Source: Bacillota bacterium (GTDB taxonomy: Bacteria; Bacillota; DTU025; MWDF01). Taken from it: DNA of 60,567 bases. Below, piece after piece: positions 1-60,567 of the stretch (within the stretch, counting starts at the first letter, position 1; each line of letters starts with the position of its first letter). A model generated the notes under the pieces. The model did not search any database, was not told where the DNA came from, and worked only from the letters and a program-made list of their open reading frames with translations. The position numbers and the translations under genes were made by a program. The stretch covers positions 1-60,567 of the forward strand of contig JAKQNF010000020.1 in assembly GCA_029565935.1 (NCBI GenBank), in the 5' to 3' direction.

Positions 1-44
1 CCCAAACCATGGCCGGCCTTAAGGTCGCCTGGCATAATCAGTAC

Positions 45-1178
45 CTAATCCACTGGTATGGTCGAACCGATCACCATGACAATGTATGCTATAGTCACCG
101 CCAGGCTGAAGGCTACCGAGCCCAGCTTCCCCATGCTCCATCCCGCAGCCCGGTCTTGCCTTGAGTTCCTGAACGCGGGTATGAGCGTGAAGACCAGGAC
201 CAGCCCCGTAGCACCGCCTGCCAGCTTGAGCAGCTCGATGAACTCACTTCCGAAGAGGAGCATCACGACTGCCGGCAGCGTCGAGCACAGCCAGGCTAGG
301 ATGTCGCTCCTTATGCCCAGCTGTTCCTTGGTGATGTCCTTCATGGCATATGACACCGACCAGAAGCTTGTGGCCATCGCAAGCCATATGAACGCCGAGC
401 CGATGAAACCTGACACTCCTCCTATGGCCTTCGACCAGCCCACAATGGCAACCTGTGTCGCCTGTTCGTTGACGTGCATAACCGAGACGGCGATGATGGC
501 CGTAATGGCCAGGTTTATCAGCAGCCCAAAGAAGACCGCCCTGCTGGCTCTCTTCCCGTCCCCAGCCAGGCCCGAAACTACCTGGGGCACCGCAAGGTAC
601 GAGCCCAGGCAGAACATGAGCATCCCGTAAAGCGCCAGCCAGGCGTCCGCGTCTCCTCTTATGGTAACCATCTGTACGGCGCCTTTTGAGGAAACGATGG
701 CCATGTAGACGGTAATCCCTGCCATGCCCAGAAGGGCCGCCTTCTCCCCGAAGCCCATCGATTTCATCCCCAGCAGCACTACCAGGGCGCAGATCGCATA
801 AAAAACGGCCGCGCCCGCCCAGACGGGAAGTCCCCATCCTGCACTCACGGAGGCGCCGCCGATGATGTATGCCGCCAGGTTGGACAGCGTGCCGATGAAG
901 ATGAGCCCGTAGAAAAGGTAGATGAGCCATTTCCTGCCCCGGAAGAGGTACTTGTCCAGGATCGACAGCACCTGTCGCCCTGGTGTCTTCAAGGATGCCT
1001 CTAGAACCATGAGGTGCATCATGAGCGCGGCGGCGAATGCCGCGACCGACATCAAAAGGAGAGGTTGCAGGCCTGCTTTCGAAGCCAAGTAAGGTACTGC
1101 CATCACACCGCCACCGATTCCGTTGCCCGCGATGATGGCGACGGCCTCCATGTCCGTTATCTTCTTGCCTCCTGCCAT
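45..1178 (-). CDS. Aromatic/hydroxy amino acid permease (HAAAP family)
   Basis: Predicted inner-membrane permease of the hydroxy and aromatic amino acid permease family, which brings amino acids such as tryptophan or tyrosine into the cell by ion symport. The 377-residue product is almost entirely hydrophobic, with about 10-11 membrane segments, and carries the glycine-rich break in its first helix (GNGIGGG, residues 18-24, then PYLASKAG) typical of the family. The ATG is preceded by GGAGGG about seven bases upstream. It lies 32 bases downstream of the Fe-S aldo/keto reductase in the same direction, so the two could share a transcript. The substrate cannot be told from the sequence. Confidence 0.85.
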   Translation of the reverse strand: MAGGKKITDMEAVAIIAGNGIGGGVMAVPYLASKAGLQPLLLMSVAAFAAALMMHLMVLEASLKTPGRQVLSILDKYLFRGRKWLIYLFYGLIFIGTLSNLAAYIIGGASVSAGWGLPVWAGAAVFYAICALVVLLGMKSMGFGEKAALLGMAGITVYMAIVSSKGAVQMVTIRGDADAWLALYGMLMFCLGSYLAVPQVVSGLAGDGKRASRAVFFGLLINLAITAIIAVSVMHVNEQATQVAIVGWSKAIGGVSGFIGSAFIWLAMATSFWSVSYAMKDITKEQLGIRSDILAWLCSTLPAVVMLLFGSEFIELLKLAGGATGLVLVFTLIPAFRNSRQDRAAGWSMGKLGSVAFSLAVTIAYIVMVIGSTIPVD

Positions 1179-1210
1179 GCTATCCCTCCACGGTTTACTT
1201 CAAGTGCAGG

Positions 1211-2149
1211 TTATACCAGCCTTATGCAGAACCTCTTGCACGCAAAGCCGCAGTATCCGCAAGCGACGCACAACTGAGGATCCGCCATGGCCCTGCCGTC
1301 CACTATCGCCATCGCGCCAGAGGGGCAGGCCTTCACGCAGTCTCCGCATCCTGCGCACGCCTTGAGCACGAAAACCCTGAGGCCTTCGGGCTTGAGCTTG
1401 AGGGCCTTATTGTCTTCCCTCCGCCCTTGAAAGAGCGCCGTGTTGTACTTGACCTCGTCCACGGTCGTCATGCCGACCGCTATAGAAGCAAGGTACGGCC
1501 TCGAGAGCGCATATGCGAACGCTTCGTCGCTCTTGGGTATGAGCAGCCCGCCTGCGAGGCTCTTCATGCCGAACAACCCCTTGCCTGCTTCGTAAGCGAG
1601 CCTGCACGCATCGTCCATGTCTTCTGCGGTACCGTCGGGAAGCCCCTTGCCGAGCATGTTCACAAGCGGATGGCATATGTCTATGTCCGGGCATTCGCCC
1701 GCCTGCCTTGCACCGGCGACGAAGTGGCTCGATATGCCAACGGCCCTTACCTTGCCTTCGGATTTGGCCTCGAGCAGGCAGTCCAAAGCCCCCCTGCGGT
1801 CTTCTATGCCGTCCTTCGGGCCGCCGCAGCCGTGCATCAGGAAGCTGTCGATGGTATCCATGTCAAGCTCCCGCCTTGCCTTCTCGATGGACTTCTCCAT
1901 GTCCGCATAGGTCTTCGCGGGCGATTTCGTGTTCACGACGAACCCGGGCCTCATCTTCGCCGCGAGACGGACGTGCTCGTAAGTGGCATAGCCCTCGGCG
2001 GTGTCCACGAAGTCCACGCCCATGTCCAGGGCGCAAGCTATCACGTCCGCGCCCTCCTTGGGCCCGATATTCAACTGCCTTAAAGTGAGTGTGCCGAAAC
2101 AGAGCCTAGAGACTTCGATGCCGGTCCTGCCAAGCTTCCTTCTCTCCAT
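1211..2149 (-). CDS. Aldo/keto reductase with C-terminal ferredoxin domain
   Basis: Oxidoreductase with an N-terminal aldo/keto reductase barrel (about residues 1-245; GRTGIEVSRLCFGTLTL at the start and DFVDTAEGY with the usual Asp and Tyr) fused to a C-terminal bacterial ferredoxin domain. The last 50 residues hold two cysteine clusters, CAGCGDCVKACP and CVACGYCGFACKRFC, so two [4Fe-4S] clusters are expected. Such fusions are common in anaerobes and presumably pass electrons between ferredoxin and a carbonyl or unsaturated substrate; the substrate is unknown. The ATG has the site TCGGAGGATAC just upstream. It is the first gene of a leftward unit with the permease. Confidence 0.88.
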   Translation of the reverse strand: MERRKLGRTGIEVSRLCFGTLTLRQLNIGPKEGADVIACALDMGVDFVDTAEGYATYEHVRLAAKMRPGFVVNTKSPAKTYADMEKSIEKARRELDMDTIDSFLMHGCGGPKDGIEDRRGALDCLLEAKSEGKVRAVGISSHFVAGARQAGECPDIDICHPLVNMLGKGLPDGTAEDMDDACRLAYEAGKGLFGMKSLAGGLLIPKSDEAFAYALSRPYLASIAVGMTTVDEVKYNTALFQGRREDNKALKLKPEGLRVFVLKACAGCGDCVKACPSGAMAIVDGRAMADPQLCVACGYCGFACKRFCIRLV

Positions 2150-2178
2150 GTATCCTCCGAAGTAGATGGATTTAAGTT

Positions 2179-2187
2179 ATTATATCA
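2179..2187 (-). promoter_or_regulatory. Extended -10 promoter element for the reductase/permease unit
   Basis: On the minus strand the sequence reads TGATATAAT, an extended -10 element (TG, one base, TATAAT), 30 bases before the reductase ATG. A weak CTGACA lies 19 bases upstream. The same nine bases recur before mmdA and before ftsH. Confidence 0.45.
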
Positions 2188-2398
2188 TCATGCGAATCCG
2201 ACTTGTCAGCTAAAGCGCAGATATGTGTGCCGTATGCATCCTGGTTTACGGCCCGAGGCGATTATCTGAATCCTGTATTGTATATAGAATCGTGCATACA
2301 GATTGTGACTTTCATCTCAAATGCGAGCTATAATACCCGATAGGGCCCTTCTTCGCCCTTTCCATGCAGGCATAGAATATACCTTCCGTATACTACTG

Positions 2399-2419
2399 TT
2401 GACATCCGTCTGATATAAT
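2399..2419 (+). promoter_or_regulatory. Promoter-like elements upstream of mmdA
   Basis: TTGACA (2399-2404) and an extended -10 TGATATAAT (2411-2419) lie about 70-90 bases before the mmdA start. They are only 9 bases apart, so they cannot form one standard promoter. The extended -10 alone is the better candidate, as it can work without a good -35. Confidence 0.4.
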
Positions 2420-2489
2420 AGGTAATTGTGAGAATAGTTGCCCAAAAACTAATTATACCAGGACTTATATGATACAGGGGTGATTTCGC

Positions 2490-4031
2490 GTGTCGGAAAA
2501 CAAGCTCATCAAGGACCTTTCCGCCAGGCGTGACAAGGTCAGGCTAGGCGGCGGGCCCGAAAGGATCGCCAAACAGCATGAGAACGGCAAGCTTACCGCA
2601 AGGGAGAGGCTGGAGAGGTTTCTTGACCCCGGCAGCTTCGAAGAGCTTGACATGTTCGTAATGCACCGTTGCTCCGACCTGGGCATGGACAAGCAGGACC
2701 TGCCCGGAGAAGGGGTAGTGACCGGGCACGGCACGGTCGAAGGCAGGCAGGTGTTCGTCTACGCGCAGGACTTCACGACCATGGGAGGCTCCCTGGGCGA
2801 GATGCATGCGAAGAAGATCTGCAAGGTCATGGACCTGGCGCTTAAGACCGGAGCTCCTTGCATAGGCATCAATGATTCCGGCGGCGCGAGGATCCAGGAA
2901 GGCGTCGATGCGCTCTCGGGCTACGGCCAGATCTTCTACAGGAATGTTGTTTCTTCGGGCGTCATACCACAGATCTCGGTCATCATGGGACCGTGCGCCG
3001 GAGGCGCGGTGTACTCCCCCGCCCTCACCGACTTCGTGTTCATGGTCAAGGGCGCGAACATGTTCATAACCGGCCCTCAGGTGATCAAATCCGTAACGGG
3101 AGAGGATGTCAGCGCCGAACAGCTCGGCGGGGCCCTCACCCATAACCAGACCAGCGGCGTCGCGCATTTCATGTGCGAGAACGAGGACGAGACCTTCCTT
3201 ATGATAAGGAAGCTTCTGTCCTTCCTTCCCTCCAACAACCTCGAGGAGCCCCCACTAGGGGACATGAGGCCGGTCGGGCCGGTCGAGCAGCTCAAGTCCA
3301 TAGTCCCGCCGGAGCCGAACAAGGCCTACGACATCCGGGACATCATAAACGGCTTCGTCGACGACGCCGATTTCCTCGAAGTGCAGCCCCTATACGCGAT
3401 GAACATAGTGGTCGGCTTCGCCAAGGTCGCGGGCCAGAGCATAGGCATAATCGCCAACCAGCCCAAGGTTCTGGCAGGATGTCTGGACATCAACGCCTCC
3501 GACAAGGCGGCGCGCTTCATACGCTTCTGTGACGCATTCAACCTCCCCATAGTGAACCTGGTCGACGTACCGGGTTTCCTGCCCGGCACCAACCAGGAAT
3601 ACGGCGGCATCATAAGGCACGGCGCCAAGATGCTCTACGCCTATTCCGAGGCTACCGTGCCGAAGGTAACGATAATAGTCAGGAAGAGCTACGGCGGGGC
3701 CTACCTTGCGATGTGCAGCCGCGATTTGGGCGCCGACTACGTGGCGGCATGGCCAAACGCCGAGATCGCGGTGATGGGGCCGGACGGCGCTGCCAACATC
3801 ATCTTCCGCAGGGAGATCGAAGCGGCGGATGACAAGAACGCCAAGCGCAAGGAGAAGATCGAAGAGTACCGCGACACCTTCGCCAACCCGTACGTCGCCG
3901 CATCCAGGGGCTACATCGATGATGTCATCGACCCTGCCGAGACGCGCGTGAAGATAGCCAAGGTGCTCGACATGCTCTCCTCCAAGCGCGAGAGCCGCCC
4001 TGCCAAGAAACACGGCAACCTGCCCGTATGA
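2490..4031 (+). CDS. mmdA: Methylmalonyl-CoA decarboxylase alpha subunit (carboxyltransferase)
   Basis: Carboxyltransferase subunit of the biotin-dependent, Na+-translocating methylmalonyl-CoA decarboxylase. It moves the carboxyl group from methylmalonyl-CoA to biotin on MmdC, releasing propionyl-CoA. The 513 residues match the usual length of MmdA/PccB-type subunits. Visible family landmarks are the opening [19 protein letters not shown], the oxyanion-hole glycines [14 protein letters not shown] and [16 protein letters not shown] in the first half, and [22 protein letters not shown] with [10 protein letters not shown] in the second. Translation starts at GTG behind AGGGGTGA. It is the first gene of the run mmdA-mmdD-mmdC-mmdB with gaps of 21-37 bases, which separates it from a soluble propionyl-CoA carboxylase. 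Recognition of methylmalonyl-CoA rather than another acyl-CoA is inferred from similarity and the nearby mutase genes. Confidence 0.92.
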
Positions 4032-4054
4032 CGCGGCGGACGGAGGTATAGAAT

Positions 4055-4456
4055 ATGGAAAATATTGGATTGGGATTAAGTACGACGGGTTTGGGGATGC
4101 TCATAGTTTTCCTGGGCCTCGTATTCCTCATGTTCATAATGCTGGGCCTCGCCGGCTTCAGCAAGGCCGGCGGCAGGAAGCCGTCAGCCCCTGCAGAGAT
4201 CGTGCAGGACACGGCGCCCTCAATGGTCGAAAGCGCAACGGCGACCGTCCTGGAGCCCGTCCTTCCCGTCATGCAGACCGCAAGGCAGCAGGCTTTAGGA
4301 ACCAGCGTTGAAGAGATAGCGGCCATATCGGCCGTCATGGCGATACTCATGTCCGAGGGTATAAGCGGCCAAGTAACGGCCGTACGGCCCTTAGGCGCGA
4401 AGATAAACACTTGGGCCCTCGCAGGCCGTAGGGACCTTATGGCCAGCAGGCTGTAG
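4055..4456 (+). CDS. mmdD: Decarboxylase delta subunit (OadG family)
   Basis: Small membrane-anchored subunit that holds the carboxyltransferase and biotin carrier to the beta subunit in Na+-pumping decarboxylases. The 133 residues have one N-terminal membrane helix (about 10-35, GLGMLIVFLGLVFLMFIMLG), a Pro/Ala linker, and the conserved OadG tail around IAAISAVMAILM followed by WALAGRRDLMASRL. The ATG follows GGAGG. Position between mmdA and the biotin carrier is the usual one. Assignment as delta (gamma in oxaloacetate decarboxylases) follows from the operon. Confidence 0.88.
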   Translation: MENIGLGLSTTGLGMLIVFLGLVFLMFIMLGLAGFSKAGGRKPSAPAEIVQDTAPSMVESATATVLEPVLPVMQTARQQALGTSVEEIAAISAVMAILMSEGISGQVTAVRPLGAKINTWALAGRRDLMASRL

Positions 4457-4493
4457 ATCCGCCCGATCAATTATGCTTTAGGAGGTCGTACCC

Positions 4494-4877
4494 TTGAGAA
4501 AGTTCAAAGTCAACGTCAATGGCAGTCTTTATGAAGTAGAAGTAGAGGAACTGGGCGGAACCGCAACCTATCCGACGGCTCCTGCTCCCCAGCCCAAAGC
4601 GGCACCCGTGCCCGCGCCGGCACCCGTGGCAGCTCCTGCGGCCAAGGCTCCCGTAGCCGGCGGGGCAGGCCTGATAACCTCCCCCATGCCCGGGGTCATA
4701 AAGGACGTGAGGGTCAATGTCGGCGACGTGGTAGGGCCCGATACGATAGTCGTAATACTCGAGGCGATGAAGATGGAGAACGAGATCTTCGCCGGGATGA
4801 GCGGAAAAGTGACCGCGGTGCACACTTCGAGGGATACCTCGGTGAACACGGACGATCCGCTCGTGACTATCGGATAA
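4494..4877 (+). CDS. mmdC: Biotin carboxyl carrier subunit of the decarboxylase
   Basis: Biotin carrier that shuttles carboxyl-biotin from MmdA to the membrane subunit. The 127 residues comprise a short N-terminal segment, a flexible Pro/Ala-rich linker (about 25-57) and a biotinyl domain ending at the C terminus; EAMKMENE places the biotinylated lysine at residue 93. Translation starts at a TTG eight bases after AGGAGG (4480-4485); no ATG fits the N terminus. The modifying enzyme is probably the BirA encoded at 14569. A plain acetyl-CoA carboxylase AccB role is unlikely because no biotin carboxylase gene is adjacent. Confidence 0.93.
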   Translation: MRKFKVNVNGSLYEVEVEELGGTATYPTAPAPQPKAAPVPAPAPVAAPAAKAPVAGGAGLITSPMPGVIKDVRVNVGDVVGPDTIVVILEAMKMENEIFAGMSGKVTAVHTSRDTSVNTDDPLVTIG

Positions 4878-4898
4878 ACACCTGAAAGGGGCGATTCC

Positions 4899-6044
4899 AT
4901 GCAGGCCTTCATAGACTTTGTGAAGACCACAGGATATTACGCGATAACATGGCAGCAGGCCTTGATGCTTTTCATCGCCTGCGTGCTTCTTTATCTTGCG
5001 ATCGTAAAGAAGTTCGAGCCGCTGCTTCTGCTGCCGATAGCTTTCGGCATGCTACTGGCCAACCTGCCACTGGCGGGGCTGATGGACGGTCCGACCGAGA
5101 TTAACGGCCAGTTCCAGCCGGGCGGACTTCTCTATTACCTCTATCAGGGCGTCAAGCTCGGTGTCTATCCGCCGCTCGTATTCATGGGCGTGGGCGCCAT
5201 GACTGACTTCGGCCCGCTGATCGCCAACCCCAAGACGATACTGCTCGGAGGAGCCGCCCAGCTCGGGATATTCCTTACCTTCATAGGAGCGATACTCCTC
5301 GGCTTCAACCCCCAGGAAGCGTCGTCCATAGGCATCATCGGAGGGGCCGACGGGCCCACGGCGATATACCTGACAACGAAGCTTGCGCCCCACCTTCTGG
5401 GACCGATAGCGATAGCCGCCTACTCATACATGGCCCTCGTCCCGATCATCCAACCTCCGATCATGAGGGCCCTTACGACGAAAAAAGAGCGCATGGTAGT
5501 GATGGAGCAGCTACGGCCCGTCTCCAAGTTCGAGAGGATAATCTTCCCCATCATCACCACGATAACTGTCGGCATGCTGGTCCCCTCCGCTGCGGCCCTT
5601 GTCGGGGCGCTTATGATGGGCAACCTGTTCCGTGAGGCTGGAGTCGTCGAGAGGCTTTCCAAGACATCGCAGAACGACCTCAACAACATCATAGTCATCT
5701 TCCTGGGTACTACTGTCGGCGCGACGGCATCGGCCGAAAGGTTCCTGACCGCACAGACCCTGAAGATCATCTTGATGGGCCTGTTCGCTTTCGCCGGCGG
5801 CACGGCGGGAGGGGTCCTTCTGGGGAAGCTCATGTACTGGATAACCGGCGGCAAGGTCAACCCACTGATCGGTTCCGCCGGAGTTTCAGCTGTCCCGATG
5901 GCCGCCAGGGTGTCACAGGTCGTAGGTCAGAAGGACAATCCCAGGAACTTCCTGCTCATGCACGCCATGGGGCCAAACGTGGCCGGCGTCATCGGTTCGG
6001 CGATAGCGGCAGGGATCCTGTTGTCACTGTTCGGCCCGAAGTAG
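4899..6044 (+). CDS. mmdB: Decarboxylase beta subunit, Na+ pump (OadB family)
   Basis: Integral membrane subunit that decarboxylates carboxyl-biotin and pumps Na+ out of the cell. The 381 residues contain about nine or more membrane segments and the strongly conserved family regions [16 protein letters not shown], including the aspartate implicated in Na+ binding in characterised OadB proteins, and [22 protein letters not shown]. It begins 21 bases after mmdC behind GAAAGGGGCG. A perfect 11-bp inverted repeat follows the stop codon, so the first transcriptional unit may end here. A second, diverged copy starts 380 bases downstream. Confidence 0.92.
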
Positions 6045-6054
6045 GCCGATAGCG

Positions 6055-6085
6055 AAAGGTCCGGGCGGATGACTCCCGGACCTTT
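6055..6085 (+). terminator. Hairpin after mmdB
   Basis: Perfect 11-bp stem AAAGGTCCGGG (6055-6065) with CCCGGACCTTT (6075-6085) and a 9-base loop. The T run after it is short (CCTTTCTGTA), so it may act as a partial terminator or an mRNA 3' stabiliser that lowers expression of the downstream pair. Confidence 0.6.
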
Positions 6086-6424
6086 CTGTATACTCTTGCA
6101 GGAAAAGGCCTTCGGTACGGTGGGCCGGAGCGGCTCGTGAGGTGGAATCGGCGTAAGTTCCATAACATGCGCCGGCGGCATATGCCCTTAGTTCTAATAA
6201 CATATCCGGCAGGTCGGCAAATTTCCGACAAATAACATGATACTACACAGGACACAAGCTTTGTAGAGGGATGATGATCCATCGGTAGCTGAACCGAAAC
6301 CACCCGCCTTGTCGGATTGTACTTTCTGACCTTGCACGACCCTTTTCTACATGTAGGCCGGCGCGAAGCCGGACGAAGGAGCGTATTTGCTAAGACAATA
6401 AGCCAGGCGAAAGGAATGAGAACA
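6086..6424 (+). other. Long leader before the second beta subunit
   Basis: About 340 bases without a credible gene. Several small hairpins are visible, for example GTCGG (6213-6217) with CCGAC (6225-6229) and CGGT/ACCG near 6282. No known riboswitch class is recognised and no clear promoter is seen. An upstream in-frame extension of the next gene exists here but lacks a ribosome binding site. Confidence 0.4.
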
Positions 6425-7546
6425 ATGAGTATCTTGGACAACTTCACGGCGATTAGCTGGCAGATGATCGTCATGTGGGCTATCGGGGCCATCTTGATCT
6501 ACCTTGCGATCGCAAAAGAAATGGAGCCGGCGCTTCTCCTTCCTATGGGCTTTGGCGCAATCCTGGTAAACCTTCCGTTCTCCGGGGCGCTAATGCAGAC
6601 ATACGCAGGGACGCTAGAGGAAGGCGTCATCGATCTGCTCTATAACGTGGGCATAGCGAACGAGCTGTTCCCGCTGCTCTTGTTCATCGGCATCGGGGCG
6701 ATGATAGACTTCGGCCCGCTGCTGTCCAACCCGAAGATGCTGCTCTTCGGAGCGGCAGCCCAGTTCGGTATATTCTTCACCCTCGGCATGGCAGTCCTGC
6801 TCGGCTTCGACATCAGGAACGCCGCCTCGATCGCCATAATAGGCGCCGCCGACGGCCCGACTTCTATCTTCGTCGCCAACTATTACATGAGTAAATACGT
6901 CGGGGCCATCATCGTCGCCGCTTACTCTTACATGGCCCTGGTCCCCATAGTCCAGCCCCCCGTCATCAAGATGATCACGACCAAGAAAGAGCGCCTTATC
7001 CGCATGCCATACAAGCCGGCGTCGGTGAGCAAGTCAGTCAGGATCCTGTTCCCGATAGTGGTCACGGTAATAGCCGGAATCGCAGCCCCGCGCTCAGTCG
7101 CTTTGGTCGGCTTCTTGATGTTCGGCAACCTGATACGCGAATGCGGCGTGCTCGCGGCGCTGTCGCAGACCGCACAGAACGCCCTCGCGAACCTTATCAC
7201 CCTGCTGCTGGGGCTGTCGGTCGCCGCCAAGATGCGCGCCGATCTGTTCGTGAACCGAGAGACCATAATGATCCTGGCCCTCGGGCTCGTCGCGTTCATA
7301 TTCGACACCGTGGGCGGAGTCATGTTCGCCAAGTTCCTCAATCTGTTCTCGAAGAATAAGATAAACCCCATGATAGGCGCGGCAGGGATAAGCGCGTTCC
7401 CGATGTCGGCCCGCGTCGTCCACAAGATGGGCCAGGACGAGGACAAGCAGAACTTCCTGCTCATGCACGCAGTGGGAGCAAACGTATCCGGCCAGATCGC
7501 GTCGGTCATAGCCGGCGGCATGATCCTGAGCCTGATAGCCCGTTAA
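6425..7546 (+). CDS. Second OadB-family Na+-pumping decarboxylase beta subunit
   Basis: Paralogue of mmdB (373 residues from the chosen start). It keeps the core motifs in altered form, GAADGPTSIFVANYYM and YMALVPIVQPPVIKMITTKKER, including the conserved Asp of the DGP motif. The ATG at 6425 follows AAGGA at a normal distance; the ATG at 6416 (three residues longer) is too close to it, and a 36-residue longer reading frame from 6317 has no binding site and an unlikely charged N terminus. No alpha, biotin carrier or full OadG gene follows. Instead a 40-residue single-pass protein is encoded 12 bases downstream. It may exchange with MmdB in the same complex or serve another decarboxylase encoded elsewhere. 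Confidence 0.87.
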   Translation: MSILDNFTAISWQMIVMWAIGAILIYLAIAKEMEPALLLPMGFGAILVNLPFSGALMQTYAGTLEEGVIDLLYNVGIANELFPLLLFIGIGAMIDFGPLLSNPKMLLFGAAAQFGIFFTLGMAVLLGFDIRNAASIAIIGAADGPTSIFVANYYMSKYVGAIIVAAYSYMALVPIVQPPVIKMITTKKERLIRMPYKPASVSKSVRILFPIVVTVIAGIAAPRSVALVGFLMFGNLIRECGVLAALSQTAQNALANLITLLLGLSVAAKMRADLFVNRETIMILALGLVAFIFDTVGGVMFAKFLNLFSKNKINPMIGAAGISAFPMSARVVHKMGQDEDKQNFLLMHAVGANVSGQIASVIAGGMILSLIAR

Positions 7547-7558
7547 GGAGGGATTCGG

Positions 7559-7681
7559 ATGTTTGACGTACAAGGATTGGTATCGACCTTCCCGATCATG
7601 GTAAAGGGAATGGCTGGCGTTTTCAGCGTCATCATTGTGATATGGATATCGATCGTGCTCATGATAAAGATCTTCAAGTAG
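7559..7681 (+). CDS. OadG-related 40-residue membrane subunit
   Basis: Very small open reading frame with the excellent site AAGGAGGG (7545-7552), which overlaps the stop of the upstream beta subunit. The 40-residue product has a short polar N terminus and one membrane helix (about residues 18-37, VFSVIIVIWISIVLMIKIF). Its layout, VSTFPIMVKGMAGVF leading into the helix, resembles the N-terminal anchor of OadG/MmdD without the linker and C-terminal tail. Small OadG-related subunits of this kind are known beside orphan beta subunits. A terminator follows, so it closes the unit. Function as an assembly or anchoring subunit is inferred. Confidence 0.8.
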   Translation: MFDVQGLVSTFPIMVKGMAGVFSVIIVIWISIVLMIKIFK

Positions 7682-7717
7682 GACGAAAAGAAGACGATCG
7701 GTACAGTTAGCAGGTAT

Positions 7718-7762
7718 GCGAGGCACGGTCCGTCATCGCCGGGCGTGCCTCGCGGCTTTTTT
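7718..7762 (+). terminator. Rho-independent terminator
   Basis: Ten-bp stem GCGAGGCACG (7718-7727) with CGTGCCTCGC (7744-7753), then GGCTTTTTTAT. Ends the decarboxylase region. Confidence 0.9.
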
Positions 7763-7927
7763 ATCCGACCGGGAAGGCGCCAGCATGCGAGCGCAGACAA
7801 TCATATGGCCCCCTACCAGGCACATGATTCTGCCTTTTTCTTTCGATATTCAAATAATGCCTGTCCATCAGTGAAGGGATGTGCCCTAAGGCGTAGAAAT
7901 TGGTATCATATTTAGCGGAGGTGTACC

Positions 7928-8896
7928 ATGGAGGATATTTCCCGACGTCTGAAGGAGTTCGAAAAGGCGAACGGGCTGGAGGGCGCGATGGTCGAGTGCG
8001 TGCCCAATTTCAGCGAAGGGCGCCGTAAAGAAGTGATTGACGCGATAGCGTCTTCGATCGTGTCCGTGGAAGGCGCGAACCTGCTGCACGTGACGTCAGA
8101 CCATGACCACAACAGGACCGTCATGACCATCGCGGGCCCCCCCGCCGCGGTGGCGGAAGCAGCCCTTGCGGCGATGGCGAAGGCGAAGGAGCTGATCGAC
8201 CTCAGGGTGCACAAGGGCGAGCATCCTAGGATAGGCGCCACGGATGTGGTCCCGTTCGTCCCGGTCGGCAAGATTACGATAGATTATTGCGCAAGGCTCG
8301 CCTGGCTTGTGGGAGAGCTGGCCTGGGAGCGGTTTGGCATTCCAGTCTACTATTACGAGAGCGCGGCGAGAAGGCCCGAGAGGAAGAACCTGGCCGACAT
8401 AAGGAAGGGCGAATTCGAGGGGCTCTCATCCGAGGTGCTAACAAACCCGGACAGAAGGCCCGACGTGGGCGGACCGTCGTTGCATGAAAGCGCGGGCGCC
8501 ACCGTGGTCGGCGCCAGGAAGTTCCTGGTAGCCTACAACGTCAACCTCAAGACCGAGGACATCACTATAGCAAGGAGGATCGCGAAGGCGATCAGGGAGA
8601 GGGACGGCGGCCTGCCCGGCGTGAAGGCGCTGGGGTTCATGATAGAGGAGAAGAAGATGGCCCAGGTGTCCATGAACCTGGTGGACTGCGACGTGACCCC
8701 TCCTCTGAGGGCGATCGAGGCGATACGCGCGGAAGCTAAGAGATACGGCGTGGAGCTCGCCGAAGGTGAGCTGATAGGCATCATACCGCTCAAATACCTC
8801 ATGGCCACGGCAGCCGAATCGCTCATGCTGCCGTCTTTGGGAGAGGACCAGGTACTCGAGGCGTTGGTATGGAAGAAGGGCAAGGACGGGAGATGA
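7928..8896 (+). CDS. ftcD: Glutamate formimidoyltransferase
   Basis: Transfers the formimino group from formiminoglutamate (a product of histidine breakdown) to tetrahydrofolate. The 322 residues match the single-function bacterial enzyme; landmarks are VECVPNFSEGRR (residues 22-33), HNRTVMTIAG, LRVHKGEHPRIGATDVVPFVP and YYYESAA. It begins about 20 residues earlier than most homologues, but the site GCGGAGGTGTACC before ATG 7928 is strong. An internal ATG at 7988 also has GGAGG in front, so a shorter form is possible. The cyclodeaminase-like gene follows 6 bases later. No other histidine degradation gene is in the window. Confidence 0.93.
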   Translation: MEDISRRLKEFEKANGLEGAMVECVPNFSEGRRKEVIDAIASSIVSVEGANLLHVTSDHDHNRTVMTIAGPPAAVAEAALAAMAKAKELIDLRVHKGEHPRIGATDVVPFVPVGKITIDYCARLAWLVGELAWERFGIPVYYYESAARRPERKNLADIRKGEFEGLSSEVLTNPDRRPDVGGPSLHESAGATVVGARKFLVAYNVNLKTEDITIARRIAKAIRERDGGLPGVKALGFMIEEKKMAQVSMNLVDCDVTPPLRAIEAIRAEAKRYGVELAEGELIGIIPLKYLMATAAESLMLPSLGEDQVLEALVWKKGKDGR

Positions 8897-8902
8897 TCGG
8901 GC

Positions 8903-9499
8903 ATGTCTGAGGAAAGCCTCATGGAGATGACCGCCGTCGAGCTGTATGAAGCCCTGCAGGATCTTGAACTGGGCTTCTCGCCCACCGCAGCGGCGGCTTT
9001 GACCGCATCGTACGGGGCGGCGCTGCTGTCGCGCTCCGTCGGGAAGTCGTTTTGCGAAGGCGTGGACAAGGATGACATATCCGGGAAGGCATCGGTCCTG
9101 TGCACCGAGATAAGCCACCTCGTGCAAAGGCTCGACATGGCGGACGAGCTGGTGAGATCCGCCGACGGTGAAACGCTTAAGGAGGGGCTCTCGGCCGCGG
9201 TGGACGCGTCGATATCCCTGTTGGAAGCGACGTACTTCGGCCAGTCCCTGGCGAGGAAGGCCGCAGAGTCGATCGGACCGGATGGGGCTCTGGACCTCGG
9301 GACCGCGTCCATGATGATGGACGCAGGGGCCGGAGCTGCGATCCTCGCGGTGAAGTCATACCTGGAGATGGCCAAGGACAAGGCTTTGGACAAGAAGGCC
9401 GAGGAGATGGTCTGGGCGATTACCCACGACAGGGTCGGCCTGAAAAGGCAGGTCCTGGAATTGGTTGACAAGCGTATAAGGAAAGAAGCTGACAAGTAG
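8903..9499 (+). CDS. Divergent formimidoyltetrahydrofolate cyclodeaminase-like protein
   Basis: Helical protein of 198 residues whose position right after ftcD, length and opening (SLMEMTAVELYEALQD) fit the cyclodeaminase family, which turns 5-formimino-THF into 5,10-methenyl-THF and ammonia. The usual glycine-rich stretch after the first helix (PTPGGGS-type) is replaced by FSPTAAAALTASYGAALLS, so the folate-binding turn is altered. The rest is Ala/Leu-rich helices as in the family. Either it is a fast-evolving active enzyme or a non-catalytic relative. The ATG has only a weak binding site, consistent with coupling to ftcD. Confidence 0.65.
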   Translation: MSEESLMEMTAVELYEALQDLELGFSPTAAAALTASYGAALLSRSVGKSFCEGVDKDDISGKASVLCTEISHLVQRLDMADELVRSADGETLKEGLSAAVDASISLLEATYFGQSLARKAAESIGPDGALDLGTASMMMDAGAGAAILAVKSYLEMAKDKALDKKAEEMVWAITHDRVGLKRQVLELVDKRIRKEADK

Positions 9500-9521
9500 C
9501 CTCTGATAAGGGAGTGTTCTA

Positions 9522-10076
9522 ATGAAACCAAGGGACATAGCATACGGAGCGGTGTTGACGGCCCTGGGGATAATGATCCCAGTAACGTTCGGTTCCACGC
9601 TGAGGGTCCTGATACCGCCTTTCTCGGCGACGATAGCATCCCATGTGCCGGTCCTGCTGTCCATGCTGATCTCGCCCGCCGTCGCCGCGATGGTTGGAAT
9701 CAGCACGGCGATAGGGTTCCTGCTGTCGTACGGGGCCACTAGCCTGGGCCTCATGATCATGGCAAGGGCGGCCACGCATGCCATATGGGCGTATCTGGGG
9801 GCCGTGATGATCAAGAAGGGCGCCAGTTACGTATCGGTTTTAGCGGCCACGGCCCCTTTGCACGGGTTCCTCGAGGCTGTCGCCGTACTCTTCATGGCGA
9901 TGGTGTTCGGGCTGCCTTTAACCAAGGGCACGGGGGTCTCGGCCCCGGACGCGTCGGTCGCGACGGTGGTCCTGATACTCATATTCGGCACGATAGCCCA
10001 CCATGCGGTCGACAGCGTCATCGCCTGGGCCGTGGCGAAGGCCGCAAGGAAGATCCCGTCAACGAAGAAGGCCTGA
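9522..10076 (+). CDS. ECF transporter S component, vitamin uptake
   Basis: Small membrane protein of 184 residues with about six membrane helices, reading like the substrate-binding S component of energy-coupling factor vitamin transporters. The segment IPPFSATIASHVPVLLSMLISP (starting near residue 31) resembles niacin-type S components. No ATPase or T subunit is adjacent, as is usual when one energising module serves many S components. The neighbours are folate genes on both sides (gaps of 22 and 1 base), so folate or a folate precursor such as p-aminobenzoate is an alternative substrate. GGGAGTG precedes the ATG. Confidence 0.7.
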   Translation: MKPRDIAYGAVLTALGIMIPVTFGSTLRVLIPPFSATIASHVPVLLSMLISPAVAAMVGISTAIGFLLSYGATSLGLMIMARAATHAIWAYLGAVMIKKGASYVSVLAATAPLHGFLEAVAVLFMAMVFGLPLTKGTGVSAPDASVATVVLILIFGTIAHHAVDSVIAWAVAKAARKIPSTKKA

Positions 10077-10077
10077 C

Positions 10078-11301
10078 ATGGATACACCAAAAAGCGCCCA
10101 TTGGTCCGATTCGGCAAGATTGGTCGCCTACAGGAACGCCTTGGAGACGGCGCGCAACATCGAACAGACCGGATGCAGCAGGGCAGGCCTCGAGATCATG
10201 ATGGCCAAGGGGCTGCCTTTGGCGATCAGGGTGGACAAAGTCCCGCTAAGGTCCGCGATTCTGATCAAGCAGGAGGCGATATCCACAGGCGGAGACGCGG
10301 CCTACTCGGCGGACGTCGCCGCACTCAGGGGCGAGAGGACCGACATCGTCCTGCTCACTTCCCCAAGGTCGCTTCAGGCCCTTGCGGCGAAGCTGGAAAG
10401 GCAGCCCTTCGGCCTTAAAAGGCTGGCATCGGCGATCAAGTCGGCCACAGAGGGCCACATCCTCTCGCAGACGCTGTCAGCCAGGGGCAAGTCTTTGCCT
10501 CTGGGCGGAAGGACCTACATAATGGGCATACTGAACGCCACCCCCGATTCTTTCTCGGACGGCGGATCGTATTTCACCGAGAAGGACGCGATCGCGCACG
10601 CCGAGAGGATGCTGGCCGAAGGCGCCGACATAATCGACATCGGAGGAGAATCGACAAGGCCCGGCTCGGCGCCCGTTCCCGCCGAAGAGGAGCGCAGGAG
10701 GGTGCTGGGGATAGTAAGGCACCTCATCGCCAACTCGGATGCCGTCGTGTCCGTGGATACCATGAAGCCGGAAGTGGCGGACGCCTGCTTGGAGGCCGGG
10801 GCCCACATGATAAACGATGTAAGCGGCCTTGCGGCCGGGCCCAGGATAGCAAGCCTTTGCGCGTCGGCCAAAGCGGCGCTCGTTGTCATGCACATGCGCG
10901 GCACGCCGAGCGACATGATGCTGCATACGGAATACGGCGACGTCGTGAAGGACGTGATCGCAGAGCTTTCGGCGAGAATGGAGCTGGCGGCGTCCGCCGG
11001 AGTCCCGGAAGGGTCCCTCGTGGCTGACCCCGGCTTTGGCTTCTCCAAGGACGCGGCGCAGAACATCGAACTGCTCTCAAGGTTGCGCGAGGTCTCCAAC
11101 ATGGGATATGCTTTATTAGTAGGTCTTTCGAGGAAGAGCACCATAGGGCGCATCACCGGCGTACAGGACGCGAAGGCCCGGGTGCCGGGAAGCCTTGCGG
11201 CGATGACGGCTGCGATAATGAAGGGCGCCGACATCGTACGGGTGCATGACGTGGCAGAATCGGCCCAGGCGGCGAAGGTCGCCGACGCGCTGAGATACTA
11301 A
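10078..11301 (+). CDS. folP: Dihydropteroate synthase with N-terminal extension domain
   Basis: Condenses p-aminobenzoate with 6-hydroxymethyl-dihydropterin diphosphate in folate synthesis. The catalytic barrel starts at about residue 145 (MGILNATPDSFSDGG, 149-163) and keeps DIGGESTRPG, NDVSG, DPGFGFSK and LVGLSRKS. The first 140 residues form an extra domain (ILIKQEAISTGGDAAYS and QPFGLKRLASAI) seen in the longer roughly 400-residue synthases of some anaerobes and archaea and absent from the 280-residue enzyme of Escherichia coli. The ATG at 10078 is one base after the upstream stop; a longer frame from 10003 would overlap that gene and is rejected. folB follows. Confidence 0.93.
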   Translation: MDTPKSAHWSDSARLVAYRNALETARNIEQTGCSRAGLEIMMAKGLPLAIRVDKVPLRSAILIKQEAISTGGDAAYSADVAALRGERTDIVLLTSPRSLQALAAKLERQPFGLKRLASAIKSATEGHILSQTLSARGKSLPLGGRTYIMGILNATPDSFSDGGSYFTEKDAIAHAERMLAEGADIIDIGGESTRPGSAPVPAEEERRRVLGIVRHLIANSDAVVSVDTMKPEVADACLEAGAHMINDVSGLAAGPRIASLCASAKAALVVMHMRGTPSDMMLHTEYGDVVKDVIAELSARMELAASAGVPEGSLVADPGFGFSKDAAQNIELLSRLREVSNMGYALLVGLSRKSTIGRITGVQDAKARVPGSLAAMTAAIMKGADIVRVHDVAESAQAAKVADALRY

Positions 11302-11341
11302 GCGGCGTAGCTAGGCTTTTGACAGGAAGCTGGTGCTGGTG

Positions 11342-11716
11342 ATGACGGTGCTCGAAAGCGGCAGGGTTAGCTTGAGATCGATGAGGTTCTACGGCTACCA
11401 CGGCTGCCTCCCGGAGGAGAGGGCGCGAGGCCAGGAGTACTTCGTCGACGTGGACCTGTACATATACATCAAGGCCGCGGCAGAAGGCGACGACCTGGAG
11501 AAGACGATCGACTATTCTGAGGTCTTCGGCCTGGCGAAGGGGATCGTAGAGGGCCCTGCGAGGAATCTCATAGAGACCGTGGCGCGCGAGATCGCATCGA
11601 AGCTGATGGACGTCTACCGCCCCGACAGGGTCGTCGTGAGGGTTAGAAAGCCCTCCCCGCCCGTCGGAGGAGAGGCGGACTACGCAGAGGCCGAGGTCAG
11701 CCTGCTTCTCAGTTGA
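11342..11716 (+). CDS. folB: Dihydroneopterin aldolase
   Basis: Splits dihydroneopterin to 6-hydroxymethyl-dihydropterin and glycolaldehyde, supplying FolP. About 124 residues, the family size, with MRFYGYHGCLPEERARGQEY near the N terminus, the pterin-site segment TIDYSEVF and a VRVRKPSPPVGGEADYAEAEV tail. The start is uncertain: AGGAAG at 11324-11329 could serve GTG 11333, GTG 11339 or ATG 11342, all in frame. No folE, folK or folC is nearby. The next unit begins after a 190-base leader. Confidence 0.9.
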   Translation: MTVLESGRVSLRSMRFYGYHGCLPEERARGQEYFVDVDLYIYIKAAAEGDDLEKTIDYSEVFGLAKGIVEGPARNLIETVAREIASKLMDVYRPDRVVVRVRKPSPPVGGEADYAEAEVSLLLS

Positions 11717-11821
11717 GGCGAAGCCCCGGAGGATTCGGCAAGGGTAGATAGAATATATAAGCGAAGGTCGAAGTCTGAAGCGAGACGGTATCCGATATGC
11801 AGTTATGCAGTGAACCGTACT

Positions 11822-11880
11822 CCATGCCGAAGGACTGCCGATTTTGAATCGGTCCGGGCATGGTGCCCGGACTTATTATT
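11822..11880 (+). promoter_or_regulatory. Candidate attenuator leader of the pantothenate operon
   Basis: Two hairpins that cannot form together. The first pairs CCATGCC (11822-11828) with GGCATGG (11857-11863), with inner stems GGA/TCC and CCGATT/AATCGG. The second pairs GTCCGGGCA (11852-11860) with TGCCCGGAC (11864-11872) and is followed by TTATTATTT. This is the layout of an antiterminator and terminator pair, 39 bases before the start codon. The T-box consensus is not seen. The pan RNA motif, known upstream of panB in several phyla, is a possible class but could not be tested. Confidence 0.5.
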
Positions 11881-11910
11881 TGCCTAAAGTGGCTGAGATT
11901 GGAGATTACT

Positions 11911-12816
11911 ATGTCCGATAGGGATATGAGGATAGCGGTCGTAGGGTGCGGAAGGGTCGGCACGGCCCTTGCAGTCAGCCTGTGCAAGGCGGGCTACAAG
12001 GTAAGCGTGCTGTGGTCGCGCGACAGCAAGAAGGCCGCCAGGATAGCCCTCGGCTGTGGGGCCGAGAGTGTGGCGACGCTAAGGGAGGCCGCCCTCGGGG
12101 CGGACATGGTGTTCCTCACCGTCATAGATTCCGTCATAGGCGCGGTGGCGGCGAAAATGGCCAAGGAGCTGGAAGGCTCCGACATCGAAGGCAGGTGCTT
12201 CTACCACATGAGCGGCGCGCTGCCGTCCTCGGTGCTCATGCCTCTCAAGCGGCTGGGAGGATCTGTGGCGTCGCTGCATCCTCTCCAGACGTTCCCCGAC
12301 GTCGACATGGCAATAAGGACCTTGCCCGGTTCCTTGTTCTGCGCTGAGGGCGACGAGGACGCGGTCGAAAGGGCCAAAGGCGCCGTCGATGCCATGGGAG
12401 GCAGGTTCAACCGCATAGAAAGTTCCATGAAAGGGCTGTACCATGCCAGCGCAGTAATGGCCTCCCCGCTGCTGATGGCGCTCGTGGCCACCGCGGCGGA
12501 GGGCATGCATGCTTGCGGTCTGGACCTGGAAGCCGCGAGGGAGGGCCTGTCGAAGCTCTCCGCGGCCACGGTGGAGGCCTTCGTGAAGCTGGGCCCTGAG
12601 ATGGGCCTCACCGGCCCGTTCGTAAGGGGCGACGCCGTGACGGTAAGGAGCAACCTCGCAGCCATGGCCGAGCACTGCCCCGGCATGGTCCCGATATATC
12701 TGATGCTTGCTAAGAAGGACCTGGAACTAGCCGAGAAGGCCGGGACGAACAAGTCAAGGTTGGATGAGATAAGAAAAACCATGGAGGTGTACGAAGATGT
12801 CCTATTCGACCGATAA
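11911..12816 (+). CDS. Rossmann-fold and DUF2520 protein, candidate ketopantoate reductase
   Basis: NAD(P)-binding protein of 301 residues with RIAVVGCGRVGTALAVSL at residues 7-24 (GxGxxG) and SLHPLQTFPD in the middle, the signature of Rossmann-like plus DUF2520 proteins. Its gene overlaps panB by 20 bases and leads the pantothenate operon, which otherwise lacks panE. Proteins of this general type have been proposed or shown to reduce ketopantoate (PanG) in some bacteria, so this is the likely missing step; the link to PanG is from memory and is not proven here. Start ATG 11911 has GGAGATTACT upstream; a longer frame from 11860 would run through the terminator-like hairpin. Confidence 0.78.
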   Translation: MSDRDMRIAVVGCGRVGTALAVSLCKAGYKVSVLWSRDSKKAARIALGCGAESVATLREAALGADMVFLTVIDSVIGAVAAKMAKELEGSDIEGRCFYHMSGALPSSVLMPLKRLGGSVASLHPLQTFPDVDMAIRTLPGSLFCAEGDEDAVERAKGAVDAMGGRFNRIESSMKGLYHASAVMASPLLMALVATAAEGMHACGLDLEAAREGLSKLSAATVEAFVKLGPEMGLTGPFVRGDAVTVRSNLAAMAEHCPGMVPIYLMLAKKDLELAEKAGTNKSRLDEIRKTMEVYEDVLFDR

Positions 12817-13675
12817 GCCGGCGAAGAAAGTAACCGTGAATACGTTAAGGGAGATGAAGGCCAAAGGAGAGAAGGTCACGTCTCTCACCGCCTACGACCA
12901 CTCGATGGCGGCCATACTCGACAGGGCCGGGATCGATATCATACTAGTGGGGGATTCGGTGGGCAACGTGATGCTGGGATACGATTCCACAGTTCCGGTG
13001 ACGATGGACGCGATGCTCCACCACGTTTCTGCCGTTTCCAAGGCGGTGCATAGAGCCCTCGTCGTGGCCGACATGCCGTTCATGTCATACCAGGTGTCAG
13101 AGGACGAGGCCGTACGCAACGCGGGAAGGTTCCTTAAGGAGGCCGGAGCGCACGCGGTCAAGCTGGAAGGGGGCGCAGACGTAGCGCACCTAGTAAAACG
13201 GTTGGTCAGTATCGGGATACCGGTGCAAGGCCACATAGGGCTCACTCCCCAGTCGGTCAACACGCTGGGCGGCTACGGGCTTCAGGGCAAGACCGCGTCA
13301 GCCGCGATGAAGCTGATTGAAGACGCCAGGGCTCTCGACGAGGCAGGAGCCTTCTCGATAGTCTTAGAGAAGGTTCCCGAGCAGCTGGCCGCCGAGGTCA
13401 CCGCAAGGGTCGGCGCCATCACGATAGGAATCGGGGCCGGGGCCGGCTGCGACGGGCAGGTGCTCGTGACGTACGACATGCTGAACCTATGCTCGACGGA
13501 CATGCCAAAGCCCAGGTTCGTGAAGATATTCAACGACCTCGGAAGCCAGGCTCTGAAGGCGGTGGAAGAATATGCCAAGGAAGTGAAAGATGGCTCCTTC
13601 CCTGCTGCGGAGAACGGCTTCAGGATGAATCCCTTTGAGGAGGCGGAGCTTAAGAAGGAACTAGGCAAAGACTGA
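12797..13675 (+). CDS. panB: 3-methyl-2-oxobutanoate hydroxymethyltransferase
   Basis: First committed enzyme of pantothenate synthesis: adds a hydroxymethyl group from 5,10-methylene-THF to 2-oxoisovalerate, giving ketopantoate. 292 residues with VTSLTAYDHSMAAILDRAG, ILVGDSVGNVMLGYDST (metal-site aspartate), AVKLEGG and GHIGLTPQSVN. Its ATG at 12797 lies inside the end of the upstream gene, behind GGAGGTG. The methylene-THF it uses could come from the glycine cleavage or FolD reactions encoded in this window. Confidence 0.96.
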   Translation: MSYSTDKPAKKVTVNTLREMKAKGEKVTSLTAYDHSMAAILDRAGIDIILVGDSVGNVMLGYDSTVPVTMDAMLHHVSAVSKAVHRALVVADMPFMSYQVSEDEAVRNAGRFLKEAGAHAVKLEGGADVAHLVKRLVSIGIPVQGHIGLTPQSVNTLGGYGLQGKTASAAMKLIEDARALDEAGAFSIVLEKVPEQLAAEVTARVGAITIGIGAGAGCDGQVLVTYDMLNLCSTDMPKPRFVKIFNDLGSQALKAVEEYAKEVKDGSFPAAENGFRMNPFEEAELKKELGKD

Positions 13676-13715
13676 CGGCGGCCCGGACAGGCGCCGCCAT
13701 GGAGGTTGATAAGTC

Positions 13716-14564
13716 ATGAGGATCGTACACGACATTGAAGAGATGAGGGCGACAGCCGAGAGGGCAAGGGCCGAAGGTAAGGTCGTCGGGCTGGTCCCGA
13801 CCATGGGGGCGCTCCACAGCGGGCACATCGAGCTCGCCAGGAGGGCGCGGGAAGAGTGCGGCGTCGTGATCATGAGCATATTCGTGAATCCCATACAGTT
13901 CGGCCCCAACGAGGACTACGAAGCGTATCCGAGGACGCTCAAGGCAGATGCGGAGCTCGCCGAGAAGGCGGGTGTGGATTATATCTTCGCCCCAGAAGCC
14001 AAGCAGATGTACCCAAGGGAACCGCTGACCTCCGTAGATGTCGGCAAGCTCACCGATCACCTGTGCGGCGCTTCCAGGCCCGGGCATTTTAGGGGCGTGG
14101 CCACGGTGGTTACCAAGCTGTTCAACATAGTAAGGCCCCACAGGGCTTACTTCGGCATGAAGGATGCCCAGCAGCTGAGGGTACTGATACGCATGAACGA
14201 GGACCTGAACTTCGGCATAGTGATCGTGCCGGTGCCCACGGTGCGCGAAGCGGACGGTCTTGCGATAAGCAGCAGGAACGCCTACCTAGGCCGGGAGGAT
14301 CGTTTAAGAGCGGTGGTGCTGTCGCGTTCGCTGAAGCTCGCAGAGAGATCGGTGGCAGGCGGCGAGCGTGACGCGGGAAAGATAAAGTCCGCCATGCGCG
14401 ATCTAATCATGTCTGAGGTGCCCGACGCTTCCATAGACTATATCGAAGTTGTGGACGACGATACGGTCCAGCCGATAGAAAGGATCGACGGCAAGGCGCT
14501 CATCGCCCTCGCAGTAAGGATAGGCGGCACAAGGCTCATAGACAACGTCACTGTGAAGGTATAA
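13716..14564 (+). CDS. panC: Pantoate--beta-alanine ligase
   Basis: Joins pantoate and beta-alanine with ATP to make pantothenate. 282 residues; VPTMGALHSGHIELA carries the HxGH nucleotide-binding motif, followed by SIFVNPIQFGPNEDYEAYPR and FGMKDAQQLRV, all standard for the family. ATG follows GGAGG (13700-13704). A GC-rich hairpin (GGCGGC 13677-13682 with GCCGCC 13693-13698) lies between panB and panC and may set their ratio. No panD is adjacent, so the source of beta-alanine is not visible. Confidence 0.96.
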   Translation: MRIVHDIEEMRATAERARAEGKVVGLVPTMGALHSGHIELARRAREECGVVIMSIFVNPIQFGPNEDYEAYPRTLKADAELAEKAGVDYIFAPEAKQMYPREPLTSVDVGKLTDHLCGASRPGHFRGVATVVTKLFNIVRPHRAYFGMKDAQQLRVLIRMNEDLNFGIVIVPVPTVREADGLAISSRNAYLGREDRLRAVVLSRSLKLAERSVAGGERDAGKIKSAMRDLIMSEVPDASIDYIEVVDDDTVQPIERIDGKALIALAVRIGGTRLIDNVTVKV

Positions 14565-14568
14565 AACC

Positions 14569-15336
14569 ATGAGGCAGGAAAAGCCCGGCAAGGTGATATG
14601 GCTAAAGGAGACGGATTCGACCAACGCCGAGCTCAAGAGGCTGGCTGCGGCCGGAGCGCCCGAATGGGCCATGGTCGTCGCCGACAGGCAGACTTCGGGA
14701 AGGGGCAGGCTCGGCAGATCCTGGTATTCGAGCGGTCCCTGGGGTCTTTGGGTATCAATACTGATAAGGCCACATATGGAACCGGAGAGGGCCCCATTCT
14801 TCGGTATACTGGCGGCGGTGGCCGTCGCCGACGCCATAAAGATGGCCACGGGCCTTGATGCAAAGATCAAGTGGCCCAACGATGTGGAGGTGGCAGGTTC
14901 GAAGGTATCCGGGATTCTCCCGGAATCAGGGATAGGGCCTTCGGGCCTGGAGTGGCTCGTGATAGGCATAGGCATAAACTTGAACGAGCCTTCGGAGCCT
15001 ATGCCTGAGGAGATAAGGGACAGGGCCGCCACTTTGGAGGCCCTGTGCCACAGGAAGACAGACAGGTCGGTCCTGCTGGACATGGTGCTGGACGGGATAC
15101 GGAGGTTGTATAATCTGTATATCGAGGAGGGCGCCGAAAACATACTCGAAAGAGCCGAGGATCTGAGCACCGTGATAGGAAAGAAGCTCAACGTGATAGG
15201 TCAGGGCGAGGTTATCGAAGCGACGGCCCTTGGCATGGACGAATACGGAGCCCTCTTGGTGGAAGAGGCCCCTGGCCGGACCAGGAGGCTTCTATCAGGC
15301 GAAGTAAGCGTAAGGAGGTCTGAGAATGGCCGCTGA
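14569..15336 (+). CDS. birA: Biotin--protein ligase (monofunctional)
   Basis: Attaches biotin to the carrier lysine of biotin enzymes. 255 residues with KETDSTNAELKRL, the biotin/ATP loop TSGRGRLGRSW, KWPNDVEV and GIGINLN. It lacks the N-terminal winged-helix DNA-binding domain of repressor-type BirA, so it should not regulate biotin genes itself. Four bases separate it from panC. The obvious client in the window is MmdC (K93). Its last bases overlap the next gene by 11 bp. Confidence 0.95.
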   Translation: MRQEKPGKVIWLKETDSTNAELKRLAAAGAPEWAMVVADRQTSGRGRLGRSWYSSGPWGLWVSILIRPHMEPERAPFFGILAAVAVADAIKMATGLDAKIKWPNDVEVAGSKVSGILPESGIGPSGLEWLVIGIGINLNEPSEPMPEEIRDRAATLEALCHRKTDRSVLLDMVLDGIRRLYNLYIEEGAENILERAEDLSTVIGKKLNVIGQGEVIEATALGMDEYGALLVEEAPGRTRRLLSGEVSVRRSENGR

Positions 15337-15553
15337 AGTCGTGATCAAGGATACCATCATGGTGCCGGGTATGAAGTGCCAGCACTGTGTAATGAACGTA
15401 AGGAAGGCCCTATCCATGGTGCCCGGAGTCAAGAGTGCCGAGGTTGACCTGGACCTAAAGAAGGTCGACGTCGCGTTCGATCCCGCGAAAGTGCAGTTGG
15501 GAAAGTTGATAGAGGCAATCGAGAAGGCTGGTTATGAGGCATTCCCCGGTTGA
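15326..15553 (+). CDS. Heavy-metal-associated domain protein (CopZ-like)
   Basis: A 75-residue protein made of a single heavy-metal-associated domain. GMKCQHC (residues 14-20) gives the Cys-x-x-Cys metal site, and GVKSAEVDLDLKKVDVAFDP with AIEKAGYEAF completes the fold. Typical partners are copper-exporting P-type ATPases, but none is encoded here. The start ATG lies within birA behind AAGGAGG. Why it closes a vitamin operon is unclear; the terminator comes 32 bases later. Confidence 0.9.
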   Translation: MAAEVVIKDTIMVPGMKCQHCVMNVRKALSMVPGVKSAEVDLDLKKVDVAFDPAKVQLGKLIEAIEKAGYEAFPG

Positions 15554-15585
15554 CACGAAATCCTAGCCTAATAATCGTTGGTTCT

Positions 15586-15611
15586 GGCTGCCGTCTTCGG
15601 CAGCCTTTTTC
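15586..15611 (+). terminator. Rho-independent terminator
   Basis: Eight-bp stem GGCTGCCG (15586-15593) with CGGCAGCC (15598-15605), loop TCTT, then TTTTTCG. Ends the pantothenate-birA unit. Confidence 0.92.
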
Positions 15612-15657
15612 GCCCACCTTGCCACCTAAACCAAAAGACCAGCCTGCCATGCGTCGT

Positions 15658-15680
15658 GTACTTAGTCAGGTACTTAGCAG
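15658..15680 (+). repeat. Tandem direct repeat upstream of the mutase operon
   Basis: GTACTTAGTCAG (15658-15669) is followed at once by GTACTTAGCAG (15670-15680), the same unit minus one base. It lies 20-45 bases upstream of the putative -10 element, where an activator would bind. No regulator gene is adjacent. Confidence 0.5.
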
Positions 15681-15701
15681 AATACGGTAAACGTACTGCT
15701 T

Positions 15702-15712
15702 TATGATAAAAT
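15702..15712 (+). promoter_or_regulatory. Candidate -10 region of the mutase operon
   Basis: TATGATAAAAT contains both TATGAT and the extended form TGATAAAAT. No good -35 hexamer is seen. If transcription starts about 7 bases later, the in-frame ATG at 15711 would not be in the mRNA, which supports the TTG start of the mutase gene at 15753. Confidence 0.45.
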
Positions 15713-15752
15713 GAATACATGTGTAAACAATGCACGCATGGGGGTGTATACA

Positions 15753-17420
15753 TTGAAGGATCGTATCAAGGAGACGACCGGTAGATGGTACAAAGAAGTG
15801 TACGAGAAATCGGTCGCCGACCCCAGGAGGAAGGAAAGGCGTGAAAACTTCGAGTCAGGCTCCGGAATCCCGATAAAGCCGCTCTACACGCCCGTCGACC
15901 TGGAAGGCAAGGATTATGAGGAGCAGTTAGGTTTCCCCGGTGAATTCCCCTTCACGCGCGGTGTCCAGCCTACTATGTACCGCGGCCGTTTTTGGACGAT
16001 GAGGCAGTATGCAGGCTTCGCCTCCGCGGAAGAATCCAACAAGCGCTACAAGATGCTTCTTGGATCCGGCCAGACGGGACTTTCAGTGGCGTTCGACCTG
16101 CCCACCCAGATAGGATACGATTCTGACAACGAGCTCTCGGCCGGCGAGGTAGGCAAGGTAGGAGTCGCGATAGACTCCCTTGCGGACATGGAGACGCTTT
16201 TCGACGGCATACCGCTCGACAAGGTCTCGACGTCGATGACGATCAACGCCCCCGCTGCGGTGCTCCTGGCGATGTACATCGCCGTGGGCGAGAAACACGG
16301 CGTGTCTTCAAAAGAACTCGACGGCACCATCCAGAACGACCTTTTGAAGGAATACGCCGCGCGCGGCACCTACATCTACCCTCCCCAGCCCTCGATGAGG
16401 CTGATCACCGACATCTTCGCATACTGCAAGGATAACGTGCCGAAGTGGAACACGATTTCCATCTCCGGATACCACATCCGCGAAGCGGGCTCTACCGCGG
16501 TGCAGGAAGTGGCCTTTACCCTTGCCGATGGTATCGCATACGTCGAGGCGGCGATAAAAGCAGGGCTAGATGTGGACGATTTCGCTCCGAGGCTCTCCTT
16601 CTTCTTCAACAGCCACAACGACTTCCTCGAGGAGATAGCCAAGTTCAGGGCCGCCAGGCGCCTGTGGGCGAAGATCATGAAAGACAGGTTCGGCGCGAAG
16701 AACCCGCGTTCTCTGATGCTGAGGTTCCATACGCAGACAGGCGGCTGCACGCTTACGGCACAGCAGCCCGACAACAACGTCGTCAGGGTGACCTTGCAGG
16801 CCCTCGCGGCAGTGCTTGGTGGTACGCAGTCGCTGCATACGAACTCCAGGGACGAGGCCCTCGCCCTTCCGACGGAAGATTCGGTGAGGATAGCCCTGAG
16901 GACCCAGCAGATAATAGCCTACGAAAGCGGCGTCTGCGACACCGTCGACCCGCTGGCCGGCAGCTATTACCTTGAATCACTATGCGATAAGATCGAGGAG
17001 CAGGCGGCGGATTACATCAAGAGGATCGATGAGATCGGAGGAGCTGTCAGGGCCATAGAACAGGGCTTCATACAGCGCGAGATCGAAGACTCCGCCTACA
17101 AGTACCAGATGTCGATAGAGAGCGGTGACAGGACTGTCGTCGGGCTCAACAAGTTCCAGATCAAGGAAACCGCCCCCAAGGGCCTGCTCAAGGTGGATGA
17201 AGCCGTAGGAAGGGCCCAGTGCGAGAAGATAAAGGCAGTAAAGGCAAGAAGGGACAACGCTGCCGTCAAGGCGGCGCTGAAGGACCTTGAGACAGCGGCG
17301 AAGGGCACGGACAACCTAATGCCGCCGATACTTGCGGCCGTGAAGCAGTACGCCACGCTAGGCGAGATCTGCGACGTGATGCGCGATGTGTTCGGCGAGT
17401 ACAAGCCGACGGGCATGTAA
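15753..17420 (+). CDS. Methylmalonyl-CoA mutase, catalytic (large) subunit
   Basis: Substrate-binding barrel subunit of B12-dependent methylmalonyl-CoA mutase in the split (archaeal-type) form, interconverting succinyl-CoA and (R)-methylmalonyl-CoA. Landmarks are [48 protein letters not shown] and the [19 protein letters not shown] segment, which fits methylmalonyl-CoA rather than isobutyryl-CoA mutases only in general terms. The B12 domain is absent and encoded by the next gene. TTG 15753 follows GGGGGTG at seven bases and gives 555 residues, the usual length; ATGs at 15711 and 15738 would lie before or in that site. Confidence 0.94.
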
Positions 17421-17433
17421 GGAGGCTTTGGAG

Positions 17434-17832
17434 ATGGACAGGAAGATCAGGGTGCTGGTGGCCAAACCGGGCCTCGACGGACATGACAGAGGAGCCAAGG
17501 TAGTTGCAAGGGCCCTCAGGGACGCCGGCATGGAGGTAATCTACACTGGGCTCAGGCAGACGCCGGAGCAGATAGTATCCGCCGCCATACAAGAGGACGT
17601 GGACTGTGTCGCGCTTTCAATACTCTCCGGCGCGCACAACCACCTGTTCCCTAAGGTAGTCGATTTGCTCAAGGAGAAGGGCGCCGATGACGTACTGGTA
17701 GTAGGCGGCGGTGTCATACCCGACGAGGACATCCCAGGCCTCGTAGCCAAGGGCGTAGCGGCGGTGTTCACACCTGGCACGCCCACGACCAAGACCGCGG
17801 AGTACATACGCGAGAACATAAAGAGGAAGTAA
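17434..17832 (+). CDS. Methylmalonyl-CoA mutase, B12-binding (small) subunit
   Basis: Cobalamin-binding subunit of the split mutase, 132 residues. [18 protein letters not shown] carries the DxHxxG motif whose histidine binds cobalt; [12 protein letters not shown] and [12 protein letters not shown] complete the B12 fold. ATG 17434 follows AAGGAGG (17419-17425), which overlaps the stop of the large subunit; a longer frame from 17386 is rejected. Pairing with the upstream large subunit is clear from position and spacing of 13 bases. Confidence 0.95.
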
Positions 17833-17833
17833 C

Positions 17834-18811
17834 ATGTCCCAATCTGACCGCGCGGAAAAAGTAAGGCATCTTGTGGACGGGGCGGTCGCGGGAGACGTCC
17901 GCTCGGTCTCAAGACTGATATCGTTGGTTGAGAACGAGGCCTCCGGTTACGAGGAGGCCTATTCCATGTTCTACGGCAGGACCGGCAAGGCGAAGGTGAT
18001 AGGCATAACCGGCCCTCCCGGGGGCGGCAAGAGCACTCTCGTCGACAAGCTCGCCTCCAAGCTGAGGCAGCTCGGCAACCGGGTGGGCGTGATAGCGGTG
18101 GATCCCACCTCCCCTTTCACTGGAGGCGCCGTCCTCGGAGACAGGGTCCGCATGCAAAGGCATAACGCAGATCCGGGAGTCTTCATCAGGAGCATGGGCA
18201 CCAGAGGACACCTCGGTGGCCTCTCAAGGGGCACCGCTGCCGCCGTAGACGTGCTGGACGCCGCCGGTTACGATTACGTCCTGGTCGAGACCGTGGGCGT
18301 CGGACAATCGGAGATCGAGATCTCGAGCCTGTCCGATTTAGTGGTGCTTCTGAACGTCCCGGGCTTGGGCGACGAGATACAGATCATCAAGGCGGGCATC
18401 ATGGAGATCGGGGACGTGTTCGTTGTCAACAAGATGGACAGGCCCGGCGCGGACAGGACCAAGGCGGAGCTGGAATATGCGCTGGATTTGGGGCACGAGC
18501 TTCCCAGAAGGCCCAAGGTGCTGATGACCAATGCCGAGACTTCCGAGGGCGTGGCCGAGCTGGTCGCGGAGATCGACGATTATTATGGCTGGCTCAGAGA
18601 TTCAGGGATATTGGAAAAGCGCAGGGCAAAGCATGCCGAGCTCGTGGTCACGCGGATGCTGGCCGACCGCCTGATGAAGAGGTTGGGCTCCGAGGGCGAG
18701 GACGGCGAGCTGGCAGGCGAGCTGTACGTTTGCGTATCGAGAAGGCTATTAACGCCCTACGAGGCGGCCGAGAGGATCTTCAAGAGGATAATCGAAAAGG
18801 GGGCAATTTGA
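17834..18811 (+). CDS. meaB: Mutase-associated GTPase MeaB/ArgK
   Basis: G-protein chaperone that gates B12 loading of methylmalonyl-CoA mutase and protects it from inactivation. 325 residues with the P-loop GITGPPGGGKSTLVDKL, the family hallmark DPTSPFTGGAVLGDRVRM, VETVGVGQSE (switch region) and NKMDRPGAD (guanine specificity). It starts one base after the small subunit, and its stop TGA overlaps the ATG of the epimerase. The old name ArgK (an amino acid transport kinase) is not a better fit here. Confidence 0.96.
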   Translation: MSQSDRAEKVRHLVDGAVAGDVRSVSRLISLVENEASGYEEAYSMFYGRTGKAKVIGITGPPGGGKSTLVDKLASKLRQLGNRVGVIAVDPTSPFTGGAVLGDRVRMQRHNADPGVFIRSMGTRGHLGGLSRGTAAAVDVLDAAGYDYVLVETVGVGQSEIEISSLSDLVVLLNVPGLGDEIQIIKAGIMEIGDVFVVNKMDRPGADRTKAELEYALDLGHELPRRPKVLMTNAETSEGVAELVAEIDDYYGWLRDSGILEKRRAKHAELVVTRMLADRLMKRLGSEGEDGELAGELYVCVSRRLLTPYEAAERIFKRIIEKGAI

Positions 18812-19215
18812 TGAAGGCTCTTAAGGTGGACCATATAGGCATCGCTGTCACCAACCTCGAAGAAGGGGCCAAGATGTACGAAGCCATGGGTATGAAGCTC
18901 GCCGGCGTCGAAGAGGTCGCCGAGCAGAAGGTCAGGGTGGGCTTTTTGCCCATCGGGGACACAGAGGTGGAGCTTTTAGAATCAACCGACCCTGAGGGCC
19001 CCATAGCGAAGTTCATCGAGAAGAACGGAGGAAGAGGCGGCATCCAGCATATAGCTTTCAGGGTGGACGACGTCGCCAAGGCCCTAGAAGCCCTGAAGGC
19101 CGCGGGCATACCTCTTATTGACCAAGTTCCACGATACGGGGCCGGAGGCGCGAAGATCGCGTTCATCCACCCCAAGGCGACCGGCGGGGTCTTGATAGAG
19201 CTATCCGAGAGGTAA
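18811..19215 (+). CDS. mce: Methylmalonyl-CoA epimerase
   Basis: Interconverts (R)- and (S)-methylmalonyl-CoA so that mutase product can reach the decarboxylase. Glyoxalase-fold protein of 134 residues; likely metal ligands are H8 (KVDHIGIAV), H80 (GIQHIAF) and E130 (GVLIELSER), matching the family pattern, with ELLESTDPEGPIAKFIEKN between. The ATG at 18811 overlaps the meaB stop by one base (TGATG); the longer frame upstream is the tail of meaB read in another frame. It ends the mutase operon, with a terminator 18 bases on. Confidence 0.95.
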   Translation: MKALKVDHIGIAVTNLEEGAKMYEAMGMKLAGVEEVAEQKVRVGFLPIGDTEVELLESTDPEGPIAKFIEKNGGRGGIQHIAFRVDDVAKALEALKAAGIPLIDQVPRYGAGGAKIAFIHPKATGGVLIELSER

Positions 19216-19232
19216 GGAATAGGCAAGGCTTC

Positions 19233-19269
19233 AAAGCAGGCATGGCATCGATCCATACCTGCTTTTTTT
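19233..19269 (+). terminator. Rho-independent terminator of the mutase operon
   Basis: AAAGCAGG (19233-19240) pairs with CCTGCTTT (19258-19265), with an inner ATGG/CCAT stem, and runs into a T tract TTTTTTTA. Confidence 0.92.
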
Positions 19270-19404
19270 ATGATTCAATCCTACACTAGAGAGGATAACC
19301 TGTTAGATTGGCGAATGGTGTATAGAAAGGCCTTTTGTAATGGCGATTTGCCGTTCTTCTGGCTAAGACTTAGTCAATTCTCAAAAATATCTAAGGAGGT
19401 CAGC

Positions 19405-19908
19405 ATGAAGAAGTTATTTACGGTAGTACTCGCTATGTCAATGGTATTGGCACTGTCTGCGGTCTCGATGGCCAAGAACAACACGATCAGCCTTACCGCT
19501 AACTGGGGAACGACGATTGTAGGCCTGGAATATGAAAGAAGGCTCGGCAACTTCGGACTTGGTTTTGAGGCCAACATGTTAATCAATCCGAGTAACATGC
19601 TGAATGCGGCTTATCCATTTGCAATGAGGACAAATGCGATACTGAGGTACTACCTTGACCTCAGCCCGCAGGTCAAGCCATATGTAAGCCTCGCTCCCGG
19701 CGCGTTCATGGTTTTCATACCCGAAGTAGATGTAACAACCAGTTTCGCGATGTTCGACATGCCAATGACGCTGGGTGTCGAATATACCCCAGGTAACTTA
19801 AGGTTCGCGATCGAAGGTGGATATGAGCTCCTGGCTATGGCAGCCCCCACAGGGACCGCTTCCAGCGGGTTGTTCTTCGTAAAAGCCGCGGCGGGTTATC
19901 GCTTCTAG
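19405..19908 (+). CDS. Secreted outer-membrane-like beta protein, paralogue 1
   Basis: A 167-residue exported protein. It has a signal peptide (MKKLFTVVLAMSMVLALS..., probable cleavage after SMA near residue 23) and then alternating polar/hydrophobic strands rich in Tyr, Gly and Phe. It ends in AAGYRF, with the C-terminal phenylalanine typical of outer-membrane beta-barrels. The ATG follows TAAGGAGGTCAGC. The paralogue at 20129 shares YERRLGNFGLG, SPQ.KPY, YTPGN.R.A.E.GYE and GLFF.KAAAGYRF-like segments. No name is recognised; an eight-stranded barrel or a related small beta-protein is the best guess. Own terminator follows, so it is monocistronic. Confidence 0.8.
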   Translation: MKKLFTVVLAMSMVLALSAVSMAKNNTISLTANWGTTIVGLEYERRLGNFGLGFEANMLINPSNMLNAAYPFAMRTNAILRYYLDLSPQVKPYVSLAPGAFMVFIPEVDVTTSFAMFDMPMTLGVEYTPGNLRFAIEGGYELLAMAAPTGTASSGLFFVKAAAGYRF

Positions 19909-19934
19909 GCAAGGTCGTGATAGAGATCGGATTA

Positions 19935-19957
19935 GGGAGGCTTCGGCCTCCCTTTTC
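19935..19957 (+). terminator. Rho-independent terminator
   Basis: GGGAGGC (19935-19941), TTCG tetraloop, GCCTCCC (19946-19952), then TTTTCT. Confidence 0.92.
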
Positions 19958-20128
19958 TATTCCTCTCCAGTGCCTGGTGCGGATAAGGCACATGTCCTCT
20001 AGGATATGGCAACCCTTTCCGCATGAAGGAATCCATCCCCATTCGAAGAATGAACTATTGGTATGTATTACTATCCGACTGTGATGACAATAGCGTAAAA
20101 TGCCATGAGTTAAAAAGGGGGTGAGGAC

Positions 20129-20644
20129 ATGAGAAGAGCGCTCATAATCCTTTCGTTGGTGATCGTGACCGTCCTTTGTCTCTCAGCTGCGTCTGCGGCC
20201 GAAAGCAGCAACACGATTAGCCTTTTCGGCTCGTTCTCCTTCACCTTCTTCGGCGTCGAGTACGAAAGAAGGTTGGGTAACTTCGGACTCGGAGCGGACC
20301 TGGGTCTCTTTTCGATAATGGACCTCATGCTGCCTGAAGCATTCTTTTCGATGAGGCTAAATGGGCTCTTCAGGTATTATTTCAATGTAAGTCCACAGTT
20401 CAAGCCCTATATCAACGTAGCGCCCGGCGTGATGATGATGTTCCTAAAGGTGCCTGAGCCTGCCTTGGCGGTCACCGTTCCCGTGTTCAACATGCACACC
20501 TCCGCAGGTATGGAATACACCCCGGGCAACTTCAGGCTGGCTTTGGAGGCAGGGTACGAATTCTACGTTGTACCCACCCTGCCGGCGCAGTACGAGGTCC
20601 CAGGCCTGTTCTTCATAAAATTGGCGGCTGGCTACCGCTTCTAG
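20129..20644 (+). CDS. Secreted outer-membrane-like beta protein, paralogue 2
   Basis: A 171-residue paralogue of the preceding protein. The signal peptide is MRRALIILSLVIVTVLCLSA with probable cleavage after ASA near residue 23. The mature part repeats the same strand pattern (NTISLFGSFSF, GVEYERRLGNFGLG, YTPGNFRLALEAGYE) and ends in AAGYRF. The site AAAAAGGGGGTGAGGAC precedes the ATG. Divergence is greatest in the middle (residues about 55-75 and 105-120), which would be exposed loops if it is a barrel. No function is recognised. The two genes have separate terminators and probably separate promoters. Confidence 0.8.
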   Translation: MRRALIILSLVIVTVLCLSAASAAESSNTISLFGSFSFTFFGVEYERRLGNFGLGADLGLFSIMDLMLPEAFFSMRLNGLFRYYFNVSPQFKPYINVAPGVMMMFLKVPEPALAVTVPVFNMHTSAGMEYTPGNFRLALEAGYEFYVVPTLPAQYEVPGLFFIKLAAGYRF

Positions 20645-20661
20645 GCGACGGTCGGAGCAAT

Positions 20662-20702
20662 AAGGCCGGGAGGGCGGCCCAATGACCTGCCCTCCCGGCC
20701 TT
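20662..20702. terminator. Bidirectional terminator between convergent genes
   Basis: Perfect 14-bp stem AAGGCCGGGAGGGC (20662-20675) with GCCCTCCCGGCCTT (20689-20702), between a rightward gene ending at 20644 and a leftward gene ending at 20719. T runs are short on both sides. Confidence 0.75.
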
Positions 20703-20718
20703 GTCCATGTTAGACGTG

Positions 20719-21882
20719 TTATGCCTTATATGTCTTCCTGAAGGTGTCGACGGCGTTCCTCTTGTCGACCTTCATGCCGAGCTCCTCCATCGCCTCTCCA
20801 ATATATAGCACGGCCTTCTCCAACATCTCGGGCGTGGTGCTTCCCATATGCCCTATCCTGAAGGCCTTCCCTGCCAGCGAAGCCAAAGCGCCTGCCACTA
20901 TCATGCCCTTCTTGGCCAGAGCCGCCCTGAACGCGGCATCGTCGGTACCCTCGACATGAAGCACCGTCGTCAGCGTAGGCGCCGCGATGGCGTCAGGGGC
21001 GAGGGCCTTCAGCCCGTATGTCGAAAGCGCGGTCCTTACCGCCTTGCCATATGCCCTGTGCCTTGCGTACCTTTCCTTCAGCCCTTCTGCGAACACCGCC
21101 TTCATCCCGGCCTCGTAGGCATATATCATGTTCACCGCAGGCGTGGCGTAGTACTTGGAAGGATTCTCCATTATCGGCGCCCACATCTTGATGTCGGCGT
21201 AGTATGCGTTCACCCTGCCCAGGGTCTCCCTCGCCGCGAGGGCCTTCTTGCCGAAAGCCACTATGGCAAGTCCGGGAGGCACCCCTATCGCCTTCTGGCT
21301 TCCGGTCAGCACCACGTCTATCCTATATTCAGGGTTGCCAGCATAGGCTTTCCCCATATCTTCCTCTATCGCGGCAGAAGCGCAGACTCCGTCGAGTATG
21401 AACAGCGCGCCGCTCTTCTTCACGGCAGGCACCAGCTTCTCCAGATCGGCCTCGACCCCGGTAGATGTGTCGACGTGGGTGACGGTGACGGCCTTGAAGC
21501 CGCCTTCGGCCAGCTTCCTACCGACTTCCGCCATGTCAACGTGCTCTCCCCACTTCGACTTGATGGCCTCCACCTTGATTCCGAATGCCTCCGCTAGCTG
21601 GATGAACCTGTCGCCGAAATAGCCGTGGCTCAGCACCAGCAGCTTCTCCCCCGGGGCTACCGTGTTCACCACCGCCATCTCCATTGACAGCGTCCCGGAA
21701 CCGGCGACGACGAAGACTTCCCCGTCGCAGTTGAAAAGCTTCCTCGTCATCGACAGGGCGTTCTTGTAGACGGCGACGAACCTCGGGTCGGTATGAGCCC
21801 TCGTCTCCGAGGACAATGCATCATAGACTTCGTCCGCCACCGGCGTAGGTCCTGGTATAAGCAGCATCTCCTTGTTGCGCAT
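20719..21882 (-). CDS. Class V aminotransferase (alanine/serine--glyoxylate type)
   Basis: PLP enzyme of 387 residues from the alanine-glyoxylate / serine-glyoxylate / serine-pyruvate aminotransferase group. LLIPGPTPVADEV opens the sequence, VAGSGTLSMEMAVVN binds the cofactor phosphate, ILDGVCASA holds the PLP-contacting Asp and TGSQKAIGVPPG the Schiff-base lysine (K197). It would turn glyoxylate to glycine, or serine to hydroxypyruvate, linking to the glycine cleavage system and glycerate kinase encoded later in the window. Donor preference is not resolved. The GTG/ATG start region has GAGGGGG upstream. Confidence 0.88.
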   Translation of the reverse strand: MRNKEMLLIPGPTPVADEVYDALSSETRAHTDPRFVAVYKNALSMTRKLFNCDGEVFVVAGSGTLSMEMAVVNTVAPGEKLLVLSHGYFGDRFIQLAEAFGIKVEAIKSKWGEHVDMAEVGRKLAEGGFKAVTVTHVDTSTGVEADLEKLVPAVKKSGALFILDGVCASAAIEEDMGKAYAGNPEYRIDVVLTGSQKAIGVPPGLAIVAFGKKALAARETLGRVNAYYADIKMWAPIMENPSKYYATPAVNMIYAYEAGMKAVFAEGLKERYARHRAYGKAVRTALSTYGLKALAPDAIAAPTLTTVLHVEGTDDAAFRAALAKKGMIVAGALASLAGKAFRIGHMGSTTPEMLEKAVLYIGEAMEELGMKVDKRNAVDTFRKTYKA

Positions 21883-21997
21883 GTGTAAACCCCCTCGTTA
21901 TGATGAATATCCCTTTGATGGTTTCTAGCCAGTCATCATCGTGCTATAGATAATTATGCTTCTGAAGCATGCTTTGTTCAAGAAAGGTCCGAAGCCC

Positions 21998-22729
21998 TTA
22001 CTTGGCGCCACATACGGGGCACCGGTCTCTCTTGGCCAGCTCGAATGATTCGTACACTCCGGAGTGAAGGTCGAAATATATGACCTTGCCCGCCGGAAGG
22101 CCCCCTTTCTCAGCGAGGTATCTAATCGTCTCCGCTGCCATCATCGAACCCACCATCCCTGCCACTGCGCCCAGCACAGGCGGGGCTTGCGCCCCATCAC
22201 CGTCGTCCTCCTCGGGTATCAGGCAGGCCCTGCAGGGGCCCTTGCTGGGTTCGAAGAAACCGACCATCCCCGTATAGCCGGTGACCGAACCATCTATATA
22301 GGGCCTTCCTGCGCTGAAGCACGCGCGGTTGAGCACCCTCCTGGTCTCGTGGTTGTCGACGGCACCCAGCACTATGTCGTAGCCCGCGGCGATATCGACG
22401 GAGTTCTCGTCATCGAGCCTTACTGCGTGTATCATGACCTTGACCTCCGGATTCAGCTGGGAGATCTTATAAGCGGCCGAGGCGGCCTTCACTTCCCCTA
22501 TGTCGGTCGTAAAGTGTAGTATCTGCCTGTTCAGGTTTGAGAGCTCCACGATGTCGGAATCTACGATGCCGATTCTGCCGACGCCCGCCGCGGCTAGATA
22601 ATATAGCAGAGGGGATCCTATCCCGCCCGCGCCGACCACGAGCGCGCTCGATCCTGCGAGCCTTTTCTGTCCTTCCCCGTCGAACCCGGGCAAGCCTATA
22701 TGCCTGTCGTACCTTCCCAACCCGGACAC
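21998..22729 (-). CDS. ThiF/MoeB/HesA-family E1-like adenylyltransferase
   Basis: ATP-dependent activating enzyme that adenylates the C terminus of a ubiquitin-like sulfur carrier such as ThiS or MoaD. 243 residues: RYDRHIGLPGF start, VVGAGGIGSPLLYYLAAAGVG nucleotide loop (about residues 31-51), VDSDIVELSNLNRQ, and two Cys pairs (CRAC and CPVC) that bind structural zinc. No sulfur-carrier gene, thi or moa gene is adjacent, so its pathway is unknown. It is transcribed away from the UxaA pair and in the same direction as the aminotransferase 115 bases downstream. Confidence 0.87.
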   Translation of the reverse strand: MSGLGRYDRHIGLPGFDGEGQKRLAGSSALVVGAGGIGSPLLYYLAAAGVGRIGIVDSDIVELSNLNRQILHFTTDIGEVKAASAAYKISQLNPEVKVMIHAVRLDDENSVDIAAGYDIVLGAVDNHETRRVLNRACFSAGRPYIDGSVTGYTGMVGFFEPSKGPCRACLIPEEDDGDGAQAPPVLGAVAGMVGSMMAAETIRYLAEKGGLPAGKVIYFDLHSGVYESFELAKRDRCPVCGAK

Positions 22730-22859
22730 CTCCCTAAACCGCCCTTATGGTGCCGAAGGCGTTTTTTCGGATGCCAAACGCCCTCCTTTTGTATTATTCT
22801 ATCAGTATGGGCGATTTTGGATAACCACCTGAGGACATTTCTTCCACGGAGGTGCGAAA

Positions 22860-23138
22860 ATGGCGAAAGCCCTGGAAGCGGACAGCTCCGATAACGTCGC
22901 GACAGTACTCGAAGACGTAGTCCGAAATCAGATGATAGAGATAGCAGGGACAGGAAGGTGCCTTACGGCATCTTGCGATATATCCCGTTTCCACAAGGTG
23001 GCCACGGCCGACATACCCTTAGGGCGGCAGGTCGTGAAGTACGGGCAACCCATAGGCTGCGCCACGGCGGACATCCATACGGGCGAGCACGTGCACGTCC
23101 ACAACATGGCGAGCCTCAGGGCAAGGAGGCAGCCTTGA
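22860..23138 (+). CDS. UxaA-family dehydratase, small SAF-domain subunit
   Basis: A 92-residue protein matching the N-terminal SAF domain of altronate/galactarate dehydratases and the small subunit (SuyA) of sulfolactate sulfo-lyase. DIPLGRQVVKYGQPIGCATADI followed by HTGEHVHVHNM is the family signature. GGAGGTG precedes the ATG. Its stop codon overlaps the ATG of the large subunit (TGATG), so the two form one enzyme. The substrate is a hydroxy acid; which one cannot be told. Confidence 0.88.
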   Translation: MAKALEADSSDNVATVLEDVVRNQMIEIAGTGRCLTASCDISRFHKVATADIPLGRQVVKYGQPIGCATADIHTGEHVHVHNMASLRARRQP

Positions 23139-24316
23139 TGGGACTTAAGGGACACATGATCGAAGGATACGCCAGGCCTTCGGGAAGGCACGGCATAAGG
23201 AACCACCTTGCCATAATACCGGCCTCAGTCTGCGCAGGGGAGGTCGCGTCGAGGATCGCATCGCAGATTCCGGGCGCGGTAGCGCTGGTCCACCCCAATG
23301 GATGCTGCCAGATGGGCGAGGACTACGCCCAGACGGCAAGGACCCTCACGGGCATGGGCAGGAATCCGAACGTCGGAGCGTGCCTGGTGGTCGGGCTCGG
23401 ATGCGAGGGGATGGACCCGGGCGAGATAGCCGGAGGCATCAGCGCCACCGGTAAGGACGTGGAGACCGTCATCATACAAAAGAGCGGAGGTACCGCAAAG
23501 GCCGTTGCCGAAGGGCTCGTAAAGGCCAGGAAGCTGGCAGGGTCGCTTTCGGCAATGCAGAAGGTGCATTTCGACGCATCGGAGCTGGTCCTGGGACTTG
23601 AGTGCGGAGCGTCCGACCCGACCTCTGGCATAGCGGCGAACCCTTCATTGGGTGTGGCCTCGGACATGCTGGTGGGGCTGGGAGGTGTCTCGGTGCTCTC
23701 CGAGACGACGGAGTTGATAGGCGCAGAGCGGCTGCTGGCCGCAAGGGCCGTCGACAAGAAGGTGGCCGAGGACCTGCTAAGGATAGTCCTCGAAACGGAG
23801 AAGAGGGCGGTCTCGATGGGGACGGACCTTAGGGGCACCCAGCCGACGCCCGGCAACATCAGGGGCGGCATCTCGTCCATAGAGGAGAAGTCCCTGGGCT
23901 GCATACTCAAGGCGGGCAAGTCGCCGTTGATGGGAGTGCTGCCCTACGCAGGTGAGATCAGGAAGGAGGCCTCGGGCCTCTACATGATGGACACCCCCGG
24001 TCAGGACGTCGATTCGATGACTGGCATGCTCGCAGGTGGGGCGCATATAGTGGTGTTCACGACGGGCCTCGGCACGCCGACCGGAAGTCCCATAGCTCCG
24101 GTGATCAAGGTAACTGCGAACAAGGCGACCTTTGACAACATGAAGGATGACACCGACCTGGACTTGAGCGCCGTCATGGACGGCACGATGACGCTCGAGG
24201 AAGCCGGCGGACTGATATTCGAGGAGATCCTGTCCGCTTGCAGGGGCAAGCTTACGAAGTCGGAGTCGGGGGGACACAAGGAGTTCGGCATAATGAGGGT
24301 GGGATGGACCTTCTAG
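23138..24316 (+). CDS. UxaA-family dehydratase, large catalytic subunit
   Basis: Large subunit (392 residues) of a split UxaA-type hydro-lyase, resembling altronate dehydratase C-terminal domain and SuyB. GYARPSGRHGIRNHLAIIP opens it; conserved cysteines in HPNGCCQMGEDY, VGLGCEGMDPG and LGLECGASDPTSG are the probable iron or Fe-S ligands; VFTTGLGTPTGSPIAPVIKVTAN lies near the end. The ATG at 23138 overlaps the small subunit stop; a longer upstream frame is a shadow of it. Sugar-acid genes are absent nearby, so a role in hydroxy-acid or sulfolactate breakdown remains open. Confidence 0.88.
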   Translation: MGLKGHMIEGYARPSGRHGIRNHLAIIPASVCAGEVASRIASQIPGAVALVHPNGCCQMGEDYAQTARTLTGMGRNPNVGACLVVGLGCEGMDPGEIAGGISATGKDVETVIIQKSGGTAKAVAEGLVKARKLAGSLSAMQKVHFDASELVLGLECGASDPTSGIAANPSLGVASDMLVGLGGVSVLSETTELIGAERLLAARAVDKKVAEDLLRIVLETEKRAVSMGTDLRGTQPTPGNIRGGISSIEEKSLGCILKAGKSPLMGVLPYAGEIRKEASGLYMMDTPGQDVDSMTGMLAGGAHIVVFTTGLGTPTGSPIAPVIKVTANKATFDNMKDDTDLDLSAVMDGTMTLEEAGGLIFEEILSACRGKLTKSESGGHKEFGIMRVGWTF

Positions 24317-24335
24317 CCGCGATCTTCTGAAGCCG

Positions 24336-24373
24336 AAGCCCCCGACGCGAAAGAGCGTTCGGGGGCTTTTTTT
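24336..24373 (+). terminator. Rho-independent terminator
   Basis: AAGCCCCCGACGC (24336-24348) pairs with GCGTTCGGGGGCTT (24355-24368, one bulged T) and runs into seven T residues. Confidence 0.93.
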
Positions 24374-24499
24374 CGGGCATCTTTCATTGAATAGCTGTTC
24401 TGGTGAGTCGATATACCTGCATATGAGCGATTCGGCTTGCCAGGATTATTCACTGCTGGTAATATTTAATTTTGCCGTCCGGAGATATTGGAGGTAATC

Positions 24500-25885
24500 A
24501 TGTCTACGCTGAAAGTACCAAGTAGGATAAAGGCACACATAGCCGATAAGGCTTTCTATAAACGCGCGCTCACAGTCATGGCGCCGATAGTGCTGCAGCA
24601 GTTCGTTACGACCATGGTCAGCCTGGTCGACAACCTTCAGGTAGGACAGCTGGGTCCACAGTCGATAGCCGGCGTGAGCATAGCGAACCAGTTCTTCTTC
24701 ATCTATACGCTCATGCTCTTCGGCATTGCGGGCGGAGGAGGGCTCTTCGTCGCGCAGTTCTGGGGCGCGGAGGACAAGGAGGGAATGAAACAGGGTTATC
24801 GTTTCATGCTCATAACCTCACTTGCCGTGGCGTTGGTGTTCATGGCCGGCGCTTACATCGCGGCCCCTAGGATAATCGGCTTCTTCACTGACGATGCCGG
24901 GGCGATCTCGGAGGGTGTGGCGTACCTCAGGGTAGTCTTCCTGACATATCTGCCCATCGCGTTCAGCATCGCTACGGCCGGCTCGTTCAGGAGCATCGGC
25001 CAGGCCAAGGTCGCGATGGTGCCGTCAATCGTGGCGATGTTCACGAACATGTTCTTCAACTACACGCTGATATTCGGACACTTCGGAGCCCCGAGACTCG
25101 GCGTGCGCGGAGCCGCTATCGCTACCATCATAGCCAGGGTAGTGGAGCTCCTCATGCTCTACTATGCCATGAGGAGGGACACCTGCCCGTTCGGTACCCG
25201 TCTTGTGCGCATGTTCAAGGTGAAGCCGGCCCTGTTCAAGAAGGTATTCGTGAAGTCGTTGCCCCTGGTTGCGAACGAGCTGCTATGGTCCACCGGAGTG
25301 ACCATGCAGTACAAGGCCTATTCCACAAGAGGCGTGCTTGCGCTCGCCGCGCTGAACATAATGTACACTGTGAACGACATGTTCTTCGTGGTTAACAGCG
25401 GCCAGGCCACTGCAGTATCCGTGATAATCGGCCACGCCCTTGGGGCTAACAGGATAGACGAGGCCAAGAGAGATTCAAGAAGGCTCCTGCTCTTCGGGGT
25501 GTTCATATCGCTCTGCTTGTTGCTGGTACACATAACGACAGGTCTGCTGGTGCCTTTGGCTTACAATGTAGGCGAGAACGTAAGGCAGACGGCGAGGATA
25601 CTGATAACGATTTCGGCGTTCATGATGCCTTTCTACCTGATGAACGCTGGCTTCTTCTTCATCCTCAGGGCAGGTGGGGACACCAGGTCCGTCATGCTCA
25701 TGGACTCCTTGTACTCATGGATCGTGGTGGTACCGTACGTGTTGGCCCTCGCGAAGTTCACGGACCTTCCGCTGATAAGCATGTTCCTGCTCGTGCAGCT
25801 TACCGAGTTCTTGAAGCTGGGCATAGCCTATAACCTGTTCAGGAAGGAGAAATGGGCGAAGAACCTTACCGAGCAGCCGCTGTAA
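24500..25885 (+). CDS. MATE-family efflux transporter
   Basis: Multidrug and toxin extrusion type antiporter of 461 residues with 12 predicted membrane helices arranged as two similar halves. The first half opens with ALTVMAPIVLQQFVTTMVSLVDNLQVGQLG, a standard MATE start, and the second half repeats the pattern (SLPLVANELLWSTGV). It probably uses Na+ or H+ to expel cationic compounds; the substrate is unknown. ATG 24500 follows GGAGG (24490-24494); a TTG twelve bases upstream lies inside that site. It is a single-gene unit between two terminators. Confidence 0.92.
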   Translation: MSTLKVPSRIKAHIADKAFYKRALTVMAPIVLQQFVTTMVSLVDNLQVGQLGPQSIAGVSIANQFFFIYTLMLFGIAGGGGLFVAQFWGAEDKEGMKQGYRFMLITSLAVALVFMAGAYIAAPRIIGFFTDDAGAISEGVAYLRVVFLTYLPIAFSIATAGSFRSIGQAKVAMVPSIVAMFTNMFFNYTLIFGHFGAPRLGVRGAAIATIIARVVELLMLYYAMRRDTCPFGTRLVRMFKVKPALFKKVFVKSLPLVANELLWSTGVTMQYKAYSTRGVLALAALNIMYTVNDMFFVVNSGQATAVSVIIGHALGANRIDEAKRDSRRLLLFGVFISLCLLLVHITTGLLVPLAYNVGENVRQTARILITISAFMMPFYLMNAGFFFILRAGGDTRSVMLMDSLYSWIVVVPYVLALAKFTDLPLISMFLLVQLTEFLKLGIAYNLFRKEKWAKNLTEQPL

Positions 25886-25907
25886 TGAGTGCGCAGAAGA
25901 TACGGGG

Positions 25908-25949
25908 CGGGTCGGTCCGTAAAGTACGACGGACCGGCCCGTCGTTTTT
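25908..25949 (+). terminator. Rho-independent terminator
   Basis: Thirteen-bp stem CGGGTCGGTCCGT (25908-25920) with ACGGACCGGCCCG (25929-25941, one G-T pair), then TCGTTTTTC. Confidence 0.92.
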
Positions 25950-25977
25950 CACCTGAGGACAATCGTTGGAGAGCTTG

Positions 25978-26005
25978 TTGATTTTTACGGCCCGTGTGGT
26001 ATATT
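25978..26005 (+). promoter_or_regulatory. Sigma-70-type promoter of the LysE gene
   Basis: TTGATT (25978-25983), a 16-base spacer and TATATT (26000-26005). Start of transcription would be near 26012, about 37 bases before the ATG. Confidence 0.65.
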
Positions 26006-26048
26006 CCATGGAAAGCACCTTAGGTAGGGTGTACGACTGGAGTGCAAG

Positions 26049-26627
26049 ATGAACTACGCTTCTTTCTTCTCGTACGCGATAATACAGATATTCACGCCTG
26101 GCCCTAACAACATAATGGCTATGAACAACGCAGCGAGCTTCGGCATCGCCAGTAGCATCGGGTTCGACTTCGGTGTAATGGCAGGGTTCTTCATCATCAT
26201 GATCGCAAGCTGTCTGTTCAGTTCGGCGCTCTATGCTATAGTACCGACGATAAAGCCCGTAGTAACGGTGATAGGCGCCGCCTATATACTCTACCTGGCA
26301 TGGAGGACCATAGCATCGGGCAGGCACGGGGACGATTCGAGGGCTAGCATACGGCGTTTTCTGCCCGGGGTTATGGTGCAGTTCATAAACCCGAAGGGCT
26401 TGCTGATGGCACTAACGATGTCCTCAGTATACATAACCCCGAGCTTCACCTCGTTCTGGCCCATGCTGGGCCTCTCGGCGCTGCTCGGGGTAATGTGCCT
26501 GGCCTCCACCCTTGTGTGGGGCCTGTTCGGGTCAATGTTCCAGAAGTTCTTCACAGGACACAGGAAGCTCGTCAACGCCGTAATGGCGCTGCTTCTGCTT
26601 TACTGTGCCGTCTCATTGTTCTTGTGA
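26049..26627 (+). CDS. LysE/RhtB-family translocator
   Basis: Small exporter of amino acids or derivatives, 192 residues with five to six membrane helices. The N-terminal IFTPGPNNIMAMNNAASFG matches the family's conserved PGPN helix break, and FINPKGLLMA is the matching motif in the second half. It has its own promoter. Its stop codon is 2 bases from the stop of the convergent FAD enzyme gene, with no terminator between them. It might export an amino acid used or made by the dehydrogenase locus, but that is only positional. Confidence 0.9.
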   Translation: MNYASFFSYAIIQIFTPGPNNIMAMNNAASFGIASSIGFDFGVMAGFFIIMIASCLFSSALYAIVPTIKPVVTVIGAAYILYLAWRTIASGRHGDDSRASIRRFLPGVMVQFINPKGLLMALTMSSVYITPSFTSFWPMLGLSALLGVMCLASTLVWGLFGSMFQKFFTGHRKLVNAVMALLLLYCAVSLFL

Positions 26628-26629
26628 TC

Positions 26630-27772
26630 CTATACGACGGCCGGCTCGATGATGAGCTCTCCTCGCTCGAACCTCTTGTAATCGAGCATGGAAATGTCCA
26701 TCGACGGTCTGCCCGTGGCTATCAGTTCCGCCATAAGCTTGCCTGTGAACGGGGCGAGCATGAAGCCATGGCCGGAGTAGCCGCATGAGATGTAGAACCC
26801 GCCCACTTCGGTCCTGCCTAGAAGCGGCTGCCTGTCCGGCGTCATGTTGTACATCCCTGCCCACTGCCTGACCACCCTGATGTTCTTGGTCCTGGGCAGC
26901 AGCCTTGTAAACACACCTGCCATGTGGCTCAGGAAATCCCACGATACGTCGTTCGCGAAGTCCTGAGGATGCCCTTCCGGGCTGCATCCTCCTATGATCG
27001 AGCCGTGAGGCCTCTGCTGGATGTAATAGTTGCCGGAGAAGCTCATGAGCATGGGAGGGCATACGCCCGGGTCAACGGGCTCGGTGATCAGTATCTCGTG
27101 CCTTTCGGAGTACACCGGAAGGTCCACCCCCGCCATCTTTCCCACTATCTGGGAGTATGGTCCTGCGCAGTTCAGCACTATCCTGGTCCTTATGGTCCCC
27201 TGCGACGTTGTGACCGATTCCACTCTGCCCTTGTCCGTGTTGATGGCGATGACCTCGGTGAACCTCTCGAACTCTACGCCCAGGCGCTTGGCCGCCTCGA
27301 CGTATGCGAAAGTGGTGAGGAACGGATCGGCGTGGCCATCCTTCGCGTTGAAGGTGAACCCGACCGCATCCTCCGCCCAGAGGCCCGGACATATCTCATA
27401 TGCCTCGGCCTTGCTTATCACCCTGCTGTCTATACCGCACGAGTTCTGCAAGCAGACGTTCTCCTTGAGCTGCTCGAACTCGCTGTCCTTGTAGGCTACC
27501 ATGAGATAGCCGCACTGGTTGAGGCCTATGTCCATCCCCAGCTCGTCCTTCAAGCCCTCGAAAGTGGATATGGCGTTCGCGGCGATCTGGCAGTTCATCA
27601 GGGTGCCCCACTGGGCCCTTATCCCCGCCCCGCACCTTCCTGTAGACCCTCCGCAGATGGTGTCCCTTTCGAGCACGATTATGTTCTTTACGCCCAGCTT
27701 GGCCAGGTTGTACGCCGCGGAGGAGCCGTTTATGCCGCCACCGATTATCACTACGTCGGCGCTCGTCCTCAT
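26630..27772 (-). CDS. FAD-dependent amine/amino acid dehydrogenase, catalytic subunit
   Basis: FAD enzyme of 380 residues of the DAO family (sarcosine oxidase beta, glycine oxidase, HcnC/OoxB, archaeal proline dehydrogenase beta). VVIIGGGINGSSAAYNLAKLG (from residue 8) is the FAD-binding fingerprint; CGAGIRAQWG matches sarcosine oxidase beta, and CGYSGHGFMLAPFTGKLMAELI the C-terminal FAD contact. It is the last gene of a five-gene leftward unit with two 2Fe-2S proteins, a ferredoxin-type protein and a second FAD protein. It probably oxidises an imino or amino acid such as proline, hydroxyproline, sarcosine or an opine; which one is unknown. Confidence 0.88.
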   Translation of the reverse strand: MRTSADVVIIGGGINGSSAAYNLAKLGVKNIIVLERDTICGGSTGRCGAGIRAQWGTLMNCQIAANAISTFEGLKDELGMDIGLNQCGYLMVAYKDSEFEQLKENVCLQNSCGIDSRVISKAEAYEICPGLWAEDAVGFTFNAKDGHADPFLTTFAYVEAAKRLGVEFERFTEVIAINTDKGRVESVTTSQGTIRTRIVLNCAGPYSQIVGKMAGVDLPVYSERHEILITEPVDPGVCPPMLMSFSGNYYIQQRPHGSIIGGCSPEGHPQDFANDVSWDFLSHMAGVFTRLLPRTKNIRVVRQWAGMYNMTPDRQPLLGRTEVGGFYISCGYSGHGFMLAPFTGKLMAELIATGRPSMDISMLDYKRFERGELIIEPAVV

Positions 27773-28059
27773 CTTGCGTTGCCCCCTTTCGCGGCTTCGG
27801 CGAGGATCCCGAGTTTGACGGGCTTCGCCGGGGGCCTGAAGCTGGGGGGCTTGACCTCGCTAACGGGGATGCCCCTCATCCTGGCTATCTCCCTTACGAG
27901 TATGTCCGTGCAGCCCCTGCCCTGGCAGGGACCCATGCCGATCCTGGTGACCCTCTTTAGCTCCTCGGGGGTGTCGTACCCTCTGGATATCCATTCCCTC
28001 ACCTCATCAAGGGTTACTTCCTCGCACCTGCAGATGTACACCTTCTCTTCGACAGCCAT
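27769..28059 (-). CDS. BFD-type [2Fe-2S] subunit of the dehydrogenase
   Basis: A 96-residue protein with the bacterioferritin-associated ferredoxin-like [2Fe-2S] fold. Cysteines C10, C12 (YICRCEE), C45 and C50 (GPCQGRGC) are the expected ligands. In opine oxidases and HcnB this domain is fused to the C terminus of the FAD alpha subunit; here it is a separate protein. It overlaps the catalytic subunit gene by 4 bases and begins 1 base after the ferredoxin gene stop. The last 25 residues (Pro/Lys/Ala-rich) may dock it to a partner. Confidence 0.88.
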   Translation of the reverse strand: MAVEEKVYICRCEEVTLDEVREWISRGYDTPEELKRVTRIGMGPCQGRGCTDILVREIARMRGIPVSEVKPPSFRPPAKPVKLGILAEAAKGGNAR

Positions 28060-28060
28060 G

Positions 28061-28573
28061 CTATTCCACCACCCTTACGGCGCGTACGTGGTCCTTGAGC
28101 TCGTACGGCACCGGCACCGACACTACGAACGTCCTGTCCTTGAACGGCTCCAGCACCTGCTCGATCCTCGAGCGGAACACGACCCTGCCTTGTCTGTCGA
28201 GGCAGTCCGCCTCCATACCCTTTGCGGGCCTTGGCAGTATCTCGTAGGGCAGCTTCATGAGCGCCCAGCCTTCCTTCCAGGCAAGGTCGACCACGAAACA
28301 GGCGAGACCCGGGCACTTCGCGACGCACCTAGAGCATCCTGTGCACTTCGAGTAGTCCACCTCCGGCACGTCGTTTATGTCCGCGAAAGGCTTAACGGCC
28401 CCCGTCGGACAGCTCGTATGGCAAGGGTTGCATGGTATCCTCTGCGGGCACTCGATCACTACGTAACCTCCCCGCTTGGACTTCCAGGCATCCTCCTCGG
28501 GCGTCACGACGCCGTCCCTGGGTCCAATGAGCACTCCTGAGTTGTACAGGAGCTCGTCATTCGTAAAAGACAT
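28061..28573 (-). CDS. Ferredoxin-type 2[4Fe-4S] subunit of the dehydrogenase
   Basis: A 170-residue protein with two [4Fe-4S] sites: C42 and C48, C51, C55 in CPQRIPCNPCHTSCP, and C77, C80, C83, C87 in CTGCSRCVAKCP. A beta-rich C-terminal half follows (KDRTFVVSVPVPYELKDHVRAVRVVE). It overlaps the upstream FAD subunit gene by 17 bases. A dedicated ferredoxin subunit points to electron delivery to the ferredoxin pool or a membrane carrier rather than to oxygen. The archaeal dye-linked proline dehydrogenase complexes have a comparable small Fe-S subunit. Confidence 0.88.
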   Translation of the reverse strand: MSFTNDELLYNSGVLIGPRDGVVTPEEDAWKSKRGGYVVIECPQRIPCNPCHTSCPTGAVKPFADINDVPEVDYSKCTGCSRCVAKCPGLACFVVDLAWKEGWALMKLPYEILPRPAKGMEADCLDRQGRVVFRSRIEQVLEPFKDRTFVVSVPVPYELKDHVRAVRVVE

Positions 28574-29675
28574 CGTCGCCGCCTCCTTCGTAGATTACGC
28601 ATTCAAGGCCCGCCCTTATCTTGTCGCAGACCTCCCCCGCCCTGAGATGGTCGAGCCTCGCCACGAAGCTTTCGTACCTTCCGGGCCTTGGGGCGTATCC
28701 GAGGGCCGCGGCGGCTCCGAAGCCGGCCAGCCTTCCCTCGACCATGGCAGAGCTCGCCTCCTCGATGCCGGACGAGTCCCCAGCCACCCATATGTCGTGG
28801 TTTGTGGTCCTAAGGCCTAGGTCTCTCACAGGCACGTACCCGCACAGCTGCGGCACGTACTTCATCTTGCATCCGGCCTGCCAGAGCAGCTCCACCGTAG
28901 GCGTGAGCCCCACGGCGAGGCAGATGGTGTCGCAATCTACCGTGAACTCCTTGCCAGTCGGCCTGAACTTCTCGTCCAGCTCCATGACCACGGCGCCTTC
29001 CACGGACTCTACCCCTAGGGCCTTCTTTATGCTGTGCATCAGATGGATGGGCACTCCCAGACGTCTTATCTTCGCCGCGTGCACCCAGTAACCGCCGACT
29101 TTCTGGGTCGCCTCCACGACGCCGGCGACTTCGACGCCCGCTTGCATAAGCTGGTAGGCCACGATTATCCCGATGTTGCCGGCCCCGACCATCAGGACCT
29201 TCTTTCCCGGGACCACGCCGTAGACGTTCATGAGCGTCTGCACGGCACCGGCGCCGTACACGCCGGGAAGGTCGTTTCCTATGAACGGTATCAGCCTCTC
29301 CTGCGCGCCCGCCGCAATGACCATCTTCCTGGGTTTTATGAGGAAGTACTCGTCCTCGCCCCTGGCGAGCGATACCGCGCCTTCCTCGCGGTAGTAGCCC
29401 ACCGCAGTAGTGTCGGTCATCGTCTCCACCTTGTCTGAAAGACCTGCTATCTCATCCATCAGCATCTCTGCTATCTTGAAACCCCTGGTCCCCGCGTGCT
29501 CGTCCTTGCTGCCGAAGAACTTGTGGGTCTGCTTGATGAGCTGCCCTCCAAGCATCGGGCCGCTGTCCACGACGAGGACGGAAGATCCCATGCCGGCCGC
29601 CTCGGCCGCTGCAGAAAGGCCGGCGGGCCCTCCGCCTATTACCAGCAGTTCGACTTCACGCACCCTGCTCACCAC
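28557..29675 (-). CDS. FAD/NAD(P)-binding alpha subunit of the dehydrogenase (HcnB/OoxA-like)
   Basis: A 372-residue pyridine nucleotide-disulphide reductase-like protein. VELLVIGGGPAGLSAAAEAAG binds FAD and KVLMVGAGNIGIIVAYQL is the second dinucleotide loop; IAAGAQERLIPFIGNDLPGVYGAGAVQT is typical of the HcnB/OoxA alpha subunits and NADH oxidase-like proteins. Those homologues also carry an N-terminal or C-terminal 2Fe-2S domain, here split into neighbouring genes. The start is uncertain: tandem GTGs at 29675 and 29672, or GTG 29663, all near GGAGG. It overlaps the upstream 2Fe-2S gene by 20 bases. Confidence 0.88.
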   Translation of the reverse strand: MVSRVREVELLVIGGGPAGLSAAAEAAGMGSSVLVVDSGPMLGGQLIKQTHKFFGSKDEHAGTRGFKIAEMLMDEIAGLSDKVETMTDTTAVGYYREEGAVSLARGEDEYFLIKPRKMVIAAGAQERLIPFIGNDLPGVYGAGAVQTLMNVYGVVPGKKVLMVGAGNIGIIVAYQLMQAGVEVAGVVEATQKVGGYWVHAAKIRRLGVPIHLMHSIKKALGVESVEGAVVMELDEKFRPTGKEFTVDCDTICLAVGLTPTVELLWQAGCKMKYVPQLCGYVPVRDLGLRTTNHDIWVAGDSSGIEEASSAMVEGRLAGFGAAAALGYAPRPGRYESFVARLDHLRAGEVCDKIRAGLECVIYEGGGDDVFYE

Positions 29676-29994
29676 CCTCCGCCAGCATGGGCACGCTTCC
29701 CCTGCCGTGCTGTGTCTTAACTGCCATGCCCTCCTTCAGTGGGGTCACGCACGTACGCACGTTTGGCACGCCGTCGACGACCATGAAGCAGGAACTGCAC
29801 TTACCTATGGCGCAGAAAAAGCCCCGCGGCCTGTGAGCCTCGGGGCTGTACCTGTAAACCTTTACACCATTGGCGTGTAGCGCTGCCGCAATGGGCTCTC
29901 CCTCGAAACCTTCCATCGCCCTGTTGTCGAAAGTGAAGCTCACCCTCCTGCCGTGTGCGAACTCGAGGATAGGGTGTGATTCGATGAGGTCCAC
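29656..29994 (-). CDS. HcnA-like [2Fe-2S] subunit of the dehydrogenase
   Basis: Plant-type [2Fe-2S] protein of 112 residues, like HcnA and the N-terminal domain of sarcosine oxidase alpha. GEPIAAALHANGVKVYRYS leads to the cluster ligands C61, C66, C69 (CAIGKCSSC) and C82. The preferred start is GTG 29994, six bases after AGGAGG (30001-30006), giving the N terminus MDLIESHPILEF that fits homologues; a longer frame from ATG 30021 has no convincing site. It is the first gene of the five-gene unit, only about 50 bases after the ftsH stop codon, so the unit may be read from the ftsH transcript. Confidence 0.85.
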   Translation of the reverse strand: MDLIESHPILEFAHGRRVSFTFDNRAMEGFEGEPIAAALHANGVKVYRYSPEAHRPRGFFCAIGKCSSCFMVVDGVPNVRTCVTPLKEGMAVKTQHGRGSVPMLAEGGEQGA

Positions 29995-30046
29995 GATATC
30001 CCTCCTGATCATCCGGTACATAAGCCGGTCATGTTACGCAAATCTA

Positions 30047-32038
30047 TCAGGCCCGCAGCCCATAAAGGGCTGCGGGTGGTCTTACGGGGTCATCTTGCGT
30101 CACCCAGTGCTGTTCTGCGGCCTTCCTTCCGAAATCGGCCTGCGGTTCCCGGACTTCCTGCTTTTCCTGCCTGTCTTGCTCGGTGTCCGGTGTAGGCGTG
30201 CTGGCTTGCGGGACTTCCTTGGGTGGCAGCTCCTTGCCCTCCAGGACCAGGTCGAGCTCGCTGCCTTCCAGGTTCTCCCTCTCCTTGAGGACCATGGCCA
30301 CCCTCTTCAGGAGTTCCAGGTTATCGCCGAGCAGCTTCTTCGCCTTGGTGTAGCACTCGTCGATTATGTTCTTTACTTCCTTGTCTATCTGGGCGGCGAT
30401 CTCCTCGGAGTAGTTGCGCTCCCTGGATATGTCGCGGCCTAGGAACACGTTTTGCGAATCCTGCCTGCCGTAGGTTATAGGGCCGAGGTTGCTCATGCCG
30501 TATTCGACGACCATCTTCCTTGCAAGGCTGGTGGCCCTTTCAAGGTCCTTGGACGCTCCGGTCGAGACGTCCTCCAAGCACAGTTCCTCCGCCACGCGCC
30601 CGCCCAGGGACATCGTTATGTTGTTAAGCAAGTCCTCCTTGGAGGAGTACCTGAACTTCCTCTCGTCCTCGGGTATCACGAGCGTGAAGCCGCCTGCGCT
30701 GCCCCTTCCTATTATCGAGACCTTCACGACTGGATCGGAGCCGGGGAGCAGCTTCGCCAGAAGGGCGTGCCCGGTCTCATGATATGCCACGAGGTCCTTC
30801 TCCTTGCCCGTCAGCAGCCTGCCCTTCTTCGCAGGGCCCATGACTATGCGCTCGATGGCCTCGTCGGCGACGTCCATCGTGATCTTCTTCATCCTGTACC
30901 TTACGGCCAGAAGTGCCGCCTCGTTGAGCAGGTTCTCGAGGTCCGCGCCCGTGAAGCCGGGCGTGCGCCTTGCCAGCTCCTTCATGTCCATGTCGCCTGC
31001 GAACTGCTTGTTCCTGGCATGTATCTTAAGTATGGCCTCGCGCCCCTTCGCGTCCGGCACATCCAGCGTTATCTGCCTGTCGAACCTGCCTGGCCTGAGA
31101 AGGGCAGGGTCCAGGACGTCGGGCCTGTTGGTCGCTGCGACCACTATCACGCCCGAGTTCGTCTCGAATCCATCCATCTCTACCAGCAGCTGGTTGAGGG
31201 TCTGCTCCCTCTCGTCGTGGCCTCCGCCGAGGCCTGCGCCCCTCTGGCGGCCCACGGCGTCGATCTCGTCTATGAATATGATGCAAGGGGCGGACTTCTT
31301 CGCCTGGGCGAACATGTCCCTGACCCTGCTTGCGCCCACTCCGACGAACATCTCGACGAAATCGGAGCCGGAGATGTAGAAGAACGGCACCCCGGCCTCG
31401 CCGGCCAAAGCCCTAGTTATGTGGGTCTTGCCCGTGCCGGGAGGTCCCATCAGGAGGATCCCCTTGGGGACCCTTGCACCCATGTCTGTGAACCTCCTGG
31501 GGTATTTCAAGTAGTCGACTATCTCGGCGAGCTCCTCCTGGACCTCGTCGATGCCGGCGACGTCCGCGAAGGTTATCTTGCCCCTTGCGTCTGTCTGTAG
31601 CCTCGCCCTGCTCCTGCCGAACTGCATTGCCCTGTTGTTGGAGCCTTGCATCTGGTTCAGCATGAACATGAAGAACAGGCCCAGCGCCACTATGAAGAAT
31701 AGGTTGGGCAGCAGCACGAGGAGCCAGTCGTTGGTCTTGGGCTTCTCTGAGACGGTCGTGTTGGCGAACTTCTCGGGGTTCTTCTTCACGTCATCGATCA
31801 GCCCGGCCGCGCTAGAATAATACAGCTGGAACTTGGTACCGTCGTTGAGCTCTCCTTTTATGATCCCTTCCGGGAGTATGTCGAGCGTCTTGACGTTCCC
31901 AGCCTCCCATTGCGTAAGGAAGCTGTTGGCCGTCATCTCCTGTACCTTGTTCTGGCTGCTTAGAAAGTTCTGACCTATTGTGACGGCGACAAGGAATATC
32001 AGTATCCACAATGCCGCCTTCTGAAAGCCACGGTTCAA
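30047..32038 (-). CDS. ftsH: ATP-dependent zinc metalloprotease FtsH
   Basis: Membrane-bound AAA+ protease that removes misfolded membrane and regulatory proteins. 663 residues: two N-terminal membrane helices (about 9-27 and 106-127), Walker A GPPGTGKT (198-205), Walker B IIFIDEID (253-260), the second region of homology around [19 protein letters not shown], and the zinc motif HETGH (419-423). Start is TTG 32038 behind GGAGGATTAGAAC. The C-terminal 60 residues are a low-complexity Pro/Glu/Gln-rich tail. It follows tilS, a common gene order, but hpt, which is often between them, is absent. An extended -10 sits in the tilS end. Confidence 0.97.
30052..30076 (-). other. Perfect hairpin at the 3' end of ftsH
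   Basis: CCCGCAGCCC (30052-30061) pairs with GGGCTGCGGG (30067-30076) around a 5-base loop, inside the last codons of ftsH just before its stop. No T run follows on the minus strand. It may stabilise the ftsH mRNA end or partly stop transcription before the dehydrogenase genes. Confidence 0.6.
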
Positions 32039-32080
32039 GTTCTAATCCTCCTTCGGTTACGGACACGGATATACTAAAAT

Positions 32081-32089
32081 ATTATATCA
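32081..32089 (-). promoter_or_regulatory. Extended -10 element before ftsH
   Basis: Minus strand TGATATAAT, identical to the elements before the Fe-S reductase and mmdA genes, overlapping the end of tilS and about 43 bases before the ftsH TTG. No good -35 is visible. Confidence 0.45.
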
Positions 32090-32090
32090 T

Positions 32091-33650
32091 CTAATGCCCG
32101 GGCGTTGCGTCAGGCTCCTTCCTTTCCATTGACACGACCAGCGCACAGCTCGTACCAGTCCCTACCTTGGCCGCGACCGCCTGCCTGATGCCGGGCACCC
32201 ACCCTATCGCACCGTCTGCGAGCGTCAGCACAGGCCATAGCTTCCTCTTCGCCTTCGGCACCTTGGCGTCGGTGAAAAGATCCTGCAGTTTCCGCTTCCC
32301 TTTCATACCAAACGGCATGATCGTATCCCCCGGTTCCCAGGCCCTTACGGCCAGCTCGCCGGCCGCTTCCAAATCGAAGACGGCAAACCGGGTGCCCGCC
32401 CCGGCTCCTTCGGCGTAACCCTTGCCGAAGGCGATCGAGGCTATCTGGGCGAGCTCTGCGTGCGTCAGCCTCCTCTTGCCCGTCAGCTCCGGCGGGATCT
32501 GGCACGACGCCGCCCTGATCCTCATGAGAGGAGTGTCGGCCATGCCCGGGACCGTGAGCGGCACTTGCCTCAACGAGGCCTGCTCCACGTAGATATCCTG
32601 CATCGACAAGGTAAGCTCCCTGCCGCTCCTCAAAGCCTTGACCCCTCCCGGGAGGTCCAGCTTCTTGGACCTTCCGCCGGGCGATGCCATGCCCGCCAGG
32701 TCGGCCAGGTTGGAGGCGTACAGGTCCGATGCAGTGCCCTTAACGTGTGCGTACGCCATCCTCAGCGCCCTTGCCATCACGGCGGGCTTCAGCTCATCCA
32801 TCGAGTCCAGGTCGAGGACGATCGACCTGCCCCTCTCCCCGGCCTTCACGGCGTCTGTGAAGGCTCTCCTGCCCAGCTCGTCCAGGGCCGCGGATTCCTC
32901 CCTTGCGAGCTCCGCCGTCCTGCAGAGCACATCCACTATGCCGGGTGAGTAGCCGCTTTCCAGCAGCGGCAGCAGCTCGTGCCTTATCTTGTTCCTCAAG
33001 TAGCCCGTATCCAGGTTGCTGGTGTCCTCCCTGTACTCCAGGCCCCTCTCGGCCGCGTACCTTGCTACGTCCTGCTTCCTGACCGATATCATCGGCCTTA
33101 CTATCGATATGTTGCCCGAGCGGCGTATCTTCGGCATGGCGCCCATTCCCCTTGTGCCCGCACCACGGATTATCCTCATCAGCACGGTCTCGGCCTGGTC
33201 ATCGGCGTGATGCGCCAGGGCCGCATACCTTGCTCCGAACTCGTCCGCTACCTCGCTGTAAAGAGAATACCTCGCCCTGCGCCCGGCGTCTTCTAAGTTA
33301 AGCCCGGTGCGCGAAGCGAGGTCTGCCACGTCTATTGACATCGACCTGAACGGTATGCCGCGTTTTTCGCAAAAGGCCCTGCAGAACTCGGCGTCAGCCT
33401 CAGAGTCGGCGCCCCTTAGCATATGGTTGAGATGGGCCGCCACGGGCTGCAGGCCCAGATCGACGCCCATCTCGTACAGCGCGTGCAGCAGGACCGTCGA
33501 ATCGACCCCGCCTGAGAAGCCTACTATGACGGGCTCGACCGACCCTTCCTCCCGGTCCTTTAGAAGGGATGAGAAGAACTCCCTTACGGCCTTGCTTACC
33601 GCCGAAGCGCCGGCCGTAGGCTTCAGGTTGGACGCATGCCCTTCAGCCAC
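32091..33650 (-). CDS. tilS: tRNA(Ile)-lysidine synthetase
   Basis: Modifies the wobble cytidine of the CAU-anticodon isoleucine tRNA to lysidine so that it reads AUA, a codon common in this window. The PP-loop SGGVDS lies at residues 46-51; HLNHMLRGADSEADAEF and DDQAETVLMRIIRGAGTRGMGAM follow; the C-terminal region ends with the TilS substrate-binding domain (FTDAKVPKAKRKLWPVL). The chosen start is GTG 33650 with GAGGT overlapping the upstream stop codon, giving 519 residues; a start at 33683 would be 33 bases inside the upstream gene. The middle section is longer than in the 430-residue Escherichia coli enzyme. Confidence 0.95.
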   Translation of the reverse strand: MAEGHASNLKPTAGASAVSKAVREFFSSLLKDREEGSVEPVIVGFSGGVDSTVLLHALYEMGVDLGLQPVAAHLNHMLRGADSEADAEFCRAFCEKRGIPFRSMSIDVADLASRTGLNLEDAGRRARYSLYSEVADEFGARYAALAHHADDQAETVLMRIIRGAGTRGMGAMPKIRRSGNISIVRPMISVRKQDVARYAAERGLEYREDTSNLDTGYLRNKIRHELLPLLESGYSPGIVDVLCRTAELAREESAALDELGRRAFTDAVKAGERGRSIVLDLDSMDELKPAVMARALRMAYAHVKGTASDLYASNLADLAGMASPGGRSKKLDLPGGVKALRSGRELTLSMQDIYVEQASLRQVPLTVPGMADTPLMRIRAASCQIPPELTGKRRLTHAELAQIASIAFGKGYAEGAGAGTRFAVFDLEAAGELAVRAWEPGDTIMPFGMKGKRKLQDLFTDAKVPKAKRKLWPVLTLADGAIGWVPGIRQAVAAKVGTGTSCALVVSMERKEPDATPGH

Positions 33651-33654
33651 GGGC

Positions 33655-34137
33655 CTACCTCGCCTTCTGGAAGAATGTGGCAAGCCCGAGCACTATCAGT
33701 ATCACAGGCCAGTAGGTCACCAGGTCTATCCTTATGCTCAGCTTGCCGTAGGTGCTGGCCAGGAGTACGAAGCCCACTGCGGCGTATATCAGGCCGATGA
33801 TGAGCCCCCTGGCGGTGCCGGACATGAAGGAGTTCGAGATGAAAGCCATGCCCAGTATGATTATGAAGACGGGCCACAGCTTCCCGAGTCCGCCCACAAG
33901 ATAGCCGCTCTCCGTAAGCAGGAACAACAGCCCCACGAAGAACAGGATGACCGCCCCGAACAGAGGGTCCTTCTCCTTGTTCCTCAAGGCGTCCGCGCCT
34001 ATCGCCGCCCCTAGCGCCATCAGCAGGACCGGCCATAGTTCCAGCTTTCTTGGAAGCACGCCCATGCCGAGGTTGTTCAGCAGAAGCACGAGCCCTATCG
34101 CGATGAGCGCAATGGCCAGGAACATCCTACCTTTCAT
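33655..34137 (-). CDS. LiaF/DUF5668-like membrane protein with three LWPV-type repeats
   Basis: A 160-residue membrane protein made of three similar hairpin units. Each has a hydrophobic helix pair joined near the motif LELWPVLLMALG, GKLWPVFIIILG or VTYWPVILIVLG. This is the transmembrane pattern of LiaI-LiaF-TM/DUF5668 proteins, which take part in envelope stress sensing in Firmicutes, but the soluble LiaF C-terminal domain is missing. The ATG follows a GGGGGTA site. It sits between a single-unit homologue (34155) and tilS. Function unknown. Confidence 0.7.
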   Translation of the reverse strand: MKGRMFLAIALIAIGLVLLLNNLGMGVLPRKLELWPVLLMALGAAIGADALRNKEKDPLFGAVILFFVGLLFLLTESGYLVGGLGKLWPVFIIILGMAFISNSFMSGTARGLIIGLIYAAVGFVLLASTYGKLSIRIDLVTYWPVILIVLGLATFFQKAR

Positions 34138-34154
34138 TCTTATACCCCCAAAGG

Positions 34155-34424
34155 TCAGATTTCGTCTTCCTCGTCGTCCTCTTCTTCCTTCTCTTTCACG
34201 CTCTCCTCAGGTTCCACTTTCTTCCCCGTGGTGGTGAAGCTGACTTCCACGGTGGACTTCTTCTTCTCCTGGTCCTTCTTCATGAACATCGATACGCCGA
34301 TGATGACCAGGACCAACGGCCAGAGCCTCCAGATGTAGCTGAATCTGAAGAAGCCCAGGTTGTCCCCCAGAAGCAGCAGTCCGAGCAATATCAGGACCAG
34401 AGCGAACCAATCCTTGCCTTTCAA
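34155..34424 (-). CDS. LiaF/DUF5668-like membrane protein with acidic tail
   Basis: An 89-residue protein. Two membrane helices form one unit of the same type as in the next gene (WRLWPLVLVIIGVSMF at about residues 32-47). A cytoplasmic or exposed C-terminal tail follows, which starts basic (KKDQEKKKS) and ends in an almost pure acidic stretch (EEEDDEEDEI). GGAGGTG lies upstream of the ATG. The two genes are separated by 17 bases and probably act together. No function is known. Confidence 0.7.
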   Translation of the reverse strand: MKGKDWFALVLILLGLLLLGDNLGFFRFSYIWRLWPLVLVIIGVSMFMKKDQEKKKSTVEVSFTTTGKKVEPEESVKEKEEEDDEEDEI

Positions 34425-34471
34425 GACGTCACACCTCCGTTACGGCCTTTTGCCGGCCGCATGCATTATGG

Positions 34472-35845
34472 CTATATGTTTATCGCAAGCCCGAAGGCTT
34501 CCTCCGCGGCTTCCATCACGCCCTCCGCCAGGGTGGGGTGCGCATGTACGGTATGTGCTATGTCCTTGAGCCCGAGCTGGTTGTTCACCGCCAGGGCCAC
34601 TTCGGCTATCAGGTCCGACGCGTGCGCCCCCACTATGGTTCCGCCGATCACCCTTCCTTCGCCGTCGGCTACCAGCTTGACGAAGCCGTCGTTCTCGCCC
34701 ATGGCCGATGCCTTGCCCAGCGCGGAGTACGGGAACTTGCCGATCTTGTAGTCGATGCCCGCCTCCTTGGCGCTGGATTCCCCTACTCCCACCTGCGCCA
34801 CTTCGGGATAGGTGAATATGCAGTTGGGCACCGCGAAGTACTCCATGCTCGCATCCTTGCCCGCCATGTTCGCCGCGCAGACCATCCCCTGGGCCGATGC
34901 CACGTGCGCCAGCTGCATCTTGTTGTTCACGTCCCCTATGGCCCATATGCCCGGGACGTTGGTCCTCATCCTGTTGTCGACGGCCACCTCGCCCGCCTTG
35001 CCGATCCCGACGCCCGCCTCCTCGGCCCCTATGCCCGACGAGAAGGGCCTCCTGCCTATCGAAAGGAGCATCCTGTCGGCCTCTATGCGGCGCCCGTCCT
35101 CTAGCGTCACCGCGACGCGAGCATCCGCCTTCTCCACCGACTTGACCCCGACGCCCACGATCACTTCCATGCCCCTCTTCTTGAAGGAGGATGTGATGAG
35201 CGCCGATGCTTCCTCGTCCACCATCGGCAGTATCCTGGGCATCATGTCCACCAGCGTCACCTTGCTGCCGAACGCGGCGTAGATGCTCGCGAACTCGCAG
35301 CCTATCACCCCCGCCCCTATTACCAGAAGCTCGCCGGGCACTTCCTTGAGTGTGAGCATCTCGTCGGAGGTGAGGACGAGCTCGCCGTCGTAACCGAACA
35401 TCCTCGGGGTGACGGGCACGGCGCCCGTGGCGATCACTATGTTCTTTGTTTCGTACAATTGTGTCGTCCCGTCCGCCGCCGTAACAGATACTTTACCTGG
35501 TGATTCGATGCGCGCTTTGCCCTCTAGCACGCTCACTTTGTTCTTCTTCATGAGATAGCCGACCCCTGCCCTGTGTCTGGCGGATATCCTGTCCTTCTTC
35601 GACACCGCCTTGGCTATGTCAAGGACCACCTCATTGGCCATAACGCCGAAATCGGCGCCCTTCTTCGTCTGTAGCAGCACTTCCGCCGTGTGCGACAGTG
35701 CTTTCGTCGGGATGCATCCCCTGTTGAGGCAGACTCCCCCCAGATGCCTCTCCTCTGCGACCGCTACGCTAAGCCCCAGCTGTGCGGACCTTACGGCGCA
35801 GGTGTAGCCCCCGGGCCCTCCGCCTATGATGATTACGTCGAACAT
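34472..35845 (-). CDS. lpdA: Dihydrolipoyl dehydrogenase
   Basis: Flavoenzyme (L-protein or E3) that reoxidises the dihydrolipoyl arm of GcvH with NAD+. 457 residues: FAD fingerprint VIIIGGGPGGYTCAVR at the N terminus, redox disulphide in GGVCLNRGCIPTKAL, NAD-binding VIGAGVIGCEFASIYAAFG, FAD contact GIWAIGDVN, and the interface His-Glu in HAHPTLAEGVME. It is encoded divergently from gcvT across 174 bases. No 2-oxoacid dehydrogenase genes are nearby, so the glycine cleavage system is the likely partner. Confidence 0.96.
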   Translation of the reverse strand: MFDVIIIGGGPGGYTCAVRSAQLGLSVAVAEERHLGGVCLNRGCIPTKALSHTAEVLLQTKKGADFGVMANEVVLDIAKAVSKKDRISARHRAGVGYLMKKNKVSVLEGKARIESPGKVSVTAADGTTQLYETKNIVIATGAVPVTPRMFGYDGELVLTSDEMLTLKEVPGELLVIGAGVIGCEFASIYAAFGSKVTLVDMMPRILPMVDEEASALITSSFKKRGMEVIVGVGVKSVEKADARVAVTLEDGRRIEADRMLLSIGRRPFSSGIGAEEAGVGIGKAGEVAVDNRMRTNVPGIWAIGDVNNKMQLAHVASAQGMVCAANMAGKDASMEYFAVPNCIFTYPEVAQVGVGESSAKEAGIDYKIGKFPYSALGKASAMGENDGFVKLVADGEGRVIGGTIVGAHASDLIAEVALAVNNQLGLKDIAHTVHAHPTLAEGVMEAAEEAFGLAINI

Positions 35846-35939
35846 TCACCGGACCTCCATGTAGTTAATAACGAGGATAAAGGGGCTGCAGTTCGATGAT
35901 TCGTCGTCCGTGCCCCGATGTCCTATAACCCTAAGGATT

Positions 35940-35949
35940 ATTATATAAT
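35940..35949. promoter_or_regulatory. Palindromic -10 core between lpdA and gcvT
   Basis: ATTATATAAT is its own reverse complement and supplies TATAAT on both strands (35944-35949 on plus, 35940-35945 on minus), between the divergent lpdA and gcvT genes. -35 matches are poor both ways, so an activator may be needed. No glycine riboswitch is recognised in this gap. Confidence 0.4.
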
Positions 35950-36019
35950 AGAAGGCGTCGATACCCGCATTTTTTAGCATGCACAGAGCGCACACATCAT
36001 TATCAACGGAGGTGTCCTG

Positions 36020-37138
36020 ATGTCTGGACTAAAAAGGACCCCGCTATATGAGATGCACATCAAATACGGCGGCATGATGGTCGATTTCGGCGGCTGGGAG
36101 CTGCCGGTGAGGTACAAGGGAAAGGGCGACCTTGAGGAGCACAAGGCCGTCAGGGAGCGCGTCGGCCTGTTCGACGTGTCCCACATGGGAGAGATCAGGG
36201 TGAAGGGCCCGGAGGCCCTGAAGTTCATGGACCACCTGGTGACGAACGATATCTCGAAGGCGGCAATGAACCAGGTCACCTACGCCTTCATGTGCTACCC
36301 GGAAGGCGGCGTGGTCGATGACCTGCTCGTCTACAAGCTCTCCGACGAGGAGTTCTTCCTGGTGGTGAACGCGTCCAACTCGGACAAGGACTACGAATGG
36401 GTCTCACAGCAGGCGAAGGGCTTCAACGTGGTCGTTGCCAACGAATCGCCGGACTGGGCCGAGATCGCAGTGCAGGGCCCGAAGGCGCAGGAACTGCTGC
36501 AGCGCCTTACGGACTACAACCTGGACGATCTGCACTTCTTCCACTGCAAGGACAAGGTCAGGATTGACGGCGCCGAATGCCTGGTCTCGCGCACTGGATA
36601 CACCGGAGAGGACGGCTTCGAGGTCTACATGAAGCCCGAGGACGCCGTCAACCTCTGGGAGAGCATGATGAAAGCCGGCGAGGACTTCGGCGTATCGCCC
36701 TGCGGCCTGGGTTCCAGGGACTCGCTGAGGTTCGAGGCATGCCTGCCCCTATACGGGCACGAGCTCTCCCGCGACATCACGCCCCTTGAGGCTTCTCTCG
36801 GCTTCTTCGTGAAGCTCGACAAGGCGGACTTCATCGGCAAGCAGGCCCTCGCGGCACAGAAGGCGAAGGGGCTTACCCGCAGGATGGTAGGCGTGGAGCT
36901 GATCGAGCGCGGCATTCCCAGGAACGGCTATAAGCTGCTGTCCTCCGAGGGCGCCGAGATAGGTTGGGTCACCAGCGGCCTTCCCAGCCCCACGTTGGGC
37001 AAATTCCTCGCTATGGCGCAAATCGCTATCGACTACGCCAAGGTCGGCACCGAGATAGCCGTGAGCATCAGGGACAAGGCGTGCAAGGCCGTCGTCGTGA
37101 AGACTCCTTTCTACAAGAAGGCCTACAAGAAGGACTAA
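36020..37138 (+). CDS. gcvT: Aminomethyltransferase, glycine cleavage T-protein
   Basis: Transfers the aminomethyl carbon from GcvH to tetrahydrofolate, giving methylene-THF and ammonia. 372 residues; KRTPLYEMHIKYGGMMVDFGGWELPV opens it and FDVSHMGEIRVKGPEA follows; VDDLLVYKL and RTGYTGEDGFEVYM form the folate site, with the C-terminal beta-barrel around GWVTSGLPSPTLGK. GGAGGTG precedes the ATG. First gene of the gcvT-H-PA-PB-lip operon. Confidence 0.97.
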   Translation: MSGLKRTPLYEMHIKYGGMMVDFGGWELPVRYKGKGDLEEHKAVRERVGLFDVSHMGEIRVKGPEALKFMDHLVTNDISKAAMNQVTYAFMCYPEGGVVDDLLVYKLSDEEFFLVVNASNSDKDYEWVSQQAKGFNVVVANESPDWAEIAVQGPKAQELLQRLTDYNLDDLHFFHCKDKVRIDGAECLVSRTGYTGEDGFEVYMKPEDAVNLWESMMKAGEDFGVSPCGLGSRDSLRFEACLPLYGHELSRDITPLEASLGFFVKLDKADFIGKQALAAQKAKGLTRRMVGVELIERGIPRNGYKLLSSEGAEIGWVTSGLPSPTLGKFLAMAQIAIDYAKVGTEIAVSIRDKACKAVVVKTPFYKKAYKKD

Positions 37139-37182
37139 TAAGGGAAATCAGCCAAGAAGATCATATACGGAGGTAAGTTGAG

Positions 37183-37554
37183 ATGTTCAAGTATGCAGAG
37201 AGCCACGAGTGGGCAAAAGCGGAGGGCAAGGTAGTCACGATAGGTATCAGCGATTACGCCGCGGAGCACCTTGGTGACGTGATATTCGCCGAGCTGCCGA
37301 TGGTTGGCAAGGTAATCAAGAAGGGCGAGAAGCTGATCGACCTCGAGTCGGTCAAGGCGGTCGCCGAAGTGTTCTCACCCGTAAGCGGCAAGGTCGTCGC
37401 CGTAAACTCCGAGCTGGAGGCGAACGCGGGTCTCATCAACGAGGCACCCCAGGCGGGCGGCTGGATAGTGAAGGTGGAAGCGAGCGACCTTGGCGAGCTG
37501 AACGCGCTGATGGACGACGCAGCCTACCAGAAGTTCCTGGCAACCCAGCACTAA
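37183..37554 (+). CDS. gcvH: Glycine cleavage H-protein
   Basis: Lipoyl carrier that shuttles the aminomethyl group between GcvP, GcvT and dihydrolipoyl dehydrogenase. 123 residues; ESHEWAKAEG start, IGISDYAAEHLGDVIF, and the lipoylation motif ESVKAVAE with K58 as the modified lysine. Strong GGAGGTAAG upstream. The enzymes that would lipoylate it are probably the three encoded after gcvPB. Confidence 0.97.
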   Translation: MFKYAESHEWAKAEGKVVTIGISDYAAEHLGDVIFAELPMVGKVIKKGEKLIDLESVKAVAEVFSPVSGKVVAVNSELEANAGLINEAPQAGGWIVKVEASDLGELNALMDDAAYQKFLATQH

Positions 37555-37577
37555 GTCTAGATTGGAGGTAACCTCAG

Positions 37578-38927
37578 ATGGGAGCTCCTCGCAATTACCT
37601 GCCCGCCACAGAGCGGGAAGTCAGCGAGATGCTTGAGAAGATCGGGGCCCGGTCGATAGACGGGCTCTTCTCCGACATACCGGAGGAATTGAAGCTGAAG
37701 AAGAGGCTGGCCCTCCCGGAATCGCTGTCCGAGCCGGAGCTCGTAGCCGAGCTCGAGAGGATATCGGGCACGAACAGGGCCGATGCCGTGTGTTTCGCGG
37801 GCGGCGGGATATATGACCATTACGTGCCGGCAGCGGTGGACCACATGCTCTTAAGGAGCGAGTTCTACACCGCGTACACGCCTTACCAGCCCGAGATAAG
37901 CCAGGGCACCCTGACCGCGATATTCCAGTACCAGACCATGATATGCGAGCTTACCGGCATGGACCAGGCCAACGCGTCGATGTACGACGCCGCGACCGCA
38001 TCGGCCGAAGCCGCGATAATGTGCGCGTCGCAAACCGGAAGGAAGAAGGTCGTCATCACGAAGGCGACCAATCCCAGATACCGCGACGTGGTGAAGACCT
38101 ATGGCGCGCCGAGGGGCTTCGAGGTCGTCGAGATCCCCTATGATCCCAAGACGGGCCAGACGGACGAGGCTAAGCTCGCCGAGGCCGCGAAGGGCGCCGC
38201 TTGCGTCATAGCGCAGAATCCCAACTACTTCGGCGTGATAGAGGACATGCCCGCGTTATCCGAGGCTGCTCACTCGGACGGAGGCCTGTTCGTGGCGGTG
38301 GTCAATCCCGTATCCCTCGCCGTGCTGGAAGCGCCCAGGAACTACGGCGCGGACATCGCGGTGGGAGAGGGCCAGTCGATGGGCAACGGCATGAACTTCG
38401 GCGGTCCGCTGCTCGGCTTCATGGCCGCCACGTCCCAGCTGGTAAGGAGGATGCCCGGAAGGCTCGTCGGCCAGACGGTCGACAACAGGGGCCAAAGGGC
38501 GTTCGTGCTTACCTTGCAGACTAGGGAGCAGCACATTAGGCGCGAGAACGCGACTAGCAACATATGTTCCAACGAGGGGCTGTGCGCTCTGGCCGCGACA
38601 ATCCACCTCGCCCTTCTGGGGCCTAAAGGCCTGAGGAAAGTGGCTGAGGCTTCGATGTGGAAGGCCCACTACCTGGCGAAGGCGATATCCGAGTGCACCG
38701 AGTACAAGCTAAGGTTCTCCGGACCTTTCTTCAACGAGTTCGCGATCCAGGGCAAAGGATGCGTGAAGGAGCTCAGGGAGAAGCTGCTGGAGGAGGGCAT
38801 ACTGGGCGGGATACCCCTTTCGTCGGCGTATCCGGAGCTCAAGCACAACTCCCTCTGGGCGGTCACGGAGCTTCGCACGAAGAAACAGATGGACAAGCTG
38901 GTATCCCTGCTGGAGGTGAATTACTGA
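37578..38927 (+). CDS. gcvPA: Glycine dehydrogenase (decarboxylating) subunit 1
   Basis: Non-PLP-lysine half of the split P-protein, which decarboxylates glycine and loads GcvH. 449 residues; [18 protein letters not shown] start, [18 protein letters not shown], and [24 protein letters not shown] are characteristic of GcvPA. The split form is usual in anaerobes, Gram-positives and archaea. GGAGG lies before the ATG, and its stop TGA overlaps the ATG of gcvPB. Confidence 0.97.
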
Positions 38928-40396
38928 TGAAGAAGCTCATGCCGTTGCTTTTCGAGATGAGCTCTGCCGGCAGGACCGGTTTCAGCCTCCCGGCATCCGA
39001 CGTACCGGAGCTTGCCATAGAATCCATGGTGCCCGATTCGATGATAAGGAAGTCGGCGCCGGGGCTGCCCGAACTTTCCGAAGTGGACGTGGTGAGGCAC
39101 TTCACCAACCTGTCCCTGCTGAACCACGGCGTGGACACCGGTTTCTACCCTCTGGGAAGCTGCACCATGAAGTACAACCCCAAGGTGAACGAGAACGCCG
39201 CCAGGCTGCCCGGCTTCGCGCGGATGCACCCCGAGATGCCAGAGAAGGGCGCTCAGGGCTCCCTAAGGATAATCCACGACATGGACGTGTGGCTTTCTGA
39301 GATATGCGGTATGGACCGCTTCACGCTTCAGCCGGTGGCAGGGGCCCACGGAGAGCTCACCGGCATGTTCATAATCCGCGCCTATCACCTCAAGAGGGGT
39401 GATGCCAAGAGGGACAAGATACTGGCCCCCGACTCCTCGCACGGCACCAACCCCGCCAGCGCTGCGGCTGCGGGTATGACCGTAGTACAGGTCGCGTCCG
39501 ATGCAAGGGGCAACGTGGACATAGAGGACCTGAAGGCGAAGGTCGGACCGGACACCGCGGGCCTGATGCTGACGAACCCCAACACGCTCGGCCTGTTCGA
39601 CGAGCACATAAAGCAGATAACAGAGATAGTGCACAAGGCCGGCGGCCTAGTATACTACGACGGTGCGAACGCCAATGCCATCATGGGCAAATCGCGCCCC
39701 GGCGACATGGGCTTCGACGTCGTGCACATCAACCTGCACAAGACGTTCTCCACTCCTCACGGAGGAGGAGGACCCGGTTCCGGCCCCGTGGGCGTCAAGA
39801 AGGCCCTTGAGCCGTTTTTGCCTTGCCCGCTGGTCGTAAAGGACGGCGAGACGTACAGGTGGGACTACGACAGGCCGGATTCGATAGGCCACGTACATTC
39901 CTTCAACGGCAACTTCGCCGTCGTACTAAAGGCATGGAGCTACATCAGGACGATGGGTCCGGACGGCCTCAGGGCGGCATCGGAGCTGGCGGTCCTGAAC
40001 GCCAACTACATCATGGAAGCGCTGAAGGGCGACTTCGAGCTCGGCTACGACAGGACGTGCAAGCACGAGTTCGTGCTGTCAGGCTCCAAGCAGAAGAAGG
40101 AGAGCGGCGTACGGACGCTCGACATGGCGAAGAGGCTGCTGGACTACGGCTACCACGCTCCGACCGTCTACTTCCCCCTCATCGTCGAGGAGGCGATAAT
40201 GATAGAGCCCACCGAGACGGAGAGCAAGGAGACTTTGGACGAGTTCATATGCGCGATGAAGAGGATCGCCAAAGAGGCGAAGGAGAACCCGGAGAACCTG
40301 CATACGGCGCCCCATACGACGCCGGTGGGCAGGCTGGATGAGACCCTGGCGGCCAGGAAGCCTATACTGAGGTGGAAGAAAGAGGACAATGCCTGA
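38927..40396 (+). CDS. gcvPB: Glycine dehydrogenase (decarboxylating) subunit 2
   Basis: PLP-binding half of the split P-protein. 489 residues from ATG 38927, which overlaps the gcvPA stop; a longer frame upstream is only a shadow of gcv[20 protein letters not shown] carries the Schiff-base lysine (K272); [14 protein letters not shown] and [16 protein letters not shown] are standard. The next gene begins inside its last codons (8-base overlap), tying the lipoyl genes to it. Confidence 0.97.
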
Positions 40397-41261
40397 CAAG
40401 ATAACGTTCGCCCGCCCGACCCTGACCGCGGCAGTATCGGTAACAGGACCATCGTGCGGATTAAACTGCGCCCACTGCGGCGCGAAATACCTGAAGGGGA
40501 TGAGGCCGCCGGAGGAAGCACTGGCGGCCTTTCCCTCCTCCCGTCCGAGCAGCGTCCTAGTATCAGGAGGCAGCGATCCCTACGGGAGGGTGCCGGTGGA
40601 TGGCTGGACCGGCAAGATCAAGGCCGCGGCGCCGGGGACCAAGGTGAACTGCCACACCGGGATACTGGATGAGGCCCGGGCCGCCGGGCTGGCCGGTTCC
40701 GTAGACGTGGTCTCTTACGACTACGTATCCGACAAAAGGGTAGTATCCGAAGTCTACGGGTCTCTTTCCGGCCCCGAGGACTATGTGGAAAGCTTCGTAA
40801 TCGCATCGCGCAATTTCCCCACCGTCCCCCACATAACCGTGGGCCTTCTGGGGCCCGCTGAGGAACCCGCGCTCTCCTTGAGGAGCCTTGCCGAGATAAA
40901 AGGCCTCGCCGACGAGGGCAGGATCCCGAAGCCGCCGGCTATAGTCGTGATCGTCTTCAGGCCTACGCCGGGTACCAGGATGGAAAGCGTGAAGCCTCCG
41001 GCGGTCGATTCCGTCATCGAGGTGCTGAAGGCCGCCAAGGCCACGTTCCCCGGATCGCCGGTCAGCCTGGGCTGTATGAGGCCCGCCGGGCGGTACAGGG
41101 ACGAGCTCGACTCGAAGGCCGTGGAGGCCGGCGTCGACATAATCGTCATGCCGTCAAGAAAAGCGAGGAAGCTGGCCCTGGACATGGGGCTAAGCATAAT
41201 CGAGGCCGACGAGTGCTGCGTCTTTTCGGCTTTGGAAGGAGGCGTTCGCCATGGCAGATGA
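40389..41261 (+). CDS. Radical SAM protein, LipS1/LipS2-type lipoyl synthase subunit (first)
   Basis: Radical SAM enzyme of 290 residues with C23-x3-C27-x2-C30 (CGLNCAHC) for the SAM-binding [4Fe-4S] cluster and a further Cys pair near the C terminus ([10 protein letters not shown]). It is paired by an 11-base overlap with a second, BioB-like radical SAM gene and followed by a lipoate-transferase gene, all directly after gcvPB. Two such radical SAM proteins together form the LipS1/LipS2 lipoyl synthase first shown in Thermococcus kodakarensis, which inserts both sulfurs into octanoyl-protein. That assignment rests on architecture and context. Which of the two it is cannot be decided here. Biotin synthase is less likely, as no bio gene is present. 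Confidence 0.8.
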
Positions 41262-42267
41262 CACCGCAAGGAAGCTGAGGTTCAGGCCCTCGGCGGGCAC
41301 CATGGCGGCACTCGGCCTGAAGGAGATCAAATCCGATTCGCCTCCTACGACCGCATACATAATGCTCGGGGAGAAGTGCGTAAGGGACTGCTCCTTCTGC
41401 GCCCAGGCGGCGCACAGCACTTCAGGCGCGGGCAGGCTGTCGAGGGTCACATGGCCCGAGGCCGACGAGGACGCGCTGTTGGAGTCGCTGGGAAAAGCGA
41501 CCGCGGACGGGTCGATCAGGAGGGTCTGCATCCAGACCGTGGGCGGAAGGGGCGCCTTGGACGTTGTTTGCGAGGCCGTGGCGAAGCTTAGGGCCGTATG
41601 CGGACCGGGCACTGCCTTTTCAGTATCGTTCAGCGCCACCGCCGGCCTGGACGACATAGGAAGGATATTGGCCTCCGGCGCAGACAGGGTCGCTCTGGCC
41701 ATAGACGCCTGCAACCCGGAGCTTCACAAGAAGATCAAGAAGGCCGACATGGCCGCATCGCGCGCCCTGATCAAGAGGGCTGCCCTATCCTTTCCCGGCC
41801 GCATCTCGACGCACCTCATAGCGGGCATGGGAGAGACCGAGGAGGAGCTTCTGCGCCTGGCGTCGTCCTTGAAGGAGGAGGGCGTCGGACTGGGCCTTTT
41901 CGCGTTCACTCCCCTTAGGGGCACGGCGATGGAAAACTACCCCGTACCCGAGATGGCCTCGTACAGGAGGGTCCAGCTGGCTTTCTGGATGATAAAGAAA
42001 GGTCTGCTCAAAGAGGGCATGATGAGCTTTGACGGTTCCGGAAGGCTCAGCTATATCGGCATCTCCAGGTCCGAGGTGGAAAGGCTTGCGCTCGAAGGCG
42101 AACCCTTCAGGACCTCAGGCTGCGAGTGGTGCAACAGGCCGTACTACAATGAAAGGCCCGGGACCGAGCTGTACAACTATCCGGGGCCGTTAAGCGGCGA
42201 GGAGGCGGCGATGGCGTTCGCCAAGGCCGTTAAAGGACTTGTCTTCGCCGGTGAGGAGGGTCGCTGA
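41251..42267 (+). CDS. Radical SAM protein, LipS1/LipS2-type lipoyl synthase subunit (second)
   Basis: Radical SAM enzyme of 338 residues with C43-x3-C47-x2-C50 (CVRDCSFC) and a second cysteine pair C291/C294 (SGCEWCNRPYYNERPG) that may bind an auxiliary cluster, the sulfur source in lipoyl and biotin synthases. STHLIAGMGETEEELLRL resembles BioB. The gene overlaps its radical SAM partner and its stop overlaps the ATG of the LipM-like gene (TGATG). Together with the preceding protein it is the probable LipS1/LipS2 lipoyl synthase acting on GcvH. A stand-alone BioB or HydE-type role is possible but does not explain the context. Confidence 0.8.
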   Translation: MADDTARKLRFRPSAGTMAALGLKEIKSDSPPTTAYIMLGEKCVRDCSFCAQAAHSTSGAGRLSRVTWPEADEDALLESLGKATADGSIRRVCIQTVGGRGALDVVCEAVAKLRAVCGPGTAFSVSFSATAGLDDIGRILASGADRVALAIDACNPELHKKIKKADMAASRALIKRAALSFPGRISTHLIAGMGETEEELLRLASSLKEEGVGLGLFAFTPLRGTAMENYPVPEMASYRRVQLAFWMIKKGLLKEGMMSFDGSGRLSYIGISRSEVERLALEGEPFRTSGCEWCNRPYYNERPGTELYNYPGPLSGEEAAMAFAKAVKGLVFAGEEGR

Positions 42268-43061
42268 TGCAGGGCTGGAGGTTGATAGTATCCCCGGCGG
42301 CAGACGGGGCGTGGAACATGGCCGTCGACGAGGCGCTGCTGGAATCGGTCCAGGCCGGGGCCTGTCCCCCTACGCTCAGGTTCTTCACGTGGGACCCGGC
42401 GTGCCTGTCCCTGGGCTTCAACCAGAAGGCATCGGAATCGTGCGACATGGATGCGTTAAGAAGGCGCGGCTACACGATGGTCAGGCGGCGCACCGGGGGC
42501 CGGGCGGTCCTGCACGACGACGAGCTCACGTACAGCGTGATTGCGGATTCGATGCTTTTTGGCGGAGGGTCCGTGCTGGACATATACATGATGATAAGCG
42601 GTGCTCTGGCCGACGGGCTCAAGGCGTTCGGGGTGGCCGCGGACCTGGTCCCCGCATATTCCGACAAGGGCAAGGAGAAGACGGCCGCCTGCTTCGACGT
42701 ACCATCGAGCTTCGAAGTGGCCTGGAAGGGCAGGAAGATAATCGGCAGCGCCCAGTTCAGGTCGGGAAGGTATTTCCTGCAGCACGGCTCTATACTCATG
42801 TCGGCTGACATAGACGCCCTGCTGGAGTCGTGTGCTCTGCCGCTTGTCATGAAGGACAGGCTTGCCGGGGGCATCGCCACCGTAGGCGAGGCGCTCGGAA
42901 GGCGCGTCGGAAGGTACGAGCTGGTGCCCTACATCACCGGGCAGTTCGAGCAGCTCGTGGGCTCCGGTCTGCTAGAGGAGGGCCTTACCGCATCCGAGGA
43001 GGCACGGGCCAAGGAGCTTCTGGGAAAATATAGCAGCGACGGGTGGAACCTCCTGAAATAG
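42267..43061 (+). CDS. Octanoyl/lipoyl protein transferase (LipM/LplA family)
   Basis: Lipoate-protein ligase A/B-fold protein of 264 residues. RRTGGRAVLHDDELTYSV is the substrate loop, and KTAACFDVPSSFEVAWKGRKIIGSAQFR carries Cys142 and Lys157 in the positions used by LipM-type octanoyltransferases. The presence of that cysteine favours transfer of octanoate from octanoyl-ACP to GcvH over ATP-dependent salvage, but LplA-like ligase activity is not excluded. The gene overlaps the second radical SAM gene and has GAGGAGGG upstream. Confidence 0.87.
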   Translation: MQGWRLIVSPAADGAWNMAVDEALLESVQAGACPPTLRFFTWDPACLSLGFNQKASESCDMDALRRRGYTMVRRRTGGRAVLHDDELTYSVIADSMLFGGGSVLDIYMMISGALADGLKAFGVAADLVPAYSDKGKEKTAACFDVPSSFEVAWKGRKIIGSAQFRSGRYFLQHGSILMSADIDALLESCALPLVMKDRLAGGIATVGEALGRRVGRYELVPYITGQFEQLVGSGLLEEGLTASEEARAKELLGKYSSDGWNLLK

Positions 43062-43083
43062 GTCGTGAAAGGGGCGGTCCTTC

Positions 43084-43983
43084 GTGGTCAGGATAGGCAG
43101 GGAGCATTTCATCACCCGCTTCGGCCCGGACATCAAGGCAGTGGAAGAGGTGGAACCGGGCGCCACGGTAGTATTCGAGACCCACGACTGCTGGCACGGC
43201 CAGCTGAAATCCGAATGCCAGGAGATAGAGAGGCTCGATTTTACGGCGATGAACCCGGCGACCGGACCGTTAGGGGTCAAAGGGGCCAGGCCTGGGGACG
43301 TGCTGTCGGTCAAGGTGCTTTCGATACGCACGGGGGAGACCGGCGCGGTGAGCGTGATGCCAGGAGACGGAGTCCTCAAGCAGATGGTCGAAAGATCCGC
43401 GACCAGGATCCTTACCATCAAGGACGGTCGCGTGGCATTCGGCGACATCGTGCTTAGTTCGGTACCGATGATCGGAGTGATGGGCGTGGCCGCCTCCTGT
43501 GACGAGGAAGGGGACGTTTCGACCGCTACGCCGGGCCGCCATGGGGGGAACATGGACACGAAGGACGTCCGGGAGGGCGTGACCGTCTACTTTCCAGTGA
43601 ACCAGGACGGCGCGATGCTGGCCATGGGCGATGTCCACGCCGTTATGGGGGACGGAGAAGTCTGCGTGACCGGGTGCGAGACGGAGGCCGAGGTCGAAGT
43701 GCTGGTCGACGTGGCCCGGGGTATCGGATTGGACTGGCCCGCCATAGACGACGGGGAATCCTTCATGATAGTCGCTTCAGCGGAAGACCTAGACAAGGCC
43801 GCCGAGCAGGCCACAGCCGCGGCCGTCTCTCTCATCTCCAGGACCCAGGGTCTTTCCTGGCAGGAATCCTACATGCTCGCAAGCCTTGCGGTGGACCTTA
43901 GGATCAGCCAATGCGTGGACCCCAAGAAGACCATAAGAGCGGTCATCCCGCACACCGTCTTGAAGCATCCCATAGGCCTTTAG
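43084..43983 (+). CDS. Acetamidase/formamidase family protein
   Basis: Amidase of 299 residues from the FmdA/AmdA family, hydrolysing formamide or short aliphatic amides to the acid and ammonia. GATVVFETHDCWHGQL, NPATGPLGVKGARPGDVLSVKV, IGVMGVAASCDEEG and GGNMDTKDVREGVTVYFPV are the family's conserved blocks. Start is GTG 43084; the site AAAGGGGCGG is close upstream, 22 bases after the LipM-like gene. Formamide could arise in histidine degradation, which would fit ftcD in this window only loosely. Confidence 0.92.
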   Translation: MVRIGREHFITRFGPDIKAVEEVEPGATVVFETHDCWHGQLKSECQEIERLDFTAMNPATGPLGVKGARPGDVLSVKVLSIRTGETGAVSVMPGDGVLKQMVERSATRILTIKDGRVAFGDIVLSSVPMIGVMGVAASCDEEGDVSTATPGRHGGNMDTKDVREGVTVYFPVNQDGAMLAMGDVHAVMGDGEVCVTGCETEAEVEVLVDVARGIGLDWPAIDDGESFMIVASAEDLDKAAEQATAAAVSLISRTQGLSWQESYMLASLAVDLRISQCVDPKKTIRAVIPHTVLKHPIGL

Positions 43984-43995
43984 GAGGTCCTCACC

Positions 43996-44904
43996 ATGGA
44001 CGCTGGACATGAGGCGGTAAGAATAGAAGCTCTCACAAAGGAGGCGCTCGCCCCTTTCCTGGACTTCTGCAGGGCGTATCGTGACGGGCTTGATGATTCC
44101 TTTCTTTCCGAAGGCGACCTTCTAAAGTTCGAACCCGGCCCTGCGGATCCGACCTTCGTCGCCATAGGGGCTGGCCATGGGATCATCGGTGCCGCATCCC
44201 TTATCCTTGGCGGCATAATCAAACCTTCAGGCAGGGCGCGCTTGAGGATCCTCTATTCGCTATATGACGATCCCCTCCTGTACGGGAGGCTATTAAGCCA
44301 GATAATGGAAACCGCAAAGGGCCTGACCTCTATCTACGTCTTCATACCGGATGACAACTCCAAGGTCACAGCCGCGGTAGAACGGCTGGGTTTCGTCCTT
44401 GAGCGCACGGCATACAGCATGGCAAGGAAAGCCTGCGACGTCTTGCCGTACATTCTTCCTCACGGCTTCTCCATAAGGCCGTTCGCAGGCGGCCTTGACG
44501 AGCGAGCCTGGTGCGAGGTCAGGAACAGAGCCTTCGCCTCGCTCAAGGGGAATGATGCGCCGTTGGCGCAGGAGGATGTCGCAAGGATGGCCGAGGCCGA
44601 CGGGACCGATGGACGCATGCTGATGCTCCTTGACGGCACAAGGCCGGTGGGGGTTGTAAGGGGCGCGTTCGAAGAATTAAAGGGAACCCTCGTATTCGAT
44701 ATAGGGCCGCTGGCGGTGCTCCCCGGATACCAGGGGAAGGGCCTCGGCAGGGCGTTGCTTCGAGCCATACTGGCATACGCAGGCGAAAGGCGGACGGACG
44801 CGGTCCTGAGTGTCGATTCTACGAACGAATCCGCGCTCAGGCTCTATTCTGAAGAAGGCTTTAAAAAAGTGAAGGGGTTCGCATGCTACGTTCTCGCACT
44901 GTGA
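43996..44904 (+). CDS. GNAT acetyltransferase with two GNAT halves
   Basis: A 302-residue protein. The C-terminal half (about residues 155-302) is a clear GNAT domain with the acetyl-CoA loop LPGYQGKGLGRALLRAILAY and a closing STNESALRLYSEEGFKKVKGF. The N-terminal half is a degenerate copy lacking the Q/R-x-x-G-x-G/A loop but ending in AAVERLGFVLERTAYSMARK. Tandem GNATs include mycothiol synthase, but nothing else suggests that pathway. AGGAGG precedes the ATG. Its last codons contain the terminator of the opposing gene. Substrate unknown. Confidence 0.8.
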   Translation: MDAGHEAVRIEALTKEALAPFLDFCRAYRDGLDDSFLSEGDLLKFEPGPADPTFVAIGAGHGIIGAASLILGGIIKPSGRARLRILYSLYDDPLLYGRLLSQIMETAKGLTSIYVFIPDDNSKVTAAVERLGFVLERTAYSMARKACDVLPYILPHGFSIRPFAGGLDERAWCEVRNRAFASLKGNDAPLAQEDVARMAEADGTDGRMLMLLDGTRPVGVVRGAFEELKGTLVFDIGPLAVLPGYQGKGLGRALLRAILAYAGERRTDAVLSVDSTNESALRLYSEEGFKKVKGFACYVLAL

Positions 44905-44912
44905 ACCCCTTC
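44863..44912 (-). terminator. Leftward terminator embedded in the end of the opposing GNAT gene
   Basis: GAAGGGGTTC (44871-44880) pairs with GAACCCCTTC (44903-44912). Read on the minus strand, the stem is followed by ACTTTTTTAAAG, a proper T run, so it ends the leftward propeller transcript while lying inside the rightward acetyltransferase coding end. Confidence 0.8.
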
Positions 44913-44938
44913 AGCCTATTAATTTGCGTCCTGCCTTA

Positions 44939-46066
44939 TCAGTCGACCGTGAACCTTGCCAGTCTGCCGGACGAGGATACGAATACGTACCAACCGCCAG
45001 AAACGGCCAAGGCGTCCTTGCCGATCCACGAAGCCTTGTACTCGGCGGTAACGGCCAGTCCCTTGTCTATGATGGCGGCTATGCCATCGCCGGTCATGAA
45101 CAGACCGTTTCCGCTCGTCCCGACAGGCTGGGACAGGACTTTGAACGGAGCGGGCGCCGAAGCCGATACCTTGCCGTCCTTGGCCGCCCTGCTCACGATG
45201 TTCGAGCCACCTTTTTCTATTAGCACCAGGCCGCATTCAGCATCATACGCAAGGTATTGGGGCATCTCGATCGTGACCGACCACAAGACCGAGTTGCCGC
45301 TCATCCCGTCCCACATAACGAGCCTCTTGTAATCGGCTGCCGCGGCTATCCTGTTCGAGGACACCACGGCTATGGCGGTTATGTTGAATGGCCATATGTG
45401 GTTACAGTCGTAGTTCGTATCGCCGTACTTCACGCTGGCTATCGAAAGGTAGTCCAGCGGCTCCATATCGCTGTATATGCCGTAGACCTGCCCTAGCACC
45501 AGCAGGTTGTCGCCGCCCAGGTAAGTCAGGGACCTCACGGGTCCCAGGGCTATGGGTATTCAAGTATCGCATCCCGTGGCCGGGTCGTACAGCCACAGGA
45601 ACTTACCTGCGCTGCTTATGAGTACGGCGCCCCTTTCCGAGGCGACCGCGATCCTGCCGTCGGGCAGCGGTTCCATGGACCTGACCTTCTGCTCCCATAC
45701 GTACGTCCAGGACAGCTTGCCGGCAGGGCTGATTCTGGATATGCGCCTGCCTTGCGAAACCCATGCCCCGCCCGCGCCGTCTCCTGCGATCGAAGTGACG
45801 GCTTCCTTACCGGGATCCCATCTCCATACGGTCGAGCCGTCCTTTGAGATCCTGACTAGCGCGCCGCCTACCATGGCGAGCGCCCCTCCGTCGCCGGTCA
45901 AAGCAGGCCGCACTGTAGAGACGCCTTCGATCACCCAGTCGGGTACCAGGTCCGTCTTGCCGGCGATGACCGGACCCGCCAGGACCAGAAAAAACAGGGA
46001 CACGGAAATAGCTGCCGCTATCTTGATTCTGTCCCTTGCTCCGATGAACATTTCCCCTTCCCCCAT
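44939..46066 (-). pseudogene. Exported beta-propeller protein interrupted by an in-frame TGA
   Basis: One continuous reading frame of 375 codons split by a single TGA at codon 169 (45560-45562); the parts are 168 residues (45560-46066) and the remainder to 44939. The N terminus has a signal sequence or anchor (about residues 14-35, IKIAAAISVSLFFLVLAGPVIA), then PQQ-like propeller blades (ALVRISKDGSTVWRWDPG, SPAGKLSWTYVWEQKV, AGKFLWLYDPATG). The stop falls after GCDT and the frame continues IPIALGPVRSLTYLGG with the same blade character. Possible explanations: a TGG to TGA nonsense mutation, a sequencing error, or selenocysteine (C166-x-x-U169; see findings). ATG 46066 has GAGG seven bases upstream. 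Function unknown. Confidence 0.65.
45530..45562 (-). other. In-frame TGA with downstream hairpin
   Basis: On the minus strand the TGA (45562-45560) is followed after 14 bases by a perfect 6-bp stem GGGACC / GGTCCC with the loop CGTGA. The loop begins 21 bases after the TGA and has G as its second base, within the published range for bacterial SECIS elements. GC-rich hairpins of this size also arise by chance. Confidence 0.4.
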
Positions 46067-46186
46067 CTTCCATCCTCGGACATCAGCTTAGGTCCATCCT
46101 CCCAGCGGTCTAAGGACCGCCTAAGAACATGTTACATCTACATCGGCCCGGCGTCTAAGGGAAGCCTCGCGCCCGGTGCATCATGC

Positions 46187-46831
46187 CTATAGCAAGACAG
46201 GATCGCCCTCATAGCTTACCTGTATCTTCCTGAAATATACGTCCGTGCTCGTGTCGGCATCCGTTAGGAAGCTCACATAACTTACCGCCGGCTTGAAATA
46301 CAGCGCAGTGAAGCTGGAGATCAGCGATCCGTTCAGAGTGATCCTTATGGCATCGCCCTTCCTGGAAAGCCTGAAGACATTATCGCCGTTCTTGAATCCG
46401 GGTATAGGCTTCCTGGTCTCCACGTCCCTGTATTCCAAACCTTCACCGTCCTCGTGCACGAGGACCTCTTCGTTGGCCTCGTCGCCGGCCATGTCGAATT
46501 CGCAGGTAATATAATGCTCCGGGTAGTCGCTTTCGCTGTCTCCCACCCAGATCCTGAAGTTCGCCGTATTGGAGATGTCGACATCCATCCACATGTACAG
46601 CGTAAGCGTAAAGTCGGAAGTAAACCCTATGGGGGACGTCACGTTGTACTCCCTAATGGTGAGCCCCGAACCCGGAGGCTCGTTCAGGTTCCATGCGGAG
46701 GATCCGCCCCAGTCAGCCAAATCGGCGGGCAGAGCCTTAGTGAAATCGACCGTCCATGTCTTCTGGCATCCTGACAGGACCAGTGCAGACAGAAGTACCG
46801 CCATCGCCATGTATATGCGAAGCGTTTTCAT
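46187..46831 (-). CDS. Lipoprotein of unknown function
   Basis: A 214-residue exported lipoprotein. The signal peptide ends in the lipobox LSGC with C22 as the lipidated residue. The mature part is rich in beta strands and aromatic residues (SPIGFTSDFTLTLYMWMDV, GDAIRITLNGSLISSF, YFRKIQVSYEGDP), which suggests a jelly-roll or concanavalin-like sugar-binding fold, but no family is recognised. GGAGG lies before the ATG. It is in the same direction as the split propeller gene 120 bases downstream and the lipoprotein upstream. Confidence 0.78.
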   Translation of the reverse strand: MKTLRIYMAMAVLLSALVLSGCQKTWTVDFTKALPADLADWGGSSAWNLNEPPGSGLTIREYNVTSPIGFTSDFTLTLYMWMDVDISNTANFRIWVGDSESDYPEHYITCEFDMAGDEANEEVLVHEDGEGLEYRDVETRKPIPGFKNGDNVFRLSRKGDAIRITLNGSLISSFTALYFKPAVSYVSFLTDADTSTDVYFRKIQVSYEGDPVLL

Positions 46832-46964
46832 TACAGCACCTCCTCATCTAGAGCATCAATTAGTTCTTCAATGCTCAAAGAAGGATTCCTTTAATCTTTG
46901 AATATTATCTATTTTGTACTATCTGCTCGACTTACTGGCCCATGGCACATGGATGCAGCCTCCT

Positions 46965-47008
46965 AACGCATGAAGGCAGCCTTTCGGCTGCCCTCGCGAT
47001 GCGTTTTT
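46965..47008 (+). terminator. Orphan rightward terminator-like hairpin
   Basis: Two-part stem: AACGCAT (46965-46971) with ATGCGTT (46999-47005) enclosing GGCAGCC (46975-46981) with GGCTGCC (46986-46992). A T run (TTTTT) follows only on the plus strand, although both flanking genes read leftward and the nearest rightward gene ended at 44904. It may also act leftward between the two lipoprotein genes. Confidence 0.6.
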
Positions 47009-47034
47009 AGGAAAAGGGGTCTGGTCCTATCCGC

Positions 47035-47415
47035 CTATATGCCCGTTGCCGGTTTGAACTCAATCCTCACGCTGCCCTGCGCCTTCTCGCCCACGATGGA
47101 AACGACGTACTCGCCCGTCTTGGGCACCCTAATCGTGAAGTTCGTAGTGATGCTGCAATCACCGGAGTAGATCTCCTGACCGGCAGTCGAGGTCAAAGAC
47201 AGCTTGATGCTGCCCTTTATCCTCGTTATGTCGACCTTCAGCTCGTCGCCCTCCTGGAACGACAGGACCTGCGTCCTTTCGCCGTTCAGCATCTCGAAGT
47301 CGATCTGGTATGAGCTGTCATCGACCTTCCTGCTGCCGGAGAATATCTCCTCGTCGCAGCCGCCAAGGCATAATGCCAGCAACAGAATGGATAATATCAC
47401 CGTTGCCTTTTTCAT
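47035..47415 (-). CDS. Small lipoprotein of unknown function
   Basis: A 126-residue exported lipoprotein. MKKATVILSILLLALCLGGC ends in the lipobox with C20. The mature region has short beta-strand segments (YQIDFEMLNGERTQVLSFQEGDELKVD, TGEYVVSIVGEKAQGSVRIEF) that look like a small Ig-like or bacterial pre-peptidase C-terminal type beta-sandwich; this is a guess. ATG 47415 sits eight bases after GGAGG; an in-frame TTG at 47430 lies in that site and is rejected. Confidence 0.78.
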   Translation of the reverse strand: MKKATVILSILLLALCLGGCDEEIFSGSRKVDDSSYQIDFEMLNGERTQVLSFQEGDELKVDITRIKGSIKLSLTSTAGQEIYSGDCSITTNFTIRVPKTGEYVVSIVGEKAQGSVRIEFKPATGI

Positions 47416-47585
47416 AGGCAACACCTCCAATATGTGTGAAAATTTCGTTTTTTGAACATATTAGCAGATTGTACCTTAGCGGATAATACCTGTCAACAGC
47501 TCAATAACTAGATTTTTCTCAGTGGGGGTTCGGATGGCACTGGAAATGGTGTCGCATCGCAGTTAGTGCCCATCCGGGGATTATC

Positions 47586-47626
47586 GAAGAAAAATAAAAA
47601 ATACCCGTCTAAGATCACGGGTATTT
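47586..47626 (-). terminator. Rho-independent terminator of the cca-folD unit
   Basis: Minus strand AAATACCCGT with ACGGGTATTT (47617-47626 and 47599-47608) followed by a T-rich run TTTTATTTTTCTT. It is 44 bases after the stop of the GNAT gene. Confidence 0.92.
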
Positions 47627-47669
47627 AGTCGTTCTTTCGCGATACGTTAATCCGTCGGCATCAAGCGCC

Positions 47670-48398
47670 TCAGTCGGTGAACATGATGTCGCAGGCTTCG
47701 ACGAAGCCGAGCTTCCTTACGAGTGAGAGGGACTTTTCGTTGTCCTTGGACACATGTACCATCGGGACTCTGCCCATAGCCCTCAGGCTCTTGATAAGGC
47801 TGAGCGTTATCTCCATCGCTATGCCCTGTCTTCTGTACTCGGGCAGGACCATCATGAAGCCCATTGCGAAATCGCCGTGCGTCATCGCCCAGCCGATGAG
47901 CCTCCCCTCCTTGAAGATACCGTAAGATGGTCCGCCAAGTATCCTCTCGGTGACATAGTCGATCCCGAAAAGCACATCATCTCCGTAGGCGTCATAGATT
48001 GCCTTCGCATGCTCTTTTCCGATTGGTACAGCTTCACCCTTGGGTTCAGGCACTTCGGTCCCGTCCGGTAGATAGAGCACCCTGTACCGCCTTACGCTCG
48101 CCGGTTCCTTTGTACCTAGGGCCGCCTTAAGGCTCCAGTCGAAGGCGGGACATATGTCCACGCACCTGATACCTTCGAAGATGCCCCCGAGCAGCTTCGC
48201 CTGCTTCTCGTCCCTAGAGGACAGCGCGCCCCATCTCTCCTCCTTGAACCCGAAGACCGCAGCGCAGGAAGAGCCGCATATCGCGGCTCTTTCTACGTTG
48301 AATCTACCAATATGTTCTAAGAATCCCGCGTTGGTTATCCTGTCCAGGCCCAGCAGGGCTTTGAGCTCATCAGCGGATGCTTCCATGACCTTTGGCAA
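47670..48398 (-). CDS. GNAT-family N-acetyltransferase
   Basis: A 242-residue protein with a C-terminal FR47-like GNAT domain: FMMVLPEYRRQGIAMEITLSLIK holds the acetyl-CoA loop, and HVSKDNEKSLSLVRKLGFVEA is the usual end. The first 110 residues are a helical region of unknown type with several cysteines (RAAICGSSCAAVFG, IRCVDICPAFDW). TTG 48398 is seven bases after GGGGAAG, which overlaps the folD stop codon; ATG 48386 has no site at the right distance. It ends the leftward cca-garK-murD-folD unit. Substrate unknown. Confidence 0.82.
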   Translation of the reverse strand: MPKVMEASADELKALLGLDRITNAGFLEHIGRFNVERAAICGSSCAAVFGFKEERWGALSSRDEKQAKLLGGIFEGIRCVDICPAFDWSLKAALGTKEPASVRRYRVLYLPDGTEVPEPKGEAVPIGKEHAKAIYDAYGDDVLFGIDYVTERILGGPSYGIFKEGRLIGWAMTHGDFAMGFMMVLPEYRRQGIAMEITLSLIKSLRAMGRVPMVHVSKDNEKSLSLVRKLGFVEACDIMFTD

Positions 48399-48402
48399 AA
48401 TG

Positions 48403-49266
48403 TCACTTCCCCGTCATTATCGCCCTTGCGGCCTTTATGGTGTTGTGCATGAGCATCGTTATGGTCATCGGGCCGACCCCTCCCGGAACCGGAGTGATCC
48501 AGCCGGCGATTTCCTTCGCGGCGTCGAAGTCCACGTCCCCTACGAGCTTCTTCGAGCCCTCCACCTTGTTGGTGCCGACGTCTATTACGACCGCCCCTGG
48601 CTTTATCCATTCACCCTTGATCATCTTCGCCTTGCCTACCGCGGCCACGAGCACATCCGCCATCTTGCACATCTCGGCCAAGTCCTTCGTCCTAGAGTGG
48701 CAGATGGTGACGGTCGCGTGCTTCTCCAGAAGCAGCACCGCCACGGGTTTGCCCACGATGTTGCTCCTGCCGACGACCACTGCGTGCTTGCCGGTCAGAT
48801 CCACGCCGCTCCTCTTGATGAGCTCCATTATGCCGGCGGGAGTGCACGACTTGAGGCAAGGCCTGCCTATGAGCAGGTTCCCGATGTTCACGGGGTGGAA
48901 GCCGTCAACGTCCTTCATGGGATCGATGGTGCTGATCACAGCATCGGCGTCCATGTGCTTGGGAAGTGGCAGCTGCACCAGGATCCCGTCGATCTTGGGA
49001 TCGAGGTTCAGCCTCTTTACGAGGCTCTCCAGCTCGGCCTGCGTGGTCTGCTCGGGCAGGGCGTGCTCCTCGGAGTACATGCCCAGCTCGGCGCATCCCT
49101 TCTTCTTGCTGTTGACGTATGTCCTGCTGGCAGGGTCCTCGCCGACGATTACCACGGCAAGGCCGGGCTCTCTTCCGAATTCCTTCTTGAACTCGTCCAC
49201 CTCTAGCTTGAGCCCTTCTCTGATCTCGGCTGCGACGGCTTTGCCGTCGATGATTGTCGCGGTCAT
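48403..49266 (-). CDS. folD: Bifunctional methylene-THF dehydrogenase / methenyl-THF cyclohydrolase
   Basis: Interconverts methylene-THF, methenyl-THF and 10-formyl-THF using NAD(P). 287 residues with [14 protein letters not shown] (catalytic lysine region), [30 protein letters not shown] (dinucleotide loop) and [19 protein letters not shown]. It joins the glycine cleavage and formimino-THF branches to the formyl-THF pool. ATG follows GGAGGTAG; it is 4 bases after the murD stop. Confidence 0.97.
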
Positions 49267-49270
49267 GAGA

Positions 49271-50701
49271 CTACCTCCTACTGCTGATTATATCCTTCAC
49301 AAGTTCCTTGAAACGCCTGCCGCGCTCCTCGAAGTTGTTGAACATGTCATAGCTTGCGCATGCCGGCGACATGAGCACGACGTCCCCGGCCACGGCAGCT
49401 GCATCAGCCATCTTCACGGCCTCGTCGAAAGTGGCCGCCCTTTCCATAACGGGCGCTGCCGCGTTCATCCTCGCAGCCGCCGCCTTGAAGGCTTCCTCTA
49501 TCTTGGGGGCGGTGATGCCCAGAGTAACGAGGTGTTTGACCTTTCCCAGCGCCAGCTCCGCCATCGAATCGAATGGGAGGTGCTTGTCGTAGCCGCCCGC
49601 GATGAGCACGATGGGCATCTCCATCGCGTCCAGCGCCGCCATGGTCCTGGCCGGGCTGGTGGCTATCGAATCGTTTACATATAATATCCCGGCGGCTTCG
49701 CCCGCCGTCTCGAGCCTGTGCTCCACTCCCTCGAACTTCCTCACCGCCGACAGCATGTCCCTTGCTTCGGCCCCGCAGACGGATGAGATCGCCATCGCAG
49801 CGAGGACGTTCCTCACGTTGTGGATGCCCGGTATCTTGATGTCCTTCCTGGACATGACCGTCTCATCGGCCTTGCCGGGCGATCTTAGGCACAGCTCCCC
49901 GCCTCTTAGGAAAGCCCCCGCGTCGACCGGCCCTTCAGCCGAGAACCAGATGATGGATCCCTTGGCCGCGGACTTGAGGGACGCCGCGTTCTGATCGTCC
50001 GCCCCCAGCACCGCGAAGTCGGCCTTTTTCTGGTAGGACAGGATGTTGCACTTCGACGCTATATAATCTTCCATGTTGGGGTGCACGTCTAGATGGTTCG
50101 GGGTGATGTTCAGGACCGCCGCGACGTCCGGGCTGGTATTTAAGAACTTCAGCTGGAAGCTGGACATCTCAAGGACCACGAAATCGTCGGCGCACGTATC
50201 CAGCACGTCTTCCACCAGGGGTTGGCCGATGTTGCCGCCTACTAGTACGTTGCCCCTGCCGCGCCTTCTGCAGGCCTCCTCGAGGATTAGCCCGGTTAAA
50301 GTCGTCGTTGTGGTCTTGCCGGAGCTGCCGGTGATCCCTATGACCGGGCATTCGGCCAGCCGCATCGTGAGCTCTATCTCATAGCCGAACTTCACGCCTT
50401 CTGCCTTGGCCGTAAGGAAATCTGGTCTGTTCGGATTGATCCCGGGAGAAGGGAAGACGTAGTCGAAGCTGTCTATCCCCTCGAAGGCATCGGAACCGGC
50501 CCTCAGCTCGTACACGGTGCCCGCTAGCTTCTCGGTCTGGGCCTTTAGTTCATCCGCCGGCTTCCTGTCGAACACGGTTATCCTAGCGCCCGCCCTGGAA
50601 AGCACCCTTATGAGCGGCACGCTCGTCCTCGCAAGGCCGGTCACCGCTATGTGGGCGCCGTTATAGGCGCTTAATATCTCGTTTTGTCTTCTGCTGGACA
50701 T
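49271..50701 (-). CDS. murD: UDP-N-acetylmuramoylalanine--D-glutamate ligase
   Basis: Adds D-glutamate to UDP-MurNAc-L-Ala in peptidoglycan synthesis. 476 residues; N-terminal Rossmann-like domain, ATP loop [16 protein letters not shown] (about residues 122-137), [20 protein letters not shown], and [26 protein letters not shown], with HxN-type and C-terminal ligand-binding motifs in place. It lies away from the usual mra/mur cell-wall cluster, between glycerate kinase and folD. GGAGG precedes the ATG. Confidence 0.95.
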
Positions 50702-50736
50702 TCATTCCTCCGTAAGTCCCGTTGACCGCCTGACGG

Positions 50737-51882
50737 TCATTTTACGCCCCTGGCCGCGACGAAGGTCCTCACCACGTTCTCGGCCGCGTCGGCAAGTAGC
50801 GAGGGCGCCTCCTTGAGCGAAGTCTCCAGTGTGATGGGGGCGTTGGGGATCGCGAACAGCGCGTCCGCTCCTACCCCGTACATGTCCCTGGCCCCCGTCG
50901 CAAGGGCCCCGCTGATAAGTATAACAGGAATGTCGTGCAGCTTCGCCGCCCTGGCGACGCCCATCGGGGTTTTCCCGAACTTGGTCTGGAAGTCCGTCCT
51001 TCCCTCGCCGGTTATGACGAGGTCGGCGCCGAAGCACTTCTCCACGAGGCGGGTGGCTTCCACGACTATCTCCGCCCCGCGCCTGAGCTTCGCGCCGCAG
51101 AAAGCTACCAGCCCGGCCCCGAGCCCGCCGGCGGCACCGGCGCCGGGTATGTCGTTTACATCTATTCCCAGCTGCTCTTTTATCACCCTCGCATAGTTAG
51201 CCAGCGCCGCGTCCAGGAACTCGACGTCCGCAGGCGTAGCCCCTTTCTGGGGCCCGTAAACCGCGGACGCGCCCCTCGGGCCGGTGAGCGGATTGTCAAC
51301 GTCGCAGGCGACTACGAATTCGGTCCTGGCTACCCTAGAATCCATCCCCGATATGTCTATCCTGTACAGGTCTGCAAGTGCCCCGCCTCCGGGCGATGCG
51401 AGGGATTTCCCATCCCTGTCGAGGAACTTCGCTCCGAGTGCTTCGGCCATCCCCCTGCCGCCGTCGTTGGTGGCAGATCCGCCTATGCCCATGATCACCC
51501 TTGTACAGCCCTCGTTTAAAGCCGCGGTTATAAGATCGCCCGTCCCGCGCGTGCTGGCGGTCCTTGGACTCCTCTCCCCCATCCTTAGCAGCGGCAGCCC
51601 CGATGCGGCGGCCATCTCGATCACGGCGGTCTTCCCTCCGCCCATGATCCCGTAGAACGACTTTATCTTCCTGCCGAGAGGATCGTAAACCGTCACTTCC
51701 ATGATTTTACCGCCGGACGCGTCGACCAACGACTGCACTGTACCTTCACCACCGTCGGCCATCGGCACCTTCACTATCTCGGCTCCAGGCAGGAACCTCC
51801 TGATGCCCGTCTCGAGCGCGTTGCATACCTGCACCGCCGTCAAGCAGCCCTTGTATGAATCGGGGGCCAGAACTATCTTCAT
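50737..51882 (-). CDS. Glycerate kinase (type I)
   Basis: Phosphorylates glycerate to 2- or 3-phosphoglycerate. 381 residues; MKIVLAPDSYKGCLTAVQV at the start, VPMADGGEGTVQSLVDA, and GIGGSATNDGGRGMAEALG in the middle are hallmarks of the GarK/GlxK family, with ITGEGRTDFQTKFGKTPMGVA near the end. With the serine/alanine-glyoxylate aminotransferase at 20719 it could complete a serine to hydroxypyruvate to glycerate route, though the reductase is not seen. It lies 2 bases after cca. Confidence 0.95.
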   Translation of the reverse strand: MKIVLAPDSYKGCLTAVQVCNALETGIRRFLPGAEIVKVPMADGGEGTVQSLVDASGGKIMEVTVYDPLGRKIKSFYGIMGGGKTAVIEMAAASGLPLLRMGERSPRTASTRGTGDLITAALNEGCTRVIMGIGGSATNDGGRGMAEALGAKFLDRDGKSLASPGGGALADLYRIDISGMDSRVARTEFVVACDVDNPLTGPRGASAVYGPQKGATPADVEFLDAALANYARVIKEQLGIDVNDIPGAGAAGGLGAGLVAFCGAKLRRGAEIVVEATRLVEKCFGADLVITGEGRTDFQTKFGKTPMGVARAAKLHDIPVILISGALATGARDMYGVGADALFAIPNAPITLETSLKEAPSLLADAAENVVRTFVAARGVK

Positions 51883-51884
51883 CG

Positions 51885-53180
51885 CTAAACACCTCCGTAG
51901 TCTTTACCTCTAAGATATGCCCAGGCCAACATCGTCAGCCGTTCCTTCGTGTTCAGCTCGGGAGAATCAAGCACGTCAAGGAGAAGCTTGTTCATCAGCG
52001 CCTTGACCTTCGGACCTGCCGACCCGGTGAGCTTCACCAGGTCGGTACCGCCTATCATGAGCTGTTCCTTCGACAGAGGCGGCCTGGCCTCAAGGACCTG
52101 CCGCACCAGCTGCCGCTCCTTAGCCCAATCCGGGCGTTTCCTTATATTCCTATCATACCAGGACCTGAGCTCGAGTCCGTCCTCGACGTCCTCCCATCCC
52201 AGCAAAGCCGCCCATCTTCTGACCGAGGGCCCGTCCGATAGCCTGTAGCCCTCGAACAATCCTTCCGTCAGCCTGGCTATGTGCGTCCTTGCGCCCCTCG
52301 ACATCCTCAGCTCCTCCGCCCTGGCCTTCGAGTTCTCGTCCACTCGGTGCGGACCGGTCGTATCCCCGCACGCGAAGAGCGCCGCAAGCCTTAGCAGCGG
52401 CTTTGCCGGCAGCTCGTCCATGTACCGGGCGGCCTGCGCCATGCCCCTCGGATCGAGGTCCGGGAAGAGCCTTACGGCAAGGCCGGTTGAAACGAAATGC
52501 GAAAGGGCGGCCCCGGCGCATTTCCCGGCAATCATCCTGCCAAGCTCAGCGGCCTTCCTCTCGGCGGACACCTTGGCGATGCCTCCCGCCTGGCCCTTCA
52601 TCGCCCTTAGGGCCTCCTCGTCCACTTTGAAGCACAATATGGAGGCGAATCTCAAGGCCCTCATCATCCTGAGCGCGTCCTCGGAGAACCTTGCGTGCGG
52701 ATCCCCCACGGCTCTGATGATCCTCGCCCCGATGTCGTCAGTGCCACCGAAAGGATCCACCAATACATCGTCATAGGGGTCCCACGCCATCGCGTTTACG
52801 GTGAAGTCCCGCCTGGACAGGTCGTTCTCGACGGACGGCAGGAACGAGACGTCGTCCGGCCTCCTCAGGTCGCTGTACTTGCCTTCCCGCCTGAACGTAG
52901 TGATGTCGACCTTACCATCGTCGAAGACCGCCATTATCGAACCGTGCTTCTCTCCTTGGGGGGAATTCCTGGGGAACAGCTCCTTCACCCTTGCGGGCAT
53001 CGCCGAGGTGGCCACGTCCCAGTCATCCGCGGCGCCTGTGAGCAGCAGGTCGCGCACGGCCCCGCCCACGACGTATGCGAGATGCCCGTCCTGCCTTAGC
53101 AGGCTGAGCACCTTCCTCACCCTTACGGGCAGGTCTTCCGGTCCCGGAAGCTGTCTTAGGCCCTCCGTTCCGTGGGGCAT
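51885..53180 (-). CDS. CCA tRNA nucleotidyltransferase / poly(A) polymerase family
   Basis: Class II nucleotidyltransferase of 431 residues that adds or repairs the 3' CCA of tRNAs. VVGGAVRDLLL and DDWDVATSA carry the catalytic aspartates; DITTFRREGKYSDLRRPDDV, DLSRRDFTVNAMAWD and EDALRMMRALRFAS follow in the family order. All three tRNA genes seen here already encode CCA, so repair, or polyadenylation (PcnB), may be the main role. It is the first gene of the leftward unit, with GGGGGGAGG upstream of the ATG. Confidence 0.92.
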   Translation of the reverse strand: MPHGTEGLRQLPGPEDLPVRVRKVLSLLRQDGHLAYVVGGAVRDLLLTGAADDWDVATSAMPARVKELFPRNSPQGEKHGSIMAVFDDGKVDITTFRREGKYSDLRRPDDVSFLPSVENDLSRRDFTVNAMAWDPYDDVLVDPFGGTDDIGARIIRAVGDPHARFSEDALRMMRALRFASILCFKVDEEALRAMKGQAGGIAKVSAERKAAELGRMIAGKCAGAALSHFVSTGLAVRLFPDLDPRGMAQAARYMDELPAKPLLRLAALFACGDTTGPHRVDENSKARAEELRMSRGARTHIARLTEGLFEGYRLSDGPSVRRWAALLGWEDVEDGLELRSWYDRNIRKRPDWAKERQLVRQVLEARPPLSKEQLMIGGTDLVKLTGSAGPKVKALMNKLLLDVLDSPELNTKERLTMLAWAYLRGKDYGGV

Positions 53181-53196
53181 GGACCCTCCCCCCTGC

Positions 53197-53208
53197 GACG
53201 GTACCGTC
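53197..53208. promoter_or_regulatory. 12-bp palindrome in the cca/sigma intergenic region
   Basis: GACGGTACCGTC is a perfect palindrome between the divergent cca and sigma-factor genes, 11 bases before a TATAAT on the plus strand (53219-53224). It could be an operator; no adjacent regulator other than the sigma/anti-sigma pair is seen. Confidence 0.35.
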
Positions 53209-53241
53209 CGCGCTGGAGTATAATTGTATTAGTAGGTTACG

Positions 53242-53266
53242 GGAACAACCCGTATTTTCCTGTCGT
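53242..53266 (+). promoter_or_regulatory. Candidate ECF-type promoter of the sigma operon
   Basis: GGAAC (53242-53246), 17 bases, then CGT (53264-53266), close to the GGAAC/CGT pattern read by many ECF sigma factors. It lies about 70 bases before the sigma gene, so the operon could be self-activated. Confidence 0.4.
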
Positions 53267-53337
53267 TATTCTGAACTGAATGGAGTTTCTAGTCAATCAA
53301 GGCAGTCCTGCTGCCTGCGAACGATGGAGGATAAGCG

Positions 53338-53955
53338 ATGTTGCAGCTTCTTGCCGAGCGAACGCTAGCTACGGCGGCCGGCGGGATGTCCAGGGTCGGT
53401 GAGTTCGAGGAGTTGATGCGCAAGCATCAGACATCGGTGTACAACGCGGCCCTTAGGATGACGGGCAACGCCGAGGACGCGAAAGACCTCGCCCAGGATG
53501 CTTTCGTGCGCGCATACCGCGCGTTTGATAGCTATAAGAAGGATACGGCGTTCGATAAATGGCTATACAGGATAGTGACCAACCTCTTCATAGACGAGGT
53601 GCGCAAGAGGAAGAGACGGCCGGAGACCGAGTCGTACGACGCGCCTGTGCGCACGAACGAAGGGACTATGCAAAGGGAACTGCCGGACTATGAGGCGGAC
53701 CCTCTGGTGGTTCTCGACAAGGCCTCCGTCGACAGCAGGGTGTCGGCCGCGCTCAAGGCGCTGCAGCCGGAGTTCCGCATGGTGGTCATACTCTGTGACA
53801 TAGAAGGGTACTCATACGAGGAGATAGCCCAGATAATGGGAACCTCGATCGGTACCGTACGCAGCAGGCTCCATAGGGCGAGGAAGGCCTTGAGGGAGTC
53901 TCTCATCCCGCATATGCAACCCCAAAGGAGGAACAACGAGCATGACCTGCAATAA
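53338..53955 (+). CDS. ECF-family RNA polymerase sigma factor (RpoE-like)
   Basis: Alternative sigma factor of 205 residues. Region 2 (about 22-90) contains NAEDAKDLAQDAFVRAYRAFDSYKKDTAFDKWLYRIVTNLFIDEVRKRKRR; region 4 (about 140-190) has LQPEFRMVVILCDIEGYSYEEIAQIMGTSIGTVRSRLHRARKALRE, the DNA-binding helix pair. ATG 53338 is eight bases after GGAGG. It overlaps the anti-sigma gene by 14 bases and is followed by an HtrA protease, the standard envelope-stress arrangement. In Gram-negative bacteria RpoE responds to misfolded outer-membrane proteins, which fits the barrel-like proteins in this window. Confidence 0.95.
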   Translation: MLQLLAERTLATAAGGMSRVGEFEELMRKHQTSVYNAALRMTGNAEDAKDLAQDAFVRAYRAFDSYKKDTAFDKWLYRIVTNLFIDEVRKRKRRPETESYDAPVRTNEGTMQRELPDYEADPLVVLDKASVDSRVSAALKALQPEFRMVVILCDIEGYSYEEIAQIMGTSIGTVRSRLHRARKALRESLIPHMQPQRRNNEHDLQ

Positions 53956-54595
53956 ATATGAAAGGCTGCTCTCAGCATATCTCGACAGGGAACTGACCCC
54001 CGAAGAGACCGCGATGGTGAAAAGGCACATCATAGGCTGCGCAGAGTGCGCCGCCGTCCTCGAGGAATACGAGAGGGTCAAGTGCACGCTCGAGGAGCTG
54101 GAGCTGGTGGACGTACCGGATGGCCTGTTCGATATGGGCATAATCAGGGCGCGGGCCCTGACGATGGCGATGGAGGAGGCGGATACGGCAGCCGGGGAAA
54201 GACGGTACGGTTTCTTCTCCTTCATAGGGAAGGCGCTCGTCCCCGCAGCTTTGGTGGGCACGCTCATCGCCATCCCGATCCTCCAGTTCGTCTTCAGGGT
54301 GGACATCACAGGCGCCATAGCCGGCCTGCTCAGGAAGGAAGAGACGATCGGCGTGGCGGATTCGGGGATCGAGGTCGTCGTCCCCGAGCTAAACCCGTAC
54401 GGGTACGGGAGCGTGCAGATCACGGAAGCCGCTACTTCTTCCGGCGGTACTTACGGCTGGCTTACCGTCGGTGCTTCTTCTTCCGGCTCCGATCTGATTC
54501 TCAAGATAGAAGACCCAAGGCTTTCGCGCTACGTGCAGACCTTCGAGGGCACGGGCGTCACGGCGAGCCAGGCTACATATACGAGGAATTGGTGA
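53942..54595 (+). CDS. Membrane anti-sigma factor with zinc-finger domain
   Basis: A 217-residue regulator that should hold the ECF sigma factor inactive. The N terminus MTCNKYERLLSAYLDRELTPEE leads to HIIGCAEC, the H-x3-C-x2-C zinc site of the ZAS domain. One membrane helix lies at about residues 78-98 (ALVPAALVGTLIAIPILQFVF), and the outer part is rich in Ser, Gly and Thr. Release is probably by proteolysis on envelope stress. The ATG lies in the end of the sigma gene behind AAAGGAGG. Confidence 0.92.
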   Translation: MTCNKYERLLSAYLDRELTPEETAMVKRHIIGCAECAAVLEEYERVKCTLEELELVDVPDGLFDMGIIRARALTMAMEEADTAAGERRYGFFSFIGKALVPAALVGTLIAIPILQFVFRVDITGAIAGLLRKEETIGVADSGIEVVVPELNPYGYGSVQITEAATSSGGTYGWLTVGASSSGSDLILKIEDPRLSRYVQTFEGTGVTASQATYTRNW

Positions 54596-54621
54596 CATTC
54601 TAGATTATCAGGAGTGATACC

Positions 54622-55830
54622 ATGTCAGGAAAGACCGGCGCATATAGGATAGTATCGTTCATCGTCATCCTCGCGTGCCTTTTTGCGGTGGGGATGGTCC
54701 TCTATGACGGATGGGATAAATGGATGCCGCGCAAGGTGTCCGAGGAGACGGCAGGCTCTTTAGGTTCAACAGGCGCAAGCTCGTCCAGCGGGACGGAGGA
54801 CCAGTCAGGGGCGGCCGTACCTCAGGGGACCGGTAACTACGCTGCCGCACTGCCTCCGATAGCGGACGTGGCAGAGGCCGTAAGCCCAGCCGTCGTGAGG
54901 ATCGATGTAGTGAAGAAAGTGAGCTCCTCACAGGGAGGACAAGGTTCCCTTTTCGATGACTTCTTCGGAGGGAGCGGGAATTACGAGTACGAGCAGCCCG
55001 GCTCCGGTTCCGGTTTCGTCATCAGCCAGGACGGTTACATAGTGACCAACCACCACGTGATAGAGGGAGCCAACAGCATCAAGGTCACGCTGCTCGACGG
55101 CAGGACCTTCGATGCCAAGCTGATAGGAAGCTATGCCGCATTCGACGTGGCGGTGGTGAAGGTCGAAGCGACGGGGCTGCCTTATGCCATTCTCGGCAGT
55201 TCAGGGGATTTAAGACCCGGCGAATGGGTCGTCGCGATAGGCAACCCTCATGGTTTTGAGCACACCGTGACTGTCGGCATCGTCAGCGCGCTGGATAGGA
55301 ACCTGGCCGGGGTAGAAGGCGCCGAGGACATCTCACAGGCCGAGATGATCCAGACCGACGCCGCCATCAACTCAGGCAACAGCGGAGGGCCCCTAATCGA
55401 CATGAACGGGCATGTGGTTGGCATAAACACCGCCATTATACCCTACGCCCAGGGCATCAGCTTCGCGATATCGATCGACAGCGTTAAGGACGTCATATCG
55501 CAGCTCAGGTCCCAGGGCAAGTATTCTAGGCCCTGGCTGGGAATCTGGTACTATTCGCTGAACCCTGACGCTGCCACGCAGCTTGGCGTCAAGGAGACGA
55601 GCGGAATCTACGTGGCGGACATCGCACAGGGCGGTCCGGCCGAGAAAGCCGGCATGAAGAAGGGTGACGTCATAAAGACCTTCGAAGGCAGGACGGTTGA
55701 TTCGAAGTTCAACCTCAGCCAGGAAGTTGTGGCGCTGAAGATAGGCGCTAAGGTGAGACTTGGGATCGTAAGGAACGGTAAATCGATGGATCTGACGATC
55801 ACCCTGGCAGAAGCGCCTTCCGACATGTAG
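54622..55830 (+). CDS. HtrA/DegP-type serine protease
   Basis: Envelope quality-control protease of 402 residues. One N-terminal membrane anchor (about 10-30), a Ser/Gly linker, a trypsin-like domain with the triad H145 (TNHHV), D175 (FDVAVVK) and S254 (SGNSGGPL), and one PDZ domain (about 300-395, SGIYVADIAQGGPAEKAGMKKGDVI). A single PDZ and a membrane anchor make it DegS/HtrA-like rather than DegP-like. As third gene of the sigma operon it may cut the anti-sigma factor or degrade damaged proteins. Confidence 0.95.
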   Translation: MSGKTGAYRIVSFIVILACLFAVGMVLYDGWDKWMPRKVSEETAGSLGSTGASSSSGTEDQSGAAVPQGTGNYAAALPPIADVAEAVSPAVVRIDVVKKVSSSQGGQGSLFDDFFGGSGNYEYEQPGSGSGFVISQDGYIVTNHHVIEGANSIKVTLLDGRTFDAKLIGSYAAFDVAVVKVEATGLPYAILGSSGDLRPGEWVVAIGNPHGFEHTVTVGIVSALDRNLAGVEGAEDISQAEMIQTDAAINSGNSGGPLIDMNGHVVGINTAIIPYAQGISFAISIDSVKDVISQLRSQGKYSRPWLGIWYYSLNPDAATQLGVKETSGIYVADIAQGGPAEKAGMKKGDVIKTFEGRTVDSKFNLSQEVVALKIGAKVRLGIVRNGKSMDLTITLAEAPSDM

Positions 55831-55908
55831 GGAGCCTCGCTTCGGCTTGATTCAAGGACGATCAAACAAAGGCTGTCCGGACTGTCTGAATCGGTGCTAA
55901 CGTGAACT

Positions 55909-55950
55909 AAAGAGCGTGCGCCCTGCAAGGATGCAATGCGCACGCTCTTT
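55909..55950. terminator. Bidirectional terminator
   Basis: Perfect 12-bp stem AAAGAGCGTGCG (55909-55920) with CGCACGCTCTTT (55939-55950) between the convergent protease and DUF502 genes; A/T runs at both ends suit both directions. Confidence 0.9.
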
Positions 55951-55984
55951 ATCGTCCCTTTATGCCGGCATATCGTAGTCCGGC

Positions 55985-56605
55985 TTAATCCCCTGATCTT
56001 ATGTAGCCAGCCGAGACTATGAGTTTCAAGGCCACCTCCACGCTCATGTCCACTTCATAGACGCTTTCCTCGGGTACGAGCACCAGCCAGCCTGTCGTAG
56101 GGTTGGGCGTGGAGACCACGAAGACGGAGACCAGCTTCTTTCCTATCTTCGACTTTATCTCCTCCCCGACGCTTCCCATGTCATCCGACGTCACGAATCC
56201 GACGCTCCATATGCCTGCTTTCGGGTATTCGATAAGCACTACCTTCTTCAGGAGGTTCTTGTCGCTGCCGGACAGCAACGCATCCGTGAGCTGCTTGATC
56301 GTGCCGTAAAGTGGCCTTATCAGCGGAAGCTTTACCACGATGGACTCGCCCCACTTCATTACCTTGTGGGCCAGCCAGTTCCTCGTCACGATCCCCGCGA
56401 TTATCGTGATTATGAGCCCCGCGATGAGGCCGATCCCCGGTATCCTCCTGCCGATAAGATTGTAGATGAACGGTCCGAGGATGCCGTCGAGGAGGTTGAA
56501 CGACCATATGAGCACGTAGATCGTCAAGACGATCGGAGCGAGCACCAGAAGTCCCGAGATCAGGTAATTCCTGACCCTGACGAAAAAGCCCGCAGGTTTG
56601 GACAT
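55985..56605 (-). CDS. DUF502 family membrane protein
   Basis: A 206-residue protein of the DUF502 family, with two N-terminal membrane helices (about 12-35 and 55-80) and a soluble domain. FFVRVRNYLISGLLVLAPIVLTIYV, GIGLIAGLIITIIAGIVTRN, PLIRPLYGTIKQ and GIWSVGFVT then STPNPTTGWLVLVP are the family's conserved blocks. ATG 56605 lies six bases after AGGTG; a GTG three codons upstream is too close to the site. Function is unknown in bacteria; plant relatives are linked to trafficking or light signalling. Confidence 0.92.
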   Translation of the reverse strand: MSKPAGFFVRVRNYLISGLLVLAPIVLTIYVLIWSFNLLDGILGPFIYNLIGRRIPGIGLIAGLIITIIAGIVTRNWLAHKVMKWGESIVVKLPLIRPLYGTIKQLTDALLSGSDKNLLKKVVLIEYPKAGIWSVGFVTSDDMGSVGEEIKSKIGKKLVSVFVVSTPNPTTGWLVLVPEESVYEVDMSVEVALKLIVSAGYIRSGD

Positions 56606-56614
56606 GTTAAACAC

Positions 56615-57001
56615 CTACTCCATAGAAAGAGTTATCTTGGGATTGCTTTTGATCGTCACCGATACCGTGCAGTATTTCTCGGTGATTTCCGCTATGCGCT
56701 CTTTGGTGCCAGGATCCAGCAACTCGGAACCTTCCAGGCTCATGCTGCAGTCTATCCTGTCGCTGTATCTTATCTTGCCGTCGACCATGTAGAGCTTCCC
56801 GTTCACGACCACCTTCTCGTAGTCGATCCTCATCTTGGATAGTACTGACTGCGCCGTTCCGGCCATGCATCCTATCAGGCCGACCAAAAGGTAGCATACC
56901 CAGTTCTCGGGGGCGTCCACCTTGCCGGTTTCGTCGTACATCTCCGTGTTGCCGTCCTTGTCGACCTTGACCGTGTACACGTAAAGGTCCTTGTTAGCCA
57001 T
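56615..57001 (-). CDS. OsmC/Ohr-family protein
   Basis: A 128-residue protein of the OsmC fold, a family that reduces organic peroxides with a pair of cysteines. C45 (VGLIGCMAGTAQSVL) and C111 (EKYCTVSVTI) stand in the expected positions, with C36 and C85 as extras. The conserved Arg of peroxidases is not obvious, so it could be one of the OsmC relatives without that activity. It ends 9 bases before the DUF502 start and follows the Smr gene by 15 bases. Confidence 0.85.
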   Translation of the reverse strand: MANKDLYVYTVKVDKDGNTEMYDETGKVDAPENWVCYLLVGLIGCMAGTAQSVLSKMRIDYEKVVVNGKLYMVDGKIRYSDRIDCSMSLEGSELLDPGTKERIAEITEKYCTVSVTIKSNPKITLSME

Positions 57002-57016
57002 CAGAATACCTCCGTG

Positions 57017-57463
57017 CTACTTCTTGGTATATGATATCCTCCCGCCCCGCAGGACTTCTGTCGCTTTCCCGGAGCGCATGAGGGCCTTCATAGCGCCGTG
57101 TATCTCATCGCCGCCGGCGAATCCGCAAAGGCCTTCCTCGATGTCCTTCAGGCTGGACGGTTTCGACAGCATGTTAAGGATTACGTCATCGATCGCCATT
57201 TTCCTTGGCGGCAGCGGGATGTCGGGCACCACCACCGTCACTCCCCTGTTCCCGAGCATTTCGCCTTTGATGTACCTCACTTTGCCCGGATATGCATCCA
57301 ACAGGGCGGTCAGCGCGTCCTTGATGTCCCCGCCTACTCCAGAGGAGCCATAGCCATGGACTACTTCGAGCCTGTCGACTCCTAGGCGTACGGCTTTATT
57401 GTATTCGGATATGAACCTGTCGATGGCGTCTTTAGTCCTCATGCCGTGCAGGTCCAGCTTCAT
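57017..57463 (-). CDS. Smr-domain protein
   Basis: A 148-residue protein with an N-terminal Smr domain, as in the C terminus of MutS2 and in nucleic-acid endonucleases. MKLDLHGMRTKDAIDRFI holds the LDLHG motif, and VVHGYGSSGVGGDIKDAL the matching HGxG motif. The second half (about 95-148) is a small helical domain of winged-helix type (SSLKDIEEGLCGFAGGDEIHGAMKALMRSGKATEVLRGGRISYTKK), unusual as a fusion. ATG 57463 lies eight bases after GGAGG; a longer frame upstream enters the tRNA-Thr gene and is rejected. Confidence 0.85.
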   Translation of the reverse strand: MKLDLHGMRTKDAIDRFISEYNKAVRLGVDRLEVVHGYGSSGVGGDIKDALTALLDAYPGKVRYIKGEMLGNRGVTVVVPDIPLPPRKMAIDDVILNMLSKPSSLKDIEEGLCGFAGGDEIHGAMKALMRSGKATEVLRGGRISYTKK

Positions 57464-57508
57464 TTGCATATCCTCCTCGATCGCGGTCCGTAGGCCCTTG
57501 AAGTGCAC

Positions 57509-57544
57509 AAAGGCCGCAAGGATCATCAGAAATCCTCCGCGGCC
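57509..57544 (-). terminator. Terminator of tRNA-Thr
   Basis: Minus strand GGCCGC (57544-57539) with GCGGCC (57517-57512) and an inner AGGAT/ATCCT stem, followed by TTTG, 10 bases after the tRNA. Confidence 0.7.
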
Positions 57545-57553
57545 TGCAAACCA

Positions 57554-57628
57554 TGGAGCCGGTGATGGGAGTTGAACCCGCGACCCGCGCATTACGAATG
57601 CGCTGCTCTACCACTGAGCTACACCGGC
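57554..57628 (-). tRNA. tRNA-Thr (anticodon CGT)
   Basis: Cloverleaf on the minus strand: acceptor GCCGGTG/CACCGGC, D-loop AGCTCAGTGGTAGAGC, anticodon stem GCGCA/TGCGC with loop TTCGTAA (CGT), T-arm GCGGGTTCAACTCCCAT (one mismatch position in the stem), discriminator T and encoded CCA. Confidence 0.95.
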
Positions 57629-57803
57629 ACCGATGCAAATTTGATTTTACCAATCAAGCGCCTTCATGTCAATTTTCGCCGGCCTGCATCTACCTAGGTG
57701 TTGGATCATTTTCGTATGCGCGTTTTGGCGACGCAACGGGTCGACCTTCGGATACACTATCATTTTAGGCGACTGGCTTACCGGATGGCCCGCTTGCAGC
57801 CCG

Positions 57804-58754
57804 TCATATCTGCTTAAGGCCTTGCGATCCTATCGTCATGAACATCTGCCAGGTCTTCTCGACCGCATCGTAGCTCATGTTCAACGGACCCGTGACGACG
57901 CCCTGTATGACGTCGGGCCTGTGACCGGGGATCCAGTGGCCCTGGTTATCGACGTATACTGCCAGTAGCATCACCCTTCCCAGAGCGTCCCTGTATGACA
58001 GCTGGTATCCTCCTGCCTCTATCAGCTGCCTGGAAGGCTCCGCCACAAGACCCATCATGGCCGCCCACTGTTCGATGCAGTCCTGCGCCGCAGGTACGCT
58101 ATCCCAGGGATTCTTGCCGCTCTTGCCCTCTATCGGCAGCACAGGGTCCTCGATGCCGTTGAAGATTATCGTGGGGATCGGAGGGACCGACTTGGGCATC
58201 GCGGTCTTGTAGAAGCGTCCCATCATGGAGGCAAGCCCGGCGAAGCGGCCGGGGTACTTGGCCACCATGTAGAAAGCGAAATACGCGCCGTTAGAGTGTC
58301 CGGCGAGGAATATCTTGGAGCCATCGCCGCCTATCTGCACGGAGACGTCCTTTATCACCTGGTCCACGAAGGCGGCATCGTCCACGAAGACCTTCCTGTC
58401 AGTCATCTGCCCCATGTCCCAGACCCTCGGGTTCAGTATCCAGGCCCCGAACTTTGGATCCTGCGGCAGCGCATTGGGGATTATAAGCGCCGTGCCGTAC
58501 TTGTCGGACGCCTCTATGAGGCCGGAGCTTTTCCGATAATCCTTGTAGCTGAGCGTGAAGCCCGGGAAGAACACGACCATCTGTCCGCCGCGCTTCCAGT
58601 TCTGCGGCAGGTACACGGCATATTCGCGGGTATATCCGCCGAAGTTCACCTTAGTCTCGGTCCATGTGCCACCCTCGGCCGCCAAGGAGCTTGGGCTCAT
58701 CAACGGCACTATAACGACGGTAAGCAACATCAATGCCATAATAATTCTACGCAC
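57804..58754 (-). CDS. Exported alpha/beta-hydrolase esterase (PHB depolymerase/LpqC-like)
   Basis: Secreted esterase of 316 residues related to poly(3-hydroxybutyrate) depolymerase and feruloyl-esterase-like proteins. The signal peptide (IIMALMLLTVVIVPLMSPSSLAAE) is followed by GGYTREYAVYLPQNW and VVFFPGFTLSYKDYR; LAGHSNGAYFAFYM carries the nucleophile serine in GxSxG, and D (GIEDPVLP) and H (NQGHWIPG) complete the triad. GTG 58754, eight bases after GGAGG, is chosen; a start at 58826 would place the signal peptide 30 residues in. It has its own promoter. The natural substrate is unknown. Confidence 0.87.
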   Translation of the reverse strand: MRRIIMALMLLTVVIVPLMSPSSLAAEGGTWTETKVNFGGYTREYAVYLPQNWKRGGQMVVFFPGFTLSYKDYRKSSGLIEASDKYGTALIIPNALPQDPKFGAWILNPRVWDMGQMTDRKVFVDDAAFVDQVIKDVSVQIGGDGSKIFLAGHSNGAYFAFYMVAKYPGRFAGLASMMGRFYKTAMPKSVPPIPTIIFNGIEDPVLPIEGKSGKNPWDSVPAAQDCIEQWAAMMGLVAEPSRQLIEAGGYQLSYRDALGRVMLLAVYVDNQGHWIPGHRPDVIQGVVTGPLNMSYDAVEKTWQMFMTIGSQGLKQI

Positions 58755-58789
58755 GGCTGACACCTCCGAAGTCCCTTTATCTAAATATG

Positions 58790-58818
58790 ATTCTAACATC
58801 GCAAGATGGCACCGCCAA
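58790..58818 (-). promoter_or_regulatory. Sigma-70-type promoter of the esterase gene
   Basis: Minus strand TTGGCG (58818-58813), 17-base spacer, TAGAAT (58795-58790) with a TG extension. Start of transcription near 58783, about 29 bases before the GTG. Confidence 0.65.
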
Positions 58819-59031
58819 CATGACATTAGAAGAACGTAATGCTTCTTCGCCGTCGACTCTTATACCATCGCGATTAAAGCAGACACATACTATCCTAGAC
58901 ACTTCCAGTGAGGGTTTTGTTCGGGTGACGACCGCTTTCTTTTCTCCTTGAGGATAAACCGCTTGCCATGAGGGCGGCTATTGATTATCGTCATTCCTGA
59001 AGGGATGATCCTCAGGAAGGGGTGGCAAAAG

Positions 59032-59250
59032 ATGAATTATGTGGAAGTAGACGCGACGGGGCTGACGAAGGCGCTGGCTGTGGCCATAGTAAGGCGAGCC
59101 ATGTCTGTAAGCTCAGGGAAGCCCGTGGTCGTCACGTTTGACGATGAGACCGTAAGGGAGCATATAAACTCCTTCGCCAACGGCAAACACTGGAAGACAG
59201 AGGCGAAAAACCTGCCTGACGGGAAACTGCTGCTCACGATGAGCAAATGA
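59032..59250 (+). CDS. TusA/YedF-like small protein without the catalytic cysteine
   Basis: A 72-residue protein. VEVDATGLTKALAVAIVRRAMS, then VVVTFDDETVREHINSFANGKHWKTEAK and GKLLLTMSK, follow the beta-alpha-beta-alpha-beta-beta plan of TusA/YedF/SirA sulfur carriers. The CPxP motif at the start of helix 1 is replaced by TKAL, so the sulfur-carrying cysteine is absent. ATG 59032 has AAGGGGTGG upstream; a longer frame from 58981 has no site. It stands alone, so its role is unknown. Confidence 0.65.
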   Translation: MNYVEVDATGLTKALAVAIVRRAMSVSSGKPVVVTFDDETVREHINSFANGKHWKTEAKNLPDGKLLLTMSK

Positions 59251-59337
59251 GATCATTCATTTTGGTACAGGATCTTACCATGAGCATAATCAGTTTGGTT
59301 TTGCCTCGTTGACCTATAGTACCTCGAAGTCGATGAA

Positions 59338-59372
59338 CGGCAGGGCGTCTTGCCAACATTGACGCCCTGCCG
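59338..59372. terminator. Hairpin between convergent small genes
   Basis: Perfect 12-bp stem CGGCAGGGCGTC (59338-59349) with GACGCCCTGCCG (59361-59372). T runs are weak on both sides, but its place between convergent genes suggests a shared terminator. Confidence 0.7.
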
Positions 59373-59442
59373 CTCGATTCGTTCTACGCTGATCGCTTGA
59401 TTTTGGCCTTGTTATCCGGATATCTGCCCGCTTAGCCTATAC

Positions 59443-59571
59443 CTACTTGGTCTTAGGAGCTTTTTCCATAGGCTGAGCCGGTGCGGCAGCCTTCTCCACG
59501 ACCGGTTTTACAGGCGCTGCCGCCATCACAGGTTTATGCTTAGCTTTCTGCTCTTTCTTGCTCTTGCCCAT
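59443..59571 (-). CDS. 42-residue Lys/Ala/Pro-rich protein
   Basis: Small open reading frame with a good site (AAAGGGGTG, seven bases before ATG 59571). The 42 residues are low complexity: a basic start (MGKSKKEQKAKHKP) and then Ala/Pro/Val/Lys repeats (AAAPVKPVVEKAAAPAQP). No fold or family is recognised; such tails resemble nucleic-acid-binding or linker peptides. An AT-rich stretch with TATAAT-like sequences (about 59640-59690) upstream could hold its promoter. Confidence 0.5.
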   Translation of the reverse strand: MGKSKKEQKAKHKPVMAAAPVKPVVEKAAAPAQPMEKAPKTK

Positions 59572-59791
59572 GATAACACCCCTTTTATTCTTATATTCCC
59601 TTCCTTGCCAGTTCGGCCGTGGTTTCGACCCACGCCATATATATTATAATACTAATATTTCACATTATTAATATAATATTTAGCAAATTTTGGCTCGTAT
59701 CGGCCATGACCTAGAGAATTGGTATTTCGACCTGCTCATTCTCGGTCCAGACTCCATCTAGCCGGACGTATGTAAGTGGAAGGGCAAAAAA

Positions 59792-59866
59792 TGGAGCGGA
59801 TGACGGGATTCGAACCCGCGACTCATGGCTTGGGAAGCCATTGCCCTACCACTGGGCTACATCCGC
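59792..59866 (-). tRNA. tRNA-Gly (anticodon CCC)
   Basis: Minus-strand cloverleaf: acceptor GCGGATG/CATCCGC, D-arm AGCCCAGTGGTAGGGC, anticodon stem ATGGC/GCCAT with loop TTCCCAA (CCC), T-arm CGGGTTCGAATCCCG, discriminator T, encoded CCA. A T run follows directly (CCATTTTTT). Confidence 0.96.
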
Positions 59867-60025
59867 TCTGCAAAGCATATTATAGAACTTAGGGAAGCCT
59901 TCTGCAATAAACAACAACCTCAAGGCATGTTCTAGCTAAGGTACCTTCCTGTGTGCACAGGTTGCGCCGGCATATCCCCCTAGCCTTCAAGGGATCCGAT
60001 TCCCATACCTTCAGTAACCCGCGAC

Positions 60026-60319
60026 CTACCTCAGTTCCTCGAAGACATCCTTACCCTGCGCCCAATTCCTCAGGTTCCTCAGCCTCGCCCCCGAATCTCC
60101 GTGCTCGGGGTCACTGAACAGGTCCAGCAGCCTCTGGCACGGGACCTCGGGGCAGAAGCCACAGTGCTCGAATCCATGCTCGATGCAGCACCTTGCCTTG
60201 TCACATACGCCCCAGAACATGTTCGAAGCGCAGGCCCGGCACCCTTTGCAGCCTACCCTGTCCTTCCATTCGCATGTGCCGCAATATGCCCCGCACATCG
60301 CTTTAAGCATATTATCCAT
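60026..60319 (-). CDS. DUF3795-like cysteine-rich protein
   Basis: A 97-residue protein with 12 cysteines, opening MCGAYCGTCEWKDRVGCKGCRAC, then WGVCDKARCCIEHGFEHCGFCPEVPC, the pattern of DUF3795 proteins, which probably bind zinc or an Fe-S cluster. The ATG is preceded by GGAGGGATAATCCTG. It stands alone between two tRNA genes, all leftward. Function unknown; these proteins are frequent in anaerobes. Confidence 0.85.
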   Translation of the reverse strand: MDNMLKAMCGAYCGTCEWKDRVGCKGCRACASNMFWGVCDKARCCIEHGFEHCGFCPEVPCQRLLDLFSDPEHGDSGARLRNLRNWAQGKDVFEELR

Positions 60320-60425
60320 CAGGATTATCCCTCCATATTATTCGCTTACCCTATATCTAGTACAATCAAGCGCCTAGTCCGTAGTTTGTAATGCGATTAT
60401 CATCGGATCATGTCTGTAACGTATG

Positions 60426-60460
60426 AAAATCACTCAGCCGTCTCATCGATGACTGAGTGA
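60426..60460 (-). terminator. Terminator of tRNA-Asp
   Basis: Minus strand TCACTCAG (60460-60453) with CTGAGTGA (60437-60430), then TTTTC, six bases after the tRNA 3' end. Confidence 0.85.
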
Positions 60461-60465
60461 AACCT

Positions 60466-60542
60466 TGGCGGAAGCGACGGGAGTCGAACCCGCGATCTCC
60501 TGCGTGACAGGCAGGCATGTTTGACCACTACACCACGCCTCC
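60466..60542 (-). tRNA. tRNA-Asp (anticodon GTC)
   Basis: Minus-strand cloverleaf: acceptor GGAGGCG/CGCTTCC with one G-U pair, anticodon stem CCTGC/GCAGG with loop CTGTCAC (GTC), T-arm GCGGGTTCGACTCCCGT, discriminator G as usual for tRNA-Asp, encoded CCA. Confidence 0.96.
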
Positions 60543-60567
60543 GCGTAACAAAGCTATTATACATTAC

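Follow-up and report, generated by a model that had tools for sequence, protein, structure and literature searches.

Can a TGA in the middle of an otherwise open gene be a codon for selenocysteine (Sec), or does it mark a broken gene? This question is raised by a gene of the PQQ/BamB-type beta-propeller kind in a Bacillota genome, within a stretch of 60,567 nucleotides that we analysed as a whole and refer to as the window. The gene is read from the minus strand (46066 to 44939), a strand that the original prediction had left unspecified. Translation confirmed that, with the TGA read through, the frame comprises 375 codons followed by a terminal TGA (44939-44941), and that the sole internal TGA is codon 169 (45562-45560). 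An alternative start is possible at Met6 (46051). The residues before the internal TGA are Gly-Cys-Asp-Thr, and the cysteine expected three residues ahead of it is indeed present as Cys166 (TGC, 45571-45569), the proposed resolving Cys of a C-x-x-U motif, here C-D-T-U. As argued below, largely from comparative sequence analysis, we consider it very likely that codon 169 is a Sec-decoded UGA in a probably exported beta-propeller, and each test named against selenocysteine in the original prediction that was run came out in its favour.

A homologue search of 61 genomes yielded ten loci in four genomes, three of them from one genus and the fourth (G003) from another family of the same class. Besides the window gene and its orthologues in the two congeners (79% and 54-55% identity), the members are three paralogues in the window's genome (G000), two in G001, one in G002, and one in G003. 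When the family profile was run against 399 genomes of the phylum and the 12 of the class, no additional full-length member appeared; the family is known from few genomes. The codon aligned to position 169 is TGA in all ten members and never TAA, TAG, Trp, Cys, or any other sense codon. A Cys precedes it at position -3 in seven members (CDTU, CFTU, and CATU) and at position -1 in the other three (C-U, within EDCU); it is invariant at one or the other place. A Gly-Pro-Val (GPV) follows the Sec at constant spacing in every member, and the alignment has 21 invariant columns, including the Cys, the Sec, and the GPV. The three members with the Cys directly before the Sec (L006, L007, and L008) form a group of paralogues in which the Sec-to-GPV spacing is unchanged.

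The part of the gene beyond the TGA evolves as coding sequence. In the three close pairs, dN/dS after the TGA was 0.08 (window gene and G001 orthologue), 0.06 (L006 and L007), and 0.14 (L010 and L011), in each pair below the value before the TGA and with dS of at least 1.2. These values indicate that purifying selection acts on the region beyond the TGA and that this half of the gene is translated. Of the ten terminal stops, six are TGA, two TAG, and two TAA. We take the terminal TGA of the window gene as a true stop; TAG or TAA stands there in four of the ten members. A true stop at codon 169 would be expected to vary in the same way, which it does not.

Downstream of the TGA, the original prediction had described a perfect 6-bp stem with a 5-base loop and a G in second place, starting 14 bases after the codon, and we found exactly this arrangement (hairpin at 45545-45529, minus strand). 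The TGA is followed by 14 bases (45559-45546), GGGACC (45545-45540), the loop CGTGA (45539-45535), and GGTCCC (45534-45529). The predicted loop distance also falls in the bacterial range, with the exact figure corrected from 21 to 20 nt. The published bacterial SECIS (bSECIS) model describes a loop of 3-9 nt, a stem of 4-16 bp, a G at loop position 1 or 2, 16-37 nt between the UGA and the loop, and an energy of at most -7.5 kcal/mol (PMC13188914). The window hairpin agrees with all of these, having a loop of 5 nt, a stem of 6 bp, a G at loop position 2 followed by U, a distance of 20 nt, and -11.0 kcal/mol as the minimum-energy structure of the 42-nt stretch. Its folding energy alone is unremarkable compared with shuffled sequences (z = -1.6); the evidence against chance comes from the comparisons between members.

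Across the family, the hairpin follows the consensus GGGRCC-GGUCN-GGUYCC, with a GGUCN loop in six of the ten members. Covariation in the stem was not significant relative to shuffles; the one double-sided change, from G-C to A-U, occurs in L008. Covariation is weak because the stem overlaps the codons for Gly-Pro-Val-Arg/Trp-Ser-Leu, and we therefore used a null model in which synonymous codons were redrawn 20,000 times from the family's own codon usage. Of 60 stem pairs, 58 are intact, against 40.6 +/- 2.8 expected, a value reached in none of the 20,000 draws; with one gene per deep lineage, 28 of 30 pairs are intact against 19.8 expected (3 of 20,000 draws). The window gene and its G001 orthologue are identical at all ten codons from Sec+4 to Sec+13 that are capable of synonymous change, which is equalled in 3 of the 268 windows compared; the other two close pairs show no such identity after the Sec. 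The weakest hairpin is that of L011, whose consensus structure reaches only -5.1 kcal/mol, and in L008 and L010, two of the eight members folded, the minimum-energy fold of the 42 nt is a different structure. Judged from these comparisons, the hairpin is conserved beyond the coding constraint and is a SECIS element.

The window itself had shown no sel genes, and the search for them in the rest of the genome found the complete set. The genes selC, selD, selA, and selB all lie within 7 kb (contig C31, 148213-155181) and all score above the curated cut-offs: the tRNA-Sec with anticodon UCA at 77.9 bits (Rfam RF01852; also called tRNA-SeC by ARAGORN), selD at 378 bits, selA at 498 bits, and selB at 364 bits. 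The selD gene (L028/L101, G000:C31:150760-151680) is itself a selenoprotein gene: its catalytic position (KAGUAAK) is encoded by an in-frame UGA, behind which lies a candidate hairpin, GGTCC-GGC-GGACC, and its counterparts in relatives (L105 and L106) have a UGA at the same position. All four genomes with the propeller family possess selA, as do six of eight class members without the family, so that the family cannot serve simply as a marker of the Sec trait. A search for GrdA gave no match, and no positive control matched either. Formate dehydrogenase-like genes (G000:C3:132824-134689; also in G001, G002, and G003) score below the family cut-off and have no in-frame TGA; formate dehydrogenase is the commonest selenoprotein of bacteria, and its Sec form may be missing here.

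These observations bear on the other ways in which the locus could be read. Taken alone, a single stop within a frame that is otherwise open fits a recent nonsense mutation, for example from TGG to TGA, or a sequencing error, and the original prediction had kept this possibility in reserve. Because the identical TGA recurs in ten genes from four separate assemblies, it cannot be a base-calling error. No homologue has Trp at this place, and the downstream dN/dS of 0.06-0.14 is not that of a disrupted gene; we therefore reject this explanation and give it practically no weight. A reading of the UGA as an amino acid other than Sec, through Trp suppression or a changed genetic code, shares with our interpretation the read-through that any reading of the full frame requires. 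It is extremely improbable and was rejected, given that UGA terminates six of the ten family genes, that a tRNA-Sec (UCA) and a SECIS-like hairpin are present, and that the UGA never gives way to a sense codon.

The locus might also encode two proteins, the first ending at the TGA and the second restarting shortly after it, and a GTG or ATG near the GPV does provide a mechanical second open reading frame in many members. The codon at position 169 is nevertheless always TGA, where a true stop should switch among the three stop codons, as happens at the ends of these genes, and neither half alone would make a complete propeller; the invariant Cys, the SECIS-type hairpin, and the genomic Sec system would all become coincidences. 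We reject this split as very improbable. Finally, the Sec-UGA could act mainly as a selenium-dependent switch between a truncated and a full-length product, in which case the residue itself would matter little. A mid-gene Sec-UGA gives a truncated product when selenium is scarce, which counts in favour of such a switch, but the invariant Cys beside the Sec and the retention of the Sec in every member point to a role for the residue, and we regard the switch as an improbable main function. Selenocysteine at codon 169 thus remains the reading that we adopt. In this mechanism, SelB and the tRNA-Sec (UCA) would insert selenocysteine at UGA 169, guided by the hairpin 14 nt further on; our inference is that they actually do so and that the protein is active outside the cytoplasm.

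The original prediction had noted that both halves of the gene are propeller-like, and a propeller fold is supported by domain profiles and structure prediction. PQQ_2 (PF13360) matches all ten members with an E-value of at most 0.01, the window protein scoring 25.9 bits, just under the curated cut-off of 27.6. In the PDB, the family profile hits both designed and natural propellers of the PQQ type. For an AlphaFold2 model built from four sequences (pLDDT 82, pTM 0.81), Foldseek retrieved the designed Cake propellers, YxaL, and numerous BamB structures. The CxxU occupies residues 131-134 of the model, in a loop that lies between strands of adjacent blades and is modelled with low confidence. 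The N-terminus (45962-46066) resembles a signal peptide, with RDRIK, a hydrophobic stretch, and AGPVIAG; its hydropathy reaches a maximum of 2.67 over 15 residues, and similar stretches are found in all ten N-termini. This call was made by sequence inspection rather than with a dedicated signal-peptide program, and on its basis the protein is probably exported. The full-length product would then be an exported PQQ/BamB-type propeller that carries C-x-x-Sec on an inter-blade loop just before the GPV strand. We tentatively suggest, with somewhat less than even confidence, that the C-x-x-U or C-U forms a reversible selenenylsulfide for extracytoplasmic thiol/selenol redox chemistry or binds soft metals, with the propeller as its scaffold; the CxxU and CU paralogues would suit different partners or ligands.

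In fold and repeat signature, the family resembles BamB and other PQQ-like propellers (PF13360, YxaL, and Cake), whereas the generic propellers that we found lack a CxxU or CU site at that loop. The NCBIfam full-protein model of BamB gives only partial matches, in six of the ten members; the window protein itself matches no NCBIfam model, that of BamB (TIGR03300) included, and lacks a lipobox Cys behind its hydrophobic stretch. Another beta-propeller, SBP56/SELENBP1, is tied to selenium and thiol chemistry. To our knowledge, it is not a genetically encoded Sec protein, and it resembles the present family by analogy only; none of the ten members matched the SBP family in Pfam and NCBIfam scans.

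That beta-propellers are not known selenoproteins, as the original prediction stated, agrees with an inventory published in 2026, which covers 119 families and subfamilies of prokaryotic selenoproteins and has Haft and Tolstoy 2025 as one of its sources. Its Table 1 (PMC13188914) has neither a beta-propeller nor a PF13360 entry, which makes the case new. A scan of the ten members found no match to any NCBIfam selenoprotein model, and a literature search for Sec together with beta-propeller or PQQ-like domains returned nothing relevant; the family appears to be undescribed in the sources searched. Among known selenoproteins, the CxxU motif is found in glycine reductase protein A, in SelW-like and AhpD-like proteins, and in the FCYXU type of TonB-dependent receptor, and the CU motif in SaoL, HgcA, and MbdU (PMC13188914, Table 1). 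The propeller family shares with them a Sec-UGA with a bSECIS, a Cys at -3 or -1, and a host with selABCD; it differs in that none of them is a PQQ/BamB-type propeller and in that we found no Cys homologue for it.

Homologues with Cys in place of Sec, whose pairing is the usual though not the defining criterion for a selenoprotein, since a family may conceivably consist of Sec forms alone, are lacking here: the profile search of the 399 genomes of the phylum found no Cys form of the family. The matches outside the class were generic PQQ repeats, nearly all of them over the upstream blades only, and those reaching the Sec column showed no CxxC or CC motif. A DNA pattern combining CxxU with a hairpin, scanned across genome contigs, gave 32 loci, of which only three, all from the genus, matched the family profile; the remaining 29 appear to have matched by chance. 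A scan for further TGA codons shared between members of the genus could not single out candidates, because stops in the shadow frames of conserved genes are likewise conserved.

New selenoproteins come mainly from pairing Sec with Cys homologues. Without a Cys homologue, the propeller family would have escaped such methods, and the authors of deep-Sep themselves state that Sec-only families are missed by Sec/Cys pairing (PMC12013277). We consider it likely that these genes represent a new Sec-only family of exported propellers, with an inter-blade CxxU/CU redox or metal site and no Cys counterpart, missed by Sec/Cys-pair searches and present as four paralogues, all of which retain the Sec TGA, in a genome of 1.8 Mb. 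Among characterised selenoproteins, the thioredoxin-like fold predominates (PMC13188914). If the Sec-only family is real, Sec can become fixed in a quite different scaffold, and selenoproteomes derived from Sec/Cys pairing are incomplete. The four paralogues in one genome of this size suggest that this uncultured lineage invests substantially in selenium. With the family profile and the hairpin consensus, further members can be searched for directly, and the small size of the gene puts a direct biochemical test within reach.

Upstream of the selenoprotein gene and in the same orientation lies a predicted lipoprotein gene (46187-46831, minus strand, with LSGC), which adjoins the orthologue in all three members of the genus, with 74% identity in G001 (L097) and 41% in G002 (L099); it is tied to the selenoprotein only by position. 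Neither this gene nor a second, small predicted lipoprotein gene further upstream (47035-47430, minus strand, same orientation), which is a conserved neighbour only in G001, has a confident Pfam match. Beside the paralogues examined, we saw no obvious partner of the thioredoxin, CcdA, or cytochrome kind. Genes of peptidase family C69 lie near a paralogue on contig C33 of G000 (L093:482-2245) and beside the only member in G003 (L100:94-1941), a proximity that may be due to chance.
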